DNA of 64,000 nucleotides from Candidatus Rubrimentiphilum sp. (GCA_035710515.1 DASTDE010000001.1:620001-684000), one strand, 5' to 3'. Positions 1 to 64,000 are shown, counted from the first letter of the stretch. Notes: a model not told the origin generated them from the letters alone. Numbers and translations: made by a program.

Positions 1-1
1 A

Positions 2-121
2 ATCGCGATGGGCGCGCGGCTGGCGCAAGCGCGCAGGCCGGTCTGCGAACCGTGTTTCGAACGGATGCTGGCGACCAACGATCGCTCGTTACTCTGTTTC
101 TCGTGTAGCAGGCTCGGCTAA
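2..121 (+). CDS. C-terminal end of a zinc-ribbon protein (partial)
   Basis: The window opens inside a gene. The last 39 codons end at TAA 119-121 and contain two Cys pairs, VCEPC and CFSC, spaced like a zinc ribbon. An ATG lies at codon 3, but the true start is probably upstream of the window. Function is unknown; a small zinc-binding or DNA/RNA-associated protein is likely. It converges on another Cys-rich small gene ending at 128. Confidence 0.5.
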   Translation: MAMGARLAQARRPVCEPCFERMLATNDRSLLCFSCSRLG

Positions 122-127
122 AAGAAG

Positions 128-268
128 CTAACCCCCGGGGCTTTCAACGCCCCCTTCGAGCGCGGCGCACTCTACGCCGTCCCGCTCGCAATCCTTGCAG
201 TGGCGGCCGTGGTGACTGCTCATCGGATGGCCGCACGCCGGACACTCGGTAATGTGTATCTCTTCCAT
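128..268 (-). CDS. small Cys/His-rich zinc-ribbon protein
   Basis: A 46-residue protein beginning MEEIHITECPACGH. It carries CPACGH followed by HHGRHCKDC and a last Cys in DGVEC, a plausible one-site zinc ribbon. The frame stays open upstream to 415, but that part is basic, low in motif content and overlaps the signal peptide of the gene at 348, so I prefer the ATG at 268. No function can be assigned. Its size and composition fit small zinc-finger proteins found near regulatory or nucleic-acid-binding genes. Confidence 0.5.
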   Translation of the reverse strand: MEEIHITECPACGHPMSSHHGRHCKDCERDGVECAALEGGVESPGG

Positions 269-347
269 TTCAATCGGTTCTCCGCGGTTTGGCAAATAGG
301 CCTTTCCTCGACGACGCCTAACCCCACGGTAGCCGCGGAGGTGCTCT

Positions 348-3300
348 ATGGTTCGAGCGTTCTTTGCCGTTGTGTTGCTGGGTGCGCTGGTCGCTGCCGC
401 GCCCGCTTCGCTCACGCCTGTTGCGCCAAGGTCCGAAGCGGGCAGCGGTGCGGAGACCGGCGTTTACGCGCCACCGCTCGCGGGGCCGCGCGCGAAGATC
501 AGCGGCACCGTCCAGAGCGATACCGCCGGGCCAACGGGTTTTTACGTAGTCACTTTCGACTCGCAAGGCAATCAGAAGTATTTCCATAGCACTACCGACG
601 CGCGCGGAAAATATCGCTTTGCTATTCCGGCCGGCGTGGCCGCATTTATGGTGTTCCGTCATTTTGACGCGCAGGGACATCCGGATGAAGGTGCACGCTG
701 TATCGTTTCGGGCGATCCGGCGCAACGCGTGGCCGGTACGCGCGAGTTGTTGCGCGCTAGTTCACATACGCCGGCGATAACCGGCGGCAACTCAGTTTTC
801 GAACGCAGTCAACCACTGACACTGCAGACGCGCGGCGTGGACGGTTCTGCCGCGAGCGTTCTGGTAGACGGATCGGCGCAAAACGTCGATACGCTGGCCG
901 CGTCGGACCGCAGCATCGTCGCGCAGGTGCACCCCGGCACTCCGCTCGGACGTCACGAACTCAGCGTGCAGTCCGGCTCGAAGCGCAGCGAGGCGGTTCC
1001 GGCAGATTTCATCGATGCGACTTTAACAGCTGGAGGTTCGCACGAAACCGGAGGCATTCAAACCGCCGTGCTCACGGTAACCGGCCTTCCGCCGGGCGAT
1101 CGCGCGATCGCGGATTTCGAAGTAAGCGGCAGCGCGGAACTTGCGCGGGGTGGATCGCAAACCAGCGTTCCGGTAGTCGGCGATCGCGCCAGCGTGGATG
1201 TGCGCGGCACGCGCGCGGGGCCGGCATTGATCCGCTGGCACTTGCAAGTGGACATTCCACCGTATTGGGGGCAGCAGGTCGCAGAGTCGACGCCCGTTCC
1301 TACGGCAACGCCGTATCCGTATTACACGACTTCGCGTCCTTCGCCGACGCCGACACATAAGATGACGGCGACGCCCACGCCGAAGCCGCCGAACAATAAC
1401 GATCACACGACGTCGCGCGAGTACACGCCGCCGCCCTACGGCCGCCGTACGCCCGGGCCCAAGACCACGACGCAGCCAACGCCAACGCCGCCGCCGCCGA
1501 CTCCAACCGCATACCCGACGCCGAGCGGCAGTCCATCGCCCACCCCAACGCCGTGCAACTACGAGATCGCGGACGGCGCGTTCGAACCGACGCAAGGCGT
1601 GTGGCAAGACGATCCGTTCTTTCCGAATATGCCCGGCAAACAGCTCACGCGACTGCACGACCTGGATCCGACGCCGCACTTTCTGGCGGAACTCGACATG
1701 ATCGAGGGACGCGACACCGTGCTTTGGGGCGTCAACCATTACATGGATCAGGGAAGCCGCGTCGATATCAACAGCCGCCACGCGATTACGTTCGTGATCA
1801 TGACGAACTGCACGCAAACCAAAGCCGTGCGCATCGCGTTCACCGTCTCGCAACGCGGCCAAAAGAAACTCATCATGAATTCGCAGGTGTTCAACGTGCC
1901 GCTCGAAGGGCCACGCAATGCCGACGGTACGATGAAGCGCTTCGTCTTGAACTTACCGCTGAGGACCGGCATACCGGCCGTGCCGTTCACGCTGGACGAA
2001 GGCGGTTACGACATTACAGGCACGCTCGTAACGATGCAGGGTGAAGACACAGGGCTGAGCGTGATAGTGACCGGTGATACGGTGGTCACGCATCCGCCGA
2101 CGCTGCACTTCGTGCCGATGATTCTCTTCTACGGCTCTACGCCGCCGCCGCCGCAACCAGGTGCACCGATTATCGGTATCACGCAAGCGCTGCGCGCGGA
2201 AAGCGCGAGCATGATTCCCGACTACTATCCCATCGCGCCGTTCAGTCTCCCGACCGTGCGCGAACGTTCCTGGTTCGTTTCATGGGAGGCCATCAAGAAC
2301 AACGACTTCTGGGACGCCACCAAATTCTTGACGGGTTACGTCCTGTCGGGGTTCGATCAAGATCAAGCCGACATCTTCGCCAATCTCGCGGTGGTCGAGC
2401 GATTCACCACCAGCATTTCCAATTTCCAGGGATTCGCGGCTTACATCAACGGTGCGAACCGCATGGTGATCGTGATGGGACAGATCAATTACGATACCGT
2501 GATGGGCAGCTCATCGATTGCAAGTTTCAACTTGGGGAACAAGGCCGTGCTGATGCGCGCGGGTGTGAACGCCGACACGGTCGCGCACGAAGTGGCGCAC
2601 ACGATCCCGCCGCCGAACTGGAATCCGGATCCGACCTGCGAGCTTCCCTATCACAATAAGGGAACGACGGGCGTGGTACCGGATCCGTACGGCTCCGGTA
2701 CGACCGCGAACGGCTACGCTGCGGGCGAGCGTCTTCGACTGAACGGCGTGCGCAAGCGCGTTTTCACCGATGGAACGATACACTTAATGGGCGGCTCCGT
2801 CATCGTTCCGACCAAGCGCGTGTACGCATACACGACGCAGTGCACGTACTGGCACTTAAAAGATGGAATGCTTACGCCACCCGATCCGCCGGTCTTCTTG
2901 GTGCGCGGTGTTCTGGCGCGGCGGGGTTCGACATACGCCGCGCTGCTCGGCCCGACGTACTCGCTCATGGGCGCGGCGGATCTGAAGTCCGACGCACGCG
3001 GCAGCTGGCACATTGCGCTGCTCGATGCGGGCGGCAAAACGCTGGGCACGTACGGTTTCACGCCGGTGTGGAACGACGAAAACGGCAAGCCGCGCCAAGC
3101 GATTCCCTTTGCATATCGCGTCCCGCAGTTGCCGGGCACAGCCGCAATTGTGTTGGAAGGCGAGCGACGGCGGTTAACGCTGCGTATGAGCCCAAGCCCG
3201 CCGGTCGTGCGTATTCTCGCGCCCACCGGTTCCGTGCGCGTCGGTGTGAACGGCGCGGTCAACGTGCGGTGGCAAGCGAGTGTGCAAACGGGGTACCGCC

Positions 3301-3482
3301 CGGTGAGCAGCGTCTTTGTATCGGACGACGGCGGCAAAACGTACGACGCGCAGGTCATCGAGAGTAGCGGCGACCATGCGACCGTATACGTCGATCCGCA
3401 CAAGCGCCGGCATCGCATTCAAGTGATCGTCAGCGACTACTCGCGCAGCAGCATCTCGTCGGTCGATTTCAAGACGCCATGA
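348..3482 (+). CDS. large secreted protein with HExxH zincin-type motif
   Basis: 1044 residues. The ATG at 348 has GGAGG at 337-341. Residues 1-20 are a signal peptide (FFAVVLLGALVAAAPA). An early carboxypeptidase-regulatory-like or Ig-like region (about 45-330) leads into a long Pro/Thr/Ser-rich linker (about 330-410) typical of exported multi-domain proteins. The catalytic-looking part contains HEVAH with H747, E748 and H751, the zinc site of gluzincin/metzincin peptidases; a downstream third ligand is not obvious. The C-terminal 100 residues form a beta-sandwich-like domain. Likely an extracellular or cell-surface metallopeptidase. The substrate is unknown and the family was not identified. 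Confidence 0.72.
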   Translation: MVRAFFAVVLLGALVAAAPASLTPVAPRSEAGSGAETGVYAPPLAGPRAKISGTVQSDTAGPTGFYVVTFDSQGNQKYFHSTTDARGKYRFAIPAGVAAFMVFRHFDAQGHPDEGARCIVSGDPAQRVAGTRELLRASSHTPAITGGNSVFERSQPLTLQTRGVDGSAASVLVDGSAQNVDTLAASDRSIVAQVHPGTPLGRHELSVQSGSKRSEAVPADFIDATLTAGGSHETGGIQTAVLTVTGLPPGDRAIADFEVSGSAELARGGSQTSVPVVGDRASVDVRGTRAGPALIRWHLQVDIPPYWGQQVAESTPVPTATPYPYYTTSRPSPTPTHKMTATPTPKPPNNNDHTTSREYTPPPYGRRTPGPKTTTQPTPTPPPPTPTAYPTPSGSPSPTPTPCNYEIADGAFEPTQGVWQDDPFFPNMPGKQLTRLHDLDPTPHFLAELDMIEGRDTVLWGVNHYMDQGSRVDINSRHAITFVIMTNCTQTKAVRIAFTVSQRGQKKLIMNSQVFNVPLEGPRNADGTMKRFVLNLPLRTGIPAVPFTLDEGGYDITGTLVTMQGEDTGLSVIVTGDTVVTHPPTLHFVPMILFYGSTPPPPQPGAPIIGITQALRAESASMIPDYYPIAPFSLPTVRERSWFVSWEAIKNNDFWDATKFLTGYVLSGFDQDQADIFANLAVVERFTTSISNFQGFAAYINGANRMVIVMGQINYDTVMGSSSIASFNLGNKAVLMRAGVNADTVAHEVAHTIPPPNWNPDPTCELPYHNKGTTGVVPDPYGSGTTANGYAAGERLRLNGVRKRVFTDGTIHLMGGSVIVPTKRVYAYTTQCTYWHLKDGMLTPPDPPVFLVRGVLARRGSTYAALLGPTYSLMGAADLKSDARGSWHIALLDAGGKTLGTYGFTPVWNDENGKPRQAIPFAYRVPQLPGTAAIVLEGERRRLTLRMSPSPPVVRILAPTGSVRVGVNGAVNVRWQASVQTGYRPVSSVFVSDDGGKTYDAQVIESSGDHATVYVDPHKRRHRIQVIVSDYSRSSISSVDFKTP

Positions 3483-3528
3483 CGGTGCTGTTGGGCGGTC
3501 TTTCCCCACGGCCGGAGAAGCCGCAAGA

Positions 3529-5088
3529 ATGAACCGTTGCATTGCGATAACGCTCATATTTGCATTTTTGCTCGGCCCATGTGCATCGAGCGCCTGGGCA
3601 TCCGGCTTACCGCCTGCCGCGTTTTCCGCGGTGACTATACCGCCGCAACGCATCAATCACGCGGTCGCAGCTCTCGATACGATTGCACGCAACATGCAGC
3701 GCAAGACCGGCGTCCCCGGAATGAGCATCGCCGTCGTGCACAACGACAAAGTGGTTTACCTAAAAGGATTCGGCGTGCGAAAAGCCGGCACGAACGAGCG
3801 CGTTGACGCCGACACCGTCTTTGAACTTGCATCCGTTTCAAAACCGGTGGGCGCCGCGGTGATCGCCGGAGCCGTAGGCCGCGGCGTCGTCAAATGGACG
3901 GACCCGTTACGAAAATATCTGCCCGGTTTTGCGCTCGCCGATCCATATGTTTCGCGCACCATTACGATCGCCGACATGTATGCACACCGGAGCGGGCTGC
4001 CCGACCACGCGGGCGATCTGCTTGAAGATCTTGGCTACAAGCGCGCGGCCGTCATTAAACGCCTGGCGTTCGAGCCGCTCGATCCGTTTCGGATCACGTA
4101 TCATTACACGAATTTCGGTCTAACCGCCGCGGCGCAAGCGGTCGCAAACGCGGCCCACACGAGTTGGGAAGACCTGTCGCGCGACACGCTCTATCGCCCG
4201 CTCGGCATGAACTCCACCAGCTCGCGGTTCGCTGATTATTGGAACGCAAAGAACAAGGCAATTCTTCATGTGCGTATCGGCAATACATGGGTGGCAAAGT
4301 ACACGCGTGACGCGGACGCGCAATCGCCCGCCGGCGGCGTGAGTTCCAGCGCGCGCGACATGGCACAATGGATGCGCTTTGAGCTGGCTAACGGCAAATA
4401 CAACGGAAAGCAGGTCGTGAGTGAAGCGGCATTGCTCGTGACGCGCAATCCGAACCTCATGCTTGCGCCGTTGAGCTCGCCGGTTAGCCGCGCGACCTTC
4501 TACGGCTTGGGAATTAACGTCGGTTACGATCCGGCCGGCAGACTTCGCCTGACGCATTCGGGGGCATTTTCCAACGGCGGGGCGACCACCGTCTTCATGT
4601 TACCGTCTGAAAACTTGGGGATCGTCGTCTTGACGAACGGCGCGCCGATCGGCGTGCCGGAAGCTATCGCGGCGAGTTTCCTCGATCTGGCGGAGTTCGG
4701 CAAACCTGAGCGGGACTGGCTGGCCGCATACGCTCAGCGCTTTGCAGCGCTGTCTGAAAATCCGAGCCCGCTCGCTCATAAGAAACCGCCGGCAAATCCG
4801 GCGCCGGCGCGGGCAAACGCCGCGTACGCCGGGACGTATAACAGCCGCTTTTATGGCCCCGTGACGATCGCCGCGCAAAGCGGGCAGCTTGTCATGTTGA
4901 TTGGTCCGAGGCGCGAAAGCTTTCCACTTACGCACTGGGACGGCGATACGTTCTCCTATATGCCGTCCGGCGAAAACGCGAACGGGATCGCCGGCATTAC
5001 ATTCGCATTTCCAGCCGGCGCGACGCACGCGAAGAGAATGACGATCGATTACTTGAACGAGAACGGCCTAGGCACGTTCACCCGATAA
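3529..5088 (+). CDS. serine hydrolase, beta-lactamase (class C / EstB) family
   Basis: 519 residues with an N-terminal signal peptide (cleavage near WASG). The three active-site motifs of the beta-lactamase fold are visible: SVSK with nucleophile S102 and K105, YTN with Y193 and N195, and HSG at 343-345 in place of KTG. This pattern is common in class C-like esterases, D-aminopeptidases and penicillin-binding-protein homologues. A beta-rich C-terminal extension (about 430-519, around AYAGTYNSRFYGP) resembles the lipocalin-like domain of many such hydrolases. A periplasmic or secreted hydrolase. Substrate cannot be told from sequence; antibiotic resistance should not be assumed. Confidence 0.88.
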   Translation: MNRCIAITLIFAFLLGPCASSAWASGLPPAAFSAVTIPPQRINHAVAALDTIARNMQRKTGVPGMSIAVVHNDKVVYLKGFGVRKAGTNERVDADTVFELASVSKPVGAAVIAGAVGRGVVKWTDPLRKYLPGFALADPYVSRTITIADMYAHRSGLPDHAGDLLEDLGYKRAAVIKRLAFEPLDPFRITYHYTNFGLTAAAQAVANAAHTSWEDLSRDTLYRPLGMNSTSSRFADYWNAKNKAILHVRIGNTWVAKYTRDADAQSPAGGVSSSARDMAQWMRFELANGKYNGKQVVSEAALLVTRNPNLMLAPLSSPVSRATFYGLGINVGYDPAGRLRLTHSGAFSNGGATTVFMLPSENLGIVVLTNGAPIGVPEAIAASFLDLAEFGKPERDWLAAYAQRFAALSENPSPLAHKKPPANPAPARANAAYAGTYNSRFYGPVTIAAQSGQLVMLIGPRRESFPLTHWDGDTFSYMPSGENANGIAGITFAFPAGATHAKRMTIDYLNENGLGTFTR

Positions 5089-5095
5089 CCGGTCG

Positions 5096-5551
5096 CTACA
5101 TGTGGAAGCGGTAGGTGTAACTAAAATCTTGGTCTTTGCCGTAACCATCGGGCGTGTGTATGAAACGGAAGTGCTTGAGCGTATACCCGGAAGGGCAGTC
5201 CCCGCTGCTATCGTTTCTAAACCCGTCGCTAAGCGAAAACGCGTTGTTCACATCGACGCAGTACCAGTCGTCCTCGTAGGTGCTGCCGCTCCAATTGATG
5301 CCGTCAGACGCTTGCGCATACACGTTGAAGCCGACACCATAGGTTTGGAAACTGCCCACGTACCGGCACGCGCCGCTTTCAATTTTCCACCAGCCTTGTG
5401 AAGAAAACGAGCCGACGGCAACCCAAATCGGCGCACTCGTATCGTTGCACGCCGTCAGCAGGACGTGCTGGCTTGAGGTTTGCGCGCTCGCCGAAGTCGA
5501 GACTAGCAACGGCAAAACCAGCGCTAAGCATACAGCAGACGCGCGAGTCAT
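5096..5551 (-). CDS. secreted DUF1036-like protein
   Basis: 151 residues, signal peptide to about ASAQ23. The mature part has the pattern of DUF1036 proteins: an early CNDTS..IWVAVG strand, GWWKIESGACRYVG, then NVYAQASDG and a late Cys-containing YCVDVNNAF. Four or more cysteines could form disulfides in the periplasm. DUF1036 has no settled biochemical role. It faces the preceding serine hydrolase gene tail to tail with 7 bases between. Confidence 0.7.
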   Translation of the reverse strand: MTRASAVCLALVLPLLVSTSASAQTSSQHVLLTACNDTSAPIWVAVGSFSSQGWWKIESGACRYVGSFQTYGVGFNVYAQASDGINWSGSTYEDDWYCVDVNNAFSLSDGFRNDSSGDCPSGYTLKHFRFIHTPDGYGKDQDFSYTYRFHM

Positions 5552-5631
5552 AAACGTATCTTACGACCTTCGCGGACGAACGTCAAAATGGGAGTCCAGG
5601 GCCGGGTGACGTGGCGTGGAATGGTCGCCAA

Positions 5632-6132
5632 ATGAACTCGAATATTTCGCGTAAGGTACTGCTCGGCGGCGTCGCATCTATTGGTTTGGCCACGGCGACC
5701 GAATTCGCCGGAAGGGCGGCGCAGAGCGCAGTCGTCGGTGCATGGAAACTTGAAAGCTTTAACGAGCGTGTCGCAGATGGTTCGTTTAAACCTCGCTTTG
5801 GGCCTAATCCGGTTGGTTACCTGATCTACACTGCCAGCGGTCGCGTGTCGGCCACGCTTTCCGGTATACACCGCCAGGCGCTCACGTCAGGCGATACATC
5901 AGCTGCGGCGGCGCACTGCAATGAGTCCGTGCATGATTTCTTGGCGTACGCCGGCACCTACGAGATTAAAGGGTCGACCGTTTTTCATACGATCGAAACC
6001 AGCGTGTTCACGAACCTTGTCGGCGTGACGCTGAAGCGCGGCTTTCAACTCAGCGGCGACAAACTCGTTATCCGCACGCTGCCCCCATACGTTTGGGGCA
6101 CTCAAAGTATGCTTGTCTGGCGCCGGAGCTGA
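5632..6132 (+). CDS. secreted lipocalin-like domain protein
   Basis: 166 residues from ATG 5632. A GTG 21 bases upstream (5611) is in frame and cannot be excluded, as neither has a clear Shine-Dalgarno sequence. NSNISRKVLLGGVASIGLATATEFAGRA is Tat- or Sec-like. The mature part opens with VVGAWKLESFNERVADGS and contains PVGYLIYTASGRVSATLSG and YAGTYEIKGSTVFHTIE, the signature of the lipocalin-like domain in small exported bacterial proteins. These form eight-stranded barrels of unknown ligand. It converges on the CHAT gene at 6138. Confidence 0.7.
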   Translation: MNSNISRKVLLGGVASIGLATATEFAGRAAQSAVVGAWKLESFNERVADGSFKPRFGPNPVGYLIYTASGRVSATLSGIHRQALTSGDTSAAAAHCNESVHDFLAYAGTYEIKGSTVFHTIETSVFTNLVGVTLKRGFQLSGDKLVIRTLPPYVWGTQSMLVWRRS

Positions 6133-6137
6133 TCTCG

Positions 6138-8960
6138 TTAATTGGCGTCGCCGTAAAGAACGCTCGGAGCCCAGTAATACGGCTGGCTCATTGCGGGGCT
6201 GGCAATCATATGTTTTTTTGCCTCTTGAAGCGCTTTAGCCGCGGATTCGCCCCCGTGAAGATTGGCAAAAAAATACGGCACCATCATCGGAGCTGCGGCA
6301 TCGGTAACCGGCCATAACGTGACCCCGACCGAATGCGCGCCGGCGTAGAGAAAGGCGCGAGTGAGCGCGGAAATGCCGTCGCCCGACGGACGCTCTCCGG
6401 AAGCCGAATAAGCTCCTGTCCAGCATGCGGAAAGCAGCACGGCGCGAGCATTTAAATGAAGCGTCGATATCTTTGAAGCCGTGATCCACCCATCGATCTC
6501 CGGGTGCGCCAGCACGATCGCCGGCTCGACGCCATTGCTTGGAAGCGCGCCGTGCGTCGAAAAAAGGATGGCGCCATAGCGCTGGAGCGCGCCGGATCGA
6601 TCGAGCGAGATCAGCGTCTGCCAGGACGCGTTGTTTCCGGTCTTGACCGTCGCGCCGGACGGCACGTGAAACGCTTGCGCGGAGAGAGTCGCTTCGCGCA
6701 GCGAGTTAGGCAACGGTTCCAGGTTTTGCAGATCGACCGACTTCAACGCGTTTTCCACGGCGGCGTTCCGTTTAACGCCCTTGCCGAACGCGGGCTGCGC
6801 GAACGCCAAGAACGGGTGTGCGCTAGCCGCGGCGGGAAGAGCGCGCGCGACCTGCAGAAGCTGCGGCGAGCCGCTGTACGATATCGGCCACGTACAGATT
6901 AAATAGCCCGCCGAACAATGCGGCTCGGGTTTGCCGGTAACGAGTGCTTCCCACGCCACGTTGTAAAGCGGACCGGACGGCACAATGATCAGCGAGCGGG
7001 TTGAAGGCGGAATAACGACGTCGCTAAAGAGCTTCCGGTAGAGGAGCGTGCTCCACGCCTTAAACGAGGCCTGATCGCGATCCGCGATCGAGTCAACGAA
7101 TGCGTGACGTATCATGCGCTCGACATCCGGTTCGCCGCCGGTTCCGGCGCGCGGAATAACGGTAACCTTGTAAGCGTCTTTGGCGATCGTCCAGACCGCG
7201 ATGGTATGTGGCAGCCAAGCATAGACGAGCATCGTTTCACCGCGATGCAGGACGTTGTTGCGAAGCGTTGCGATGTCAACCGGCGGTGAATGAAAGATCT
7301 GATAGTAGCGCCTATCGGAGCCGGTGCCGGAGGCGAGCCGCGCCGCGATTGCTTCGGACTGCCGCTGAAGCGCGACGATCTGCGGCCATAGATTGGCGGC
7401 TTCGTCTGATTTCGCCGCTCCCGCGATCTGTAGCGCGGCATAGCGATCTGCGTCCCGGTCGAGCTGCCGCTGTATGCGGATGTCGGCCAGCATGTTGGGG
7501 GATGCGCCGACTACGAGCCGGTCGAGCTGTGCCTTGCGCATGAGATCGAGGGTGCTGCGAGCGATCCGGGATTGAAGGACGTCAAAGGCGCGCCAGTCGT
7601 AACGGGCGGCGTTTCCGGTCTTGTACAGCTGCAGCAAGTACTCGATGTAGTCGTCGTAGACGCGCACTTTGTCTTCAAGAAATGCCTCGCGGTGATTCAG
7701 CGTCAATCGCCCGCGCAACGTTTCGATGGTTGCGATCGCGTTCTCGTACTCGGCCACCGCGTGCGGTGCGTCGCTCAATGCCGCATAGGCGCGAGCGATA
7801 TTATAAGCGCCTTTCCACCGGGCATTCGGAGACGGAGCTTCGTTGATTCCGTAGCTTACGTTTTCCAATACTTGAAGCATGTGCGGGCGGGCGGCCGGAT
7901 CGCCGGCAGTCGCGCGCGCGTCGGCAAGTGCTTTCAGGCTGGCGACTTCCCAGCCGAGATCCGCGGCGGCCAGACCCGGGTGCTCGAGCAGATCGTTGGA
8001 TTCGGAAAGGTCTTTCGCGGCTTCTTTGTCATCGCCAAGATCGAGCTCCGCCTGACCGCGCGTAAATAGAGCTGCCGCCAGCGCGGTGGTGTGACCCCAA
8101 AGTGGATCCTCAAGCAGCTCCGCCGTGAAACGGTCCGGAACAATATGCGTCCTGCCGGGTTGCGTGCACGCGTCGATAATGCCGGCGAAGCGCGCTGTGG
8201 CGGATTGCGGTTTGCGGTAGAGCCCGACGGCTACGGTTGCTTGAGCCTGCGCCTCCCGTAAGGCACTCCCTCGTCTTTCGCCCGACGGATCTTCGCGCGA
8301 GGCTTGCGTAAAATACGCCGATGCGAGCTCCGCTGCAAAACCGGCGACCGGATCGCCGCCGCCGGCGCTTCGCGACGCCTTCGCCAAATCGCGCTTGGCC
8401 GCCGCGTCGTCACCGAGGCTGGTCTCCACGCTCGCGCGCGTGAGTTCGACGAGCGCCAAAACCGCATGGGGCGAGGAGAACGTGTCGCAGTGATTCTGTA
8501 ACGGCCGGCGGGCGTCGCGCGCGGCGGCTTCGGCCAATCTCAGTGCATCGAGCGCCTCCTCGTAATTGCCCAGAGCCGACGCGGCGCGCGCCTGAACGAT
8601 GTAATCGCCGACGAGCGAACGCGTGTAATGCAGGCGTTCGTGCAGTAGGATCGCGCTCTTGACCTCATCACTTGCAATCGAATAATCGCCGAGTTGAAAA
8701 TCCGCGGCTGCGGTTGCGTAGTTGAGCCAAGCCAGCAAACTCGGTGCGCCCTTGTGGTTTCGTGCGTCCGAAAACGAGTCTTCCCAGGCGATTGTGGCGC
8801 GAACGAACTCGCCGGTTTCAAACGCATGAAACCCGTCCGCGTAATTTTGCAACGCACTTGCCGTGGTGCGTTCGGCCGGTGGAGCGTTCGTTGCGCTGAC
8901 GAAGAGCAGCGCGCTGAGCGCGAGAGTCGAAAGGCCTAGGTTTTTGAAGGCGCCGGGCAT
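6138..8960 (-). CDS. TPR-CHAT caspase-like peptidase
   Basis: 940 residues. A signal-like hydrophobic N-terminus (about 8-26) is followed by a long helical tetratricopeptide-type array (about 30-560) and a C-terminal CHAT domain (about 600-935). The caspase-fold dyad is present: H803 in ILFSTHGA and C846 in VLLSACWTG. Conserved CHAT features such as LIIVPSGPLYNVAWEAL and the late LWPVTDAA and PYYWAPSVLYG are visible. CHAT proteins cleave partner proteins in bacterial signalling and anti-phage systems. It is the last gene of a three-gene operon (10418 to 6138) whose coding regions overlap by 14 and 25 bases, divergent from a CHASE2 membrane protein. Likely exported, which would place the protease in the periplasm. 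Confidence 0.9.
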   Translation of the reverse strand: MPGAFKNLGLSTLALSALLFVSATNAPPAERTTASALQNYADGFHAFETGEFVRATIAWEDSFSDARNHKGAPSLLAWLNYATAAADFQLGDYSIASDEVKSAILLHERLHYTRSLVGDYIVQARAASALGNYEEALDALRLAEAAARDARRPLQNHCDTFSSPHAVLALVELTRASVETSLGDDAAAKRDLAKASRSAGGGDPVAGFAAELASAYFTQASREDPSGERRGSALREAQAQATVAVGLYRKPQSATARFAGIIDACTQPGRTHIVPDRFTAELLEDPLWGHTTALAAALFTRGQAELDLGDDKEAAKDLSESNDLLEHPGLAAADLGWEVASLKALADARATAGDPAARPHMLQVLENVSYGINEAPSPNARWKGAYNIARAYAALSDAPHAVAEYENAIATIETLRGRLTLNHREAFLEDKVRVYDDYIEYLLQLYKTGNAARYDWRAFDVLQSRIARSTLDLMRKAQLDRLVVGASPNMLADIRIQRQLDRDADRYAALQIAGAAKSDEAANLWPQIVALQRQSEAIAARLASGTGSDRRYYQIFHSPPVDIATLRNNVLHRGETMLVYAWLPHTIAVWTIAKDAYKVTVIPRAGTGGEPDVERMIRHAFVDSIADRDQASFKAWSTLLYRKLFSDVVIPPSTRSLIIVPSGPLYNVAWEALVTGKPEPHCSAGYLICTWPISYSGSPQLLQVARALPAAASAHPFLAFAQPAFGKGVKRNAAVENALKSVDLQNLEPLPNSLREATLSAQAFHVPSGATVKTGNNASWQTLISLDRSGALQRYGAILFSTHGALPSNGVEPAIVLAHPEIDGWITASKISTLHLNARAVLLSACWTGAYSASGERPSGDGISALTRAFLYAGAHSVGVTLWPVTDAAAPMMVPYFFANLHGGESAAKALQEAKKHMIASPAMSQPYYWAPSVLYGDAN

Positions 8961-9598
8961 GCCGGTTTTTCAAGCCCGATCTCGCAGAGCCGCGGCCAAA
9001 AATGCGCGCGAACCCTGGCCGCGTATGCCTGCCGCTGCGCATCGTCAACCTTGAGCTGATCGATCCGCAGCGTGTGCCCGTCCTGGATCATTTTTTCAAA
9101 GTCGTAGTTCACCTCAAACGAACAGCCGTGTATTCCGGTCGGACACTTTATGTCGACGGGACGGCTGCCGCTTTGGCGGCGGCCCCGGCCGGCGTTCTTG
9201 GCGTGGTTGTAAAAGTCGCGCGCTTCCTGGATCACGGTGGTAGCGCGTTGCTGCCACACGTCCTGATGCATGGAGTTGTTCTCAACGTCCGAAGCGATTC
9301 GCTCGAGCAATCCGTTGACTGAGGCGCGCAGGTCGTTGTAATCGTCATCGAGAGACTGGACCACATCCTTGTCCGGAACACGCTTGTGAGCAGTCGCCAG
9401 CACCTGTTGGGTCGGCGCTTGTAATTCGTAGATGTCGCCGAGGAATGGAACGTCGGGTGTTGCAGCGCCGTGCGCGGGAGTGGGGAGTAGCAATGCTACG
9501 ATAAATGCGATGAATAAAGACAATACTGGACGAGCAGTGATAGGAATCACCTCCAAGCGATCGATCGATTCGGTCTTACGAACATCACCCCTTTGCAA
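8936..9598 (-). CDS. exported helical protein of the CHAT operon
   Basis: 220 residues with a hydrophobic segment at about 24-41 (VLSLFIAFIVALLLPTPAHG) that looks like a signal peptide with a long n-region. The mature part is mostly helical and has a GTGIHGCSF-like region (CPTGIHGCSFEVNYDF) with paired cysteines. No family recognised. It overlaps the CHAT gene downstream by 25 bases and the upstream gene by 14, so it is translationally linked to both and probably a partner or substrate of the peptidase. An internal GTG at 9550 is an alternative start but leaves little n-region. Confidence 0.6.
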   Translation of the reverse strand: MQRGDVRKTESIDRLEVIPITARPVLSLFIAFIVALLLPTPAHGAATPDVPFLGDIYELQAPTQQVLATAHKRVPDKDVVQSLDDDYNDLRASVNGLLERIASDVENNSMHQDVWQQRATTVIQEARDFYNHAKNAGRGRRQSGSRPVDIKCPTGIHGCSFEVNYDFEKMIQDGHTLRIDQLKVDDAQRQAYAARVRAHFWPRLCEIGLEKPACPAPSKT

Positions 9599-10418
9599 GC
9601 CAGCGCATGAGCCGCCGGCCCACGTCGCCTAATTGCGGGGCGAGAGCGAGTTTTTCATACGCGGCCAGATACCAACGCTTGCCTTGTTTCGCAAGCTGTG
9701 CGGCTTCGACAACTGGACAAAGAGTTTGGTCGACGTCCGGCGGGCAGGCGACGGCGGGAATGGACCGCGGACCGACAACGGCGACTTGTCCATCATCAAA
9801 CGCGCCATTCGCATCCACGATTTTCACGGTGTACGCACCAGGCGGCAGCGTAAGCGCCCTCATGACGACCGCGCGTTCGTTGCTTGTGGCACTGGAAACG
9901 AGCGTTCCACCGGCAGAAATGATTCGCACGCTGAACGGGGCGCGGCCGCCGCTCCAAGCGATCGCAAAACCTTTGCCGTCAATGCGCGCCGCCTCAACAC
10001 CGCCGGCCAGTTGGAGCAGCGGCGGAGGTGAAACCGGCCCCGCGGGACGTCCGACAGAAGCGACCCGGCTGCCGGTATCTTGATCGTCTTTTGCGGTACG
10101 CAAGAGCGACGCGATCGACGCGAAGATGTTGCGCCAAGCGGTGACGATTGCGTTCGGCGCGCTCCGCGCGGGTGCGATAACTTTACATCCGGGCGATGCC
10201 TGCGCAATGCACAGGGGTGAATGCTGTGCGTCCACCGTGTAATTGCGGCCGTCGACGGTGAGGTGAAGCACGAGGCGTCGTCCTCCGCTTCGCGAGAGCA
10301 CGCTAATGCGATCGCCGGCGTCGAGCGGCAGCAGCGGTGCCACGCGTTTTGCCCGGACCGAACTGGTTATGCGGTAACCCGCAGCCGGACCGGTATAATC
10401 CGTGACGTATGCTATCAT
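9585..10418 (-). CDS. first gene of CHAT operon; beta-sandwich protein of unknown function
   Basis: 277 residues. The N-terminal about 75 residues (PLDAGDRISVLSRSG, then LVLHLTVDGRNYTVDA) resemble a FecR-like or small beta-barrel domain. The middle is Ala/Pro-rich, and a beta-sandwich-like segment follows (PFSVRIISAGGTLV, PPGAYTVKIVDANG). A CPPDVDQTLCPVVEAAQLA segment and a helical tail end it. There is no signal peptide from this start. Its ATG (10418) is only 8 bases from the divergent ATG of the CHASE2 gene. Function unknown; probably a sensor or scaffold for the co-encoded peptidase. Confidence 0.6.
   Translation of the reverse strand: MIAYVTDYTGPAAGYRITSSVRAKRVAPLLPLDAGDRISVLSRSGGRRLVLHLTVDGRNYTVDAQHSPLCIAQASPGCKVIAPARSAPNAIVTAWRNIFASIASLLRTAKDDQDTGSRVASVGRPAGPVSPPPLLQLAGGVEAARIDGKGFAIAWSGGRAPFSVRIISAGGTLVSSATSNERAVVMRALTLPPGAYTVKIVDANGAFDDGQVAVVGPRSIPAVACPPDVDQTLCPVVEAAQLAKQGKRWYLAAYEKLALAPQLGDVGRRLMRWLAKG
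10394..10399 (+). promoter_or_regulatory. candidate -10 box for the CHASE2 gene
   Basis: A perfect TATAAT lies 28 bases before the ATG at 10427, inside codons 7-9 of the divergent gene. No convincing -35 box is found 16-19 bases upstream. Because the two divergent starts are 8 bases apart, each promoter must lie in the other gene's coding sequence, which couples their control. Confidence 0.4.
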
Positions 10419-10426
10419 CCTAAGTA

Positions 10427-11782
10427 ATGCTCCGTCGATTTATGGCGAACCTTGTCATTGGATTTGCGCTGTTGGCGTTGTTGCATACGCCGTTCGTCGA
10501 GCATAACAGCGCCGTCGTTTCGACGAGGGATTCAGTGCTCTCGTGGCAGATGGCGAAACTCAGCGGCGCCGTTCCGTTTGACTCTTTTGCTTTCATCGAT
10601 GCCGATGAAGCAACGCAGGCGGCTTGGGGCTTCAATCCCGTCACGCCGCGCGCGCAGATTGCAAAGCTCGTCACGTTCGCCCTGAAGGCGAAGCCGAGCG
10701 TCGTTTTGATCGATCTGGACTTGACATGGCCTAGTGCAAACGCCGCCTCCGGCGACGTGCAGCTGGCGCGCGTCCTCGCGGCTCATACGGCGTCGTGCGT
10801 TCGGGCTTGTACGCCCGTGCTCTTAGTGCGCGCTGTCGCACCAACGCCGCGCTTCGCGTTTGCCTCGTCTCCGGATCGCATGGCGTTATCTCTCATTCCG
10901 AGCTTTCTCGATAAAGCGCTGCGAACAAATCCTACGGTGGAACGCGCGCCCGGGATCGAATGGGGTACGGCGGACAACCAGCAAGATGATGATGGGGCAG
11001 TGCGGCGTTGGTATCTTTGGACGGATGCTTGCGTTAACGAGGGGAAGGCCGTTGCGCTGCCATCGGTAGCTTTGCTCGCGGCCGCTGCCGCCAGTGACAC
11101 ACCCCTGAACAATGTGCGCGCGCGCCTGCAGACGTCGGCGGCAACCTGCGTGAAGCGCGGAGACGCAATGCCGCGGATCGCTGCTGCGCGCGGGGACGAA
11201 TCATTGCGCTTGCGCTCGGTAACGGTATCGCTTTCGTCAAACGGAATCGAGCGCCGCATTTTTTATCGCCTGCCGTGGCCGGCCAACGCGGACGACTCAA
11301 ACGACGACGGCCGCCTGCTCGTGTTGAAGGCGGGTACGATTCTTTCTCACGCTGCCAGCGATGCCTCGCTTTTGCGGGGAAAGGTTGTCGTCATCGGGTC
11401 GAGCGCCGCGGTAGCAGGCGATCGGGAGGCGACGCCGCTCGGAATCATGCCCGGGTCGGTCGTGCTTATCAACGCGATCAGCACGCTGATCCGGGGCGAT
11501 CAATTACACGATCTTGGAGTCGTTGGGACGATCGGTATAGAGCTCTTCCTTATTGTTCTGGTGAGTTATCTCTTCGCGGTGCTTCCCGCGACGCCGGCGC
11601 TCGTGCTTTCGCTCGCTATCGTTTTCGCCGGCACGCTGACAGTGGGATTTGCGGCGCTTAATTCCGGCGCATGGATCGATTCGGTGTTCCCCGCTGTCGG
11701 CGTTATTCTGCACGAAGCGTTCCACCGGGCTCGGGACTACATCCACGCGCTCAAGCAGACGCCTTACAAACACACGCGCTAA
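10427..11782 (+). CDS. CHASE2-domain membrane sensor protein
   Basis: 451 residues. One N-terminal membrane segment (about 6-24) is followed by a large extracytoplasmic CHASE2 domain. Typical elements are seen: FAFIDADEATQAAWGF early, VVLIDLDLTWPS, LRGKVVVIGSSAAVAGDREATPLGIMPGSVVLINAISTLI, then three closely spaced hydrophobic helices (about 365-440). CHASE2 normally precedes a cyclase, kinase or similar output. Here the protein ends just after the helices with a short basic tail (QTPYKHTR), so any output must come from a partner. Divergent from the CHAT operon, which is the obvious candidate. Confidence 0.85.
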   Translation: MLRRFMANLVIGFALLALLHTPFVEHNSAVVSTRDSVLSWQMAKLSGAVPFDSFAFIDADEATQAAWGFNPVTPRAQIAKLVTFALKAKPSVVLIDLDLTWPSANAASGDVQLARVLAAHTASCVRACTPVLLVRAVAPTPRFAFASSPDRMALSLIPSFLDKALRTNPTVERAPGIEWGTADNQQDDDGAVRRWYLWTDACVNEGKAVALPSVALLAAAAASDTPLNNVRARLQTSAATCVKRGDAMPRIAAARGDESLRLRSVTVSLSSNGIERRIFYRLPWPANADDSNDDGRLLVLKAGTILSHAASDASLLRGKVVVIGSSAAVAGDREATPLGIMPGSVVLINAISTLIRGDQLHDLGVVGTIGIELFLIVLVSYLFAVLPATPALVLSLAIVFAGTLTVGFAALNSGAWIDSVFPAVGVILHEAFHRARDYIHALKQTPYKHTR

Positions 11783-11793
11783 CGCGCTGCCGC

Positions 11794-12660
11794 CTACTGG
11801 AAGGGCGGAACGATGAAGACGTATGCCGGGATGCTGCGGGGATAATGAATATCATCGAGCGTGTAATGCCAGACGCCATGGTGCGTGGAAATTCCGAAGA
11901 CCCGAAACGTTCCGTCGATTATTCCGTCGGTTAAGGTCCAATAGCCGCCAACGTCGTCGAAGTGCTGCTCGACGAGTCCGTGGAATCCGAACGCGTCCCG
12001 GACACCGAATCGCAGCATGCAAAACTCGTTTGTCTTGAGGTTGATTACAACGTCGCTGAGCTGATGCTGCGGCGCACGATCGCGCGCCTCCGTGTGAAGC
12101 GCGTGCCCCGGGCTTCCGTTGGGGCATGCTTGCTCTCCGCGATCTAGTAAGCGGTAGATCGTCGGACCCATCACGTGCACCGCCGCAATCTGGCGCATCG
12201 TCGAAGCCGCTGCCGGCGCCGGCGTTTCACGCGCGGAGACCGGCACCTCAACGTCTTGGTAGTTCAACATGCCGTCGCGCAGCGCGCGGTACGTGCCGTA
12301 CCAAGTCGGATCGAAAAATGAACGGCCGGTAACGTAGCGCGTGCCGTCAGCATCGATGATCTCGCTCGCGTAGTCGTCAGTACGGTGTCGAATCTGCCAC
12401 GAACTTGGCTCGTCGCCGCTGTGAATGCCGAGCCAAACATAATGATTCTGTATCGTAAGTCTGACGGCCAGCCCATCGCTGCGTGAGTGCAAGTTGTAAG
12501 TTTCAAATGTAGGCTGCGCGCGTGAAGAAGTGGCGTTAACAGCTGCGATGTAGAGACTTTCGGCGTACGTTTGATCGGCCAGCGCCGGCCGGCCTTGGCC
12601 GATAAGGCAGCCCAACAGCAAGAATGCGGATGCGACGAAACCGCCGAGCGTTCTCAACAT
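11794..12660 (-). CDS. putative lipoprotein of unknown function
   Basis: 288 residues from ATG 12660 (MLRTLGGFVASAFLLLGC), which gives a short signal with a lipobox-like LLGC and Cys18. A further ATG at 12696 is in frame. The mature part is rich in aromatic and charged residues, for example DDYASEIIDADGTRYVTGRSFFD and WTLTDGIIDGTFRVFGIS, and suggests a beta-structured secreted protein. No family recognised. It ends 11 bases past the CHASE2 gene, which converges on it, and is divergent from the membrane protein gene at 12708. Confidence 0.55.
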   Translation of the reverse strand: MLRTLGGFVASAFLLLGCLIGQGRPALADQTYAESLYIAAVNATSSRAQPTFETYNLHSRSDGLAVRLTIQNHYVWLGIHSGDEPSSWQIRHRTDDYASEIIDADGTRYVTGRSFFDPTWYGTYRALRDGMLNYQDVEVPVSARETPAPAAASTMRQIAAVHVMGPTIYRLLDRGEQACPNGSPGHALHTEARDRAPQHQLSDVVINLKTNEFCMLRFGVRDAFGFHGLVEQHFDDVGGYWTLTDGIIDGTFRVFGISTHHGVWHYTLDDIHYPRSIPAYVFIVPPFQ

Positions 12661-12707
12661 ATCCGGAATACGAAAGGGAGCGCCGGAATGTTCCATCGTA
12701 GGAGAGC

Positions 12708-14618
12708 ATGGTGCGAGTTACTCTGGAAAGGCTCGGCGCCGTTTTCGTCACGGCAGTGCTCGCATATTTTCTTACGCTGCGCCTATTCTTCCCCGGATAT
12801 ATCGCACTTCCGATTCCATATCACCCCGATATGTATTCGGCGGTCGACTTTGCGTCCAGAGGTTTGAACTTCGCAAGCTTCTTGTTGGCCCCGCGGCCGC
12901 TCTATTTCGAAACGGTCTTGTTCGCCGGCCATTTTGGGCTAGAGGGCTCGCTGCTCTTCTTTGATGCGATCGTCTTGCTCGATCTCGCGTTGGCGATCGT
13001 GTTGCTCGAGCGGGTCGTCCTTCATCGCAGGCTTCCATGGTTAGTCGTGCTTGGCACGCTGCTGTTGGCGATGGCCGGACCCGGCTTTTACAAGCAGCCT
13101 GGCTCCGACGTTGGCTTTCACGTTGCGCTGCTTTGTGGACTTGCGGGCGTCTGCGTTTGGGAACTGCGCTCGCAGAAACATCAGATCGCGGCGCTTTGCC
13201 TGACGGCGCTATTTTTCGTCCTAAGCGTGCTGGCTAATGAAAGTCTTATCCCGGCGCTCGTTATCTATGGTGTCGTGGCTGCATTTCGCAGCCGCGCATC
13301 CCCGGCGATTGCCGCAGCGTTAGCGGGACTTCCGTTTCTCGCGATTGCCGCATCGTTTGGCGACAGCCAGCTAACGCATTCACCCTTTGTCAAGATCAGC
13401 TCCGCAGCCACTTATCCGTACAAGATCGATCTGTCGTTGACTTCGGTTTTGCTTTGCGCTCGATATTACGTCGTGTCCCTTTTTAACGCCGGCTTCCTGA
13501 CCTTACTGGCCGTGAGCGCGTTCGGGCTATGGCTGCGCCGGCGCTTGAAGATTGCCGCGATCCTCGTCGTTGCGGCACTCTCGCTCTATTTGCCGTACTG
13601 CGTGTTGCCCAATCACTTGAACGACGTCTATCAATGGGTTCCGATGCCGCTGCTCATGCTGCTCGTGCCACTTGCATGGGCCGATTCTCCCGATGAACTC
13701 AGTGCTGGGAGTAACGTGAAACTTGCCGGACGCGTGGCGCTCGCGCTTTCATTGTGTTTCGCGATCGGGTTCCAAAGTACGCAGTATCTCGATCAGAAGC
13801 ACTGGACCGCGGTTGCGATTGCCCAGAATCGCGCAGTCATCGACGGTCTTCGTTCCATGAAGTCGCGGATCAGCGCGGCTAGATCGGTGCTTGTGACGGG
13901 GTTAGCGTTCGGAAGATGGCCGTTCATGCAAAGCGCCGCATTCCTCTCGCATGAGTTGAACTTTCCCGGCGAATGGACCGTGACGACGGAGCCCGGCTTT
14001 CCGCCCATCAATTATCAAACAGTTGCTAGGCCTATCGATTATGGCCGCATACGATGGAGCGATTACGATCTGATCGTCGTTTTCAATCGGGACGGCAAAC
14101 TTGCGGCGGCGTATAATCGTGAACAATTCCGAGCGGAGGTCGCGCGGCTCGGACTACGCAGGCTCTCAAATCGGGGTCTGGTCGACTTGATGAACCTCTA
14201 CTATCCTCCAGGAGTGATCCCGCCTGCGAGCGCGGCTGAGGGCGCGCGGCAGGGACTGTATCTCGATACGGCGCCCGATCTGTGCTGTTTTCTCAACGGA
14301 AGCCCGTCGCTGCAATTGCGTCGGCCGCTTAGGGCCGGAGTCGTTGTCTTCACGTTTGAAGTGCCACACACCGCGCCTTTTGCCGATCAGCCGGAACGCG
14401 TCCAAATGTTTTTCAACAATATCTCGGCAGGGCCGCCCGTGACGTTAACCGCGGGCATCCATGAAGTCAGCTTTAGGCTGACGCGATCTTTGGCGAGGAG
14501 TGCGCAGCTCACGGCCACCATGCGCATGTCTGTCGCGTACGTTCCGAAGCAGATTGGAATGAACGATGACACGCGCCAGTTAAGCATCAAGCTGTTGCGA
14601 GTGGACTATAGGCGCTAG
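12708..14618 (+). CDS. polytopic membrane protein, possible GT-C-type glycosyltransferase
   Basis: 636 residues. The ATG has GGAGA at 12700-12704. Roughly ten hydrophobic helices lie in the first 410 residues, and a soluble, beta-rich extracytoplasmic domain (about 430-636) follows. An early PYHPDMYSAVDFASRG loop has acidic residues after the first helix, as in GT-C mannosyl- and arabinosyltransferases, but no diagnostic motif is decisive. Likely membrane glycan or lipid-linked sugar transfer, with low certainty. Its last 32 bases overlap the convergent HNH gene. Confidence 0.6.
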   Translation: MVRVTLERLGAVFVTAVLAYFLTLRLFFPGYIALPIPYHPDMYSAVDFASRGLNFASFLLAPRPLYFETVLFAGHFGLEGSLLFFDAIVLLDLALAIVLLERVVLHRRLPWLVVLGTLLLAMAGPGFYKQPGSDVGFHVALLCGLAGVCVWELRSQKHQIAALCLTALFFVLSVLANESLIPALVIYGVVAAFRSRASPAIAAALAGLPFLAIAASFGDSQLTHSPFVKISSAATYPYKIDLSLTSVLLCARYYVVSLFNAGFLTLLAVSAFGLWLRRRLKIAAILVVAALSLYLPYCVLPNHLNDVYQWVPMPLLMLLVPLAWADSPDELSAGSNVKLAGRVALALSLCFAIGFQSTQYLDQKHWTAVAIAQNRAVIDGLRSMKSRISAARSVLVTGLAFGRWPFMQSAAFLSHELNFPGEWTVTTEPGFPPINYQTVARPIDYGRIRWSDYDLIVVFNRDGKLAAAYNREQFRAEVARLGLRRLSNRGLVDLMNLYYPPGVIPPASAAEGARQGLYLDTAPDLCCFLNGSPSLQLRRPLRAGVVVFTFEVPHTAPFADQPERVQMFFNNISAGPPVTLTAGIHEVSFRLTRSLARSAQLTATMRMSVAYVPKQIGMNDDTRQLSIKLLRVDYRR

Positions 14619-15204
14619 GAATAAGCTGCCAGGGCAGAATCAGCGCGCTTAGGCGCTTGCCGACGTTGCGTCTTCCGTGGGTCGGCGTTAGGCTGTGACA
14701 GTTTGGGCAGAGCATGCGTAGGTTTTCGAGCCGGTAGTCGTCGTTTATGCCGTTTATATGGTCGATTTGAATTGAGAGTGGTTTACCGCGCCACTCAGAA
14801 ATGCCGCATCGAGAGCACTCGTTCTTTAGAATGCCTTCTTTTAGAAGTCGCCGTTTAATAGCGCTGCGGTTGCCGGCACGCAATAATATCTCAAGCGGCT
14901 TTAGCACCGGACGGCTGCGAATGGCGCCGCGGTCTCTTGCCTTTTGCCACGTCCGGCCGCCGAACCCAAAATACTCGCGGCACACCGCCCAGGAGTTGCC
15001 TAAATCGTAGTACGCCTGGATTTCATCCCAATTATACTTGGGATGGTACTTCGGATGAGATACCGTCCTCACGAGCCCTCTTGCGCGCGCTTTGTACCAG
15101 CCGCCAACTGTAAATCCGTAGGTTTGGGCGCACTCGCGCACGGAATGTCCCTGCTCGTGGTATCGCTGGATTTCTTCCCAGTCGAATTTAGGCTTCCAAG
15201 GCAT
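14587..15204 (-). CDS. HNH endonuclease (copy 1 of tandem pair)
   Basis: 205 residues from the ATG at 15204 (MPWKPKFDWEEIQ). Two repeated N-terminal segments (FDWEEIQRYHEQGHSVRECAQTYGF and YNWDEIQAYYDLGNSWAVCREYFGF) look like helix-turn-helix DNA-binding modules. The C-terminal HNH core has CSRCG, the catalytic HIDH-type QIDHINGINDD, and CPNCHS zinc ligands, with the usual LENLRMLCPNCH sequence. Homing or phage-type HNH nucleases have this layout. It overlaps the related gene upstream by 17 bases. Two DNA-binding repeats here against one in the neighbour point to unequal duplication. Confidence 0.88.
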   Translation of the reverse strand: MPWKPKFDWEEIQRYHEQGHSVRECAQTYGFTVGGWYKARARGLVRTVSHPKYHPKYNWDEIQAYYDLGNSWAVCREYFGFGGRTWQKARDRGAIRSRPVLKPLEILLRAGNRSAIKRRLLKEGILKNECSRCGISEWRGKPLSIQIDHINGINDDYRLENLRMLCPNCHSLTPTHGRRNVGKRLSALILPWQLIPSAYSPLATA

Positions 15205-15610
15205 CCGTGCTTCCTCGTCTCGTATTGCGACCTCCAAAGGTTTCGGTCTGGCTGTGACAATTTGGGCACAGCATGCGCAGGTTCTCGATGCGGTGATCGT
15301 TCTTGACGCCGTTAATGTGGTCTAAATGGAGAGACAGCGGCTGGCCAAACCACTCACTTATTCCGCATTCGTAGCACCTGAGCCGAAGCAAGCCTTCATC
15401 TAAGAGTCGTCTACGGGCTTGCCAGCGAGTTGTTGTGTTCAACTTGAGGTAATGCAGAACCGTAAGCTGGCGAGGCTTGACTCTTAGGACGCCGCGCTTA
15501 ATAGCATCTGTGCCGGAGCTCTGCGAGAACCCAAATTTTGACCTGCAGTCCGCGTAAGTGTGCCCGCTGTCGTAGTGTTGCTGGACTTTCGCCCAATCGT
15601 ATCTTGGCAT
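15188..15610 (-). CDS. HNH endonuclease (copy 2 of tandem pair)
   Basis: 140 residues. A single N-terminal helix-turn-helix-like repeat (YDWAKVQQHYDSGHTYADCRSKFGF) is followed by the same HNH core as the neighbour: CYECG, HLDHINGVKNDH and CPNCHS. The two cores are close paralogues. The gene lies just downstream of a terminator that ends the tRNA-Gln/tRNA-Glu transcript, a common insertion site for mobile DNA. No integrase, direct repeat or attachment duplication was seen. Possibly a remnant of a phage or a group of free-standing homing-type nucleases. Confidence 0.86.
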   Translation of the reverse strand: MPRYDWAKVQQHYDSGHTYADCRSKFGFSQSSGTDAIKRGVLRVKPRQLTVLHYLKLNTTTRWQARRRLLDEGLLRLRCYECGISEWFGQPLSLHLDHINGVKNDHRIENLRMLCPNCHSQTETFGGRNTRRGSTDALEA

Positions 15611-15667
15611 GCCCTTAAGATCGCACTTGGGTGTGCCACCTGTATGGCGCTCTGCGGTGGCAAAGTT

Positions 15668-15699
15668 AAAAAAAGAGCCCGATGGATTTCGAGCTCTTT
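15668..15699 (-). terminator. intrinsic terminator after the tRNA pair
   Basis: On the minus strand a stem formed by 15690-15699 and 15672-15681 (AAAGAGCTCG with CGGGCTCTTT, one mismatch) and an 8-base loop is followed by a T-run. It closes the tRNA-Gln/tRNA-Glu transcript before the HNH genes. Confidence 0.75.
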
Positions 15700-15707
15700 C
15701 CTTGACT

Positions 15708-15780
15708 TAGCCCCAACGGGATTCGAACCCGTGTTACCGCCGTGAGAGGGCGGCGTCCTAGGCCTCTAGACGATAGGGCC
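15708..15780 (-). tRNA. tRNA-Glu (CTC)
   Basis: 73 bases. The acceptor GGCCCTA pairs with TGGGGCT (two G-U pairs), discriminator A. Anticodon stem CCGCC/GGCGG encloses the loop CTCTCAC with anticodon CTC. The T-arm is ACGGG-TTCGAAT-CCCGT. No CCA is encoded. It is the second gene of a two-tRNA unit with tRNA-Gln three bases upstream on the minus strand. Confidence 0.95.
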
Positions 15781-15783
15781 GCG

Positions 15784-15854
15784 CTCCCCGTCATGGATTC
15801 GAACCACGGACGCCTCGTTCAGAGCGAGGAATGATACCACTTCACCAACGGGGA
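15784..15854 (-). tRNA. tRNA-Gln (CTG)
   Basis: 71 bases. The acceptor TCCCCGT pairs with ACGGGGA, discriminator G as usual for tRNA-Gln. Anticodon stem CCTCG/CGAGG encloses CTCTGAA with anticodon CTG. The T-arm contains TTCGAAT. Co-transcribed with tRNA-Glu. No CCA is encoded. Confidence 0.95.
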
Positions 15855-15949
15855 CCAGTGCGCGCACCCAATACTACACAACGGCCTGCACTCCATGCAA
15901 GCGTTTTGCAATGTGGCGCTGAAGGGAAGATGCCCTTCGGAGGTTGAGC

Positions 15950-17032
15950 GTGCAAGCGGTGATTTTGGTCGGTGGTGAGGGAACGCGGCTGCGGCCGCTG
16001 ACTTTCGGCACGCCCAAACCGATGGTGCCGATCGTGAACGTCCCCTTTTTGGCGCGCACGCTCGAGCGCTTATACGAAGCCGGCATTCGCGACATCATTC
16101 TTCCGGCCGGCTATATGCCGCAAGCCATCACGGAATACTTCGGCGACGGCTCGAGCCTCGGTATGAAGATTACGTATGTAATTGAGGACGAGCCGCTCGG
16201 CACCGCCGGTGCGATAAAAAACGTCGAACAGCACATAACCGGCCCGTTCTTCATGCTGAACGGCGACGTGCTCACGAGCCTCGATCTCGGGGCGATGATT
16301 GCCTACCACAAAGAGAAGGGCGGCCTCGGCGTACTGCACCTTATAAAGGTAGAAGATCCATCGGCGTTCGGCTGCGTCGTGCATGACGAAGCCGGCCGGA
16401 TTTCGCAATTCATCGAGAAACCGCCGAAAGGCACCGCGCCGACCGACGAAATAAACGCGGGCACATATCTGCTCGAGCCGCAAGTCTTGCAATTCATCCC
16501 GCCTGGGCGCAACGTTTCGATCGAGCGCGAAACATTTCCGAAGATGCTGGCAGAAGGCCAGCCGCTCTACGCGTACACCACCAACGATTATTGGATCGAC
16601 GTTGGCCGTCCCGAGCATTATTTGGCGCTACACCGTGACATCCTGAGCGGCACGATGCCGCTCACCGTCGAGCCGGGCATCAGCGGGCCGGGCGCGGAAA
16701 ACGCAAAGTGCGCAAACCTCAAGCCACCCGTGCACGTTGGGGAGCGATGCATAATCGCGCGCGACGCAAATGTCGGGCCGGATGTCGTGCTGGGAAACGG
16801 CTGCAGAATCGGCGCGAACGCTACGATCCGCGACAGTGTCCTCTGGGATAACGTCACCGTCGAAGAGGGCGCCTTCATCGAAGAAACGATCATTGCCGGC
16901 GGCTCGTTGATTGGGGCAAATGCAAAGATCGGCAAAGGCTCCGTCATCGGCCACGACGCGCGCGTCGAACCGGGAGCGGTGCTGCCGGAAGGCTCGCGTG
17001 TCGGCCCGACCGCACCGATCGGCGCTCGCTAA
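15950..17032 (+). CDS. sugar-1-phosphate nucleotidyltransferase (GDP-mannose pyrophosphorylase-like)
   Basis: 360 residues. The GTG at 15950 is preferred over the in-frame TTG at 15944 because GGAGG at 15939-15943 would abut the TTG but sits 6 bases before the GTG. The N-terminal domain has the nucleotide loop VGGEGTRLRPLT, the KPMVPIVN segment, FFMLNGDVLT with the metal Asp, and FIEKPPKG. From about residue 245 a left-handed beta-helix of hexapeptide repeats follows. This architecture fits mannose-1-phosphate guanylyltransferase (GMPPB type) or glucose-1-phosphate thymidylyltransferases and supplies activated sugar for surface glycans. The exact substrate is not resolved. Confidence 0.88.
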   Translation: MQAVILVGGEGTRLRPLTFGTPKPMVPIVNVPFLARTLERLYEAGIRDIILPAGYMPQAITEYFGDGSSLGMKITYVIEDEPLGTAGAIKNVEQHITGPFFMLNGDVLTSLDLGAMIAYHKEKGGLGVLHLIKVEDPSAFGCVVHDEAGRISQFIEKPPKGTAPTDEINAGTYLLEPQVLQFIPPGRNVSIERETFPKMLAEGQPLYAYTTNDYWIDVGRPEHYLALHRDILSGTMPLTVEPGISGPGAENAKCANLKPPVHVGERCIIARDANVGPDVVLGNGCRIGANATIRDSVLWDNVTVEEGAFIEETIIAGGSLIGANAKIGKGSVIGHDARVEPGAVLPEGSRVGPTAPIGAR

Positions 17033-17041
17033 AGGAGTAAA

Positions 17042-17611
17042 ATGAAACGATTGGCTTCGCTCGCTCTCTTGCTTTCCGTCTCCACGGCCGTCGCGCTTGC
17101 CGCAACCGAAACGTGGACGGTCGATCCGGTTCACTCGACGGCACAATTCACGGCGCGTCATTTCGGCATCGTTCCGGTCATCGGAACGATTCCGTTAAAG
17201 AAGGCGGTTGTAAAACTGGCGTCGGGTAGTCAGATCCCGATCGAAGTCAGCGCGGAGCTCGATCCGTCAAGTGTCGACACGCACAACGGCATGCGCGACA
17301 ACGACATTCGCTCGGGCCATTATTTCGACGTCGGAACGTATCCGAATATGACGTTCCAGAGCACGAAAATCTCGGGCACGGATCCGAAGCATTTCACGAT
17401 CTACGGCGATCTCACGATGCACGGCCAGACGCATCCGGTCGCGCTGAGTGCGGGCGTCGTCGGCGCCGGCACATCGCCGCGGGGACGCTCGATTATCGCC
17501 TACTCGGCGACTGGAACCATTGATCGCACGCAGTGGGGCATGAGCTTTGGGCCCGTGATTGTCGGCAACTCTGTCGACATCTCGCTGAATGTAGAGGCGG
17601 ACGGACCTTAG
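17042..17611 (+). CDS. YceI family periplasmic protein
   Basis: 189 residues with a signal peptide ending near ALAA21. The YceI lipocalin fold is clear: WTVDPVHSTAQFTARHFG at the start, SVDTHNGMRDNDIRSGHYFDVGTYPNMTF in the middle, and GDLTMHGQTHPVAL. Members bind polyisoprenoid-type lipids in the periplasm. It starts 9 bases after the nucleotidyltransferase and may be co-transcribed; GGAG lies 7 bases before the ATG. Confidence 0.93.
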   Translation: MKRLASLALLLSVSTAVALAATETWTVDPVHSTAQFTARHFGIVPVIGTIPLKKAVVKLASGSQIPIEVSAELDPSSVDTHNGMRDNDIRSGHYFDVGTYPNMTFQSTKISGTDPKHFTIYGDLTMHGQTHPVALSAGVVGAGTSPRGRSIIAYSATGTIDRTQWGMSFGPVIVGNSVDISLNVEADGP

Positions 17612-17614
17612 CTC

Positions 17615-17683
17615 GCGGGCCTCGACAGGCTCGGCCGCCCTTCGACTGGGCGTTCGCCTCCGGCGAACACCGCTCAGGATGAC
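17615..17683 (-). repeat. short interspersed repeat, reverse orientation
   Basis: Directly after yceI. Read on the minus strand it begins GTCATCCTGAGCGGTGTTCG and includes CCAGTCGAAGGGC and GAGCCTGTCGAGG, the recurrent blocks of the repeat family. A GTTCGCC/GGCGAAC palindrome occupies its centre. Confidence 0.7.
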
Positions 17684-17708
17684 AATAGCGGCGTCACGAT
17701 AACACTGG

Positions 17709-19085
17709 TTAGGTCCCGTTCCAAACAAGACCGCCCGGTAAGATCTCCGGTCTGCGCGGCGTTTGCGTGAAGTCGAAGTCTTTGCGCAGGTCGCCGAGTT
17801 GCGGTGCTTTTTCGCGCACGTCGGGACGCGGATCGGGTCGCCCGTCGGTGTTCGGATCGATGCGCGCGCCGCCTAGAAAGTCGTCTTCGATGAATTTGAC
17901 ATACGCGTCGTGGCTGAGCGTTTGGTGATCGATAAAACCGCGGCGCGCATACGGACTAACAACTAAACCCGGAACGCGTAACCCGTAGCCGTTCACGTCA
18001 ACGGATGGCGGCACAACATGATCGTAAAAGCCGCCCCAATCGTCCCAGCTCACGAAGATCGCGGTGCTGTTCCAGTCCGGGCCTTGCATGATCGCGTTTA
18101 TGACGCCGGTGACATACGCTTGCCCGGCGCTCACCAAACCGGGCGGATGTTCGCTGTATTTTCCGGCGGGGCAAAGCCACACGACGCTCGGCAACGTTCC
18201 GTTTTTTGCCGCGACGTAAAACCGCCGCAAGTCTTGCACGTTGCCGACCTCGCCGTCTTTTTTCACCGTATCGAATGAGGGCAATGGATTCCAAATGCCC
18301 GGCGTGTGCACGTTTTGCCGGCGCAACTGGCATGAAGCAGTGTCGTCGCGGCAGTCCGGCTCGGTGCCCGTCATCACGTAGTACGCCCACGAGACGTGAT
18401 TCTTGTGCAGCAAATACGTGAGGTCGGTCCACGGGTAGTCGGGCCGGTTGGGATCGCGCGCGCCTACGTTGCGCCCGAAGTCCGGCGGAAGATCCGGGTT
18501 TTGCACTTCGTTGACGCAGCTCATCGGATCGCCGAGTTGCGAACAGCGTGCCGACCATTCCGAGACCATGAACAAATGCTGCGGCAGACTCCAGGATGCG
18601 TTTGGCTCGAACATGCGATCTTGCAAGACGAAGTCATGCGCATACTGCCAATAGTTGGCGAGCTCATGGCCATCGTGATAGCCCATGACGTCGCCGCCGC
18701 CGCAGCGTGGATCGTCGGTGCCGGCGCAGGCGCGTCGCGCGCGCCGCGTTTGGCGTAAGAAACCGTCCATCTTTCCGCCGTCAATATCCGCTATAGCGTT
18801 TGTGTGTCCGTGCGGGCCACCCTGATTGCGGTCGTTACTATCGTGGTACGGTTTCGTACATCCGATCGCCGGATTGGGAATGCAGACATTGGCGGGAAGT
18901 CCATCCGCGCCGGGATATGTTCCGAAGTAAGAATCGAACGAGCGATTCTCTTGCATGATGATGACGATGTGCCGGATCTTGTGAATTCCAGCCGTGTCTT
19001 GCACCGAGCTCCGCGGCATCGCACCGCATCCGGCGATAATTGCAACAATGGCGAACAATGAAAGGGCGAAAAGTGCGTTCTTCAC
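17709..19085 (-). CDS. phosphoesterase family lipoprotein (phospholipase C / acid phosphatase-like)
   Basis: 458 residues from GTG 19085. The frame continues to an ATG at 19154, but that start would place an intrinsic terminator inside the gene. VKNALFALSLFAIVAIIAGC gives a lipobox (IAGC). IRHIVIIMQENRSFDSYFGTYPGADG is the hallmark of the phosphoesterase superfamily, with Glu-Asn metal ligands. GGPHGHT, MGYHDG, FVSWDDWGGFYDHVVPP and YGLRVPGLVVSPYAR follow in order. Such enzymes cleave phospholipids or other phosphoesters outside the cytoplasm. A stand-alone gene with its own leader. Confidence 0.88.
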   Translation of the reverse strand: MKNALFALSLFAIVAIIAGCGAMPRSSVQDTAGIHKIRHIVIIMQENRSFDSYFGTYPGADGLPANVCIPNPAIGCTKPYHDSNDRNQGGPHGHTNAIADIDGGKMDGFLRQTRRARRACAGTDDPRCGGGDVMGYHDGHELANYWQYAHDFVLQDRMFEPNASWSLPQHLFMVSEWSARCSQLGDPMSCVNEVQNPDLPPDFGRNVGARDPNRPDYPWTDLTYLLHKNHVSWAYYVMTGTEPDCRDDTASCQLRRQNVHTPGIWNPLPSFDTVKKDGEVGNVQDLRRFYVAAKNGTLPSVVWLCPAGKYSEHPPGLVSAGQAYVTGVINAIMQGPDWNSTAIFVSWDDWGGFYDHVVPPSVDVNGYGLRVPGLVVSPYARRGFIDHQTLSHDAYVKFIEDDFLGGARIDPNTDGRPDPRPDVREKAPQLGDLRKDFDFTQTPRRPEILPGGLVWNGT

Positions 19086-19122
19086 ACCAGCGCTATACGC
19101 GCCATTGAGCCGTCCGCCCCGC

Positions 19123-19148
19123 AAAAAAGCCCCGCTCGGCCGCAGGGC
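19123..19148 (-). terminator. intrinsic terminator ahead of the phosphoesterase gene
   Basis: On the minus strand GCCCTGC pairs with GCGGGGC around a 6-base loop, followed by six T (19128-19123). It lies 38 bases before the preferred GTG and after a leader of at least 100 bases, so it may be an attenuator rather than the end of an upstream gene, since no minus-strand gene precedes it. Confidence 0.6.
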
Positions 19149-19296
19149 AAACAAGCATAGGCAACCTTTGGCGCCTTTTCAGGGGTTAAGAAGCAAGAGT
19201 CCACGGGTATAAAAGCCGCACAAGCAGGGGTCACCGCCGGCTTTCCCCCTGCAAGGTTTTGCGTTCCCCTCGAGAGCCGGCGTTAGGAGAGATGGA
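19149..19296. other. divergent leader region between phosphoesterase and glycosyltransferase genes
   Basis: No coding region. It must hold both divergent promoters. A perfect 8-base inverted repeat, GCAGGGG (19224-19230) with CCCCTGC (19246-19252), could form a hairpin on either strand. A TATAAA at 19208-19213 (plus strand) is a possible -10 element. I could not match it to a riboswitch family. Confidence 0.35.
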
Positions 19297-20463
19297 GTGG
19301 TTCCGCGCACCCTCTTCATGGGCTCCTTCCCACCGCGGGAATGTGGCATCGCGACCTTTACACGCGATACCGTGGAGTCATTCGACCGTGCCTACCGCAC
19401 GAGTTCCGAAATCATCGCTATCGACGAGCCCGGCGGCGAAGTCCGCCATTACGGCCCCGAAGTCGTCGCCCGCCTGCGCGAAGATCGCCGCGAGTCCTAC
19501 GCCGACGTCGCCGCGATCGTGAACGCGCATCCCGCCGCAGTGCTGAACATCCAGCACGAGTACGGACTTTTTGGCGGAGAACGCGGCGAATGGCTGATCG
19601 ACACGCTGCGCGCGGTCGAAAAACCGGTTGCGCTGACGCTGCATACCATTTTGCCCGAGCCCGATGAAACGATGCTGCGCGTGACGCGCGAGCTCTGCGG
19701 CCTGTCGAGCGCGGTCGTCGCGCTCTCTGAAACCGGGCGCGATTTGCTCGAACGCGTCTACAACATCGATCCCAAGCGCTTACGCGTCATCCACCACGGC
19801 GTGCCGGACGTTCCGTTCCGCGACACGGACGCGGCCAAAGCCTCGTTTGGAATCGGCCAGCGGATGGTCATCTCAACATTCGGGTTAATTAATCGCGGCA
19901 AAGGCCTCGAGTATGCGATCGAAGCGATGCGCGAGATCGTGCGCCGCCATCCCGAGGTGCTCTACCTCATCTTAGGCGAGACGCACCCGGTCGTGCGCAG
20001 GCACGAAGGCGAGTCGTATCGCGAGTCGCTGCAGGCGCTCGTGGCCGAGTATGGTTTGCAATACAACGTCAAACTCGTTGACAAGTACCTCGAGTTCGAC
20101 GAATTGGTCGGCTATTTGGAAGCAACAGACATTTATCTCACGCCGTATTTGAATCCGGTGCAGATCGTCAGCGGTACGTTGGCATATGCAGTCGGCTGCG
20201 GCAAGGCCATCGTTTCCACGCCGTACTTGTATGCGCAAGAACTGTTGGCACATAACCGCGGATTCTTGTGCATGTTCCGCGACGCCAAGTCGATCTCGGA
20301 TCTGGCGGGCGCGCTGCTCGACGATCCCGGTTTGCGCCGCGCCACCGAACGCCGTGCGTATCGTTTTGGCCGGCAGATGACCTGGCCGCACGTTGCGGTC
20401 GAGTACGGCAAACTCTTTGCCGAGCTCGCGCCACCCGAACTGGAGCTTGTCCATTCAGCCTAG
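19297..20463 (+). CDS. GT4-type glycosyltransferase
   Basis: 388 residues. The GTG start has AGGAGA at 19285-19290. A GT-B fold is indicated: N-terminal FPPRECGIATFTRDTV, NIQHEYGLFGGERGEW, then the C-terminal half with ISTFGLINRGKGLEYAIEAM (donor-binding start) and the E-x7-E-like segment around VSGTLAYAVGCGKAIVSTPYLYAQELL. Uses an activated sugar in the cytoplasm for glycan synthesis; the exact sugar is unknown. The downstream gene begins within its last 17 bases, so the two are translationally coupled. Confidence 0.9.
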   Translation: MVPRTLFMGSFPPRECGIATFTRDTVESFDRAYRTSSEIIAIDEPGGEVRHYGPEVVARLREDRRESYADVAAIVNAHPAAVLNIQHEYGLFGGERGEWLIDTLRAVEKPVALTLHTILPEPDETMLRVTRELCGLSSAVVALSETGRDLLERVYNIDPKRLRVIHHGVPDVPFRDTDAAKASFGIGQRMVISTFGLINRGKGLEYAIEAMREIVRRHPEVLYLILGETHPVVRRHEGESYRESLQALVAEYGLQYNVKLVDKYLEFDELVGYLEATDIYLTPYLNPVQIVSGTLAYAVGCGKAIVSTPYLYAQELLAHNRGFLCMFRDAKSISDLAGALLDDPGLRRATERRAYRFGRQMTWPHVAVEYGKLFAELAPPELELVHSA

Positions 20464-21562
20464 TCTCGAACATCTGATAACGCTCAGCGACGACGTGGGC
20501 GTCATTCAGCATGCGACGGAGGATATTCCGAATCGCTCTACCGGCTATTGCACCGACGACGTCGCGCGTGCGTTTATCGTCGTGCTGCAAAAGCTGGGCA
20601 TCGACAAACGCGACGCCGACGCCGCGCGCCTGGCGCCGATCTATCTTTCGTTTCTGTACAACGCGCAGCTGCCCGATGGCCGCTTTCACAACTTCATGGG
20701 GTACGACCGTCAGTGGCTGGACTGCGTCGGAACGCACGATTCGGTCGGCCGGGCACTTTGGGCTTTGGGATACGGCATGCGGTATGCGCCGCGCGCCACC
20801 TGGCGGCGCCTCTGCAAGCGCCTTTTCAACAAAGGCCTGAACGCGATCGACTGGCTGTATCACTCGCGCGCGCAGGCCTATGCAATCATCGGGCTTTCGC
20901 ACGCGTGTCACGCCAGCGTGGCCGACCTCGAACTGCCGGCGTATGCCGACGCGCTGCGAAAACTGACGGACACGCTGAAAGAGCGTTTTCTCGAAACCCA
21001 AGCAACGAGCTGGGAGTGGTTCGAGAACATCATGACCTACGACAACGCGCGTCTGCCCGAGGCGATGCTGCGCGCCGGCATGGCGCTGAAGGACGACGAC
21101 CTGACAGCCATCGGCCTTCGCACGTTCGCTTTCTACGAGCGGGTCACGATTGAGAACGGCATCTTCGTCCCAATCGGCAACGAGGGGTGGTACCCGCGCG
21201 GAGGGCAGCGGGCCCGCTATTCGCAGCAGCCGCTAGAGGCCGTTTCGCTGGTAGATGCGGCGCTGGCGGCCTACGAAGCGACCGGCGACGCAAGATTTGC
21301 GGCAACGGCCCAGATCGGCTTGGAATGGTACTACGGCCGCAACTCGCGCGGCATCGTGATGGCGCACGACGGCGGCTGCCTGGATGGCCTAAACGAAACG
21401 TCCGTCAACCTTAATATGGGGGCGGAGTCGACGCTGGCCTTTTTGTCGGCGGCCTATTCTTGTCATCCTGAGGTATCGGCTTGTCATCCTGAGGTATCGA
21501 AGGACCCTGAGGTAACGAAGGGCAGCGCTATTATCGGAACGGTGCGAACGCCGTCACCGTAA
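20447..21562 (+). CDS. six-hairpin-like glycan enzyme paired with the GT4; ends with translated repeats
   Basis: 371 residues from TTG 20447 (another in-frame TTG lies at 20393, but its N-terminus is not protein-like). The body is helical with motifs such as RSTGYCTDDVARAFIV, RFHNFMGYDRQWLD, DSVGRALWALGYG, SWEWFENIMTYDNARLPEAML and GWYPRGGQRARYSQQPLEA, which suggest an (alpha/alpha)6 barrel glycosidase, epimerase or lyase fold. Probably acts on the glycan of the upstream transferase. The fold ends near 335. Residues 339-345 and 346-359 are encoded by two copies of the interspersed repeat (CHPEVSKDPEVTKG), giving a low-complexity tail. Confidence 0.7.
   Translation: MSIQPSLEHLITLSDDVGVIQHATEDIPNRSTGYCTDDVARAFIVVLQKLGIDKRDADAARLAPIYLSFLYNAQLPDGRFHNFMGYDRQWLDCVGTHDSVGRALWALGYGMRYAPRATWRRLCKRLFNKGLNAIDWLYHSRAQAYAIIGLSHACHASVADLELPAYADALRKLTDTLKERFLETQATSWEWFENIMTYDNARLPEAMLRAGMALKDDDLTAIGLRTFAFYERVTIENGIFVPIGNEGWYPRGGQRARYSQQPLEAVSLVDAALAAYEATGDARFAATAQIGLEWYYGRNSRGIVMAHDGGCLDGLNETSVNLNMGAESTLAFLSAAYSCHPEVSACHPEVSKDPEVTKGSAIIGTVRTPSP
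21461..21522 (+). repeat. interspersed repeat, 1.5 tandem copies inside a gene
   Basis: A 19-base partial copy (21461-21479) precedes a full 41-base copy (21482-21522). Both are read in frame as CHPEVS and CHPEVSKDPEVTKG at the 3' end of the glycan enzyme gene. Confidence 0.9.
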
Positions 21563-21605
21563 AAGCGCCGAGGCGAAAACTGCGGCCGCGGCGAATAAAC
21601 ACTCA

Positions 21606-23762
21606 ATGATCCTGGAGACCGAAGCCCTAAACGACGTCCAGTCGGCCGCCGTCCGACATGCTAATGGCCCTTGTTTGATTTTCGCAGGTGCGGGGAGCGG
21701 AAAAACCCGCGTCCTGACGCACCGCATCGCATATTTGCTCAATGAGCTCGATGTCTCGCCGGATCAAATACTTGCCGTAACGTTCACGAACAAAGCCGCC
21801 GGCGCGATGAAATCGCGTCTCGAGCGGATGGTTGGCGACCAAGCCCGCGACCTGTGGGTCGGAACGTTCCACTCGATGTGCGTCCGCATGCTGCGCCGCG
21901 AAGGCTCGCGCGCCGGCATCGCTTCGAACTTTGCCATCATAGACGACGCCGATCAGCGCACCGTGATCCGCGAGATCCTGACCGATCTCGATTATGACGA
22001 GCGCCAGTTGACGCCCGGCGCATGCCTGGCCGAAATCAGCAAGGCCAAGAACGCGCTAATTTGGCCGAAGGAATATCGCGCCGCCAACGAGTCGTTCTTG
22101 GGCGAGCGTTTCGCCAACGTCTACACCGAATATCAGCGCCGCCTCTCCGAATCGAACAGCCTCGATTTCGACGACCTGATCGTTCGCACGATCGATCTCT
22201 TCGAAAACGACGAGAAGGCACGCACGAAGTGGCAGAACCGCTTCCGCTACATCCTGGTCGACGAGTATCAGGACGTGAATTTCGCCCAGTACAAACTGAT
22301 CTCGATTCTGGGCGAGAAGCATCGTAATATTACGGTCGTCGGCGACGACGATCAATCGATCTATTCGTGGCGCGGCAGCGACTATCGCATGATCCTTCGC
22401 TTCGAGGAAGATTTCCCGGGCGCGAAAGTCTTCACGCTCGAAGAAAATTATCGCAGCACGCAAACGATCTTGGACGCTGCCAACGCGCTCGTCGCCAACA
22501 ACAAGACGCGCGCCCCGAAGAAACTGTTCACCAGCCGCGACGCCGGCGAAACCATCACCGCGTTCGCCGCGGACACGGAGCGCTCTGAAGCGCGCTACGT
22601 TGTCGAGAAAGTCAAAGAGCTCGTTCGTGAAGGCGCTTCGTACAGCGACTTCCTGGTGCTCTATCGGACTAACGCACAGTCGCGCGTGTTCGAAGAAGCG
22701 TTTATCGCCGAAGGCATTCCGTATCGGGTCATCGGCGGCGTCGGATTTTACGCGCGTTCGGAAATCAAAGACGTCATCGCCTACTTGCGCTATATCGAGA
22801 ATCCGGCCGATGCGATTGCGTTCAAACGCATCGTTAACGTGCCGCGCCGCAGCATCGGATCGCAGACGCTCGCGAGTCTCGTGACCGCGGCCGACGCGGC
22901 CAAGGTGCCGGTCGGGCAAGCGATCTTCGATAAGGACCTGCTGAAGAAAGCCGTTCCGAAGAAGACCCGCGAGCTCGAGCGTTTCGCGGAACTCATCGAA
23001 TCGCTGCGTTCGCGCTTGGCGGATCTGACTATTGCCGACTTGCTGGTCGCGGTCATGGAAGAATCGGGCTACTTGCGCGAACTGCGCAACGAGGACACGC
23101 CCGACTCGCGTACGCGCATGGAAAACCTCGAAGAGCTCGTCGGCGTCGCTCGCGAGTATGAAACGAACGATCCCGAAGCGACGCTTGCCGGGTTCTTGGC
23201 CAACGTCGCGCTGATTAGCGACCTCGACACGCTCGACGACTCGTCGTCGTACATCACCATGATGACGATGCACTCCGCCAAGGGCTTGGAATTCCCGAGC
23301 GTCTTCTTGACGGGTCTGGAAGAGGGCGTCTTCCCGCACTCGCGCGCGCTGGTCGATATGACCGAACTCGAAGAAGAGCGCCGTTTGGCCTACGTCGGCG
23401 TGACGCGTGCCATGAACCGGCTCTTCCTTTCTTATGCGGAACGCCGCACGCTTTTCGGCAACACGTTCGCGCATCCCAAATCGCGCTTCTTGGAAGAAAT
23501 GCCGAGCATCGAAATGCTGGGCAGCATCGCGCTGCCGCGGCCTTCGGGCGGGCGCTGGCGCGAAGTCGCGATTCACGAGTCGGCCGGCGCGGGTATCAAG
23601 ATGAACCTGCAATCGGGCGATCGCGTGCGTCATCCCAAATGGGGCGAAGGCAAAATCTCCGGCGTCATCGGCGCCGGCGGCGACGGTCTGGTGACGATCG
23701 ACTTCCCGAACGTCGGGCAGAAGATGGTCATGCTGAAGTACGCACCACTAGAGAAACTCTAG
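21606..23762 (+). CDS. pcrA: UvrD/PcrA-type superfamily 1 DNA helicase
   Basis: 718 residues, full length for PcrA. Walker A GAGSGKT is at 28-34. Motif Ia VTFTNKAAGAM, motif II DEYQD, motif III VVGDDDQSIYSWRGSD, motif IV ENYRSTQTIL, motif V MTMHSAKGLEFPSVFLTGLEEGVFPH and motif VI RRLAYVGVTRA are all present. The C-terminal tail GDRVRHPKWGEGKI is the tudor-like RNA-polymerase-contacting module of PcrA. A 3'-5' helicase in excision repair, replication and removal of RNA polymerase from DNA. A promoter probably lies in the 43-base gap after the previous gene. Confidence 0.96.
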   Translation: MILETEALNDVQSAAVRHANGPCLIFAGAGSGKTRVLTHRIAYLLNELDVSPDQILAVTFTNKAAGAMKSRLERMVGDQARDLWVGTFHSMCVRMLRREGSRAGIASNFAIIDDADQRTVIREILTDLDYDERQLTPGACLAEISKAKNALIWPKEYRAANESFLGERFANVYTEYQRRLSESNSLDFDDLIVRTIDLFENDEKARTKWQNRFRYILVDEYQDVNFAQYKLISILGEKHRNITVVGDDDQSIYSWRGSDYRMILRFEEDFPGAKVFTLEENYRSTQTILDAANALVANNKTRAPKKLFTSRDAGETITAFAADTERSEARYVVEKVKELVREGASYSDFLVLYRTNAQSRVFEEAFIAEGIPYRVIGGVGFYARSEIKDVIAYLRYIENPADAIAFKRIVNVPRRSIGSQTLASLVTAADAAKVPVGQAIFDKDLLKKAVPKKTRELERFAELIESLRSRLADLTIADLLVAVMEESGYLRELRNEDTPDSRTRMENLEELVGVAREYETNDPEATLAGFLANVALISDLDTLDDSSSYITMMTMHSAKGLEFPSVFLTGLEEGVFPHSRALVDMTELEEERRLAYVGVTRAMNRLFLSYAERRTLFGNTFAHPKSRFLEEMPSIEMLGSIALPRPSGGRWREVAIHESAGAGIKMNLQSGDRVRHPKWGEGKISGVIGAGGDGLVTIDFPNVGQKMVMLKYAPLEKL

Positions 23763-23780
23763 TTCACGGAGGTTGCTCCC

Positions 23781-24137
23781 ATGAAGGCGTTGCGGTTCAG
23801 TATTCTCGCGGCGGTCCTTGCCTCGTTTGTAACGGCTTTTGGAGTTTCAAGCTCCGGAGCGAAAGAGACTGTCAAGCACCGCTTTGAAATTAGCGTCGAG
23901 TTTAAAAACGGGCAACCGGTCAAAGAGGGCCGTGTTGACGTCTTCCGAGCAAAAACCCATTTTATGCTCGGAAATATGCCTCTAGATCAATTCGGAACGG
24001 CGACCTTTCTGATGCCCGACGTCGAAGGGAAGTACTGCTTCGTCGCCTTTGCGTCTGGCGACGGCCAGCAGCGCCGTAGCGATAATGAATGCTACGAGGA
24101 TGAGTATCCAGCGACCGTTAAGCTCACCATACTCTAG
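23781..24137 (+). CDS. small secreted protein of unknown function
   Basis: 118 residues; signal peptide to about SSSGA27, GGAGG 8 bases before the ATG. The mature part (RFEISVEFKNGQPVKEGRVDVFRAK, then FGTATFLMPDVEGKYCFVAFAS) looks like a small beta-sandwich of the carboxypeptidase-regulatory or transthyretin-like type. Two cysteines near the end could pair. No enzyme motif. It overlaps the start of the next lipoprotein gene. Confidence 0.6.
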   Translation: MKALRFSILAAVLASFVTAFGVSSSGAKETVKHRFEISVEFKNGQPVKEGRVDVFRAKTHFMLGNMPLDQFGTATFLMPDVEGKYCFVAFASGDGQQRRSDNECYEDEYPATVKLTIL

Positions 24138-24591
24138 CCTACTCTGCCTGCTCTTGGCCTCGTGCGCGAGTGGCACTGTGCTGCAGCCGGATCCGCTTGT
24201 CGGAACGTGGTGCGCAAAACTAAGCGTGTCGCGTTTTCAAGCTGGCTTTCCGGCGCTTCGATCTCAGACGATGCGCTGCGCGCCATTTTTACAGGCGGGG
24301 ATCTCTTGTGACGCAACGCGCGTTACGAAAGACGGCCAGACGAGCCGTACAGGTTTTGCCGCACAATACGATGGGCGGCGATACGCCGTGACCGGCGATC
24401 CCGAAATGGACGGTGTGAGTTTGCGCCGCGAGAATCAGGCAGTTACCGCTATTTTTACCAACGGCACCCGGCCTATGTACGGCTATCGCATCTCTCCGTC
24501 CGGTCACGGACGCCTCACTATACGTTCGATCGACCCGCGAACGCAGCGTCTCGGCTATAGCATCGTGGAGTATGAGCCATGCCGTTCATAA
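24085..24591 (+). CDS. putative lipoprotein of unknown function
   Basis: 168 residues from ATG 24085; an ATG at 24100 is equally possible. PYSSLLCLLLASC gives a lipobox LASC. The mature domain (DPLVGTWCAKLSVSRFQ, AAQYDGRRYAVTGDPEMDGVSLRRENQ, YRISPSGHGRLTIRSIDP) resembles small lipocalin-like domains that bind or sense substrates at the cell surface. Four Cys in the mature part. It overlaps the preceding gene by about 53 bases in another frame, so translation is probably coupled. Confidence 0.55.
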   Translation: MNATRMSIQRPLSSPYSSLLCLLLASCASGTVLQPDPLVGTWCAKLSVSRFQAGFPALRSQTMRCAPFLQAGISCDATRVTKDGQTSRTGFAAQYDGRRYAVTGDPEMDGVSLRRENQAVTAIFTNGTRPMYGYRISPSGHGRLTIRSIDPRTQRLGYSIVEYEPCRS

Positions 24592-24611
24592 GACGCCATG
24601 GCGAGCCCGGG

Positions 24612-24674
24612 TGTCATGGTGAGCCTGTCGAACCACCTCCGAGTAGCGCGCCTTCGGCGCGCGTGACGAGGAGC
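24612..24674 (+). repeat. interspersed repeat, variant B, before dapB
   Basis: 63 bases beginning GTGTCATGGTGAGCCTGTCG, with a central GCGCGCC/GGCGCGC palindrome and ending CGTGACGAGGAGC. It supplies the Shine-Dalgarno-like GAGGAG directly before the dapB GTG at 24677. Confidence 0.85.
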
Positions 24675-24676
24675 GA

Positions 24677-25363
24677 GTGAAGGTAGCTATCGCAGGCGCC
24701 CAGGGAAGAATGGGGCGCCTGACGCTGGAGGCGATTAAGAACGAGCCGGATTTAGAATTCGCCGGCGGTTTCGCGCGCATTGCCGATCAGTCGATGGGCA
24801 TTTACGAGAATCTCGAGCAGTTGCTCGACGAACGCAAACCCGACGTCATTGTAGACTTTACGCCGCGACCGGTAACGCAAAGCGTCGCGCGCAGTGCTGT
24901 CGAGCGCGGCATTTCGCCGATTGTGGGCTCAAGCGAATGGAACGCGGCCGAACGCGCCGAGTTGGACAAGCTCTGCGCCGAGAAATGCGTCGGGGCGCTC
25001 ATCGTTCCGAACTTTGCGATTGGCGCGATCCTCATGATGAACTTCGCCGAACAAGCCGCGCGGCTTTTCCCGTCCTGCGAGATCATTGAAATGCACCGTG
25101 CCGACAAACGCGATAAGCCGAGCGGCACAGCTGCTGCCACAGCCGAACGCATTCATATCGGCGGCGGCCGCGCGGACACGCCGATTCACAGCGTTCGCAT
25201 GAAGGGGCTGCTCTCGCACCAGGAAGTGCTCTTCTCGAATGAGGGCGAGCTGCTCACGATTCGTCACGACTCGTTTTCGAGCGCGTCGTTCGCGCCGGGT
25301 ATCATCGCTGCGATTCGTCACGTTCGTTCGCTGAAAGCGCTCGAAGTGGGCCTTCGCGTATGA
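24677..25363 (+). CDS. dapB: 4-hydroxy-tetrahydrodipicolinate reductase
   Basis: 228 residues, slightly short for DapB. The N-terminal Rossmann motif VAIAGAQGRMGRL binds NAD(P)H. The catalytic segment EIIEMHRADKRDKPSGTAAATAE carries the His-His-type (here EMHR) and Lys-Pro-Ser-Gly-Thr substrate-binding residues. DFTPRP and VPNFAIGAILMM are also typical. Reduces 4-hydroxy-tetrahydrodipicolinate on the way to diaminopimelate and lysine. GTG start with GAGGAG 5 bases ahead, provided by the repeat. First gene of the dapB-asd-lysC-dapA cluster, overlapping asd by 4 bases. Confidence 0.95.
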   Translation: MKVAIAGAQGRMGRLTLEAIKNEPDLEFAGGFARIADQSMGIYENLEQLLDERKPDVIVDFTPRPVTQSVARSAVERGISPIVGSSEWNAAERAELDKLCAEKCVGALIVPNFAIGAILMMNFAEQAARLFPSCEIIEMHRADKRDKPSGTAAATAERIHIGGGRADTPIHSVRMKGLLSHQEVLFSNEGELLTIRHDSFSSASFAPGIIAAIRHVRSLKALEVGLRV

Positions 25364-26349
25364 ACGTCGCCGTCGTCGGCGCGACAGGTGCAGTGGGTGA
25401 AACCATTGTCAAGGTGCTGCGCGAGCGGAAAGTCCCGATGGAGCGCCTCGGTCTATTCGCCTCGCGTGCGCGGGACGGCGTGCAAGAGACGTCGGCCGAC
25501 GCTCTCAAGCCGTTTGACGCCGTGTTTTTCGCCGGATCGGAAGAAGCCAGCTCGGAATTCGCGCCGCCGATACTCGAGCGCGGCGGGGTGGTTATCGATA
25601 ACAGCTCGACGTATCGCATGAATGCCGGCGTGCCGCTCGTCGTTCCCGAAATAAATGCGCGGACGATCGAAGCGCAGCACCGTTTGTTTCCGGTCGGTAA
25701 CTGCACGGCGATCATCCTGTGCGTAGCGCTCGCGCCGATCCGCGACAAAGCCGGCCTGGCGTCGGTGAACGTCGCGACCTATCAAGCCGTCAGCGGCGCC
25801 GGCCGCGCGGCGCTGGAGGAATTTGATGCCGGCGAGGGTCCGTTCGTGAACAACGTCGTCCCGCAAGTCGGCGAGTTCGACAGCTCGGGCTATTCCGGCG
25901 AAGAAACAAAGGTGCGGGACGAAACGCGCAAGATCTTGGATTTGCCCGATCTCCCGATCTATGCGACGACCGTACGTGTGCCAGTACGGACCGCGCATTC
26001 TGAGGCCGTTTTCTTTGAAACGGAGCGCGATACTTCGATAGAAGAACTAGCCGAGGCACTCGAGCGCGCGCCCGGCGTTGTCTTTCATCGCACCGGCATC
26101 GTGACGCCGCGTGAGGTTGAAGGCACCGACGCCGTCCACGGCGCCCGACTTCGGTCTTGTCATCCTGAGGTATCGAAGGACCCTGAGGTAACGAAGGGAC
26201 GGTCGTTCCAAATGTGGGTCGTTGGGGATCAGCTCCGTAAAGGCGCCGCGACCAACGGCGTCCAGATCCTCGAGTTGCTGCTCGAAAGAGGCATGGTGAA
26301 CACGCGGCCCTCGCCAGGGCTCGGGCGTGGTTCGACAAGCTCAACATGA
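25360..26349 (+). CDS. asd: aspartate-semialdehyde dehydrogenase with in-frame repeat insertion
   Basis: 329 residues. Rossmann loop GATGAVGE, catalytic C115 in GNCTAII, and YQAVSGAGRAALEEF are diagnostic. Reduces aspartyl phosphate to aspartate semialdehyde for DAP, threonine and methionine. Residues 267-280 (CHPEVSKDPEVTKG) are encoded by a 41-base interspersed repeat lodged in the loop before the conserved FQMWVVGDQLRKGAATNGVQI. The last residues (from about TRPSPGLG) and the stop also come from a second repeat in reverse orientation. The ORF is intact, so the enzyme tolerates the insertion. Overlaps dapB by 4 bases. Confidence 0.94.
   Translation: MNVAVVGATGAVGETIVKVLRERKVPMERLGLFASRARDGVQETSADALKPFDAVFFAGSEEASSEFAPPILERGGVVIDNSSTYRMNAGVPLVVPEINARTIEAQHRLFPVGNCTAIILCVALAPIRDKAGLASVNVATYQAVSGAGRAALEEFDAGEGPFVNNVVPQVGEFDSSGYSGEETKVRDETRKILDLPDLPIYATTVRVPVRTAHSEAVFFETERDTSIEELAEALERAPGVVFHRTGIVTPREVEGTDAVHGARLRSCHPEVSKDPEVTKGRSFQMWVVGDQLRKGAATNGVQILELLLERGMVNTRPSPGLGRGSTSST
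26158..26198 (+). repeat. interspersed repeat inside asd
   Basis: Exact 41-base copy starting TGTCATCCTGAGG and ending CGAAGGG. With the next base it makes 14 in-frame codons of aspartate-semialdehyde dehydrogenase. Confidence 0.95.
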
Positions 26350-26351
26350 CA
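26309..26351 (-). repeat. interspersed repeat, variant B fragment, reverse orientation
   Basis: On the minus strand it reads TGTCATGTTGAGCTTGTCGA followed by ACCACGCCCGAGCCC. It encodes the C-terminal 14 residues of Asd and its TGA stop (inside CATGACA), just before lysC. Confidence 0.75.
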
Positions 26352-26356
26352 AGCAA

Positions 26357-27595
26357 ATGAAGATCGCCGTTTTAAAATTCGGCGGCACGAGCGTTTCGAC
26401 GCCAGAGACGCGGGGTACCGCGGTTGCGCACGTGCGCGAAGCGATCGAGCGGGGCGAATCGCCGGTGGCGGTTGTTTCCGCGATGGGCCGCGCGCCCGAA
26501 CCGTACTCGACGGATTCTTTGCTTGCGCTGGTTGACGGCGCCGGCTCCCCCGCGAATGCCGATCTCTTGCTTTCTTCCGGAGAGCTGATCGCAGCCGCGG
26601 TCTTCGCGTGCGATCTGGAACGCGAAGGCATTCCGGCCATTGCCATGAGCGGCGCACAAGCCGGCATCATTACGAACGGAAAGCACGGTGATGCGGAGAT
26701 CATTCGAGTCGAACCGCAACACGTGCGCGAAACGATTGAGGCGAAGGTCGTGCCCGTGATCGCAGGCTTTCAAGGAATCAGCGAGCGCGGCGAGATCACG
26801 ACGCTCGGCCGCGGCGGAACGGATCTTACTGCTATCGCACTCGGCCATGCGCTCGACGCCGAACGGATCGACATTTACACCGACGTCAGCGGCGCGATGA
26901 CCGCCGACCCGCGCCGCGTTGAAGGCGCGCACACGATCGACCGCGCTAGCCTGGAAGAGATGACCGAACTCGCGCAACACGGCGCGAAGATCATGCACCA
27001 CAAAGCTGCGGATTACGCGCAGCGCACGCAAACGCCATATGGCATTCGCAGCCTGAAAACCGGCGAGGGTACCGTGGTCGACGCGCGGCTTGAACCGCGG
27101 CGTCCGGTGACGGGCGTCACGGCATCCGGCCGCGTGACGTGGATTCGCGCCATCCGCGGCGACATCGAAGACCGCCAGCGCCGCATGCAATTGGAGATGC
27201 AGATGTTCGGCCGGCTCGCGGATGCGGGCATCTCGATCGACCAAGTCACGATCAATCAGGCCGGCGTGATGTTCGTCGTCGATGGCGACCGGGGTGAAGC
27301 GATCCGGAGACTGCTCGGCGATCTGAACCTCGCCGTGCGCGTGCGCGAGGCGTGCTCGAAGCTTTCGGTCGTCGGCGAGGGGATGCGTTATGAACCCGGC
27401 GTGATTCATCGCATCGTTTCCGCGCTCTCGGCCGCCAACGTCGAGATCATCCATTGCACCGACAGCAGCATCACCGTCTCGATTCTCATACCTTCGGACG
27501 ACGCCGCCCGCGCCGAGCAAGCCGTCCATGACGAATTCCACCTGGAGCGTCATCCCGAGGTATCGAGGGACCCTGAACTTGTCGAAGGGGCGTAG
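26357..27595 (+). CDS. lysC: aspartokinase
   Basis: 412 residues from ATG 26357 (MKIAVLKFGGTSVSTPE). KFGGTSV is the kinase nucleotide/substrate signature. TTLGRGGTDLTAIALG and IYTDVSGAMTADPR complete the catalytic domain (1-235). Two ACT domains follow (about 255-395), with FMVFVVDGDR-like and KLSVVGEGMRYEPGV signatures that normally give lysine/threonine feedback control. Phosphorylates aspartate, the first step of the pathway. The last 15 residues (398-412, RHPEVSRDPELVEGA) come from an interspersed repeat. It starts 7 bases after asd. Confidence 0.95.
   Translation: MKIAVLKFGGTSVSTPETRGTAVAHVREAIERGESPVAVVSAMGRAPEPYSTDSLLALVDGAGSPANADLLLSSGELIAAAVFACDLEREGIPAIAMSGAQAGIITNGKHGDAEIIRVEPQHVRETIEAKVVPVIAGFQGISERGEITTLGRGGTDLTAIALGHALDAERIDIYTDVSGAMTADPRRVEGAHTIDRASLEEMTELAQHGAKIMHHKAADYAQRTQTPYGIRSLKTGEGTVVDARLEPRRPVTGVTASGRVTWIRAIRGDIEDRQRRMQLEMQMFGRLADAGISIDQVTINQAGVMFVVDGDRGEAIRRLLGDLNLAVRVREACSKLSVVGEGMRYEPGVIHRIVSALSAANVEIIHCTDSSITVSILIPSDDAARAEQAVHDEFHLERHPEVSRDPELVEGA
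27549..27590 (+). repeat. interspersed repeat forming the lysC 3' end
   Basis: A diverged copy (GTCATCCCGAGGTATCGAGG, then CTTGTCGAAGGGG). Read in the same frame as in asd, giving HPEVSRDPELVEG before the TAG of lysC. Confidence 0.88.
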
Positions 27596-27607
27596 AAGGA
27601 ACCATTT

Positions 27608-28507
27608 ATGACTAACCTTGGTACGATTGTCACCGCGATGATTACACCGTTCGACGATCGCGGCGAAGTGAATTACCGCGAAGCCGGACGGATCGCAAGA
27701 TGGCTTGCAGAGCGCGGAAATGACGGGCTCGTGATTGCGGGCTCGACCGGCGAGGGCCAAACGCTCACGCCCGATGAGCGCGTCCGCATGTTTGCCGCGG
27801 TGAAGGAAGCGGTTGGCGACGGCGTAGCCGTGATTGCCAACGCCGGCAGCAACGATACGCGCGATTCCGTGCACGCGGTAAGGGCCGCCGAAAAGGCCGG
27901 TGCCGACGCGATCCTCGCGGTCGTACCCTATTACAACAAACCCCCGCAAAGTGGAATGATCGCGCACTTCGGCGCGATCGCGGACACCACGCGTCTGCCG
28001 ATCGTCATCTACAACATCCCGGGGCGCACCGGCGTGAATATGTTGCCGGAAACGTTGCTCGAACTCGCGCGCAGGCACAAGAACGTTGCCGGTGTGAAAG
28101 AGTCGAGCGGCGATCTCAAACAAATCGGCTTCATCCTGCGCGACCGCCAGCCCGGCTTTACCGTTTGGGCGGGCGACGATCACTTGTTTTTGCCGTGTCT
28201 AGCAATGGGCGCTGACGGCGTTGTCGGCGTGGCCTCGCACCTTTGCTCGCGCGAGTATGTTGCAATGATAGCGGCCTATCGCAACGGCGATGCGGACGAA
28301 GCCGCGCGCATCCACCGATCGCTGCTCCCGCTTATCGATGCCTTGTTTGCAACGACGAGCCCCATTCCGGTGAAATGGGCGATGAACCAGCTCGGATTTA
28401 GCGCCGGCGAATGTCGCCTGCCGCTCGACTCGATGCCCGCGGATCTGGTGCGCAATCTGCAACCGCTACTCGCGCCTTATCGCGAAGCGGCTGCCTTGTC
28501 ATCCTGA
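27608..28507 (+). CDS. dapA: 4-hydroxy-tetrahydrodipicolinate synthase
   Basis: 299 residues, standard length. AAGGA 6 bases before the ATG. The TIM-barrel motifs are clear: VTAMITPFDDRG, GSTGEGQTLTPDER, the Tyr in VVPYYNKPPQ, YNIPGRTG, and Schiff-base Lys in VAGVKESSGD. Condenses pyruvate with aspartate semialdehyde. The last residues ALSS and the TGA stop are read from an interspersed repeat (TTG TCA TCC TGA). Last gene of the dapB-asd-lysC-dapA cluster. Confidence 0.96.
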   Translation: MTNLGTIVTAMITPFDDRGEVNYREAGRIARWLAERGNDGLVIAGSTGEGQTLTPDERVRMFAAVKEAVGDGVAVIANAGSNDTRDSVHAVRAAEKAGADAILAVVPYYNKPPQSGMIAHFGAIADTTRLPIVIYNIPGRTGVNMLPETLLELARRHKNVAGVKESSGDLKQIGFILRDRQPGFTVWAGDDHLFLPCLAMGADGVVGVASHLCSREYVAMIAAYRNGDADEAARIHRSLLPLIDALFATTSPIPVKWAMNQLGFSAGECRLPLDSMPADLVRNLQPLLAPYREAAALSS

Positions 28508-28602
28508 GGTAGTAGTGTCATGGTGAGCCTGTCGGGTTGTCATCCTGAGCCCGTCGAAGGGCACCCCCGAGCAGGGCGCCGGTGGCGCCCGTGACGAGGG
28601 GC
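28498..28602 (+). repeat. cluster of interspersed repeats between dapA and wecG-like gene
   Basis: Three abutting pieces: TGTCATCCTGAGGTAG (supplies the dapA stop), TGTCATGGTGAGCCTGTCGG, then TGTCATCCTGAGCCCGTCGA with a GGCGCCGGTGGCGCC palindrome and CGTGACGAGGGGC. The last part provides a GAGGGG ribosome-binding sequence for the next gene. Confidence 0.88.
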
Positions 28603-28610
28603 GCGCAAAG

Positions 28611-29351
28611 TTGCAAATTCTAGGTTGTAAGCTCGATCCGATCGACGCCGATGAAGCGACGGATGCGATTCTGCGCTTCGCAAGAGAAGGCACGGGCGCG
28701 CAGATCGTTACGCTCGGGACGGAGATGGTGGTTTATGCGCAGCGCGATTCGCGTTATCGCGAAGTCATAAACCGCAGCGCCCTCTCGCTGTGCGATACGG
28801 TAGGACTACTCGCAGTCGCCCGTGCGCGAGGCGCGAAACTGCGCGAGCGCGTTACCGGCGTAGAATTGATCGAGCACCTCTGCGCACGCGCAGCAAGAGA
28901 AAACGTTCCGGTGTACCTACTCGGTGGTTCGCCCGGAATTGCCGATGGCGCCGCGCAGGTGCTTCGCTCTCGCTATCCGGGCTTGCAAATCGCCGGAACG
29001 CACGACGGCTATTTTTCGGACGCCGAATCGCCCGCAATCGCCGCAGCTATCCGCGCGAGCGGTGCACGCCTGCTCTTCGCTGGAATGGGTTTTCCGCGAC
29101 AAGAGTTTTGGCTGGCCGACCATTTGACGCAAACCGGCTGCGGAGCCGGGATCGGAGTCGGAGGCTCGCTCGATGTGATCAGCGGGAACGTACAACGCGC
29201 CCCCGACCGTTGGCGCAAGGCGCACGCCGAGTGGCTCTACCGCTTGGTAACGCAGCCGCATCGCTGGCGCCGCCAACTCGCGCTTCCGTATTTTGTGCTG
29301 CTCGTCGCACGCGAGGATCTACGCACGCGCTTCGCGCGGGGAAAGACGTAA
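28611..29351 (+). CDS. WecG/TagA/CpsF family glycosyltransferase (GT26)
   Basis: 246 residues, standard for GT26. Starts at TTG 28611, with GAGGGG about 12 bases upstream from the repeat. Conserved elements: IVTLGTEMVVYAQRD (VNxh-like), CDTVGLL (Asp-containing, DG-type), RVTGVELIEHLC, VYLLGGSPGIADGAA, GTHDGYF, LLFAGMGFPRQEFWL, GVGGSLDVISGNVQRAP and the C-terminal WLYRLVTQPHRWRRQ. Transfers N-acetylmannosaminyl- or related residues to a lipid-linked acceptor at the membrane. Supports a surface polysaccharide pathway together with the nucleotidyltransferase downstream. Confidence 0.93.
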   Translation: MQILGCKLDPIDADEATDAILRFAREGTGAQIVTLGTEMVVYAQRDSRYREVINRSALSLCDTVGLLAVARARGAKLRERVTGVELIEHLCARAARENVPVYLLGGSPGIADGAAQVLRSRYPGLQIAGTHDGYFSDAESPAIAAAIRASGARLLFAGMGFPRQEFWLADHLTQTGCGAGIGVGGSLDVISGNVQRAPDRWRKAHAEWLYRLVTQPHRWRRQLALPYFVLLVAREDLRTRFARGKT

Positions 29352-29352
29352 G

Positions 29353-30327
29353 ATGCGCGCGATGATCTTGGCGGGTGGCTTAAGCACGCGCCTTTATCCG
29401 CTTACCAAACAGGTGCCCAAGCCTTTGGTTCCCGTGGTTGGCGTCCCCAACGCGACGCATTTGATTCGCTACCTCGCCTCGTACGGTTTCAACGAAATCG
29501 CAATCAACGTTCACTACTTGGCCGACATGATTGTGGCGGCGCTGGGCGACGGCTCGGCGTATGGCGTGCGGCTGGAGTACCTGCACGAGAAAGAACTGCT
29601 GGGAAGTGCCGGCGCAGTGAAGCAAATGGAAGCCTTCCTAAGTGGCGACTCGTTCGTCGTCATCGGGTGTGACGACCTGACCGATATGCGTCTTGATAAC
29701 GTGGTAGCTTTCCATAAGGAGCGCAAGGCGCTCGCGACCATCGGCCTAGTGCAGCGAGAAGAAGTAGACCAGTACGGCGTCGTCGTGACGGATGGTTCGG
29801 GTAAGATTACCGGCTTTCAAGAGAAACCGGCCAAAGGCACCGAGCGAAGCAAGCTCGTGAACACCGGCATCTATGTTTTTACGCCGGAGATTTTTGGGCA
29901 TATTCCGGCTGGCAAATTTTATGACTTCGGCAAGGACGTCTTCCCCGCGCTGCAGCAGGCCGGCGCCGCGTTTTACGGCTTCGATGCGCGCGGCGCGCAT
30001 TGGCACGACATCGGCACGCCGGGCGAGTATCGGAGCGCCACCAACGACGTGCTGACGGGGAAATTACGCGTGCCCGGATTTTCAGTCGATGGAACGGTGT
30101 GGGTCGGCCCGCACGCGACCGTTGCAAAGACCGCGCACATCGATGGTCCGAGCGTCATCGGCGATCGCGTAGAAGTCGGAGAACGCGCGCGCATCGAGCG
30201 ATCGATCGTTTGGGAAGGCGCGCGGATTGGCAAAGATGCGGTTCTGCGCGATTCGATCGTCGGCATGAACTATGATGTTCCGTCCGGCACGACGCTGGAC
30301 AACGCAATCGTCGCCAACGACGCCTAA
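29353..30327 (+). CDS. sugar-1-phosphate nucleotidyltransferase
   Basis: 324 residues from ATG 29353, one base after the previous stop. AGGLSTRLYPLTKQVPKPLVPV is the nucleotide-binding loop with catalytic Lys. FVVIGCDDLTDM has the metal-binding acidic pair, and ITGFQEKPAKGTERS and VNTGIYVFTPEIF are typical. A hexapeptide-repeat beta-helix occupies about 245-324. Related to the gene at 15950 but clearly distinct. Makes an NDP-sugar (mannose or glucose) for glycan assembly with the WecG-like transferase. Confidence 0.88.
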   Translation: MRAMILAGGLSTRLYPLTKQVPKPLVPVVGVPNATHLIRYLASYGFNEIAINVHYLADMIVAALGDGSAYGVRLEYLHEKELLGSAGAVKQMEAFLSGDSFVVIGCDDLTDMRLDNVVAFHKERKALATIGLVQREEVDQYGVVVTDGSGKITGFQEKPAKGTERSKLVNTGIYVFTPEIFGHIPAGKFYDFGKDVFPALQQAGAAFYGFDARGAHWHDIGTPGEYRSATNDVLTGKLRVPGFSVDGTVWVGPHATVAKTAHIDGPSVIGDRVEVGERARIERSIVWEGARIGKDAVLRDSIVGMNYDVPSGTTLDNAIVANDA

Positions 30328-31190
30328 TGACGAACGGGTCGGGCTTACATGAAATGCTGTGTGCGTTTCGCCAAACGCACACAGTACGTACGGATGTGAT
30401 TGCCGGGCATACGTGGGACGCCATTGAATGCGGGTCCGGCGAATCCACGGTCGTGCTGCTGCCGGGCGGCGGCACCAGCGCTGAATCTGAATTCCCATTG
30501 ATTGCGGCGCTTGAGCCGCACGCTCGCGTGTTGTCAGTTGGCTGCCCGTCGACCGTGAGAACCGTCCGAGAGGCAATTGACGGACTAAAAGCGCTGCTCG
30601 ATCGCTACGGCGTGCAGACCTGCTTTCTGCTCGGGCATTCCCTCGGAGGCATTCTTGCGCAGTGCTTCGCGCTGACGTTTCCGGAGCGCGTCGACGGCTT
30701 GATACTCGCTAATGTCGCCAACTATTCGCGTTGGCGAGGAAAACTGATTAAAGCGATTGTCAGCTCGGCGCGGTATTTGCCGAGAAAAGCCGTTGTCGGG
30801 CTATTGAGTGCGCGAATCAACAGTTTGCTGAAGGGCCACGCCGATCGTGAGTTTTGGCTCGCATACTTCACCGAAGGCGAGCTCGCTCGGGTGGGTTCGG
30901 AGGGCATCGTGAATCGCGGTGCGTGCGTTGATGATGCCATCGAGCATTGGTCGTCCGCGGCCAAACCAATGAAACCTTGGGACGGACCTATCCTCATCCT
31001 GGAATCGGATAACGAGACGGGCTTTACATCGGCAGAACGCAAAGCGTTTCGTGACCACTATGCGCACGCAAAGGTCCACACGCTCTATGGAGCCGGTCAC
31101 CTCAGCAATCTGACGCGAATGGAAGAATTCAACGCAGCCGTGCTTGATTTTATCAGGCGCAGGGGTGGGCAAAAAGCGCACAGCGCGTGA
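30327..31190 (+). CDS. alpha/beta hydrolase
   Basis: 287 residues; its ATG overlaps the previous TAA by one base. VVLLPGGGTSAE is the oxyanion-side loop, FLLGHSLGGILAQ holds the nucleophile Ser in GHSLGG, PILILESDNETGF places the Asp, and YGAGHLSNLTR the His of the catalytic triad. Cytoplasmic, no signal peptide. An esterase, thioesterase or peptidase; the substrate cannot be named. Confidence 0.88.
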   Translation: MTNGSGLHEMLCAFRQTHTVRTDVIAGHTWDAIECGSGESTVVLLPGGGTSAESEFPLIAALEPHARVLSVGCPSTVRTVREAIDGLKALLDRYGVQTCFLLGHSLGGILAQCFALTFPERVDGLILANVANYSRWRGKLIKAIVSSARYLPRKAVVGLLSARINSLLKGHADREFWLAYFTEGELARVGSEGIVNRGACVDDAIEHWSSAAKPMKPWDGPILILESDNETGFTSAERKAFRDHYAHAKVHTLYGAGHLSNLTRMEEFNAAVLDFIRRRGGQKAHSA

Positions 31191-31200
31191 TTGATGTCAC

Positions 31201-31785
31201 GTGGCGTTCCGCGCAATACTCGATTTTGTCTTTCCTCCGCAATGCGGTGGATGTGAAGCGTTGGGCTCCGGCCTGTGTGAAAGATGTCTGCCAAGCGTCC
31301 CAATTATTCGTCGATGGCTCGCGTCGCTTGAGATTAGTGCGCTAGGTCGCTACGATGGCGGCTTGCGCCGCGCAATCCTTGCGTTAAAAAACGGCCGGCG
31401 CGACGTCGCGGAGGCGTTCGCTCTCCGCCTTGCGCCTTCGATCGATGCGCATAGCGCGATCGTGCCTGTGCCCACAACCGCCGCGCGCCGCCGGCAGCGC
31501 GGGTTCGACGGCTGCGAATTGATCGCGCGCCTTGCGTGCGTAGGCGGAACGCCCGTTATTCCGGGCCTGGCGCAAGTGAGGGGCGAAACCCAGCGCGGGC
31601 GTGGGCGCGACGAGCGCTTGAAAGTGCGTACGCGCTTCGTTTGGCGCGCTGAGCCGTTGCGTGGCAAGTGCATCGTGCTTCTTGACGACGTGTTAACCAC
31701 CGGCGCAACGCTCGAAGATTGCGCGGCGGTCGTGCGTGCAGCGGGCGGAATCGTCCAAAAAGGGATAGTCATCGCTACGGCGTGA
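31201..31785 (+). CDS. comF: ComF family phosphoribosyltransferase-like protein
   Basis: 194 residues from GTG 31201. A small zinc ribbon near the start (FPPQCGGCEALGSGLCERC) precedes the PRT-type domain, with RRRQRGFDGCELIA and the PRPP-loop LLDDVLTTGATLEDC. ComF proteins act in DNA uptake or processing, often as a helicase partner. No competence genes are nearby. The N-terminal zinc finger and the VLLDDVLTTGAT motif make the family assignment firm. Confidence 0.92.
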   Translation: MAFRAILDFVFPPQCGGCEALGSGLCERCLPSVPIIRRWLASLEISALGRYDGGLRRAILALKNGRRDVAEAFALRLAPSIDAHSAIVPVPTTAARRRQRGFDGCELIARLACVGGTPVIPGLAQVRGETQRGRGRDERLKVRTRFVWRAEPLRGKCIVLLDDVLTTGATLEDCAAVVRAAGGIVQKGIVIATA

Positions 31786-31795
31786 AGGCGATGGC

Positions 31796-32890
31796 GTGAC
31801 GCCGCTCGATCGCCTCTTTCTGGATCGCGCATACGAACTCGCCGAACGCGGAATCGGAAACACTTCGCCGAATCCGCCGGTCGGTGCAGTCGTCGTGCGC
31901 GACGGCGCCGTTGTAGGCGAAGGCTTCCACCACCGCGCGGGCGAGGCGCACGCCGAAGTCAACGCCATAAAGACCGCCGGAGAATCCGCACGCGGTGCGA
32001 CGCTGTATGTTTCGCTGGAACCGTGCAATCATGAAGGCCGCACGCCGCCGTGTACTGACGCAATTTCGAAGGCGGGACTCGCGCGGGTTGTAGCCGGGAC
32101 GCTCGATCCCAACCCGAAGACGAACGGCACCGGCGTAAAGCAGCTGCGCGAAAGCAATATTGCCGTTGAAGTACTCGACGAACCGCGCGCCGGAGCGATC
32201 GTCGAGCCGTTCGCGCGCGCCATTCGCTCGCACCGCCCGTACGTTTCGCTGAAACTCGCCGTCTCGATCGACGGCTTCATCGCCTCGAAGCCGGGCGTGC
32301 AGGAATGGTTAACCGGTGAGGAAGCGCGTCGGTTCGTTCGCGAGTTGCGCATTGCGCACGACGCAACGGCAGTCGGCGCCGGAACGATCCGCATTGACAA
32401 TCCGCAGCTCACCGTTCGGCCTCCGCATAAACGGTTGCGCGACTACGTGCGCGTCGTTGTTTGCGAGACCGCCCCGGTCGATCCGGCGAGCGCTGTCTTT
32501 AAGCCCGAAAAAGGTTACGAAAAGACCATCGTGCTGGCGCCCGCCGGGGCGCGTGACCGATTTGCGGCGCTTGAAAGCGTTGCCGATGTTCTGTACGCCG
32601 GCGAAGCGGACGAGGCGCAATTGAACCTGGCCGGAGCGCTGCGCGCGCTGCGCGAGCGCGGAATAACGAGCCTCTTGTGCGAAGGAGGCCCGACCATGGC
32701 CGGACACCTGCTTACGAACGGGCTCGTTGATCGTTTCTACTGGATCGTTGCGCCGCGATTTTTGCGCAGCCTAACCGCCGTGCCCGCCTTCACGAGCACG
32801 GTCACCGCGAACCTTCGCCTGCAATTCGACCGCGCCGAAATGCTCGGCGCCGATGCGCTGCTCTCCGGCACGATTCACCACAGTGTTTAG
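31796..32890 (+). CDS. ribD: bifunctional pyrimidine deaminase/reductase
   Basis: 364 residues from GTG 31796. The deaminase domain (1-145) carries the zinc site HAEVNAI and PCNHEGRTPPC. The reductase domain (about 150-360) has VSLKLAVSIDGFIA, TAVGAGTIRIDNPQLTVR and LLCEGGPTMAGHLL. Converts the GTP-derived pyrimidine to the ribityl precursor of riboflavin. ribE starts within its last 8 bases, giving a tight ribD-ribE pair. No FMN riboswitch was seen ahead of it. Confidence 0.96.
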   Translation: MTPLDRLFLDRAYELAERGIGNTSPNPPVGAVVVRDGAVVGEGFHHRAGEAHAEVNAIKTAGESARGATLYVSLEPCNHEGRTPPCTDAISKAGLARVVAGTLDPNPKTNGTGVKQLRESNIAVEVLDEPRAGAIVEPFARAIRSHRPYVSLKLAVSIDGFIASKPGVQEWLTGEEARRFVRELRIAHDATAVGAGTIRIDNPQLTVRPPHKRLRDYVRVVVCETAPVDPASAVFKPEKGYEKTIVLAPAGARDRFAALESVADVLYAGEADEAQLNLAGALRALRERGITSLLCEGGPTMAGHLLTNGLVDRFYWIVAPRFLRSLTAVPAFTSTVTANLRLQFDRAEMLGADALLSGTIHHSV

Positions 32891-33482
32891 CGGAATTATT
32901 TCGTTTCACGGCACGGTCGAAAATGTCGAACCCGTAAGTAAGGACGGCATACGGCTACGCATTCGATGCGAAAGCGCGTCCGACGAAGACGTCGAGCCGA
33001 AGGATTCGGTGGCCATCAACGGCGTCTGTCTTACGGTGACGGCAATCGATCACGACGTGATCGATTTTGACGTCGTCCCCGAAACCTTGGCGCGTTCTGC
33101 ATTACGCGATGCAAAAAAGGGCGACACAGTGAACGTCGAGTACGCCTTGCGCGTCGGCGATCGCATCGGCGGCCACTTTGTCTACGGACACGTCGACGCC
33201 GCCGCCGAAGTGATCTCGCGAATAGTTGAAGGTCAAGGCGAGCGCATGCGCATCGCGCTGCCGCCGGCGCTGCGACAGTACGTTCGCGAAAAAGGCTTCA
33301 TCGCCGTTGATGGGGTGAGCGTTACAATAGCCGCCACCGGCGATGCGTGGTTCGAAGTTGCGCTGATTCCGGAAACAATGCGCCGCACAACGCTCGGGCG
33401 CCGGGCTGCCGGAGACCGCGTCAACCTCGAGATAGATCCGCTCGCCCGCTACGTCGTGGGTCCTGAGCCGGGCGAAGGATGA
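32883..33482 (+). CDS. ribE: riboflavin synthase alpha subunit
   Basis: 199 residues from GTG 32883, which gives the canonical MFSGIISFHGTV N-terminus; the frame stays open upstream but is ribD sequence. Two homologous beta-barrels are seen, with SVAINGVCLTV and the second-half VDGVSVTIAA, plus GGHFVYGHVD. Dismutates 6,7-dimethyl-8-ribityllumazine to riboflavin. Overlaps ribD and, by 4 bases (ATGA), the thioesterase gene downstream. Confidence 0.96.
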   Translation: MFSGIISFHGTVENVEPVSKDGIRLRIRCESASDEDVEPKDSVAINGVCLTVTAIDHDVIDFDVVPETLARSALRDAKKGDTVNVEYALRVGDRIGGHFVYGHVDAAAEVISRIVEGQGERMRIALPPALRQYVREKGFIAVDGVSVTIAATGDAWFEVALIPETMRRTTLGRRAAGDRVNLEIDPLARYVVGPEPGEG

Positions 33483-33904
33483 GCCGCACATTCGAGAGTC
33501 GCGTGCTGGTGCAGTGGGCCGACGTTGATATGGCCGGCATCATGTACTTCGCGGCCTATCAGCGCGCAGTCGAACGCGCCGAGATGGATTTCTTTCGCGA
33601 GCTCGGCTTTCCGTACAACGAGGTCTTCGAAAAATACAATATCTGGTTTCCGCGCGTGCATGTCGTCGCCGATTATTACAAACCGGCGGCGATGGAAGAT
33701 TGGCTGGCGCTGCGCACGACCATCTACCATGTCGGCACCTCGTCGATAAAATGGAAGACCGCCATGCACAACGAGCGGACGGGCGAAGTTGGGGCGCAGA
33801 TGGACGTTACCGTCGTTTGCATCGATCGCGACACGCACAAGAGCCGGCCGCTGCCGCAGGATATCCGCGATGCGCTGATGGCGTGTCTGGACGAAGTCGA
33901 TTGA
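33479..33904 (+). CDS. acyl-CoA thioesterase, YbgC/4-hydroxybenzoyl-CoA type
   Basis: 141 residues, hotdog fold. The diagnostic segment VQWADVDMAGIMYFAAYQRAVERAE is present with Asp near 17, and SSIKWKTAMHNERTGEVGAQMDVTVVCID matches the core helix and sheet. Hydrolyses short-chain or aromatic acyl-CoA, or acts on a membrane-associated thioester. ATGA overlap with ribE suggests co-transcription with riboflavin genes, though no direct role in that pathway is known. Confidence 0.9.
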   Translation: MSRTFESRVLVQWADVDMAGIMYFAAYQRAVERAEMDFFRELGFPYNEVFEKYNIWFPRVHVVADYYKPAAMEDWLALRTTIYHVGTSSIKWKTAMHNERTGEVGAQMDVTVVCIDRDTHKSRPLPQDIRDALMACLDEVD

Positions 33905-33918
33905 TCGCCTCTGAAACG

Positions 33919-34938
33919 ATGCGGGCCGCGGTGTTGCTGCGACCCGGCGTCATCGAACTGCAAGACTTGCCGCGTCCGGAGCCGCCGCCCGGCGGCATGG
34001 TCGTCCGCGTGCGCACCGCGCTCACCGACGGCACCGATTTCAAAGCATTTCGCCGCGGCCACCCGCGGATGCCGATGCCGACACCGTTCGGCCACGAATT
34101 TTCCGGCGATGTTGTGGCGGTGGATGCGGCAGTCACGGCGTTCAAGCCGGGCGACGCCGTCATGTGCGTTCATACCGCGCCCGACGGCGACTGCTACTGG
34201 TGCCTGCGCGGCCAAGAGGAGCTCTGCCGCACGATCATGCCGACGATGATCCTCGGCGCATACGCGGAGTTCATTCAAATTCCGGAGCGCATCGTGAAGA
34301 AGAACTGCTATCCGAAGCCGGCAGACTTGCCGTACGCGATCGCGGCGTTCCTCGAGCCGGTGTCATGCGTCGTGCACTCGCTGGATTTGCTGAAATGCCG
34401 CCCGGACGACACGGCGCTGATCATCGGCGACGGCGGGTTCGGTTTGCTGCACGCGATGCTGCTGAAACAGCTCGGCGCAACGGTACTGCTCGCGGGCCGG
34501 CGCGAGGCGCGGCTGAAAATCGCGAGTGGGCTCGGCATCGAAACGATAAACTCGCGGCGCGAAAACGTCATGGAAGCGATCCGTGCGCGCACCCAAGAAC
34601 GCGGTGCCGATGTGGTCGTTGAATGTACCGGCCGGGAAGAAGTCTGGGAAGCCGCGCCGGATCTCGCGCGGCGAGGCGGGACGGTCTCGTTTTTCGGCGG
34701 GCTACCCGCCGATGCGAAGGCGCTCTTTACGGCCTCGCGTCTGCACTACGACGAAGTCCGGCTAATCAGCCCCTTTCATTTTACGCCGGACGCCGTTCGT
34801 CGGGCGCGTGATCTGCTCGTCGAGAGGCGTATCGACCCGACGCCGCTCATCACTGAAACTGTTCCGCTGGCGGAAATCGCCACAGTTTTTCAGCGCTTGA
34901 AAGATGGCGAAGGCATTAAGTTCGCGGTGACGCCATGA
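33919..34938 (+). CDS. zinc-type medium-chain dehydrogenase (copy 1)
   Basis: 339 residues from ATG 33919. MDR fold: FGHEFSGDVVAVDAAVTAFKPGD is the catalytic-zinc region (His in GHE), CYWCLRGQEELC supplies part of the structural-zinc Cys cluster but with fewer cysteines than usual, and IIGDGGFGLLHAMLLKQLGA is the NAD(P)-binding Rossmann start. Acts on an alcohol or sugar alcohol. It is followed, with a 4-base overlap, by a second member that shares the MRAAVL N-terminus. Confidence 0.88.
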   Translation: MRAAVLLRPGVIELQDLPRPEPPPGGMVVRVRTALTDGTDFKAFRRGHPRMPMPTPFGHEFSGDVVAVDAAVTAFKPGDAVMCVHTAPDGDCYWCLRGQEELCRTIMPTMILGAYAEFIQIPERIVKKNCYPKPADLPYAIAAFLEPVSCVVHSLDLLKCRPDDTALIIGDGGFGLLHAMLLKQLGATVLLAGRREARLKIASGLGIETINSRRENVMEAIRARTQERGADVVVECTGREEVWEAAPDLARRGGTVSFFGGLPADAKALFTASRLHYDEVRLISPFHFTPDAVRRARDLLVERRIDPTPLITETVPLAEIATVFQRLKDGEGIKFAVTP

Positions 34939-35942
34939 AACGCAGCGAGAAGATGCGCGCCGCAGTCTTGTACGACGTCGACGATATCCGCATCGAGACG
35001 CGCGACGTTCCCAAAATCGGCGAAGGAGAGATTCTCGTGCAGACGCGGGCCGCCGGCATTTGTACCGGCGATATCATGGGTTGGTACATCCGCCGCAAAG
35101 CGCCGCTCGTGCTCGGACACGAACCCGCCGGGGTTGTGGTCGAGTCGCAAACCGAGGAGTTCGCGCCCGGCGATCCCGTTTTCGTGCATCACCATGCGCC
35201 GTGCTTCGAATGTCGCGCGTGCGAACGCGGCGACTACGTGCAGTGCGCGACGTGGCGCGCGAGTAAGATCGATCCCGGCGGCTTGGCCGAATATTTTCGC
35301 GTGCCGCGCGAAAACGTGCGTGACACCCTAAAACTTCCGCAAAACATGCCATTCGCGGATGGCTCGCTGGTCGAACCGTTAGCCTGTGTAATGAAATCGT
35401 TGCGGCGCAGCGGCGTGCAGCAGGGTGATACGCTTTATGTCATCGGCTTGGGCGTTATGGGCTTGATGCATGCGCTGGCGGCGCAATCGCAGGGCGTGCA
35501 AGTCGCCGGTAGCGATTTTCTCGAAGCGCGGCGGGCTTTTGCTTCCTCGCTCGGTATACGCGCGGTGAGTCCGGAGCAGGGATTTACGGGCGCCGATGTC
35601 GTGATCTGCGGACCGGGTTCGCCCGAGGCGCTGCGCAACGCGTTTGCAGCTGCGGCTCCCGGCGGGACGGTGGTGATGTTCACGCCGCTCGAACCGAGCA
35701 TTCCCTTTACATTCGACCCGAACGATCTCTATTTCAGGGACGTGCGTTTCGTGCCGAGCTACTCGTGCGGTCCAAACGACACGCGCGCGGCGCTCGAGCT
35801 TATCGAGAGTGGAGTCGTAACCGCACAGCGTTTGGGCGCGACATATTACCCATTGGAAGAAGCGCCGGCTGCATACGCCGCGCTCCAACGGGCCGAGATC
35901 CTCAAACCGATCGTTACGTTCGAACCGTCGCTGTTTTCGTAG
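34935..35942 (+). CDS. zinc-type medium-chain dehydrogenase (copy 2)
   Basis: 335 residues. GICTGDIMG has the catalytic-zinc Cys and LGHEPAGVVVESQTEEFAPGD the His-Glu. CFECRACERGDYVQC is a near-complete structural-zinc Cys set. VIGLGVMGLMHALAAQSQG binds NAD(P). Sorbitol/threonine dehydrogenase-like; substrate unknown. ATGA overlap with copy 1 suggests a heteromeric pair or successive steps. Confidence 0.9.
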   Translation: MKRSEKMRAAVLYDVDDIRIETRDVPKIGEGEILVQTRAAGICTGDIMGWYIRRKAPLVLGHEPAGVVVESQTEEFAPGDPVFVHHHAPCFECRACERGDYVQCATWRASKIDPGGLAEYFRVPRENVRDTLKLPQNMPFADGSLVEPLACVMKSLRRSGVQQGDTLYVIGLGVMGLMHALAAQSQGVQVAGSDFLEARRAFASSLGIRAVSPEQGFTGADVVICGPGSPEALRNAFAAAAPGGTVVMFTPLEPSIPFTFDPNDLYFRDVRFVPSYSCGPNDTRAALELIESGVVTAQRLGATYYPLEEAPAAYAALQRAEILKPIVTFEPSLFS

Positions 35943-36113
35943 CTACCAGTACGGCAGGGCGCCCGTATGACAAGCGCCGTGCGTTACGCACCGGTTGCTA
36001 ATGAGCTGTTCGTGCGCGACTGCGTTGTTGCGCGCGATGAACAAAACGCTAAGTCCCCCGATGATTACACCGAGGGCGAAAAAAACGACGGCCACGAGGT
36101 TACTGCGTTCCAC
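35943..36113 (-). CDS. 56-residue single-pass membrane protein
   Basis: A short ORF starting GTG 36113 and stopping TAG 35943, immediately after the dehydrogenase on the other strand. VAVVFFALGVIIGGLSVLFIA (about 7-27) is a clear membrane helix. The C-terminal part has RCVTHGACHTG with two Cys. TTAGGGG lies just before the start. Its composition is unlike random sequence on this strand, and helix plus short basic/His tail look real. Function unknown. Confidence 0.45.
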   Translation of the reverse strand: MERSNLVAVVFFALGVIIGGLSVLFIARNNAVAHEQLISNRCVTHGACHTGALPYW

Positions 36114-36181
36114 CCCTAATACCTCACTTACCTCAACCCGACTATCGGCAGAAGGCCGCCAAACTTTAGCTCCCTAGGGGA

Positions 36182-36520
36182 CTATTTTCCCTCGCCAATC
36201 TCAAAGGTGTTGCTGCCCCGGGACTCGATCGTGCACGGCCCCCTGGGAGAGACGGGCGAGACGTCCCATCGGTCCCCAAAGGTCAGGGCGACCCGATGTA
36301 CGTTGATCCGGCAGATAGCGCCGGTCTTTTTGTTCTTGAACGTCATATTCGACTGCTGGCGCATCCCCAGGGCGCAGCGGATCAGTTGCCCACGGATTGA
36401 GCAGGGCGGGTTTGCGTGTTGCGGCCAGATGTTGCCTGAGCCGTGGATCCAGGCGTCGGCACGAGCAACGGCGGGGATGGAAGCCGCGAGGATCGCGGCG
36501 AGAATGGCGAGGTGTTTCAT
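36182..36520 (-). CDS. small secreted protein of unknown function
   Basis: 112 residues with a signal peptide (MKHLAILAAILAASIPAVARA). The mature part (WIHGSGNIWPQHANPPCSIRGQLIRC, GAICRINVHRVALTFG, GPCTIESRGSNTFEIGEG) holds four cysteines, suggesting two disulfides in an exported beta-rich domain. No family recognised. Its neighbours on the same strand are two other short membrane or secreted ORFs, so it is probably a stand-alone gene. Confidence 0.55.
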   Translation of the reverse strand: MKHLAILAAILAASIPAVARADAWIHGSGNIWPQHANPPCSIRGQLIRCALGMRQQSNMTFKNKKTGAICRINVHRVALTFGDRWDVSPVSPRGPCTIESRGSNTFEIGEGK

Positions 36521-36556
36521 GGCCGCGGCTTCCGCACTGGTCGACTGAACGCCTAT

Positions 36557-36793
36557 TTAGCTGAGATTCACCCACCAGTCGAGCGCCCAAAGAAAAACAT
36601 AGTTCAGAAGAATGTATAGGGCCGCCCCTACCAGCGCTAGGAGTAGCCGAACCCCAAACTCCTTAGCCGATCTGGGCGGCTGATACCAAACCTTCCACTC
36701 AGGCAGCCACGGGATTGGTCTTTCCCGGCTTTCTCCGGTGAGCATGGGGTCTTGTGCGATTTGCTCGGCGAGCGTCGCTTTGTCGTCGCCCAT
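36557..36793 (-). CDS. small membrane protein of unknown function
   Basis: 78 residues. The N-terminal half is soluble and acidic (MGDDKATLAEQIAQDPMLTG, then PWLPEWKVWYQPPRS). One strong hydrophobic segment at about 48-75 (VRLLLALVGAALYILLNYVFLWAL) ends in WWVNLS. Likely a single inner-membrane span. No homologue recognised. It sits 95 bases from the divergent ribBA fusion start, across the promoter region with the GTTAAG palindrome. Confidence 0.5.
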   Translation of the reverse strand: MGDDKATLAEQIAQDPMLTGESRERPIPWLPEWKVWYQPPRSAKEFGVRLLLALVGAALYILLNYVFLWALDWWVNLS

Positions 36794-36851
36794 ACCCCAA
36801 GGATAGCAGAATCCTCGAATGGCGCGCCCGAGACCGATAGCGCGTTTAGCC

Positions 36852-36881
36852 TTGACAACTGTTAAGTCGCCGCCTTAACCT
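36852..36881 (+). promoter_or_regulatory. ribBA promoter with palindromic operator in the spacer
   Basis: TTGACA (36852-36857) is a consensus -35. TAACCT (36876-36881, 18-base spacing) matches -10 at the three most conserved positions. Between and across them lies the inverted repeat GTTAAG (36861-36866), 7 bases, CTTAAC (36874-36879), arms perfect. A repressor there would block RNA polymerase. The predicted start of transcription falls at or next to the GTG at 36888, so the mRNA may be leaderless. Confidence 0.6.
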
Positions 36882-36887
36882 AGAGGC

Positions 36888-38306
36888 GTGACCCCCTTTG
36901 CCCAGGAGCTCAACGCAGCGATGAGCGCGGCCGGCTTAACCGCCGCCGAATTGGCAGACCGTAGCGGCCTCACCGAAGCCGCGATTTCATATCTGCGCTC
37001 CGGCCAACGCGAGCCGTCGTACCGTTCACTGCAGCGGCTGACCCAAGTCTTGCCGGAACTGAACACGACCCTCGAGCAATCCTCGCCGTTCGATTCGATC
37101 GAAGACGCCATCAAAGATATCCGCGCCGGCAAGATGATTATCGTGCTGGACGATGAGGATCGCGAAAACGAAGGCGATCTCGTCATGGCCGCGCAGATGG
37201 CGACGCCCGAGTCAATCAATTTCATGCGCAAGTACGCCGGCGGTTTGATTTGCGTGCCGGTTATCGCCAAGCGCCTTGACGAGTTGCACCTCCCGCAAAT
37301 GGTCTCCGAAAATAGCGCGCTGCACGAAACCGCGTTCACTGTTTCGGTTGAAGCGCGCGGCCGCACGACGACCGGCATCTCGGCGCACGATCGCGCCGCG
37401 ACGATCGCCGCACTCCTCGATCCCGCAACCAAACCGTCCGACCTGCTGCGTCCAGGACACACGTTTCCGTTGCGTGCGCGCGACGGCGGCGTGCTCGTGC
37501 GCGCGGGCCAAACCGAAGCCGCGGTCGATCTCGCGCGTTTGGCGGGCCTTTATCCCGCCGGCGTTATCTGCGAGATCATGGCGGAAGACGGCAAGATGGA
37601 GCGGCTCGACGGTCTGGTCGCGTTTGCGAAAAAACACAACCTCAAACTCGTGCTGGTGAAAGATCTCATCGCCTACCGCTGGCGCACGGAAAAGCTGCTG
37701 CATCGCATCGCTGAATTCAAACTTCCGACGCCGCTCGGCGAATGGACCGGCTACGCCTACGAAAACAGCATCGACAAGAATACGCACGTTGCGTTGGTGA
37801 TGGGCGAGATCGGTGACGGCAAAGACTTGCTCGTGCGCGTCCACTCCGAATGTTTAACCGGCGACGCGTTGCACTCGATGCGCTGCGACTGCGCCGACCA
37901 GCGCGACGGCGCGATGCGGATCATCGCCGATGAAGGGCGCGGCGTCTTTCTGTATCTGCGACAAGAAGGCCGCGGTATCGGCCTGGCCAACAAATTGCGT
38001 GCCTACGAATTGCAAGACAAAGGCGCGGACACGGTTGAAGCCAACATCGCGCTCGGCCTGCCGGTCGACAAACGCGACTACGGTATCGGTTCGCAGATTT
38101 TGGCGGATCTCGGCGTGAAAGAGATGCGCATCATCACGAACAATCCGCGCAAGATCTTCGGCCTTGAAGGCTATGGCTTGAAAATCGTGGACCGCGTTCC
38201 GATGCAGACGCCGTCGACGCAATTCAATCGCAAATACATGGCGACCAAACGCAGCAAGCTCGGCCACATGCTCGAGCCCGCCTTGCCGCACGGCGACCAT
38301 CCGTGA
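36888..38306 (+). CDS. ribBA: XRE-type HTH fused to RibB-RibA (DHBP synthase / GTP cyclohydrolase II)
   Basis: 472 residues in three parts. Residues 4-55 form a Cro/C1-type helix-turn-helix (FAQELNAAMSAAGLTAAELADRSGLTEAAISYLRSGQREPSYRSLQRL). Residues 68-270 are DHBP synthase with DDEDRENEGDLV, SALHETAFTVSVE and GHTFPLRA. Residues 275-465 are GTP cyclohydrolase II, with the zinc Cys cluster SECLTGDALHSMRCDC, QEGRGIGL and NNPRK. Both opening reactions of riboflavin synthesis are in one chain. RibBA is common, but its usual N-terminus is the DHBP synthase itself; the HTH is extra. The operator-like palindrome upstream suggests self-regulation. ribH overlaps its end by 4 bases. Confidence 0.93.
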   Translation: MTPFAQELNAAMSAAGLTAAELADRSGLTEAAISYLRSGQREPSYRSLQRLTQVLPELNTTLEQSSPFDSIEDAIKDIRAGKMIIVLDDEDRENEGDLVMAAQMATPESINFMRKYAGGLICVPVIAKRLDELHLPQMVSENSALHETAFTVSVEARGRTTTGISAHDRAATIAALLDPATKPSDLLRPGHTFPLRARDGGVLVRAGQTEAAVDLARLAGLYPAGVICEIMAEDGKMERLDGLVAFAKKHNLKLVLVKDLIAYRWRTEKLLHRIAEFKLPTPLGEWTGYAYENSIDKNTHVALVMGEIGDGKDLLVRVHSECLTGDALHSMRCDCADQRDGAMRIIADEGRGVFLYLRQEGRGIGLANKLRAYELQDKGADTVEANIALGLPVDKRDYGIGSQILADLGVKEMRIITNNPRKIFGLEGYGLKIVDRVPMQTPSTQFNRKYMATKRSKLGHMLEPALPHGDHP

Positions 38307-38779
38307 GCCTCGATTGCAGCGGTAAACGGTTCGCCATTATCGTTGCGCGGTTTTATCCGCAGATCGCCGATTGGCTTGAAGAAGGCGCGCGCCGCGGGTT
38401 AGCCGAGTGCAACGTACGCGAGCAAGACGTCACGACCTACAACGTCCCGGGCTGCTTTGAATTGCCGCTGGCCGCCAGCCGCCTCATCGCGGCGGACAAG
38501 GCTGATGCAATCGTCGCGCTCGGTGCAGTCGTGCGTGGGGAGACGGCGCACTTCGATTACGTCGCGGGCGAAGCGGCGCGCGGCATCATGAACGTCCAGG
38601 TGGCAACGGGCGTCCCGATTGGCTTCGGCGTGCTCACCACCGACACGCTCGCCCAAGCCGAACAGCGTGCCGATCCCAAGCGCGGCGACAAGGGCTATCA
38701 CGCCGCGCTGGCGGCCGCGACGCTGCTGGGCATACCGCCCGATTCAGCCCGCGAAAGCGTAGGATTCCGCCGCGCTTAG
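38303..38779 (+). CDS. ribH: 6,7-dimethyl-8-ribityllumazine synthase
   Basis: 158 residues, standard length. FAIIVARFYPQIADWL, the loop VPGCFELPLAA, ALGAVVRGETAHFDYV with the catalytic His, IGFGVLTTDTLAQAEQRA, and GDKGYHAALAAATLLGI identify it. Condenses the ribityl uracil with the DHBP product of RibB to lumazine, then used by RibE at 32.9 kb. ATGA-type overlap with ribBA gives stoichiometric expression. Confidence 0.96.
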   Translation: MSLDCSGKRFAIIVARFYPQIADWLEEGARRGLAECNVREQDVTTYNVPGCFELPLAASRLIAADKADAIVALGAVVRGETAHFDYVAGEAARGIMNVQVATGVPIGFGVLTTDTLAQAEQRADPKRGDKGYHAALAAATLLGIPPDSARESVGFRRA

Positions 38780-38822
38780 GGCGGATACCAAGGGCCTGCT
38801 ACTACCCGGAGGCTCGTTTCCT

Positions 38823-39113
38823 TTGGAAGACAAGACCATCACCTGTAAAGACTGCAGTCGAGATTTCGTTTTCTCCGTTCGCGACCAGCAATTCTACGCT
38901 GAGAAAGGGTTCCAAAACGAGCCGCAACGCTGCCGCGATTGCCGGCAGGCGCGCAAGGCTCCAGGAGCCGCGGCGGGCGGAAATCGCCCAAGCCACGAGG
39001 CGGTCTGCGCGGAATGCGGCACTAACACGACCGTGCCGTTCAAACCGCGTGGTGATCGTCCCGTGTACTGCCGGACGTGCTACACGGCACACGCGCCGGC
39101 CGCATCCGTCTAG
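38823..39113 (+). CDS. zinc-ribbon protein with two CxxC pairs in each half
   Basis: 96 residues from TTG 38823, with GGAGG 13 bases upstream. The first half has TCKDCSRDF, the YAEKGFQNEPQRCRDCR block typical of the probable zinc-ribbon domain found in many cold-shock or DNA-associated small proteins. The second half has CAECGTNTTVPFKPRGDRPVYCRTCY, a CxxC-x15-CxxC finger. Likely zinc-binding regulator or RNA-associated protein, function unassigned. It overlaps the start of mtnA by 37 bases. Confidence 0.85.
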   Translation: MEDKTITCKDCSRDFVFSVRDQQFYAEKGFQNEPQRCRDCRQARKAPGAAAGGNRPSHEAVCAECGTNTTVPFKPRGDRPVYCRTCYTAHAPAASV

Positions 39114-40126
39114 CGATCGAAACCCCGCAAGCCGTTCGGTGGACCGGCGACGCGATCGAATACGTCGATCAGCGTCTGCTTCCGCATGAAACCGTCGTCC
39201 GCCGCGCGACGACGGCGGAAGAATTAGAAGCCGCCATAAAAACGCTGGCCGTGCGCGGCGCGCCGTGCATCGGCGTCTTTGGCGCGTACGGCGTGGCGCT
39301 CTTGCGCAAGCAAATCACCGACGACAAACAGTTTGAAAAAGCGGTCGAGCGCGTGCGCAGCGCGCGGCCGACGGCCGTGAATTTACGCTGGGCGATCGAT
39401 CGGGTGCTGAAATCGAAGGACATGCTCGCCGAAGCGCAAGCGATTCACCAGGAACAGCACGAGATCGACCGGCGCATCGCTGAGTCGGCGGCGGAGCTCA
39501 TCGCACCGAATGCGGCGATCTATACGCACTGCCACACCGGTTCGCTCGCCACCGCAGGCGCCGGCACCGCGCTTGGCACGATCATCTTTGCGGCGCGCGC
39601 CGGGAAGAAGCCGCGCGTGTTTGTGGGCGAGACGCGTCCGCTCTTGCAAGGCGGCCGCCTGACGTACTACGAGCTTGCGCAAGCCGGCGTTGATGCGACG
39701 CTCGTTGTTGATTCCGCGGCCGCCATCTCCATGCAACGTAAAGAAATCGACCTCGTAATCGTCGGCGCCGACCGCATCGCGCGCAACGGCGATACCGCAA
39801 ACAAAATCGGCACGTACGGTCTGGCGATTCTAGCCGCGCACCACCGCATTCCGTTCTATGTCGCCGCGCCGCGCTCGACGTTCGACTTTACGCTGGAGAA
39901 CGGCACGAAGATACCGATCGAAGAGCGTTCGCCCGACGAAGTGGCCGGCTTCGGGAAAACGCGCGTGGCCTTATCGGGCGCAAATGCTTACAATCCGGCG
40001 TTCGACGTTACACCGAATCATCTCATAACCGCTTTCATTACCGAGTATGGGATTTTACGCCCGCCCTACGGCGAGTCGATCGCCGATCTTGAACTTCGTC
40101 CCAGCGTCTTATTTACGCCGCGCTGA
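39077..40126 (+). CDS. mtnA: S-methyl-5-thioribose-1-phosphate isomerase
   Basis: 349 residues. RGAPCIGVFGAYGVAL and NLRWAID near the start, the catalytic Cys in THCHTGSLATAGAGTALG, and the catalytic Asp in DLVIVGADRIARNGDTANKIGTYGLA are all present. Isomerises methylthioribose-1-phosphate in methionine salvage. Start GTG 39077 is used because no other in-frame ATG or GTG precedes the conserved QAVRWTGDAIEY. It overlaps the zinc-ribbon gene upstream and the convergent amine oxidase downstream (14 bases). Confidence 0.95.
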   Translation: MLHGTRAGRIRLAIETPQAVRWTGDAIEYVDQRLLPHETVVRRATTAEELEAAIKTLAVRGAPCIGVFGAYGVALLRKQITDDKQFEKAVERVRSARPTAVNLRWAIDRVLKSKDMLAEAQAIHQEQHEIDRRIAESAAELIAPNAAIYTHCHTGSLATAGAGTALGTIIFAARAGKKPRVFVGETRPLLQGGRLTYYELAQAGVDATLVVDSAAAISMQRKEIDLVIVGADRIARNGDTANKIGTYGLAILAAHHRIPFYVAAPRSTFDFTLENGTKIPIEERSPDEVAGFGKTRVALSGANAYNPAFDVTPNHLITAFITEYGILRPPYGESIADLELRPSVLFTPR

Positions 40127-41465
40127 TAACGTCGTCGGCAGCAGCTTCGCCCGTACGCACGGCGCCTTCCATAAGGCCATGCATTTCGGTCGCGCGTTCG
40201 GTCCCGGCAAAGTGAATGCGGCCCGCCGGTTCGTGCAGCACTTGTCCATAGTTCGTGAGCACGCCGGGGGGAAAGTGCGCGATCATGCCGCCGAGCGACC
40301 AGGGTTCCGCGGCCCAGTCCGTTTCTAGATGCGCTCTTGGTGATAGCGCTTTGGGGCCAAAGCGTGCGGCGAGCGAGTGCAGCCAGATGTCGCGGCGCTC
40401 CGCCGGGTCCATCGTTGCGCCCTTGATGGCTTGCGGTCCGAACATGTAGCTGCTCAGGATCCCGACGTTCAGCGAACGCGGCGACTGATCGAGTGCTACG
40501 GGAACGGGCAAGTCGGGCGCCGTGCTAAAACCGTTAAATCCGTCTTTGCGCCAGAACGGTTCATCGTAGATCGTAATGCCGCGAATCGCCGCGCCGGACA
40601 GCAAACGGCGCATCAGCTGCCCGTGCATGGGCGGCAGCATCGGGTCGTATTCGATACGGCTGGCCAAAAACGGGGGCGTAGCGACGATGACACGCCGCGC
40701 CTCGACGGTTACGCCATCTGCAATCACTTCCACGCCGGTGGCCGTCTGCTTGATGCGCCGCACCGGTGAAGAGAGCCGCAGCGCGCTGCCAAGTTTCGCG
40801 CCCATGCGGTTTGCAATTTCGGGGGCTCCGCCGTCAACAAGATGCGTTTCCGTGAAATGGGCGTCGACGTAATACTCAAACTTTCCGCCGCCGCGCGCGA
40901 GTACGCAGGCGCCCAGCAGCGACACTTCGCGCGGGTCGGTGCAGAAGAGGGTTGTCATGACCGTTTTCATCATCTTGGCCGCTGTGGGCGTCGGTAAGTT
41001 CCACCACGAATCGATCCAAGCACCCAGAGTTTGCGAATCGAGCGATTTCGCGCCCGGCGTTTCCCATGGCTTGCCGACCGGCATTTTTTTTACGATGCGA
41101 TCGAGATCCCAAAACGCGGTTCCGAGGCCTGCCAGTGAGAAGATGTCCATCGCCGGAATGTCTTTGTAGCGGCGATTCTTTCCGCCTAGATGCAGAAGCG
41201 AATCGCCGGTTTCGTATTGCGGATAAACTTCCAGACCGAACTCGCGGCAGAGTTCGAACATACGGTCTTGACGCTTGCCTATCCAGGTGCCGCCGACGGA
41301 AACGACGGTTCCGTCGGCAGCCGTTCGATTCCATGCGCGTCCGCCCACGCGATCGCGCGCCTCGAGCAGCGTAACCGTTTGTCCGCGATCCAGCAGCCGC
41401 CTCGCTGCGGCCAAACCTGCAAACCCCGCACCCACTACGCAGTAATCGGTACGTAAGTTTTCCAT
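40113..41465 (-). CDS. FAD-dependent amine oxidase
   Basis: 450 residues. The N-terminal dinucleotide loop DYCVVGAGFAGLAAARRLLDRGQTVTLLEARDRVGGRAWNR is the flavin amine oxidase hallmark. GGTWIGKRQDRMFELC, WWNLPTPTAAKMMKTV and the C-terminal GRIHFAGTERATEMHGLMEGAVRTGEAAADDV complete the family pattern. Cytoplasmic, since no signal peptide. Oxidises a primary or secondary amine or polyamine. Neighbour of a carbonic anhydrase on the same strand, with 22 bases between. Confidence 0.93.
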   Translation of the reverse strand: MENLRTDYCVVGAGFAGLAAARRLLDRGQTVTLLEARDRVGGRAWNRTAADGTVVSVGGTWIGKRQDRMFELCREFGLEVYPQYETGDSLLHLGGKNRRYKDIPAMDIFSLAGLGTAFWDLDRIVKKMPVGKPWETPGAKSLDSQTLGAWIDSWWNLPTPTAAKMMKTVMTTLFCTDPREVSLLGACVLARGGGKFEYYVDAHFTETHLVDGGAPEIANRMGAKLGSALRLSSPVRRIKQTATGVEVIADGVTVEARRVIVATPPFLASRIEYDPMLPPMHGQLMRRLLSGAAIRGITIYDEPFWRKDGFNGFSTAPDLPVPVALDQSPRSLNVGILSSYMFGPQAIKGATMDPAERRDIWLHSLAARFGPKALSPRAHLETDWAAEPWSLGGMIAHFPPGVLTNYGQVLHEPAGRIHFAGTERATEMHGLMEGAVRTGEAAADDVISAA

Positions 41466-41487
41466 CGGGTTACGCCTTTCGAGAGCG

Positions 41488-42186
41488 CTAGAGTAGGTTT
41501 ACCTTGCCGGTCTTCAAGTCGTAAACCGCGCTGACGACTTGCAGTTTTTTCGCAGCGACCGCGGGGCCGAGAATTGGTTTTTGCGAGGATAGCTTGGCGG
41601 CGTTCATGCGCGCGTTTTCAGCGATGGCGTTGACGTATTTGTCGCCGGCCATGCCCTTCGTCGCCTTGACCGCCGGCGTGATCGCATTAACGATCGCGAT
41701 AATGTCGCCGGGCGCAGATGCTTTCGGATTTCCGTATGCGTCGACGGTCGCGTGCACTGCACCGCAATTCGAATGGCCCAACACCATGAGGAAGGGCGAG
41801 TCAAAATGCGCGAACGCGTATTCGAATGAACCGATGCCGCCCGTCTCGGCGTAATTGCCGGCGACACGGACGACGAACAAATCGCCTAAGCCCTGATCGA
41901 AAATGAGTTCGGGCGGGACGCGGGAGTCGGCACAACTCAGGATCATTGCAAAGGGGCGTTGGCTGCCGGAGAGCTCGTCGCGGCGGGCCGTCAGGTCGCC
42001 GTGAACCGTCTTGCCGGCCATGTAGCGGGCGTTTCCCGCCATTAGGCGGGCGATAATGGCGCTGGCTGCGGGATGGGGCATCGGGGCGGGCTTGGCTGCG
42101 GCTAATCTGGCCATCGGCAGACCCGCGAGAGCGGCCCCCGTGACGATTCCGGAGCTTGCCAGAAAATTGCGGCGCGAAATGGACAT
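41488..42186 (-). CDS. exported beta-class carbonic anhydrase
   Basis: 232 residues from ATG 42186, preceded by a strong AGGAGGT. The N-terminus MSISRRNFLASSGIVTGAALAGLPMARLAA is a twin-arginine signal. Zinc ligands appear as CADSRVPPELIFDQGLGDLFVVRVAGN (Cys, Asp, Arg) and HSNCGAV (His, Cys). Interconverts carbon dioxide and bicarbonate. Beta enzymes are usually cytoplasmic; export through Tat in folded form fits a pre-loaded metalloenzyme. A longer upstream frame exists but its translation is not protein-like. Confidence 0.94.
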   Translation of the reverse strand: MSISRRNFLASSGIVTGAALAGLPMARLAAAKPAPMPHPAASAIIARLMAGNARYMAGKTVHGDLTARRDELSGSQRPFAMILSCADSRVPPELIFDQGLGDLFVVRVAGNYAETGGIGSFEYAFAHFDSPFLMVLGHSNCGAVHATVDAYGNPKASAPGDIIAIVNAITPAVKATKGMAGDKYVNAIAENARMNAAKLSSQKPILGPAVAAKKLQVVSAVYDLKTGKVNLL

Positions 42187-42255
42187 TTCCACCTCCTCAT
42201 GGGGGGCGCTTTGGCTCCAACGGGGCGGCCCGCCTTCTCCCCGAATACGCCCGGC

Positions 42256-43239
42256 GTGAAGTTTTACGACTTTGTCGATAAGCAGCCGGCGATCGGCAAG
42301 CTCGTGATTATCGAAGGCGAAGGGCGCTTGTTGGCGGACCGTGCCTTGGAAATAATCGTCGATCGCGTTCTTCCCGACGAGACGCGCGACCTGAATCTCG
42401 ATCGCTTTCCCGCGAGTGAACTCACCGACACCGGACGCCTCCGCGAAGCGGTGCAGGCGATGCCGTTTCTGGCGCCATCGCGACTTATCGTGATTACCGA
42501 CGCGCAAACGTTGAAGACAGCGATCCGCCGTGATATTTGGAGCGTCGCCGAAGCCGTGCCGGAAGGTAACACGCTCGTCATCTGCGATCTGCTTTCGCCA
42601 CGCGCGCAACGCCCGGAGCCATTCGGCGCGATGGCCGGGCGAAGTGCGCTGCGCGTCGACACCTCGGTAAACGATGCCGTGCGCGCGCGCTTTATCGAAG
42701 AGACGCTCAAAGAATTAAAAGCAACCGCCGAGCCGCGCGTCGTCGGCGCGCTGTCGGCCAGCAACGCCGATCTCGCCGCTATTCGTAACGACTTACAAAA
42801 ACTCGCGCTGAGCGGCAAGAAAATAACGTTCAGCGATCTCGAAAGCGAGACGCTTTCGATCGAAGATCCCAAAGCGTACAAATACGCCGGAGCGCTGGTC
42901 GAAGGCCGCATCGCCGAAGCGCTTTCCATCGCGCATGAAATGTTTGCCAGCGACCGAAGCGCCGGCGTGCCGCTGGTATATGCGGCTGCGACTGAATGCG
43001 GACTGCTCTGGGAGCTCGCCCGCGGCGGCCAACTGAGCGGGCGTTCGGCTTGGCGGTCGCGCGCGCTCGGCCCAATTGCCGCACGCGTCGGCGAACAGCG
43101 GGCGCGCCGCGCCTTCGAGCGAGCCATCGGCGCGTTCGACGCTATCGTCACGGGCCGCATCGAAGACCCCGAGCTGGTCGTCGAACTGCTGACCACGGAA
43201 CTGTCCGCCCTCAGCGCGAAACGTCCAACCACCGCATGA
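42256..43239 (+). CDS. holA: DNA polymerase III subunit delta
   Basis: 327 residues from GTG 42256. Alignment to the family is by overall pattern: an AAA+-like start (KLVIIEGEGRLLADRALEII), a middle region with TRDLNLDRFPASELTDTGRLREAVQAMPFLAPSRLIVITD, RALRVDTSVNDAVRARF, and the three-domain end. Delta opens the sliding clamp as part of the clamp loader. Walker motifs are degenerate as usual for delta. The gene overlaps purB by ATGA. A start at 42199 is possible. Confidence 0.82.
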   Translation: MKFYDFVDKQPAIGKLVIIEGEGRLLADRALEIIVDRVLPDETRDLNLDRFPASELTDTGRLREAVQAMPFLAPSRLIVITDAQTLKTAIRRDIWSVAEAVPEGNTLVICDLLSPRAQRPEPFGAMAGRSALRVDTSVNDAVRARFIEETLKELKATAEPRVVGALSASNADLAAIRNDLQKLALSGKKITFSDLESETLSIEDPKAYKYAGALVEGRIAEALSIAHEMFASDRSAGVPLVYAAATECGLLWELARGGQLSGRSAWRSRALGPIAARVGEQRARRAFERAIGAFDAIVTGRIEDPELVVELLTTELSALSAKRPTTA

Positions 43240-44651
43240 ATTACGACTCGTACGCGTCCCCGTTCTCCTGGAGATACGGAAGCGCGGAGCTGCGCGCGCT
43301 GTTTTCGGAAAAGGAGCGCCGTAAACTCTGGCGACAGGTTTGGCTTGCGTTGGCGGAGGCGCAATCGCGTCACGGACTGGTTACGAAAGACGAGCTCGAG
43401 GATATTCGCGCGCATGCCGGCGACGTCGACATCGAAGCTGCGCTCAAGATCGAAAACGAAATTCACCACGACTTGATGGCCGAAATCCGCGTCTTCGCGT
43501 CGCAAGCCAAGACCGGCGGCGGAAAACTGCATCTCGGTTCGACGTCGATGGACGTCGAGGACACCGTTGAAACCTACCGTTTGCGCCGCGCGACCGCGCT
43601 GATTGGCGCAGCGCTCGACGAATTGCTGCGCGCCTTTGCGAAAAAGGTTCGCGAGCACGCCGATCTGGTTTGCATGGCGTTCACGCATCTGCAGCCTGCC
43701 GAGCCGACGACGCTCGGCTATCGCTTTGCGGTCTACGCGCAAGACCTCTTGATCGACGACACCACGTTGCGCTTCGTCTTCGAAAACCTGACCGCCAAAG
43801 GCATGCGCGGCGCGGTCGGCACGTCCGCTTCATACGAACAACTGCTTAATGGCAGCGGCTCGGCGGAGACGTTGGAGAAGGCGGTGCTCGAGCGCTTCGG
43901 TTTGACTGCCCGCGAGATTAGCACGCAAACGTATCCACGCAAACTCGACTACATGCTCTTGAGCGCGCTGGCCGGCATCGGCGCATCGCTTTCAAAGTTT
44001 GCGGCCGACATTCGCATCCTTAGCTCGCCGGAGTTCGGCGAAGTCTTCGAACCATTCGCCGAAAAACAAGTCGGCAGTTCCGCGATGCCGTTCAAACGTA
44101 ACCCCATTCTGTGTGAACGCATCGGATCGCTCGCGCGCATGTTGCCCGCGTACGCTGAAGTCGCTTGGCAAAATGCGGCCACGAATTATCTTGAGCGCAC
44201 GCTCGACGACAGCGCCAACCGCCGCACGATTTTGCCCGAGGCGCTGCTCTGCACCGACGAAATCATTCGCCTCGCGCTGAAGGTTGTGAACGGTTTGACC
44301 GTCGAGACGAAGCGCATCGCGGAAAATCTGCGCACGTACGGTCCTTTCGCCGGAACGGAGTCCGTGCTATTGGAGGCTGTGCGCGCCGGCGGCGACCGTC
44401 AGGAGTTGCACGAAGTGTTGCGCGCCGCCGCAATGCAATCGTGGAAAGCGATCGCGCAAGGCAAGGAAAACCCGCTCGGCCAGCTCCTCACCGAAGAACC
44501 CGAACTCACGAATCGGATCGATCCGGCGGAGATCCGCCGCCTGCTGGAGCCGTCGAAACATATTGGCAATGCAGCGCCGCGCGCATTATTGCTAGCGGCG
44601 AAGATCGACGCACTACCAGCCTTTCCGACTCAACCAACGGTGGTGGCGTAA
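43236..44651 (+). CDS. purB: adenylosuccinate lyase
   Basis: 471 residues from ATG 43236 (ATGA overlap with holA). HHDLMAEIRVFA, KLHLGSTSMDVEDT (His-Leu-Gly-Ser-Thr-Ser) and the fumarase-superfamily signature SSAMPFKRNPILCERIGSLAR identify it. FTHLQPAEPTT and KLDYM are further marks. Cleaves SAICAR and adenylosuccinate. First of the purine cluster purB-purC-purL-purQ. A 41-base interspersed repeat separates it from purC. Confidence 0.95.
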   Translation: MNYDSYASPFSWRYGSAELRALFSEKERRKLWRQVWLALAEAQSRHGLVTKDELEDIRAHAGDVDIEAALKIENEIHHDLMAEIRVFASQAKTGGGKLHLGSTSMDVEDTVETYRLRRATALIGAALDELLRAFAKKVREHADLVCMAFTHLQPAEPTTLGYRFAVYAQDLLIDDTTLRFVFENLTAKGMRGAVGTSASYEQLLNGSGSAETLEKAVLERFGLTAREISTQTYPRKLDYMLLSALAGIGASLSKFAADIRILSSPEFGEVFEPFAEKQVGSSAMPFKRNPILCERIGSLARMLPAYAEVAWQNAATNYLERTLDDSANRRTILPEALLCTDEIIRLALKVVNGLTVETKRIAENLRTYGPFAGTESVLLEAVRAGGDRQELHEVLRAAAMQSWKAIAQGKENPLGQLLTEEPELTNRIDPAEIRRLLEPSKHIGNAAPRALLLAAKIDALPAFPTQPTVVA

Positions 44652-44655
44652 TGCG

Positions 44656-44696
44656 TGTCATCCTGAGGTATCGAAGGACCCTGAGGTATCGAAGGG
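44656..44696 (+). repeat. interspersed repeat between purB and purC
   Basis: 41-base copy, TGTCATCCTGAGGTATCGAA then CCTGAGGTATCGAAGGG, five bases after the purB stop and ten before the purC start. Confidence 0.95.
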
Positions 44697-44706
44697 TTGC
44701 TTTAAA

Positions 44707-45909
44707 ATGAACAAAGGCATGGAGATCGCGCACGGCAAGACCAAAGTGCTATACGAAAGCCCCGGTCAGCCGGACATGGCGGTGGTAAAGCAAACGGATG
44801 CGATTAGCGCGGGCGACGGCGCGCGGCGCAACGAGATTGCCGGCAAAGGCCGGCTCGCGGCGCAGACAACCGCGCGCGTTTTCCGCTTGCTCAATCTCTG
44901 CGGCCTTCCCACGCACTACTTGAGCGGCGGCGAAGACGACGATCAAAACGAAATGCTGGTCCGCCGTTGCAACATGATTCCGCTGGAAGTGGTGGTGCGC
45001 GGCGTAGCCGCCGGATCGTTCGTGAAACGCAATCCCGGCATGCAGCGCGGCGCGATGCTGGTTCCGCGCCTGCTCGAGTTTTTCATAAAGGACGACGCCA
45101 ACCACGATCCGCTCATCACGCCGGACGAAATCGTTTCGCGCAACATCGCGCAGCCGCAAGAGATCGCCGCGATGAGCGAGATCGCGCGCATCACCTTCGA
45201 GATCCTCGCGCACGCCTGGCGCAAACGCGATGTAATGCTCGTAGATCTCAAGGTCGAATTCGGCCGGCTGGCAGGCGGCGAGAACCAGGGCCAACTCGTG
45301 ATCGCGGACGTGATCGACAACGACTCGTGGCGCATCTGGCCCGGCGGCCGCGAAGACCGCATGCTCGACAAACAGATCTACCGCAACCTTGAAAAAGTCG
45401 ATGACGAAGCTTTGAATTACGTGAAAAGCGCCTACGAACAGGTGGCCGATATGACGGGCGGGTTCCCGGTCATGCGCCCTGGCATGGTGGCGATCTTTGC
45501 GGAAAACGCCGAGCAGACGGCGCAAGTCAACGCGCTTTCGCAGGCGCTCGGACAACTCGGCTTGCCGATGATTCGACACGTCGCCAGCGCCGCGAAGACG
45601 CCCGGTTTCGTGCTGCAGCTCGTCCAACAGCACGATGCGACATTTGCGCGCCTCATTTACATCGCATTATCCGGACCCGAAGGTGCGCTGCACGCGATGC
45701 TCGACGGCACCACGAGCGCGCCGGTCTTTGAAGCGAGCGGCAACGATCCGAATGCGGTCGCGCTGCAATGCGCGAAGGCGCTGGGTCTAGAAGACACCGT
45801 GATGTTCGGGCGCACGCTGATGGTGCAGACCAACGCGCGCTCCGCCGTGCTGCAAGCCGACGCCGCGCTCAACATGCAGCCCGGCCCGCCGCCGCCGAAC
45901 TTTGCCTAA
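44707..45909 (+). CDS. purC: PAICS-like SAICAR synthetase fused to a degenerate PurE-like domain
   Basis: 400 residues. PurC domain 1-250: HGKTKVLYESPG, DAISAGDGARRNEIAGKG, SFVKRNPG (104-111), FFIKDDANHDP and ADVIDNDSWRIWP (200-212). The last motif and KRNPG match the animal bifunctional PAICS enzyme better than ordinary bacterial PurC (usually ADEI-type). Residues 257-390 keep the PurE-type fold (LGQLGLPMIRHVASAAKTPG, then LIYIALSGPEGALHAML), but the active-site Ser/Asp of the first loop and the SAH histidine are replaced (SAAKTP, 294-299). Likely makes SAICAR, with the tail non-catalytic. The purL TTG overlaps its end by 8 bases. Confidence 0.88.
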   Translation: MNKGMEIAHGKTKVLYESPGQPDMAVVKQTDAISAGDGARRNEIAGKGRLAAQTTARVFRLLNLCGLPTHYLSGGEDDDQNEMLVRRCNMIPLEVVVRGVAAGSFVKRNPGMQRGAMLVPRLLEFFIKDDANHDPLITPDEIVSRNIAQPQEIAAMSEIARITFEILAHAWRKRDVMLVDLKVEFGRLAGGENQGQLVIADVIDNDSWRIWPGGREDRMLDKQIYRNLEKVDDEALNYVKSAYEQVADMTGGFPVMRPGMVAIFAENAEQTAQVNALSQALGQLGLPMIRHVASAAKTPGFVLQLVQQHDATFARLIYIALSGPEGALHAMLDGTTSAPVFEASGNDPNAVALQCAKALGLEDTVMFGRTLMVQTNARSAVLQADAALNMQPGPPPPNFA

Positions 45910-47995
45910 ACCAACTTTGGCCTTGCGGCCCGACGAGTTGCGCCGCATCGCTGAAGGCTTGGGACGCGAACCGACCATCGTCGAGCTCCACGCCTTTGAT
46001 GCGCAGTGGAGCGAGCATTGCTCCTACAAGAGCAGCCGGCATTTGCTCAAACAATTGCCGACGACGGGACCGGACGTTGTACTCGGCCCAGGTGAAGACG
46101 CGGGCATCTTGCATCTCGGCGAGCACAACGGCGTGCGTTACGGCGTAGTGATTGCGCACGAATCGCACAACCATCCGTCGCAAGTCGTGCCGTTTGAAGG
46201 CGCGGCTACCGGCGTCGGCGGGATCGTGCGCGACGTCTTGTGCATGGGCGCCGAAGTCATCGGCCTGGCGGACTGCTTGCGTTTCGGCCGCGTGGAAGAT
46301 CCGAACTCGCACCAGCGGTACGTTGCGCAGCAAGTTGTCGATGGGATTGCGGCGTACGGCAATGCGATCGGCGTTCCAAACATTGCGGGCGACGTCTACT
46401 TCGACGAAGGCTTTAACGACAATTGCCTGGTCAACGTGATCGCGCTCGGGCTCGTGAAAGAAAGCGAGATCATCCACTCGCGCGCGCCCGAGAACTCCGC
46501 CGGCTGGGACATCGTGCTCGTCGGCAAGGCGACAGACGCCAGCGGATTCGGCGGCGCCTCATTTTCCTCGTTGACCCTCGAAGAAGCGAACCAAGAAGCC
46601 AACAAGAGCGCGGTTCAAGTTCCCGACCCATTCTTAAAGAATGTGATCATGCGCGCGAGTTATCGCGTGTTCGAATACTTGCGCGAGAAGAAGATCACCG
46701 CCGGATTTAAGGACCTCGGCGCCGGCGGGATCATGGGCTGCACGGCAGAGCTGTGCGCGGCGGGAGGCTACGGTGCGATTATCGATCTCGACGACGTAAA
46801 TGTTGCGGTCGAAAATCTCCCGCCCGAAGTGATTGCGGTCGGCGAAACGCAGGAACGCCTCTGCTGGATTCTACCCGGCGACGCCACGCTCGACGTTCTG
46901 CGTATATATAATGAAGAGTTTTCGCTGCCGGAGATCGCGCGCGGCGCTCGCGCGGTCGTGATCGGCGCGGTGCAAAGCGATAAACGGTACGTGATGCGCC
47001 ACGGCTCCGAAATAGTGATGGACGTCCCGATCGACTTTCTAACAGGCGCGATAAGTGAAGAGCGACCTTCAGCGTGTCATGGTGAGCCCGTCGAACCATC
47101 CCCGAGCAGCGCCCAACGGGCGCGTGACGAGGGGCTGCGTCAGCTGTTATCCGGCCTGAACGCATGCTCACGTGAGCCGCTCTTTAAACAATACGACGCG
47201 GTCGTGCGCGGAACGACGGTGATTGCGCGCGGAAGAGCGGACGCAGGCGTTATTGCGCCAGTTCCGGGCGCGCCGTTCGGCGTCGCCTTAAGCGTCGGCC
47301 GCAGCGTTTCGGAGGCGGTGCGCAAGGTCGTTGCGGTGGGAGCGCGGCCAATCGGATTAACCGACTGCCTCAACTTTGGCAACCCGAACAACGAAGAACA
47401 TTACGCGCAGCTCGTCCGCGCGGTGTCGGATCTCGCTAACGACGCCAAAAAGTTCGAGCTGCCCTTCGTCTCGGGAAATGTGAGCCTGTACAACGAGTCA
47501 TCTTCGGGAACGGCAATACCGTCCTCGCCAATCATCGGTTGTGTCGGCGTCGTCGACGACTTGCGAAATATTGTAACGCTTGGTTTTAAGCACCCCGAAA
47601 GCGATCTGTATTTTATCGCAACGCCGGGACTTGCCGTGGTGTGCGAGGCGATGGCGAAGCGGCTCGTGCTTTCGGCAAGCGCACTCGGCTCCGACGGGCT
47701 ACTCAACGCTGCGGCGCGCATGGCGTTTGCGGCGGACAACGACTTCGGCGCAGAGTTTGGTGGCGCGCAGGCGTTTGTGGATCAATTCGACGGCTGGCTC
47801 ATCGAAGTCGCAGACCCCGAAGCCTTCGCGCACCTTGCCGCGACGAGAATTCCGTCCGAGGCGTGGCGACGAGTTGGGACGACAACGGTCGCCGATCTCG
47901 AGGGAGAAGTTGATATCTCCGTGGGCGAGTCAGCGCACGACCTCGATGAACTGCGCGCGGCGTGGAGCAAACCGCTCACCGAGATTTACGCATGA
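45902..47995 (+). CDS. purL: FGAR amidotransferase, small-type PurL subunit
   Basis: 697 residues, near the 720-740 of the small PurL. Start TTG 45902 (TTG 45917 is possible). HAFDAQWSEHCSYKSS, GVVIAHESHNHPSQVVPFEGAATGVGGIVRD, GASFSSLTLEEANQEANKSAVQVPDPF, and KDLGAGGIMGCTAEL are diagnostic of the ATP-grasp-like synthase. Converts FGAR to FGAM and requires PurQ and PurS. An interspersed repeat (variant B) codes for residues 392-411, in the linker between the two halves (CHGEPVEPSPSSAQRARDEG). The gene remains open. purQ overlaps it by ATGA. Confidence 0.95.
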   Translation: MPKPTLALRPDELRRIAEGLGREPTIVELHAFDAQWSEHCSYKSSRHLLKQLPTTGPDVVLGPGEDAGILHLGEHNGVRYGVVIAHESHNHPSQVVPFEGAATGVGGIVRDVLCMGAEVIGLADCLRFGRVEDPNSHQRYVAQQVVDGIAAYGNAIGVPNIAGDVYFDEGFNDNCLVNVIALGLVKESEIIHSRAPENSAGWDIVLVGKATDASGFGGASFSSLTLEEANQEANKSAVQVPDPFLKNVIMRASYRVFEYLREKKITAGFKDLGAGGIMGCTAELCAAGGYGAIIDLDDVNVAVENLPPEVIAVGETQERLCWILPGDATLDVLRIYNEEFSLPEIARGARAVVIGAVQSDKRYVMRHGSEIVMDVPIDFLTGAISEERPSACHGEPVEPSPSSAQRARDEGLRQLLSGLNACSREPLFKQYDAVVRGTTVIARGRADAGVIAPVPGAPFGVALSVGRSVSEAVRKVVAVGARPIGLTDCLNFGNPNNEEHYAQLVRAVSDLANDAKKFELPFVSGNVSLYNESSSGTAIPSSPIIGCVGVVDDLRNIVTLGFKHPESDLYFIATPGLAVVCEAMAKRLVLSASALGSDGLLNAAARMAFAADNDFGAEFGGAQAFVDQFDGWLIEVADPEAFAHLAATRIPSEAWRRVGTTTVADLEGEVDISVGESAHDLDELRAAWSKPLTEIYA
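47075..47134 (+). repeat. interspersed repeat (variant B) inside purL
   Basis: 60 bases beginning TGTCATGGTGAGCCCGTCGA and ending CGCGTGACGAGGGG, with a GCGCCCAACGGGCGC palindrome. In frame, no stop. Same frame (TGT CAT) as the copies in asd and the glycan enzyme. Confidence 0.9.
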
Positions 47996-48774
47996 GCGCG
48001 CGCGTTGCCGTGCTCGTATTCCCCGGCACGAATAGCGAAAGCGAAACAGTTCGCATTTGCCGCGACGTTGGCTTGGATGCAGAAAGCGTGCACTGGAGTA
48101 ACGCCGGCCGCCTGCCGAGCTACGCCGCATACGTCTTGCCCGGCGGATTTGCGTACGAAGATCGCATTCGCGCCGGCGCGATCTCCGCGCACGATCCGAT
48201 GATGGATTACGTGATAGAGGCAGCGGGTGAAGGCAAACTCGTGCTCGGTATTTGCAACGGTGCGCAAATTTTGTTGGAGGCCGGGCTCGTGCCGGGAACG
48301 GCCGCCGTCCGCAAACCGACTGCCGCGTTTACGCGCAACGCGCCGAGCGGCAAGTTCGTTTGCAAGCACGTGCACATAAAACTGGCGATAGATCCGGCGC
48401 GCTGCGCCATTACCGCCGCACTCCCAAACGGCGCCGTGATTCCGGCGTGGGCCGCGCACGGAGAAGGCCGCCTCGCGGCGAATGCGGAGCACTTGGATGA
48501 AATAACCTTAGGGAGTCATCTTGCTTTTGTGTACGCGCACGCGGACGGAACCGTTGACGACCGCGCCGTGCCGAACGGCTCCGCGCTCGGCTGCGCAGGC
48601 TTAACGAACAAGAAGGGCAACGTTCTCGCCATCATGCCGCACCCCGAGCGCGACGCTTGGAACTTCAACCATCCCGACGTGTGGCGCAACGATCGTGCGT
48701 CGGGCGACATTCTCGCTCCGTCAGGTGGAGCAACTTTGCTGCGAGCATTTGCTCACGCCGTGCGCGCGTTATGA
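47992..48774 (+). CDS. purQ: FGAR amidotransferase glutaminase subunit PurQ
   Basis: 260 residues from ATG 47992. Class I glutamine amidotransferase: nucleophile Cys in VLGICNGAQILLEAG, and the His-Glu of the triad in MPHPERDAWNF. VFPGTNSESETVRICRDVG and LPGGFAYEDRIRAGAISA are PurQ-specific. Delivers ammonia to PurL. The gene is slightly long (usually about 225). ATGA overlaps on both sides tie it to purL and the DJ-1/PfpI gene. Confidence 0.96.
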   Translation: MSARVAVLVFPGTNSESETVRICRDVGLDAESVHWSNAGRLPSYAAYVLPGGFAYEDRIRAGAISAHDPMMDYVIEAAGEGKLVLGICNGAQILLEAGLVPGTAAVRKPTAAFTRNAPSGKFVCKHVHIKLAIDPARCAITAALPNGAVIPAWAAHGEGRLAANAEHLDEITLGSHLAFVYAHADGTVDDRAVPNGSALGCAGLTNKKGNVLAIMPHPERDAWNFNHPDVWRNDRASGDILAPSGGATLLRAFAHAVRAL

Positions 48775-49388
48775 AATCGCTGAAGCCCCCGCCGAACGGC
48801 CCGGTACTGGCAGCATTCGTTGTTGGACATGCAGCAAATATTATGGATATTGCCGGCGCATGGGAAGTCTTCCAAGACACCCACATCGAGGGGCGCGGAC
48901 CCGGCTTCGTAACCGAGCTCGTCTCCGACACGATGGCGCCGATTGTGGCGGGTGGCCGCATGGTGCTTCAACCCAAGTACACATACGATACGATGCCCGC
49001 TGCGCCGAATGTCATCGTTATGGGCGCGCAAGCCGAACATACGCAGGCTAAGCTCGACTGGATTCGCAAAGCCAGCGCTACCGCCGACCTGACGATGTCG
49101 GTTTGCATCGGCGCATTCTTGCTGGCACGCACGGGTCTGCTCGACGGAATCACGGCCACGACGCATCACGATTTCTATGATGCGTTCTCCAAGGAGTTTC
49201 CGAAGGTTGATGTCGTTCGCGGCGTGCGTTATGTCGAACACGATCGGATCGCAAGCGCGGGCGGCCTGACCTCCGGCATCGAGCTCGCCCTGCGTGTGGT
49301 CGAACGCTACTACGGCGAAAAAACTGCCGCGCAGACCGCAAACTTCATGGAGTACACCCGCTCGCCGGAAAGGCCCGCGATCGCATGA
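48771..49388 (+). CDS. DJ-1/PfpI (ThiJ) family protein
   Basis: 205 residues. The nucleophile-elbow SVCIGAFLLARTGLLDGITATTHH has Cys in the position typical of the AraC-associated ThiJ/PfpI type. VVGHAANIMDIAGAWEVFQDT at the start binds the catalytic acid environment, and GLTSGIELALRVVERYYG is the C-terminal signature. Possible isonitrile hydratase or protease-like activity. Coupled to purQ by ATGA and to the pilus chaperone downstream by a 4-base overlap. Confidence 0.88.
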   Translation: MKSLKPPPNGPVLAAFVVGHAANIMDIAGAWEVFQDTHIEGRGPGFVTELVSDTMAPIVAGGRMVLQPKYTYDTMPAAPNVIVMGAQAEHTQAKLDWIRKASATADLTMSVCIGAFLLARTGLLDGITATTHHDFYDAFSKEFPKVDVVRGVRYVEHDRIASAGGLTSGIELALRVVERYYGEKTAAQTANFMEYTRSPERPAIA

Positions 49389-50077
49389 AGCTCGTCGCGC
49401 TGTTCTGTGCGATCGTGGTATGTACCGGCGTGGCTTCGGCCGCGACCTTCGGCACCAAGCCGGGCAATCTCGAAATCGATCCGACGCATCCGATAGCGCA
49501 GGTTTCGTTTTCGAGCCTCAACGCGCTTACGGTAAACTTTGACGTAACCGTTCAACGTTGGACGCAAGTGCAGGGCAGCGACGTGTTTGCACCGGTTCCG
49601 GACTCGCTCGTCGTCCCGCCGATTTTTTCGATCCAGCCGTACGAGAGCAAACCTATCCGCGTCACGTTCCGTACACCGCAAACGCCGGGCGACGTCGAGG
49701 CGAGTTACATGGTCATCTTTACCGAGATCGTTCCGCCAACGGCGACGGCGAAAGCGCGCGTCGTGCAAGTGCCGCTCTTCGTTCCGCCGCATGCTCCTTC
49801 GGGCGAACCGACCTATAAACTCCGGCGCATCTCCGCCACGCAAGCCGAACTGATTGTCTCCAATCCGAGCAACGCGCACGTGTACATCGGAAAACTCACA
49901 ATCACGTCGTCCGGAGAAACGGTGTATGACGGCACACCGTCGCGCTACATTCTGGCGGGTGGTTCGGCGGTTTTACCGTTGAAAATAACGTCGGCTATCA
50001 CCGGCTCCGAAGCCGAGCTGAATATCGAAAACGAAACGGGCGAGAGCCGGACGGTACAGGCAGCCGTTACGCAATGA
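49385..50077 (+). CDS. periplasmic pilus-assembly chaperone (PapD-like)
   Basis: 230 residues with a signal peptide (to about VASAA20). Two Ig-like domains can be seen. FEIDPTHPIAQVSFSSLNALTVNFDVTVQRW is the first, and PPIFSIQPYESKPIRVTFRTP contains the usual chaperone basic residue; the second domain begins near PTYKLRRISATQAELIVSNPSN and ends in the basic tail. It resembles the non-classical chaperones of archaic or gamma4-type chaperone-usher systems. The usher gene overlaps it by 4 bases. Confidence 0.8.
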   Translation: MKLVALFCAIVVCTGVASAATFGTKPGNLEIDPTHPIAQVSFSSLNALTVNFDVTVQRWTQVQGSDVFAPVPDSLVVPPIFSIQPYESKPIRVTFRTPQTPGDVEASYMVIFTEIVPPTATAKARVVQVPLFVPPHAPSGEPTYKLRRISATQAELIVSNPSNAHVYIGKLTITSSGETVYDGTPSRYILAGGSAVLPLKITSAITGSEAELNIENETGESRTVQAAVTQ

Positions 50078-52344
50078 TTCGCCGGGCGGCGATCGTGTGC
50101 ACGTTCGTGCTGCTGACCTCGCAAGCCGCACTCGCGCAAGACGTCACCGGCACCGATTTCAGTGACCAAGTGCACTTACAGCATTGTCGCGTGCTGATAG
50201 ACGGCGTTGAAGTCGCGGCCGATGCGGAGGTGTACATGCGCGACGAGGACGACAGCCTCTACGTTTCGGCCGACCAATTAGATGCGTGGCGCTTAAAGCA
50301 CCCGCCAAAGCCATCATTTGTGCGCGACGGAGCTTTCTATTATGGGTTGCAGACCGATCTAAACCTGGCAACGTCTTACGACCGAGAGCTAGACGAATTG
50401 AATATCGTTGCGCGCCGCACCTCATTTGTGGGGCAGCCCGCCGCGACCGGTCCTCCCGTCACCTCACCGGGGCGGGGTTCGTTCCTGAACTATTCGTTAA
50501 TGCGCCAAAACGGCACGTACGATTTTAACGCGGCGCTGTTCGGCGGCGTCGTTACCACACGCTACGTCAGCACCGCCGAGAACGGTTTGGAGTTTCATCG
50601 CGCGCGGACGAGATGGGTTCATTTGGATCCGGTGCATCACACGCTGTTGGGCATCGGCGAAGGCACAAGCGGTGATAACTGGCTGGCGACCAGCGTTCCG
50701 TTCGCGGGTATTCACTTCGGCAGCGATTTCTCGTCGGACCCAAACTACGTCGGTCACGAGCCACTGGTTGTCGTCGGCGTTGCGGCGAGTCCGTCGCTGC
50801 TGGAAGTCTTCATCGACAACATATTGCTGATTCGCCGCGACGTGCAGCAGGGGCCGTTCACCGTACGCGATCTGCCGCAATCGGCGGCCTATTCGGACGT
50901 GGTCATGGTGCTCACGGACGCGAACGGCAAAAAAGACGTCCAAGTTGCGCGGCCGGTTGTCGATCCGGATTTTTTCGGGAAAGGCAAGTCCGCATATGCT
51001 TTTAACGCCGGCATCGGCCAAGAGAATGTCGGTTTACGCAACACGTACTATCGCCATGCGGTGTTTGGCGGCAAGTTCGATTTCGGCATTACGAACGACC
51101 TCACGGCGGAGGTGTACGCCGAATCGATCAACGGCGAGAATTTTATCGACGCGGGAGCCGACATCCGGCTGGGCCCGGACCACACGCTTGAGTTTCGAGC
51201 CGGCGGCGGAAACAAGCGGCGCTCGGGACAGGTGCGGTACAATTTGCGCCGCGGACATTTCCAGTTTAACGAGATCTTCGGGTATAACTCGCTCCGTACG
51301 GATCCCATCGAAGGCGAAGACTTCGGTGTCGTCACCAACATTTCGGAAGCTACCGAGCTTTCCATCGAGTTGAGCCGCAAATGGACGCTGGCGTTCCGCC
51401 TGGATCGCAATCGCGATAGCGAAGGTTCGAATTCCTCGCTCCTAACGAGTAAACTCCGGTACCGCATCAGTACGTTTACCTTTGAAATCAGCCCATTCTA
51501 CGATTTCGTCACACACCGCACGTATGGAAACATGTCCGTCAACTTCGCCGTTGGGATTGGCAGGCGGGCGGGTATGCGCTCGTCGGTCACCAACAGGGGC
51601 GATACGACTGCGGCGATCGATTATGCCAAACAGAATGTCGAGCCGGGCGATCCGCTCTCGTACCAGGCGCAATGGTCGGCAAACAAGTCTCAAGATCGCC
51701 GGTTTTCCATGACCGAAGAACTTCCGTGGGCTTCGACCAACTTCACGTTCCAGCAGCAGAACGGCCGCAAGATCTACGAACCCCAGGTTTCGGGTGCGCT
51801 GGCGTTTCTCGGCGGCCGCATTTATGCGCTGCGCACGGTGAGCTCCAGCGATTCCTTCGGCATGGTCCACGTCGCAGGTCTGCCGCACGCGCACGTTACG
51901 GTGAACGACGAGGCGGCCGGGCTGACGGACGCGCGAGGCGATCTCCTATTGAAACGCCTCGCCTCGTTTCGCGACAACGCGATCGCCGTTTCGGCGGAAG
52001 ATGTTCCGTTGAGTTTGAATGTGCCGGATCCCAAGCACGTGACGCCGGCCAGCTCATCGCCGGTCGCGGTGCGGATTCCGATTGCCGTCGTCGGCAGTTT
52101 TACGTTTCATGTCGTCGATGACAAAGGTGCGCCGTTGCCTGCGGGCAGCGTACTTGTGGGCGACCAGGGCAAGTACATCGTCGGATATGCGGGGCGCGTT
52201 TACGTGGCGGGGGTCGGCGCCGGAGTTCAGCGTTTCAGCAGTACCGCCGGCGGTGTGCCGTGCACGGCGCAGCTCAACGTGCCGTCAAATCTCGGCACAG
52301 TTCCCGATTTAGGACAGGCCGTCTGCGCTCACTTGTCATCCTGA
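50074..52344 (+). CDS. outer-membrane usher of a chaperone-usher system
   Basis: 756 residues, at the short end for ushers. Signal peptide to about ALAQ22; then an N-terminal domain, a large beta-barrel with a plug-like segment around ELSNPSDPNYVG to VFIDNILLIRRDVQQGPFTVRDLPQSAAYSDVVMVLTDANG, and C-terminal domains. VFIDN..L...V..GPF.....P is the classical usher signature. It would export pilus subunits passed on by the chaperone, but no subunit or tip adhesin gene is seen next to it. Last residues LSS and stop come from an interspersed repeat. Confidence 0.88.
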   Translation: MIRRAAIVCTFVLLTSQAALAQDVTGTDFSDQVHLQHCRVLIDGVEVAADAEVYMRDEDDSLYVSADQLDAWRLKHPPKPSFVRDGAFYYGLQTDLNLATSYDRELDELNIVARRTSFVGQPAATGPPVTSPGRGSFLNYSLMRQNGTYDFNAALFGGVVTTRYVSTAENGLEFHRARTRWVHLDPVHHTLLGIGEGTSGDNWLATSVPFAGIHFGSDFSSDPNYVGHEPLVVVGVAASPSLLEVFIDNILLIRRDVQQGPFTVRDLPQSAAYSDVVMVLTDANGKKDVQVARPVVDPDFFGKGKSAYAFNAGIGQENVGLRNTYYRHAVFGGKFDFGITNDLTAEVYAESINGENFIDAGADIRLGPDHTLEFRAGGGNKRRSGQVRYNLRRGHFQFNEIFGYNSLRTDPIEGEDFGVVTNISEATELSIELSRKWTLAFRLDRNRDSEGSNSSLLTSKLRYRISTFTFEISPFYDFVTHRTYGNMSVNFAVGIGRRAGMRSSVTNRGDTTAAIDYAKQNVEPGDPLSYQAQWSANKSQDRRFSMTEELPWASTNFTFQQQNGRKIYEPQVSGALAFLGGRIYALRTVSSSDSFGMVHVAGLPHAHVTVNDEAAGLTDARGDLLLKRLASFRDNAIAVSAEDVPLSLNVPDPKHVTPASSSPVAVRIPIAVVGSFTFHVVDDKGAPLPAGSVLVGDQGKYIVGYAGRVYVAGVGAGVQRFSSTAGGVPCTAQLNVPSNLGTVPDLGQAVCAHLSS

Positions 52345-52356
52345 GGTATCGAAGGG
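52334..52356 (+). repeat. partial interspersed repeat at the usher stop
   Basis: TGTCATCCTGAGGTATCGAAGGG, 23 bases. Gives LSS-stop (TTG TCA TCC TGA) to the usher gene. Confidence 0.9.
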
Positions 52357-52397
52357 CTCTCAGCGATCTCTTATGACGCGTCCTTACGCTCGAAAGC

Positions 52398-55136
52398 ATG
52401 GGACATCTACGGCTTTGGCTCGCTTTGGTTTTGCTCATGGGTTCGGCGGGAGGAGCGGCACGCGCCGCGGGCACAACCGCCGTCATAACGGTGCGCGACG
52501 CGAAGTCGCACGCGCTGCTGGCGGACGCGCAAGTCACGATCACCGGCGGAACATTCATCGCGACCACCACGGATGACACGGGCCGCGTCGAACTCGACGG
52601 CGTTGCACCCGGCACGTACGACGTCACAAGCTGGAAGCCGAACTACGCTCCGCACGCCGACAAGTTTATCGTAACCGGAACTGCGCCGGTGAGTTTGGTC
52701 GTCCAACTCTCGCTCCGCCTGAAACAAGTTGCCGCCGTTCGCGCGGCTTCGACAAACCCGATTGCCGGCATCGTCGTCGGGGGAACGCCTGCGCAGAGGA
52801 TCGCGTCGTCACTCAGCGGCGCCATCGACCGAAGCATGGGCTCGCAAGTTCTGACTGCAAACAACGATCCGAACTCGCCCGTCACCGTTTCGCTGCATGG
52901 ACACGGTACCGAACAAACCGCCGTGATGCTCGAGGGTGTGCCGCTTTCTCCGCCCGGTCAGACTGCCGACTTACGCACGATCGGAACCGGTCTTTTCACG
53001 AGCGCCAATGTCTCGTTTGCGTCAACGCCGCTGGGCGCGGCAGGTTCCGTGAATTTTCATGCACCGTCAGCCACCACGGATCTGCAGCACCTCGCCCAAA
53101 CGACTTACGGATCGTATAACGCTTTCGGCAATCGTTACCAGGTGACTGGAACCTCCGGCAAGGTCGGCGCAGTCTTCGAATTCAATGCGCAATCGCAGCA
53201 GAGCCCGCTAAGTAGCGCCTCCCATGCCAGCGACAACGGCGCGTTGCTTAGCCTGCACGACGCGGTCTCGCCTAACTTTTCGCTGGTCGGACTCGCGCTG
53301 AACCGGACGTACGGGGCGGATCCGGTCTGCGCGCTTGCAACGACGATTCAGCCCTGCGGCCTGCTGCCCGGAAGTCCGACGCGCGGGCAATTCCGTTTAA
53401 CAACCGTTGGCGCGGACTTCGAATTCGGTGCGGTTGCCGGCAACGTAAAACTGTTTCGCACGCAGAACGATCGTGCGAGCCTTTCAACCTTTACGACCGC
53501 CGGCGGCGGCTATTCGTTCGGCTTCGTCACCTCGGCAGGGCAGCACACATTCACCGCGAGCGGCGTGTCATACCACTTTAACGACATGCTTGCAGCGGCC
53601 ACGCAACCCTTACAAACCGCTGCCGGCAGCTACGTTTCGTACGCGCTCGACGATACTTTCAAAGCGAATCCTAAGCTGACGTTGACAGCCGGCGCGAATC
53701 TCGTACAGCAACCCGGGCTGCCGTTAGAATCTGCTGCCAATCTCAGCGCGCTGTGGCGGCCGGCGCAAAGCGATAGTCTGACGCTGACCGCGTCCAGCGG
53801 CGGCATTCAGCCCTCGCAGAAGAGCGTGAGCGCGTTTACCGATCCCGCGAGCGCAGCATATGATTGCGCAGCCGGAAATGTGGTTGCCGGCGGGCCCGCT
53901 CAAGCGCCGGGCAAACCGACGCAGCAAGGCCTCACCTTGCAAGTCGAACACTCCACCGCGAAAGCCACTTATGACGTCTATCTGTACGATCAAATTCAGC
54001 GCGACCAGCTGCTGACGACGTCAGTCACCGCTGCCTCGCAACCGCCGGGATTCTTTCCGCCGGGCTACCTGCAGTCATTAAATGCGACCTGGAGTCTGCC
54101 GGGCGTGTGCGGCGCTCAACCGTTCGCGCCAAACGGCGTCTTCATAAGCCGGCAGATTGCCGGAACGACACAGCTCTTCCGCGGAATCGATCTCTCCGCG
54201 CGGATGACGGTGGGCCACAACTCATCGGTCTACGGTTCGTACTCGGTGACCGGTGCGACCCTGCTCGCCGCGCCGCAGCTTGCGTCAAGCGCGAGCACGA
54301 CTCCGATCGGCGGACAACTCCCAGGCGTTCCGCAACAACGCGCGTCGCTCGCACTCGATACGCTGGCGATTCACAGCGACCTAGATTTCGTTACCGATCT
54401 CGAATATGTCGCGGGAGGCAATCCCCAGCACTTGCCCTCGTACGTCACGACAAATCTCGGGCTGGAGAAGCGTTTGGGCAATGGCGCGCTGACGCTCACG
54501 ATGACGAACGTATTCAACAGTTTCGCCGGCACGTACTCGAGTAATGCAAACGCGGTGTCGGTTGCGCTCTCCAACGGATCCTCGCTCTTGCTTCCGGCGC
54601 GTCCGAACGCGCCGCGCAGCTTCCAACTCAGCTATACGATTGGAAGCAAGCCGCCGCAGATCGACCTCGAAGCGCAGGTGGCCGCCGCTGCCGCGCCACC
54701 CAAGGAACGCGCGGGTGGCGGCGACGCGCACTTGAAAGAACCGCCGCCGGGCGCGAATACACTCGAGGTCCGTACCGACGATCCGGCCTGCACGAGCGAC
54801 ATGCGTGCCGCGTATGCGACCGCGCTGCACGAGATCGATCTCTACCGGACCGCGCTCGAGCACGGAACAAGCCTTCCGACCTTTACGGATTTAACGCTCG
54901 TTCCGCACCGGCAAAGCGATGGCGGCTATTGGCTGGAGATTCAGTACGGCAAGAGCTTTGCGCCGATTCGCAACTTCGTGCAAGCGTGCGCCTATATCAC
55001 CGTACTCGACTACGACACCGCCGTGGCGCGCAAGCTCGGCATCGCCCCATACTTCACCCAGTCCTATGCGCCGCAGATCGGGATTTACGTGGTCCTGCCC
55101 CGAACGCTAAAACGGGGCGGAGGCATTATTGGCTAA
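52398..55136 (+). CDS. TonB-dependent outer-membrane receptor
   Basis: 912 residues. Signal peptide to about GAARAA24; then a carboxypeptidase-regulatory-like domain (about 25-115: AVITVRDAKSHALLADAQVTITGG, GTYDVTSWKPNYAPH), a plug (GGTPAQRIASSLSGAIDRSMGSQVLTANNDPNS to VMLEGVPLSPPGQTADLRTIGTGLFTSANV), and a beta-barrel to about 755. A further C-terminal domain (about 790-912, NDPACTSDMRAAYATALHEIDLYRTALEHG) follows a Pro-rich linker. Probably imports siderophore, vitamin or glycan. Co-transcribed with the two-component pair, whose sensor starts within its last 8 bases. Confidence 0.83.
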   Translation: MGHLRLWLALVLLMGSAGGAARAAGTTAVITVRDAKSHALLADAQVTITGGTFIATTTDDTGRVELDGVAPGTYDVTSWKPNYAPHADKFIVTGTAPVSLVVQLSLRLKQVAAVRAASTNPIAGIVVGGTPAQRIASSLSGAIDRSMGSQVLTANNDPNSPVTVSLHGHGTEQTAVMLEGVPLSPPGQTADLRTIGTGLFTSANVSFASTPLGAAGSVNFHAPSATTDLQHLAQTTYGSYNAFGNRYQVTGTSGKVGAVFEFNAQSQQSPLSSASHASDNGALLSLHDAVSPNFSLVGLALNRTYGADPVCALATTIQPCGLLPGSPTRGQFRLTTVGADFEFGAVAGNVKLFRTQNDRASLSTFTTAGGGYSFGFVTSAGQHTFTASGVSYHFNDMLAAATQPLQTAAGSYVSYALDDTFKANPKLTLTAGANLVQQPGLPLESAANLSALWRPAQSDSLTLTASSGGIQPSQKSVSAFTDPASAAYDCAAGNVVAGGPAQAPGKPTQQGLTLQVEHSTAKATYDVYLYDQIQRDQLLTTSVTAASQPPGFFPPGYLQSLNATWSLPGVCGAQPFAPNGVFISRQIAGTTQLFRGIDLSARMTVGHNSSVYGSYSVTGATLLAAPQLASSASTTPIGGQLPGVPQQRASLALDTLAIHSDLDFVTDLEYVAGGNPQHLPSYVTTNLGLEKRLGNGALTLTMTNVFNSFAGTYSSNANAVSVALSNGSSLLLPARPNAPRSFQLSYTIGSKPPQIDLEAQVAAAAAPPKERAGGGDAHLKEPPPGANTLEVRTDDPACTSDMRAAYATALHEIDLYRTALEHGTSLPTFTDLTLVPHRQSDGGYWLEIQYGKSFAPIRNFVQACAYITVLDYDTAVARKLGIAPYFTQSYAPQIGIYVVLPRTLKRGGGIIG

Positions 55137-56118
55137 ACGCGTTTTTCTGGCTCAGTTCTTTCTTTTTGCGGTCCTATTTTTCATTACCGGCATGACCATC
55201 GGGCTGGTGACGGCGGCGCAGCTCGAGCGCCAGTCGCGTGCGGCCGCCGCGTTCATCACGGAGCACCGGACCCAACTGGCCGAAAGGCGCTTGCCCACGC
55301 GCTTCGTGATTGCGGGTGAGGCGCCGGTGCGCTGGATCGTTCTTACGGGAAGCTGGCTGGTGGTGTTGCCGCTCTCGCTGCTCGCTGCGGCGCTAACGTA
55401 TTGGGTGTTTCGCCGCGCGCTGCGCGACGAGTCGTTCGAGCTGGCGCGTTCACACGATCTCGCCGCGCGTCAATTTCTGACCGATGCCGGGCACGAATTG
55501 CGTACACCTTTGACCGTGCTGAGCGGCTACACGGAAGTGCTCGACAGAAGCGGCCCGCTCGACCGGGAGGTCAGCTCGAAACTCGTCACAACGATGCGAG
55601 AGCAAGTGGCCTTGATGGCGCGCATGATCGACCGGCTGTTACTGATGGCGCGCCTCGATCGTCCGTTGCAGAAGGCCGCCGCGCCGGTCAACGTCTCGGA
55701 GATTGCGGCGCGACTCGTCCGGGCCTTTGAGCCGCTGGCCGGCAACCGGCTTGTAGCGCAGATCGAAGCCGATTGTCACGCGCGCGTTGATGAGAACGAA
55801 TTGTACGAAGCGATCAGTAACATCGTTGACAACGCGTTGAAGTATGCGCCGCAATCGGCGGTCGATCTGCGCGTGAGCCGAAACGATGGCCGCATCGAGA
55901 TCGTCGTGCGCGACGGCGGCCCGGGTATGGACAAGGCGGACTTGGCGCGTGCTTTCGACCGGTTCTTTCGGGGCGGCGCACGCACCGATATCGGCGGCTC
56001 CGGAATCGGGCTTTCGATCGCAAAAGCAATTGTCGAGCGCTATCATGGGACGCTGGCGCTCGCGAGCGAGCCGGGCACGGGTACGGTCGTGACGATCTCG
56101 CTGCCGAGCGCCGCGTGA
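55129..56118 (+). CDS. two-component sensor histidine kinase
   Basis: 329 residues from TTG 55129. Two membrane segments (about 5-28 and 70-93) flank a short periplasmic loop of about 40 residues. The HisKA box has H122 in FLTDAGHELRTPLTVL. HATPase motifs: N box ISNIVDNALKYAP, G1 VRDGGPGMD, F box FDRFFRG, G2 GGSGIGLSIAK. There is no HAMP domain. It probably senses a signal linked to the outer-membrane receptor upstream and phosphorylates the regulator downstream (overlap 4 bases). Confidence 0.94.
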   Translation: MAKRVFLAQFFLFAVLFFITGMTIGLVTAAQLERQSRAAAAFITEHRTQLAERRLPTRFVIAGEAPVRWIVLTGSWLVVLPLSLLAAALTYWVFRRALRDESFELARSHDLAARQFLTDAGHELRTPLTVLSGYTEVLDRSGPLDREVSSKLVTTMREQVALMARMIDRLLLMARLDRPLQKAAAPVNVSEIAARLVRAFEPLAGNRLVAQIEADCHARVDENELYEAISNIVDNALKYAPQSAVDLRVSRNDGRIEIVVRDGGPGMDKADLARAFDRFFRGGARTDIGGSGIGLSIAKAIVERYHGTLALASEPGTGTVVTISLPSAA

Positions 56119-56813
56119 CCGAGATGCGCAAGAGGCCGATGATCCTGGCGGTGGACGATCACGCCGAAATCTTGGACGTGCTGAAGACAGGATTGTCCCC
56201 AAGCGAGTTCGAGCTGATTACTGCACGCAGTGGCAGCGAGGCGTTGCGCTTGCTGGAACGCGAGCCCGATTGCATCATCCTCGACATCATGATGCCCGCA
56301 ATCGACGGTATTGAGGTGCTCAAGCGTATTCGCGAGCGGAGCGATGTACCGGTTTTATTTTTGACGGCCAAGAATGCGCTCGACGATCGCGTGGCAGGCC
56401 TGCGATTGGGCGCAGACGATTACATCGTCAAACCATTTTCCATCGTTGAGCTGACCGCGCGCATCCGTGCCGCGCTGCGCCGCCCGCGGGTCCTGACGAC
56501 GACGCCGCTGGTTTACGAAGATCTCTCGCTGAACCCCGAGGACCGCACGGTAAGGCGCGCGCAGCGGCAGATCGAGCTCACGCAGCGCGAGTTCGACTTG
56601 CTGCATGTCTTGGTGCGCAGCCCGAACTGCATTTTTAGCCGTAGCCAGCTACTTTCGCTCATCTGGCACGACGAGAAAATGCTGAATCCGAACAATGTCG
56701 ACGTCTATATTTCGTACCTGCGCCAAAAGATCGACGCCGGCCACGACGTGAAGCTCATTCGCACGGTGCGCTCCACGGGCTTCACACTGTCCTCCTCCAC
56801 ATTGTCATCCTGA
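56115..56813 (+). CDS. OmpR/PhoB-family response regulator
   Basis: 232 residues. The receiver domain has the acidic pair DD in LAVDDHAEIL, phosphoacceptor D57 (CIILDIMMPAIDG) and K106 in YIVKPF. The DNA-binding winged helix (about 135-225) has RTVRRAQRQIELTQREFDLLHVLVRSP and NPNNVDVYISYLRQKID. Cognate of the histidine kinase just upstream. Its last LSS and stop are read from an interspersed repeat. Confidence 0.95.
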   Translation: MTEMRKRPMILAVDDHAEILDVLKTGLSPSEFELITARSGSEALRLLEREPDCIILDIMMPAIDGIEVLKRIRERSDVPVLFLTAKNALDDRVAGLRLGADDYIVKPFSIVELTARIRAALRRPRVLTTTPLVYEDLSLNPEDRTVRRAQRQIELTQREFDLLHVLVRSPNCIFSRSQLLSLIWHDEKMLNPNNVDVYISYLRQKIDAGHDVKLIRTVRSTGFTLSSSTLSS

Positions 56814-56893
56814 GGTATCGAAGGACCCGGTTTGTCATCCTGAGCCCGGTTTGTCATCCTGAGGTATCGAAGGACCCCGAGGTAACGAGGGGG
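56803..56893 (+). repeat. tandem interspersed repeats before the amidohydrolase
   Basis: Three pieces in a row: TGTCATCCTGAGGTATCGAA (the first gives the response-regulator stop), a short TGTCATCCTGAGCCCGG, and a full copy that ends CGAGGTAACGAGGGGG, whose GAGGGGG may serve as the ribosome-binding site for the gene at 56902. Confidence 0.9.
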
Positions 56894-56901
56894 CGAGCCA
56901 A

Positions 56902-58023
56902 ATGTCTCGTGATCTAGCGCTGGTTGGCGGCACGATTTACGCCAATCCCAAGGACGAGCCCATCCACGACGGCGTCGTGCTGATTGACGGCGAGACGATC
57001 GCGGCCGTTGGTCCGCGCGCGAACCTTATGATTCCAGAAGGCGCGGAAACGCTGGATTGTTCGGGCCTAACAATTACGGCCGGCTTCTGGAACAGCCACG
57101 TGCATTTCTTTGAACGAAAATGGGCTGATGCCGCGAGCATTCCGGCGCCCGAACTTGCCAACCAGCTCCAGGACGCATTCACGCGGTTTGGATTTACGAG
57201 CGTCTTCGATCTCTCATCGTTGTGGGAAAACACCCGACGTCTTCGCGAGCGCGTCGAATCCGGCGAGGTTGCCGGGCCGCGCATTCGCTCGACCGGCGAG
57301 GGGCTCGTTGCCCCGGGCGTCGTTCCATCGGAGCAAGTGCTGAACACGATGGGCGTAATGAAGACGCCTCTTCCGGAAATTACCGACGCCGCGCAAGCCG
57401 CGGCGGCCGCCAAGAAACTCTTGGCTGAAGGTGTGGACGGCGTAAAAGTCTTTGCGCCGTTTCCTGACGGCGCCGTTGAAGCCGTCGTTGCTGAAGCGCA
57501 CGCCGCCGGCAAACCCGCCTTCGCGCATGTGAACACAGGCGTCGACGTACTGACCGCGGCACGCGCCCGTGTCGACGTGATTGCGCATACCACACCCCGC
57601 TCTGGACCATGGGACGAAGCGATTCTTGCAGCTATGAAAGACGCTCAAGTCGCTCTCACGCCGACGCTGAGTATCTGGAAGCATTTTCTGCGTCACGATC
57701 GCATCTCAGCACAAGAGCAAACGATCGATACGGCGGTTGGGCAGTTACGCGCGTGGCTCGCAACTGGAGGAACGGTTCTCTTTGGAACTGATCTCGGCGC
57801 CGTCGGCTACGATCCGACCGACGAATATGCCCTGATAGAAGAAGCCGGGATGACCTTCAACCAGATTGTCACGTCGTTAACTACTGCGCCGGCGGAGCGC
57901 TTCGGCGAATCAAAACGACTAGGGCGAATTGCCCCAGGCTTTCAAGCGGATCTCGTCGCGTTCAGATCGCTATCAGACGTGCAGTACACGCTGCGCGCCG
58001 GTAAGGTTACCTATGCGGCCTGA
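56902..58023 (+). CDS. amidohydrolase (imidazolonepropionase/prolidase-like)
   Basis: 373 residues. The metal-binding start SHVHF (HxH), the typical N-terminal barrel rim LVGGTIYANPKDEPIHDGVVLIDGETIAAVGP, AFAHVNT, VIAHTTPR and GTDLGAVGYDPTDEYALIEEAG place it in the amidohydrolase superfamily, and the end GRIAPGFQADLVAFR matches imidazolonepropionase-type. A hydrolase of an unknown cyclic or peptide-like substrate. The carboxylated Lys appears to be GVKVFAPF. It ends 13 bases inside the convergent membrane gene. Confidence 0.9.
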   Translation: MSRDLALVGGTIYANPKDEPIHDGVVLIDGETIAAVGPRANLMIPEGAETLDCSGLTITAGFWNSHVHFFERKWADAASIPAPELANQLQDAFTRFGFTSVFDLSSLWENTRRLRERVESGEVAGPRIRSTGEGLVAPGVVPSEQVLNTMGVMKTPLPEITDAAQAAAAAKKLLAEGVDGVKVFAPFPDGAVEAVVAEAHAAGKPAFAHVNTGVDVLTAARARVDVIAHTTPRSGPWDEAILAAMKDAQVALTPTLSIWKHFLRHDRISAQEQTIDTAVGQLRAWLATGGTVLFGTDLGAVGYDPTDEYALIEEAGMTFNQIVTSLTTAPAERFGESKRLGRIAPGFQADLVAFRSLSDVQYTLRAGKVTYAA

Positions 58024-58274
58024 GTGCCTTTAGCGATAACTTTGTTGTAGACCACGGCCGCGAGCGCTCCACCGATGGCTGCAGCGACAAAGCCCACCAC
58101 AACCTCGTACAGGCTGATCGTGAACCAGGTGCGATCAAAACCTCCCAAAAACGGCGGCGGCACGCGACCGAACAATGACCACCGTGAAACGCTAAAGCTC
58201 AGAATAGTGAAAACGGTTACAACAACTTTGGCAACGCCGAAGGCGAGGGCTAGAGCCTTTGGATTTAATCGCAT
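58011..58274 (-). CDS. DUF5676-like small membrane protein
   Basis: 87 residues from ATG 58274. MRLNPKALALAFGVAKVVVTVFTILSFSV and FTISLYEVVVGFVAAAIGGALAAVVYNKVIAKG are two membrane helices joined by a short soluble loop. The MRLNPKALALAFG opening and GAL..VVYN end match the DUF5676 pattern of small inner-membrane proteins. The frame is open further upstream, but the conserved part begins here. Function unknown. It is divergent from the purS-purP transcript. Confidence 0.75.
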   Translation of the reverse strand: MRLNPKALALAFGVAKVVVTVFTILSFSVSRWSLFGRVPPPFLGGFDRTWFTISLYEVVVGFVAAAIGGALAAVVYNKVIAKGTQAA

Positions 58275-58329
58275 TGTGGGCGTTTCGAGTCTCCCGCTAG
58301 GCAGCCATCTTGTCTTCGAGCGTTTCTGC

Positions 58330-58442
58330 GTGAATGGTATCTTGCTGGGGGCTCTGCCGGTGCAGACCGGAAACCGTGGACGAGCGTGTCGCGGTATGGT
58401 AGCATCAGGTTGTCGGGTTCCTGCGCTGTGTCGGCAAAGCCG
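58330..58442 (+). promoter_or_regulatory. structured leader upstream of purS
   Basis: A hairpin CCGGT/ACCGG nested in GCTC/GAGC (about 58350-58385), followed by TCGCGG (58389-58394) that can pair with CCGCGA (58440-58445). The second partner overlaps the left arm of the downstream terminator, a terminator/antiterminator arrangement. No known purine, ZTP, PRPP or cobalamin aptamer consensus was recognised. It may also be a stand-alone small RNA. Confidence 0.4.
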
Positions 58443-58474
58443 CGACCGCTCCTTTAGGGCGGTCGTTTTATTTT
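58443..58474 (+). terminator. intrinsic terminator ahead of purS
   Basis: A 9-base-pair stem (CGACCGCTC with GGGCGGTCG, one G-U), 5-base loop, then TTTTATTTT. It ends 44 bases before the purS GTG, so transcription into purS-purP would need read-through or antitermination. Confidence 0.8.
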
Positions 58475-58518
58475 GTGCAGAGGACACCCTGAGCACGGGC
58501 GGGTATCGAGGGGCCACC

Positions 58519-58938
58519 GTGCTCCACACGATTGCCATCAAACTGAAGATCCCGGACAACACCGCGTACAGTGCGCTCACGGCGCTGCGGCGACTCGGTG
58601 TTGATGTGGCGCACGTAGAGCGAGCCGATATCTGGCAGTTCGAGGACGACGGCTCGAGCGAAAAAGTAGCCACGCGCGTGCAACGCAACGAGTCGCTCTT
58701 TAATCCGAACAAACACACGCTGGAGATACTACCGTCTCCCAATCCCCGCCCGGGCGAAACATGGATCGCTCTTTGTCATCCTGAGGTATCGAAGGACCCT
58801 GAGGTATCGAAGGGAGCGCGACACTACACGGCCTACCGCTTGTTTTCCGAGAACCACGCGCCCGCCAGCCAGCCGACGGTGGAAGAAGCCATCGAGAAGC
58901 TGCTCTGCAACCCCGCTATCGAACGCGCCATCACGTAA
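58519..58938 (+). CDS. purS: divergent PurS-like FGAR amidotransferase subunit
   Basis: 139 residues from GTG 58519, GAGGGG at 58508-58513. PurS is usually 80-85 residues. The N-terminal strand-helix VLHTIAIKLKIPDNTAYSALTALRRLGVDVAHVERADIWQFED and the C-terminal VEEAIEKLLCNPAIERAIT match the PurS start and its LLaNPvIE end. The middle (about 45-110) is an expansion that includes an interspersed-repeat segment (86-99, CHPEVSKDPEVSKG). PurS bridges PurL and PurQ, which are encoded 10 kb upstream without one. The purP start overlaps its stop by 1 base. Confidence is moderate because only the two ends are clearly alike. Confidence 0.72.
   Translation: MLHTIAIKLKIPDNTAYSALTALRRLGVDVAHVERADIWQFEDDGSSEKVATRVQRNESLFNPNKHTLEILPSPNPRPGETWIALCHPEVSKDPEVSKGARHYTAYRLFSENHAPASQPTVEEAIEKLLCNPAIERAIT
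58774..58814 (+). repeat. interspersed repeat inside purS-like gene
   Basis: Full 41-base copy, read as CHPEVSKDPEVSKG, same frame as in asd. Confidence 0.95.
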
Positions 58939-59969
58939 TGCCGGAAAAACAAGCCTACACGATCGCCACCCTCGGGTCACACTCAGCGCTGCAAATATTG
59001 AAGGGCGCGCACGACGAAGGGTTTCCGACGCTTGCGATCGCCAATCGCGAGACCGAGGCGCTATACCGCTCGTTCAAATTCGTTGACGAAGTGATCGCCA
59101 TCGAGCGCTACCAAGATTTTCCCGGGCTCATGCCGCAGCTCGCCAAACGTAAGTTGATCATCGTCCCGCACGGCTCGTTCGTCGCGTACCTCTCGCTCGA
59201 CGAACACAAACGCATGACCATCCCGTACTTCGGAAACAAAGCCGTGCTCGATTGGGAGGCCAGCCGCGAACTGCAGCGTCAGTGGCTTTCGCGCGCGGGC
59301 CTTACATTGCCGCGCCAATTCCAGGACGGCAACGAGATCGATCGCCCGGTGATCGTGAAGCTCTACGGCGCGCTTGGCGGCAAGGGTTACATGTTCATTC
59401 GCGACACCGCCGACTTCGAAGCGCGCGCGGCGCATTTAAAAGAAGAGCACATCATTCAGGAATACATCGTCGGTGTGCCGCTCTACATCCACTATTTTTA
59501 TTCGCCGCTGGAAGACCGGCTCGAGATTATGAGCATGGATCGCCGCTACGAAACCAATGTGGACTCGCTCGGGCGCATTCCCGCCGCAGCGCAAGAAGGC
59601 ATGGACGTGAGCCCGTCTTATGTGGTGGTCGGCAACTCGCCGGTCTCGCTGCGCGAATCGATGCTGGCCGAAGCCTACCGGATGGGCGAAGCGGTCGTGC
59701 GCGTGAGCAAGGAGATCTGCGGCCCAAAGGGCCTCTTCGGCGCCTTTTGCATCGAGACGATCATCACGCCCGACATGCAGTTCTTCGTGATGGAGATCTC
59801 CGCGCGCATCGTGGCCGGCACCAACCTCTTCATCGACGGCTCACCGTATTCGTACCTAAACTACTCCGAACCGATGTCAACCGGGCGCCGCATTGCCCGG
59901 GAGTTGAGGAACGCACTTTCCGCGGGTAAACTGCGTTTGGTGTTAGATGATTCAACCGCGTCATCGTGA
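58938..59969 (+). CDS. purP: FAICAR synthetase PurP (formate-AICAR ligase), archaeal type
   Basis: 343 residues, ATP-grasp. TIATLGSHSALQILKGAHDEGF, IIVPHGSFVAYLSL, IPYFGNKAVLDWEA, YIHYFYSPLEDRLEIMSMDRRYE, SYVVVGNSPVSLRESM and DGSPYSYLNYSEPMSTGRRIARE are the motifs of archaeal PurP. It uses formate and ATP to formylate AICAR, in place of the folate-dependent PurH transformylase. PurP is widespread in archaea and unusual in bacteria. It overlaps the purS-like gene by one base. The last residues and stop (TCA TCG TGA) are from a repeat variant. Confidence 0.95.
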   Translation: MPEKQAYTIATLGSHSALQILKGAHDEGFPTLAIANRETEALYRSFKFVDEVIAIERYQDFPGLMPQLAKRKLIIVPHGSFVAYLSLDEHKRMTIPYFGNKAVLDWEASRELQRQWLSRAGLTLPRQFQDGNEIDRPVIVKLYGALGGKGYMFIRDTADFEARAAHLKEEHIIQEYIVGVPLYIHYFYSPLEDRLEIMSMDRRYETNVDSLGRIPAAAQEGMDVSPSYVVVGNSPVSLRESMLAEAYRMGEAVVRVSKEICGPKGLFGAFCIETIITPDMQFFVMEISARIVAGTNLFIDGSPYSYLNYSEPMSTGRRIARELRNALSAGKLRLVLDDSTASS

Positions 59970-60020
59970 GCAAGTGTCATCGTGAGGTATCGAACGACCG
60001 CGAGCAATGCGAGCGGCCCT
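59961..60020 (+). repeat. diverged interspersed repeats at the purP 3' end
   Basis: GTCATCGTGAGCAAGTGTCA then TCGTGAGGTATCGAACGACC. These pieces supply the purP stop and precede the next gene. Confidence 0.75.
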
Positions 60021-60026
60021 GAGCGC

Positions 60027-61124
60027 ATGCGGAGGGTAGCGTGGCTGCTACTTCTGGCGTGTCTGCTACGGTTGCAAGCGCGCGCCACCCTGGTGGCCGA
60101 CCCCGATACGCTGTACGCCGCCATGAAGGCCGCGTACGACAAAGGCAACACGCAGGGTTGGACATTTTACAACCAGCAAGCGTATCTCTCGACGATATTT
60201 AACGCGGGCCGCGCGTACTCGCTTCAACGTCCGAACGATCCCGGCTACGGCTATCTTGCGCAAACGACCGTAGACATCGCTTCGGCCCTTCACTACGATC
60301 CGCTGATAAATCACGAAGCCGTGCCGTGGTGGGTGCGCGAAGCCGCGCTGTACGTGCAGAAGAACAACCTCGATCCGGCCGAGCAAACGAAGGCCAAAGG
60401 TCTGCTCACGCGCGTCGACGCGCTCGATGATCCGTTCGCGCTCGCGCAACTTGCCGATGAAGACGCCACCGCGCTGTTGCAAGATTACCCGCGCGACGCC
60501 AACGCGCAACTCGAACGCGTCGAAGCCAACTGGCGCAGCTACCTCATTACGCACGATGCCTCGTGGCGCAGCCTCGCCTTCGTGCATGCCAACGAGCCGA
60601 AGTTTCCGATCGCAAACCTGCCGTCAACCTGGGGCCCGGCCTTTCACAACGCGTTGCAAAACGCCGCAGCCGGCGCGCAAGATTACACGCAAGGCGATCG
60701 CGTGAATGCCGGCGCGATTCTGGCGCGCATGCGGGCCCTCAAAGTGCCGCCGATCATTGCGAGCATCAAGGCGCAGCCGCATGACATCTACATGACCACG
60801 CTTGCGCCGGCGGACGAATACTTCGGCCCGATGGGCATGTCGATTCTCGGTATCAAGAATGAAATGAAGCGCGTGAACTTTTATCTGGGCTACGGCTACA
60901 ATCAGCAAGAGAGCGAATCGGCGGTCCAGATTGCGGAATCAATTGACGACCTGCACAAGGTCTATCCGCGCGATCGCGACCTGCCGCAGCTGCTGCTCGA
61001 GATGTACACCACGCTCAGCAAGATCGACACGCCCGCGGCCAAGGCGGCGCAAACGCACATGCGCGCAATTCTCACGGTGGAATACCAGGACACGCCCCAA
61101 GCCCGCACCCTCCTGGCGGAGTAA
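60027..61124 (+). CDS. secreted protein of unknown function
   Basis: 365 residues from ATG 60027 (MRRVAWLLLLACLLRLQARA, signal peptide, probably with a lipobox-like Cys). Mainly helical and repetitive after the signal, with segments such as DTLYAAMKAAYDKGNTQGWTFYNQQAYLSTIFNAGRAYSLQ, SFALAQLADEDATALLQDYPRDANAQLER and ESEAVQIAESIDDLHKVYPRDRDLPQLLLEMY. This could be a TPR-like scaffold. No enzyme motif. The frame is open to 59982, but that part is repeat sequence. Confidence 0.6.
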   Translation: MRRVAWLLLLACLLRLQARATLVADPDTLYAAMKAAYDKGNTQGWTFYNQQAYLSTIFNAGRAYSLQRPNDPGYGYLAQTTVDIASALHYDPLINHEAVPWWVREAALYVQKNNLDPAEQTKAKGLLTRVDALDDPFALAQLADEDATALLQDYPRDANAQLERVEANWRSYLITHDASWRSLAFVHANEPKFPIANLPSTWGPAFHNALQNAAAGAQDYTQGDRVNAGAILARMRALKVPPIIASIKAQPHDIYMTTLAPADEYFGPMGMSILGIKNEMKRVNFYLGYGYNQQESESAVQIAESIDDLHKVYPRDRDLPQLLLEMYTTLSKIDTPAAKAAQTHMRAILTVEYQDTPQARTLLAE

Positions 61125-61127
61125 TAG

Positions 61128-61168
61128 TGTCATCCTGAGGTATCGAAGGACCCTGAGGTAACGAAGGG
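61128..61168 (+). repeat. interspersed repeat after the secreted protein gene
   Basis: 41-base copy, TGTCATCCTGAGGTATCGAA then CCTGAGGTAACGAAGGG, 3 bases beyond the TAA stop. Confidence 0.95.
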
Positions 61169-61204
61169 TAAGCCCCCAGGCCCGCTATTGGAGAGCGGTT
61201 ATAT

Positions 61205-61396
61205 ATGGCTAGAAAGACTATTGATTGCCGCGAGTTCCCGAGCGACAGCAAGTGCACGATCGCGATTGCGGCCGACACCGAAGAAGAGTTGATGGACTCC
61301 GCCGTAACGCATGCGACCAGAAAGCACGGCCATCAAGACACGCCCGAACTGCGCGCGCAAATTCGCGCCAGCATTAAAGAAGGCGCCCTAGCCTAA
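61205..61396 (+). CDS. DUF1059 family small protein
   Basis: 63 residues. KTIDCREFPSDSKCTIAIAADTEEELMDSAVTHATRKHGHQDTPELRAQIRASIKEG fits the DUF1059 pattern, with a Cys pair in DCREFPSDSKC and a final helix ending IRASIKE. Small, cytoplasmic, function unknown. It is flanked by a repeat and converges on the penicillin-binding-protein gene with 7 bases between. Confidence 0.85.
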   Translation: MARKTIDCREFPSDSKCTIAIAADTEEELMDSAVTHATRKHGHQDTPELRAQIRASIKEGALA

Positions 61397-61403
61397 GACC
61401 CGG

Positions 61404-62993
61404 CTAGTAACCCTGCTGGATCGCCGCCGCGATCGTGGAGAGGTCGCGGTCGACGCCGCTAAACGTTTCCATCATGCCTTGCTGGCCGATGGGAACGTCG
61501 TTAACAAACACGCCGTAAATGAGCTGCTTGCCGCTCTTTGCGTCAATGTAGCCTACTTCGGTTTTTGCTGAAATGTAGACTTGACCGGACGGTGATGCCG
61601 CGATCTGTGTCCCGTCTTTCGCGCGAATGTGGCCGGCCACGGGTGTGCCGGCCTGATTTTCGGCCTGCGTACCATCCACGCCCATAATGGACATGCCGTC
61701 GTGCACGTATTTGCCCCATGGCACGCCGAGCAGGCTGCGTAGCACTGCCGCTTCATCGGCCGGCGAGGTGCGGATCATGTCACCGGTGCCGGCTCCTTCG
61801 AACACGATCGTACTTTCCGGCGACACGCCCAGGTTTTTAATCGTCTTGAGCTCTGGACCCAGCCCGTCGGCACAGTCGCGGCTGCCGCTTTTTACAGCTA
61901 GCAAGCACACCATCAAGTCCGCTCCGCGATTGTAACTAACTTTCAAAATCACCTTCACGAATTCGGAGAGCGGCGGCGAAACGTGTTCGGCGACCATGCG
62001 CGCGCGGCGGTAGTCTTTCGGCAAGATGTGCGTGGGATTCGAACCGGAAGCAAACGCGGTAATCGTGACGCCTGCGCGGCGCAGCGCTTCCATGAACGCG
62101 ATGCGCGCGAAGTCGGCCGGTTTTTGGATATACCAAATCGTCAGGCTCGGTTTTGCGCCGGCCGCGACCGCACCGCTGACGTGCAGCGTGCCGTTCGCAT
62201 CCGCTTTTACGCTCAACGGTTTTGCTTGTGCGGCGTTCGCAACGGTCATAACATCCGAGGCAAGGCGCATCGTTCCGATCTTCGGACGCCAGTCAACGAC
62301 CGCAGCCTGTCCGACGCTTGAAGGTGCAGCGGTGATGTCGACGACGTTTTCGTTAATCCAGATCGGTGCCATGACGCCGTTGGGCCAGCCGTCGTAGTTG
62401 TTGAAGAGCCGGTCATCGATCGCAACGTCGCCGATGATCGTGCTGATACCGGCCGCTCGAACTTGTCGCGCCAACTGGTTAAAGACCGAAAGCGGATCGG
62501 AGTTCTTCAGAAGTGCCGGGCCGGCAAGCCCGACGTCTCCGTAGTTGTGATCGATCTCCGGGAAGTTGTTGAACGCGAGCGTGCCGTTGGATTGCTCGCG
62601 CAGACCGAAACTAAAGTCGCCGGATGCGACGAGGATCAAATGTCCGGCCAGGATGCCGCCGCGAGGCACGCTCGTTGCGTAGACCGGGGTGCGGAAGCGA
62701 TAGTCCGGACCGAACGCTTTCAGGGCTGCCGTCGTGCTGTACACTTTCATGATCGAGCCGGGCACAAACATGCCGGCGCCCTCGCGGTCGATGAGCTTCT
62801 CGCCGGTTGACGGATCGACGACGACGATTCCCCACCGGCTGTGTGTGTATGCCGGCTTGGATGTGATCTGCGCGATGGCGTCATCAACGCTTTTCGGGAC
62901 GGGGGAGCCGAGCGAGCCGCTCAGGTTACTGCATCCGGCCGCGGCCAGCAATCCGGTTACGACGCAAGCAAAAAGGAATGGCCGGTGATGCAT
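61404..62993 (-). CDS. D-alanyl-D-alanine carboxypeptidase/endopeptidase, PBP4-like (S13)
   Basis: 529 residues. A lipobox (AAGC, C21) makes it a lipoprotein. SxxK motif: S80 and K83 in VPGSIMK. The S13 insert with GISTIIGDVAIDDRLFNN is present. SxN appears as SYNRGADLM, and KTG as KDGTQI, near normal for this subfamily. Cuts stem-peptide crosslinks or terminal D-Ala in the periplasm. The KDG variant is seen in other PBP4 homologues only occasionally, so activity should be checked. Its start is 56 bases from the structured-RNA terminator. Confidence 0.88.
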   Translation of the reverse strand: MHHRPFLFACVVTGLLAAAGCSNLSGSLGSPVPKSVDDAIAQITSKPAYTHSRWGIVVVDPSTGEKLIDREGAGMFVPGSIMKVYSTTAALKAFGPDYRFRTPVYATSVPRGGILAGHLILVASGDFSFGLREQSNGTLAFNNFPEIDHNYGDVGLAGPALLKNSDPLSVFNQLARQVRAAGISTIIGDVAIDDRLFNNYDGWPNGVMAPIWINENVVDITAAPSSVGQAAVVDWRPKIGTMRLASDVMTVANAAQAKPLSVKADANGTLHVSGAVAAGAKPSLTIWYIQKPADFARIAFMEALRRAGVTITAFASGSNPTHILPKDYRRARMVAEHVSPPLSEFVKVILKVSYNRGADLMVCLLAVKSGSRDCADGLGPELKTIKNLGVSPESTIVFEGAGTGDMIRTSPADEAAVLRSLLGVPWGKYVHDGMSIMGVDGTQAENQAGTPVAGHIRAKDGTQIAASPSGQVYISAKTEVGYIDAKSGKQLIYGVFVNDVPIGQQGMMETFSGVDRDLSTIAAAIQQGY

Positions 62994-63049
62994 AAGCGTA
63001 CCTCCACTAGAGGCGTTGGTCTAAGTGAATGTCACGCCCTTCGAAATAG

Positions 63050-63079
63050 AACAAGGCGCTCGTCGATGAGCGCCTTGTT
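63050..63079 (-). terminator. long perfect hairpin, probable end of the structured RNA
   Basis: AACAAGGCGCTC (63050-63061) and its exact complement (63068-63079) enclose a 6-base loop: a 12-base-pair stem. On the minus strand TTCTATTT follows. Direction is inferred from that and the RNA upstream. Confidence 0.65.
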
Positions 63080-63081
63080 GA

Positions 63082-63236
63082 TGGTGTGATACGGACGCGA
63101 AACCCCACTCACACGGTATCACACCACCTTACCGAGAGCCAAGCCCCCGGGCTGGAACGTGCGAGAATCGAACTCGCGGCACCGTGGGGTTTCGCGCCCG
63201 GTGTCGACACCATCGAAACGTCCCAGCGTTGGCTCT
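63082..63236 (-). ncRNA. structured RNA with tRNA-like T-arm and tmRNA-like core
   Basis: On the minus strand GGGACGT (63224-63218) pairs with ACGTTCC (63160-63154), and the T-arm GCGAG-TTCGATT-CTCGC (63177-63161) precedes it, a 72-base tRNA-sized unit (63153-63224). The acceptor helix extends to 10 pairs and a second outer stem (63136-63142 with 63229-63235) encloses it. There is no D-arm or anticodon loop; instead the centre GGTGTCGACACC, then GCGAAACCCC recalls the 5' domain of tmRNA. A second hairpin (63082-63126) has a 23-base loop with 13 bases (63096-63108) exactly complementary to 63184-63196 in the core. No coding function. Identity unknown. Confidence 0.55.
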
Positions 63237-63264
63237 TTCACGACACGCTCGCTAATTGACAAGG

Positions 63265-63337
63265 CCTCGCGGGCCTCGACGGGCTCGGCCGTGCCCTTCG
63301 ATTCCTCAGGATGACATCCCGACGGGCTCACCATGAC
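63265..63337 (-). repeat. interspersed repeats, reverse orientation, before the propeller gene
   Basis: Two reverse pieces. On the minus strand one begins TGTCATGGTGAGCCCGTCGG and the next TGTCATCCTGAGGAATCGAA, with GCCGAGCCCGTCGAGGCCC. It fills most of the gap between the structured RNA and the gene at 63380. Confidence 0.8.
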
Positions 63338-63379
63338 AAATGGCGGGCCATGGCCTGGAGGACGACTAAACCTCGCTCT

Positions 63380-64000
63380 ATGAAGCGCCTTTTTGCCGTC
63401 GCCCTGATAGGGGTATTTCTCGCTCCGATCGCCACCGCTCCGACGTCAGCCCAGGCCGCCAGCCCGGCGGCTGCCGATACCACAAGCCCCACGCAAAAAC
63501 TCATGAGTAAGCTCCAGTGGCGCAGCATCGGGCCGTTCATCGGCGGACGGGTCGTCGCGATCGTGGGCGTGCCGAGCGAGCCGAGCCTGTTTTACATGGG
63601 CGGCGTGCAAGGCGGCGTGTGGCGCAGCAGCAATTACGGCACGAGCTGGGAGAACCTCACCGACGGCAAGTCCGGATTCGGGATGAACGCTTACAGCATC
63701 GGCGCGCTCGCGGTCGCGCCTTCGAATCCGAAAATCATCTACGCGGGAACCGGCGAGTCCGACCTGCGCGGCGATTTCTCGACCGGCGACGGCATCTACA
63801 AAACGACCGACGCCGGCAAAACCTGGGCATACGCGGGCCTGCGCGACACGCACACGACGACCGCGCTTGCGATCGATCCGCGCGATCCGAACGTGGTCTA
63901 CGCAAGCTCGATGGGGCACGTGTTCGCGCCCAACGCCGAGCGGGGCGTCTTCAAAACGACCGACGGCGGCAAGACGTGGACCAAAGTGTTGTTCGTGGAC
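63380..64000 (+). CDS. secreted BNR/VPS10-type beta-propeller protein (5' part)
   Basis: The gene runs off the window; 207 codons are visible from ATG 63380. Signal peptide MKRLFAVALIGVFLAPIATAPTSAQAA. FIGGRVVAIVGVPSEPSLFYMGGVQGGVWRSSNYGTSWENLTDG, then GDGIYKTTDAGKTW and GVFKTTDGGKTW are Asp-box/BNR-like repeats of the sortilin or sialidase-type propeller, as in large glycosyl-hydrolase-annotated exported proteins of unknown specificity. Likely 800-1000 residues in full. Confidence 0.85.
   Translation, partial: MKRLFAVALIGVFLAPIATAPTSAQAASPAAADTTSPTQKLMSKLQWRSIGPFIGGRVVAIVGVPSEPSLFYMGGVQGGVWRSSNYGTSWENLTDGKSGFGMNAYSIGALAVAPSNPKIIYAGTGESDLRGDFSTGDGIYKTTDAGKTWAYAGLRDTHTTTALAIDPRDPNVVYASSMGHVFAPNAERGVFKTTDGGKTWTKVLFVD

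What the first reader, a model, noticed from the sequence alone, without database searches (positions are those of the whole stretch)
6138..11782. Divergent CHAT peptidase operon and CHASE2 sensor: possible signalling or defence cassette
The TPR-CHAT protein keeps its H803/C846 dyad and is co-transcribed with two unrecognised proteins, overlapping by 14 and 25 bases. A CHASE2 membrane protein without any output domain starts 8 bases away in the other direction. CHAT peptidases are known effectors in type III-E CRISPR and other immune systems, and CHASE2-CHAT combinations exist in cyanobacteria. Here the parts are split, and the peptidase looks exported. The unknown partners could be the substrate and a scaffold.
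Basis: partly seen in the sequence, partly recalled or inferred. Interest (0 to 1): 0.72.

Follow-up and report, generated by a model that had tools for sequence, protein, structure and literature searches.

The report
Membrane sensor with exported caspase-like protease
A little-studied soil bacterium carries a conserved gene set in which a membrane sensor with no signalling tail of its own travels with an undescribed exported partner protein and an exported caspase-like protease, suggesting that the protease itself is the sensor's output, outside the cell's inner membrane.

Summary
The genes, the 14- and 25-base overlaps, the 8-base divergent gap, the His803/Cys846 dyad, and a CHASE2 protein with no output domain are all there. 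The cluster is more than one genome's oddity. CHASE2, the 277-residue protein and TPR-CHAT recur together across Candidatus Eremiobacterota, and again in Thiotrichaceae (Gammaproteobacteria). In this phylum 11 of 16 copies of the 277 family lie near CHASE2 and 14 of 16 within about 5 kb of CHAT. Their CHASE2 proteins group together, apart from the cyclase-linked CHASE2 of the same genome. One relative fuses the 277-type Ig/helical part to CHAT. The 277 family has no Pfam or NCBIfam model. Cyanobacteria show a parallel set with DUF928 in its place. The 220-residue protein is rare, but its one relative overlaps an exported caspase-TPR gene in the same way. Nothing matches PADLOC. Best reading: a periplasmic, CHASE2-gated proteolysis module, not a known defence system. 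The window copy is odd. CHASE2 is inverted, and the 277 protein lacks the signal peptide its relatives keep, so this copy may be altered or decaying. Ligand, substrate and activity are unknown.

The parts
6138..8960 (-). Exported TPR-CHAT cysteine peptidase, 940 aa; CHAT domain at residues 640-938, H803/C846; degenerate N-terminal TPR region; hydrophobic N-terminus
   Evidence: Pfam PF12770 E 3.8e-44; dyad positions; homologues with the same dyad in relatives
8936..9598 (-). 220-aa exported helical accessory protein (TTG start), overlaps CHAT by 25 bases; rare family
   Evidence: one distant relative, L194:7288-7938, which overlaps an exported caspase-TPR gene by 23 bases; alignment score 87 against shuffles 28 +/- 4.4, 0 of 2000 reach it
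9585..10418 (-). 277-aa member of an unnamed family linked to CHASE2 and CHAT: N-terminal beta domain, Ig-like domain (about 131-216), three C-terminal helices; this copy lacks the signal peptide present in relatives
   Evidence: homologues beside CHASE2/CHAT; model pLDDT 78.8; signal-peptide comparison; no Pfam or NCBIfam family
10427..11782 (+). CHASE2 membrane sensor, 451 aa, one N-terminal and several C-terminal transmembrane segments, no output domain
   Evidence: Pfam PF05226 E 7.1e-22; hydrophobicity; tree places it with other 277-linked CHASE2 proteins
10419..10426 (.). 8-base gap between the divergent start codons; any promoter of either gene must lie inside the other gene

Best explanation
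The cluster encodes a periplasmic sensing-and-proteolysis module. CHASE2 sits in the inner membrane with its sensor domain in the periplasm and carries no cytoplasmic output. The 277-family protein (beta domain, Ig-like domain, C-terminal helices) links the receptor to the exported TPR-CHAT peptidase, whose His-Cys dyad cuts an envelope or surface protein when the receptor's ligand state changes. In this genome an extra exported protein of 220 residues accompanies the peptidase, probably as a chaperone- or inhibitor-like partner. Shown: gene linkage across two phyla, a common CHASE2 lineage, an intact dyad, hydrophobic signal-like N-termini, purifying selection in relatives, and a fusion of the 277-type part to CHAT. 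Inferred: periplasmic location, physical contacts, ligand gating, proteolytic activity and the substrate.
For: The 277 family, CHASE2 and CHAT are neighbours in G002, G005, G022, G034, G043 (two loci), G051, G094, G108, G129 and G000. Of 13 genomes of the phylum with the 277 family, 12 also have CHAT, against 37 of 148 overall (hypergeometric 1.4e-7; genomes are not independent lineages). The same linkage occurs in Thiotrichaceae (L086, L147, L153, L154). Sixteen of 17 sampled 277-linked CHASE2 proteins form one group (96/92) apart from cyclase-linked and cyanobacterial ones. L158_81 fuses the Ig/helical part of the 277 family to CHAT. Other clan CD peptidases occur beside the pair: caspase C14 near CHASE2-277 in L148, and a C14-TPR-CHAT fusion in L153. 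Nearly all 277 relatives with a resolved start, and nearly all linked full-length CHAT proteins, have hydrophobic N-termini. dN/dS is 0.08-0.24 in relatives. Cyanobacteria carry CHASE2 + DUF928 + TPR-CHAT triads and DUF928 beside CHAT-CHASE2 fusions.
Against: No activity, ligand or substrate is known. Some 277 copies lack CHASE2 or CHAT nearby (L146, G022:C119; G004 has no CHASE2). In the window the 277 protein has no signal peptide in any frame, which conflicts with a periplasmic adaptor in this very genome. In cyanobacterial CHAT-CHASE2 fusions the CHAT domain precedes the membrane domain and would be cytoplasmic, so location is not constant across the wider set. Profile comparison found no homology between DUF928 and the 277 family.
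Confidence: 0.5

Rival explanations
1. The 277-family protein is the substrate: CHASE2 controls cleavage of this envelope protein by CHAT, like the LapD receptor, LapG periplasmic cysteine protease and LapA adhesin (known to the author, not tested here).
For: Recurrent linkage of the three; the N-terminal domain model matches 5ix9 'Cell surface anchoring domain' at Z 8.3, rmsd 2.4, 72 aligned residues, next match 2.4.
Against: The Ig/helical part is fused to CHAT in L158, which fits an adaptor; the Foldseek search with the same model has no match under E 1; no conserved cleavage-site-like motif was recognised in the low-confidence linker of the model.
Confidence: 0.17
2. Immune or self-killing cassette: CHAT kills or arrests the cell on sensing attack, as TPR-CHAT acts in type III-E CRISPR or caspase-like proteins in other immune systems.
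For: CHAT and caspase-like peptidases are used in such systems (PMC10028731); patchy distribution, 13 of 149 genomes of the phylum for the 277 family.
Against: No PADLOC match for any of seven proteins; exported-type N-termini; no cas, nuclease, NTPase or phage gene recognised among the flanking window genes scanned.
Confidence: 0.1
3. The module is real in relatives, but this copy is altered or decaying: a rearrangement placed CHASE2 8 bases from the 277 gene and removed its signal peptide and upstream region.
For: The 277 protein begins where relatives' mature chains are expected to begin; the upstream codons and other frames hold no signal peptide; CHASE2 runs the other way from most relatives; degenerate TPRs.
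Against: All four frames are open and full length, the dyad is intact, overlaps suggest translational coupling, and the cysteine pair near residues 70 and 81 seen in several exported relatives is kept.
Confidence: 0.18
4. Chance neighbours: four unrelated genes.
For: Some relatives in the same genus lack the set (G003, G006).
Against: Repeated linkage across the phylum and in Thiotrichaceae, a fusion, and a common CHASE2 lineage.
Confidence: 0.02

Closest known systems
Cyanobacterial CHASE2 / DUF928 (PF06051) / TPR-CHAT clusters
   Same: CHASE2 gene, an exported partner of about 250 residues and an exported-type TPR-CHAT gene side by side (L186, L188, L191, L193); DUF928 also sits beside CHAT-CHASE2 fusions (L182, L184, L190)
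   Different: DUF928 and the 277 family show no detectable homology by profile comparison; cyanobacterial CHASE2 proteins are a separate clade. A CHASE2-DUF928 neighbourhood in one Nostoc is mentioned in PMC5587647, without CHAT
Caspase homologue fused to CHASE2 in Trichodesmium (PMC3501461, PMC2853523)
   Same: Pairs a CHASE2 receptor with a clan CD peptidase
   Different: One protein, p20 caspase rather than CHAT, peptidase proposed in the cytoplasm; no adaptor
Csx29 TPR-CHAT of type III-E CRISPR (Craspase; PMC10028731)
   Same: TPR plus CHAT with His-Cys dyad
   Different: Gated by RNA through Cas7-11; no sequence match of the window CHAT to any PDB chain; no cas genes recognised here
HetF-type CHAT protein of cyanobacteria
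   Same: CHAT peptidase family
   Different: Window protein scores 13.7 bits against a cut-off of 1200 for NF045509
LapD-LapG-LapA adhesin release (author's knowledge)
   Same: Membrane receptor gating a periplasmic cysteine protease; 277 N-terminal domain resembles a cell-surface anchoring domain fold
   Different: No sequence relation tested or seen; CHASE2 instead of LapD, CHAT instead of LapG

Membership tests
CHAT peptidases (PF12770) | CHAT domain over the curated cut-off | tested here: met
   151.7 bits against cut-off 24
CHAT peptidases (PF12770) | His and Cys of the dyad in conserved motifs | tested here: met
   H803 in STHG, C846 in LSAC; both invariant in the aligned relatives
CHAT peptidases (PF12770) | Proteolytic activity | not testable with these tools
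   needs a bench assay
CHASE2 sensors (PF05226) | CHASE2 domain over the cut-off, flanked by N-terminal and C-terminal membrane segments | tested here: met
   78.6 bits against 26.3; hydrophobic segments at 1-24 and 360-412
CHASE2 sensors (PF05226) | Cytoplasmic output domain (common in CHASE2 receptors, not required for the Pfam family) | tested here: not met
   no other Pfam or NCBIfam domain in 451 aa; the same in linked relatives
Known anti-phage defence systems (PADLOC) | match of a component to a PADLOC model | tested here: not met
   0 families for seven proteins
Type III-E CRISPR Craspase | Cas7-11 and CRISPR array beside TPR-CHAT | tested here: inconclusive
   no cas gene among the immediate neighbours scanned with Pfam, NCBIfam and PADLOC; an array and the wider genome were not searched
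DUF928 (PF06051) | Pfam match of the 277 protein | tested here: not met
   no match in 13 family members; hhalign E 0.39
CHASE2 / 277-family / TPR-CHAT module (proposed here) | all three genes neighbours and CHASE2 in the linked group | tested here: met
CHASE2 / 277-family / TPR-CHAT module (proposed here) | signal peptide on the 277 protein | tested here: not met
   hydrophobic maximum 0.39 against about 2-3.5 in relatives with a resolved start
Cell-surface anchoring domain fold (5ix9) | shared fold of the N-terminal domain | tested here: inconclusive
   VIA Z 8.3, rmsd 2.4, 72 residues, next 2.4; no Foldseek match under E 1

The most novel reading that the evidence does not exclude
A caspase-fold counterpart of LapD-LapG-LapA: a CHASE2 receptor without cytoplasmic output gates an exported TPR-CHAT peptidase through, or against, an envelope protein with a surface-anchoring domain, controlling release or maturation of surface proteins in several phyla, with the 277 family and DUF928 as interchangeable middle parts.
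Probability: 0.15. Interest if true: 0.8.

Novelty: new variant of a known kind. Interest (0 to 1): 0.56.

Why it matters
CHASE2 domains are known as receptors feeding cytoplasmic enzymes, and CHAT peptidases mostly as intracellular effectors. A conserved unit in which a CHASE2 receptor has no output of its own but travels with an exported caspase-like peptidase would put receptor-gated, caspase-type proteolysis in the bacterial envelope. It also gives a testable role to a protein family without a name (277 family) and a neighbour role to DUF928.

Tried and rejected
Genome-collection scans with alignments of the 277 family and of CHASE2 failed for lack of a conserved stretch; a CHAT alignment worked. 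DUF928 as a homologue of the 277 family: not supported by profile comparison, kept only as a positional analogue. Homology of the 220-aa protein to the roughly 300-aa proteins next to CHASE2 in L059-L061: none (hhalign E 0.25). Sequence matches to solved structures: none for CHAT and only weak matches for the 277 family. Structure matches of the Ig domain (gingipain, T9SS tails, SIAE; Z about 8) are taken as a generic Ig fold. No match of the 277 model to a whole known protein was listed. Structured RNA in 3000-15000: none. TPS exoproteins as substrate: near 5 of 12 cyanobacterial DUF928 loci and one 277-CHASE2 locus, but none in the Eremiobacterota loci scanned, so only a hint. My first dN/dS for CHAT of G005/G002 used a wrong frame and was redone. 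An early alignment held one row in a wrong frame (L062) and was replaced. The literature library gave no paper on a CHASE2-CHAT-partner module; it holds open-licence papers only.

Full report
What is there. CHAT and CHASE2 are clear Pfam members; the 220- and 277-residue proteins belong to no Pfam or NCBIfam family. H803 and C846 sit in STHG and LSAC, and the corresponding residues are invariant among the aligned relatives. The organism belongs to Candidatus Eremiobacterota, judged from the named relatives. The genome has one CHAT gene and one other CHASE2 gene, a CHASE2-cyclase about 13 kb away.

Is it a unit? Searching relatives separately with each protein returned the same contigs for CHAT, the 277 protein and CHASE2. 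Across 149 genomes of the phylum the 277 family occurs in 13. The CHASE2 domain (76 of 148 genomes) and CHAT (37 of 148) are much more widespread, yet 11 of 16 copies of the 277 family have CHASE2 within about 1.3 kb of the match, and 14 of 16 have a CHAT domain within about 5.3 kb. One of the two copies without either, G001, is a fragment at a contig end. In most loci the order is CHASE2, 277, CHAT in one direction (L060, L061, L064, L065, L157). The 277-linked CHASE2 proteins are short and lack an output domain. Apart from L067, they form one group (support 96/92) with those of Thiotrichaceae, separate from the cyclase-type CHASE2 of the same genome and from cyanobacterial ones. Thiotrichaceae carry several such sets (L086, L147-L149, L152-L154).

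Function by association. In L158 the Ig/helical half of the 277 family is fused to CHAT behind a signal-peptide-like N-terminus. In L148 a caspase (C14) gene lies about 2 kb from the CHASE2-277 pair, and in L153 the nearby peptidase is a C14-TPR-CHAT fusion. So the recurrent partner of the receptor pair is a clan CD peptidase, usually with an exported-type N-terminus. The signal-peptide calls rest on hydrophobicity only. In cyanobacteria the place of the 277 family is taken by DUF928: CHASE2-DUF928-TPR-CHAT triads, and DUF928 beside CHAT-CHASE2 fusions. DUF928 is not detectably homologous to the 277 family. TPS-type surface exoproteins lie near 5 of 12 of these cyanobacterial loci and one Thiotrichaceae CHASE2-277 locus, a possible hint to the substrate.

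Anatomy of the 277 protein. The model (pLDDT 78.8) shows an N-terminal beta domain, a helix, an Ig-like domain and three C-terminal helices. The Ig part matches many Ig folds at Z about 8. The N-terminal domain, modelled alone (pLDDT 85.6), matches one chain, 5ix9 'Cell surface anchoring domain', at Z 8.3, rmsd 2.4, 72 aligned residues, with the next at 2.4. Foldseek itself gave it no match under E 1, so this is a lead, not a test.

The 220 protein. It looked like an orphan, but one distant relative is real: 216 aa in G025, alignment score 87 against shuffles 28 +/- 4.4, none of 2000 reaching it. That gene overlaps by 23 bases an exported-type caspase-TPR gene, just as the window gene overlaps TPR-CHAT by 25. 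A partner role for exported TPR clan CD peptidases is therefore likely, although two cases are few.

What is odd about this copy. CHASE2 is turned round, and the 277 protein starts about where its relatives' mature chains start, with no signal peptide in any upstream frame. Relatives are under purifying selection (dN/dS 0.08-0.24), but no close relative of this copy was found to test it. It may be rewired or decaying.

Verdict. The most likely mechanism is CHASE2-gated proteolysis in the periplasm through a 277-family adaptor. Linkage, common lineage, fusion and dyad are shown; contacts, gating, location, activity and substrate are inferred. I found no description of this module in the open papers searched.

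Noticed in passing
L182, L184, L186, L188, L190, L191, L193 (cyanobacterial genomes): DUF928 genes recurrently sit between CHASE2 and TPR-CHAT genes or beside CHAT-CHASE2 fusions; a parallel module that the papers searched do not describe.
   Followed up: partly
L149:2709-6245, L186:12541-15390, L191:14526-16499, L193:14160-17001, L184:9870-13190, L189:16616-18001: TPS-domain surface exoprotein genes lie within about 8 kb of CHASE2/DUF928/CHAT or CHASE2/277 genes; possible substrates.
   Followed up: partly
L153:12678-16076: A single Parabeggiatoa protein combines a caspase C14 domain, TPRs and a CHAT domain.
   Followed up: partly
L059:8575-9477, L060:11707-12612, L061:12338-13240: A conserved exported-type protein of about 300 residues with no Pfam family sits next to CHASE2 in three relatives.
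   Followed up: partly
G000:C1:616936-617763 (about 2-3 kb before the window): The genome's other CHASE2 protein is a CHASE2-adenylate/guanylate cyclase.
   Followed up: yes
window 14587-15610 (-): Two overlapping neighbouring ORFs (216 and 140 aa) fall into one similarity cluster, apparently a local duplication.
   Followed up: no
L154:3995-6151: Three tandem copies of the 277 family beside two CHASE2 genes in Parabeggiatoa, suggesting local expansion.
   Followed up: no
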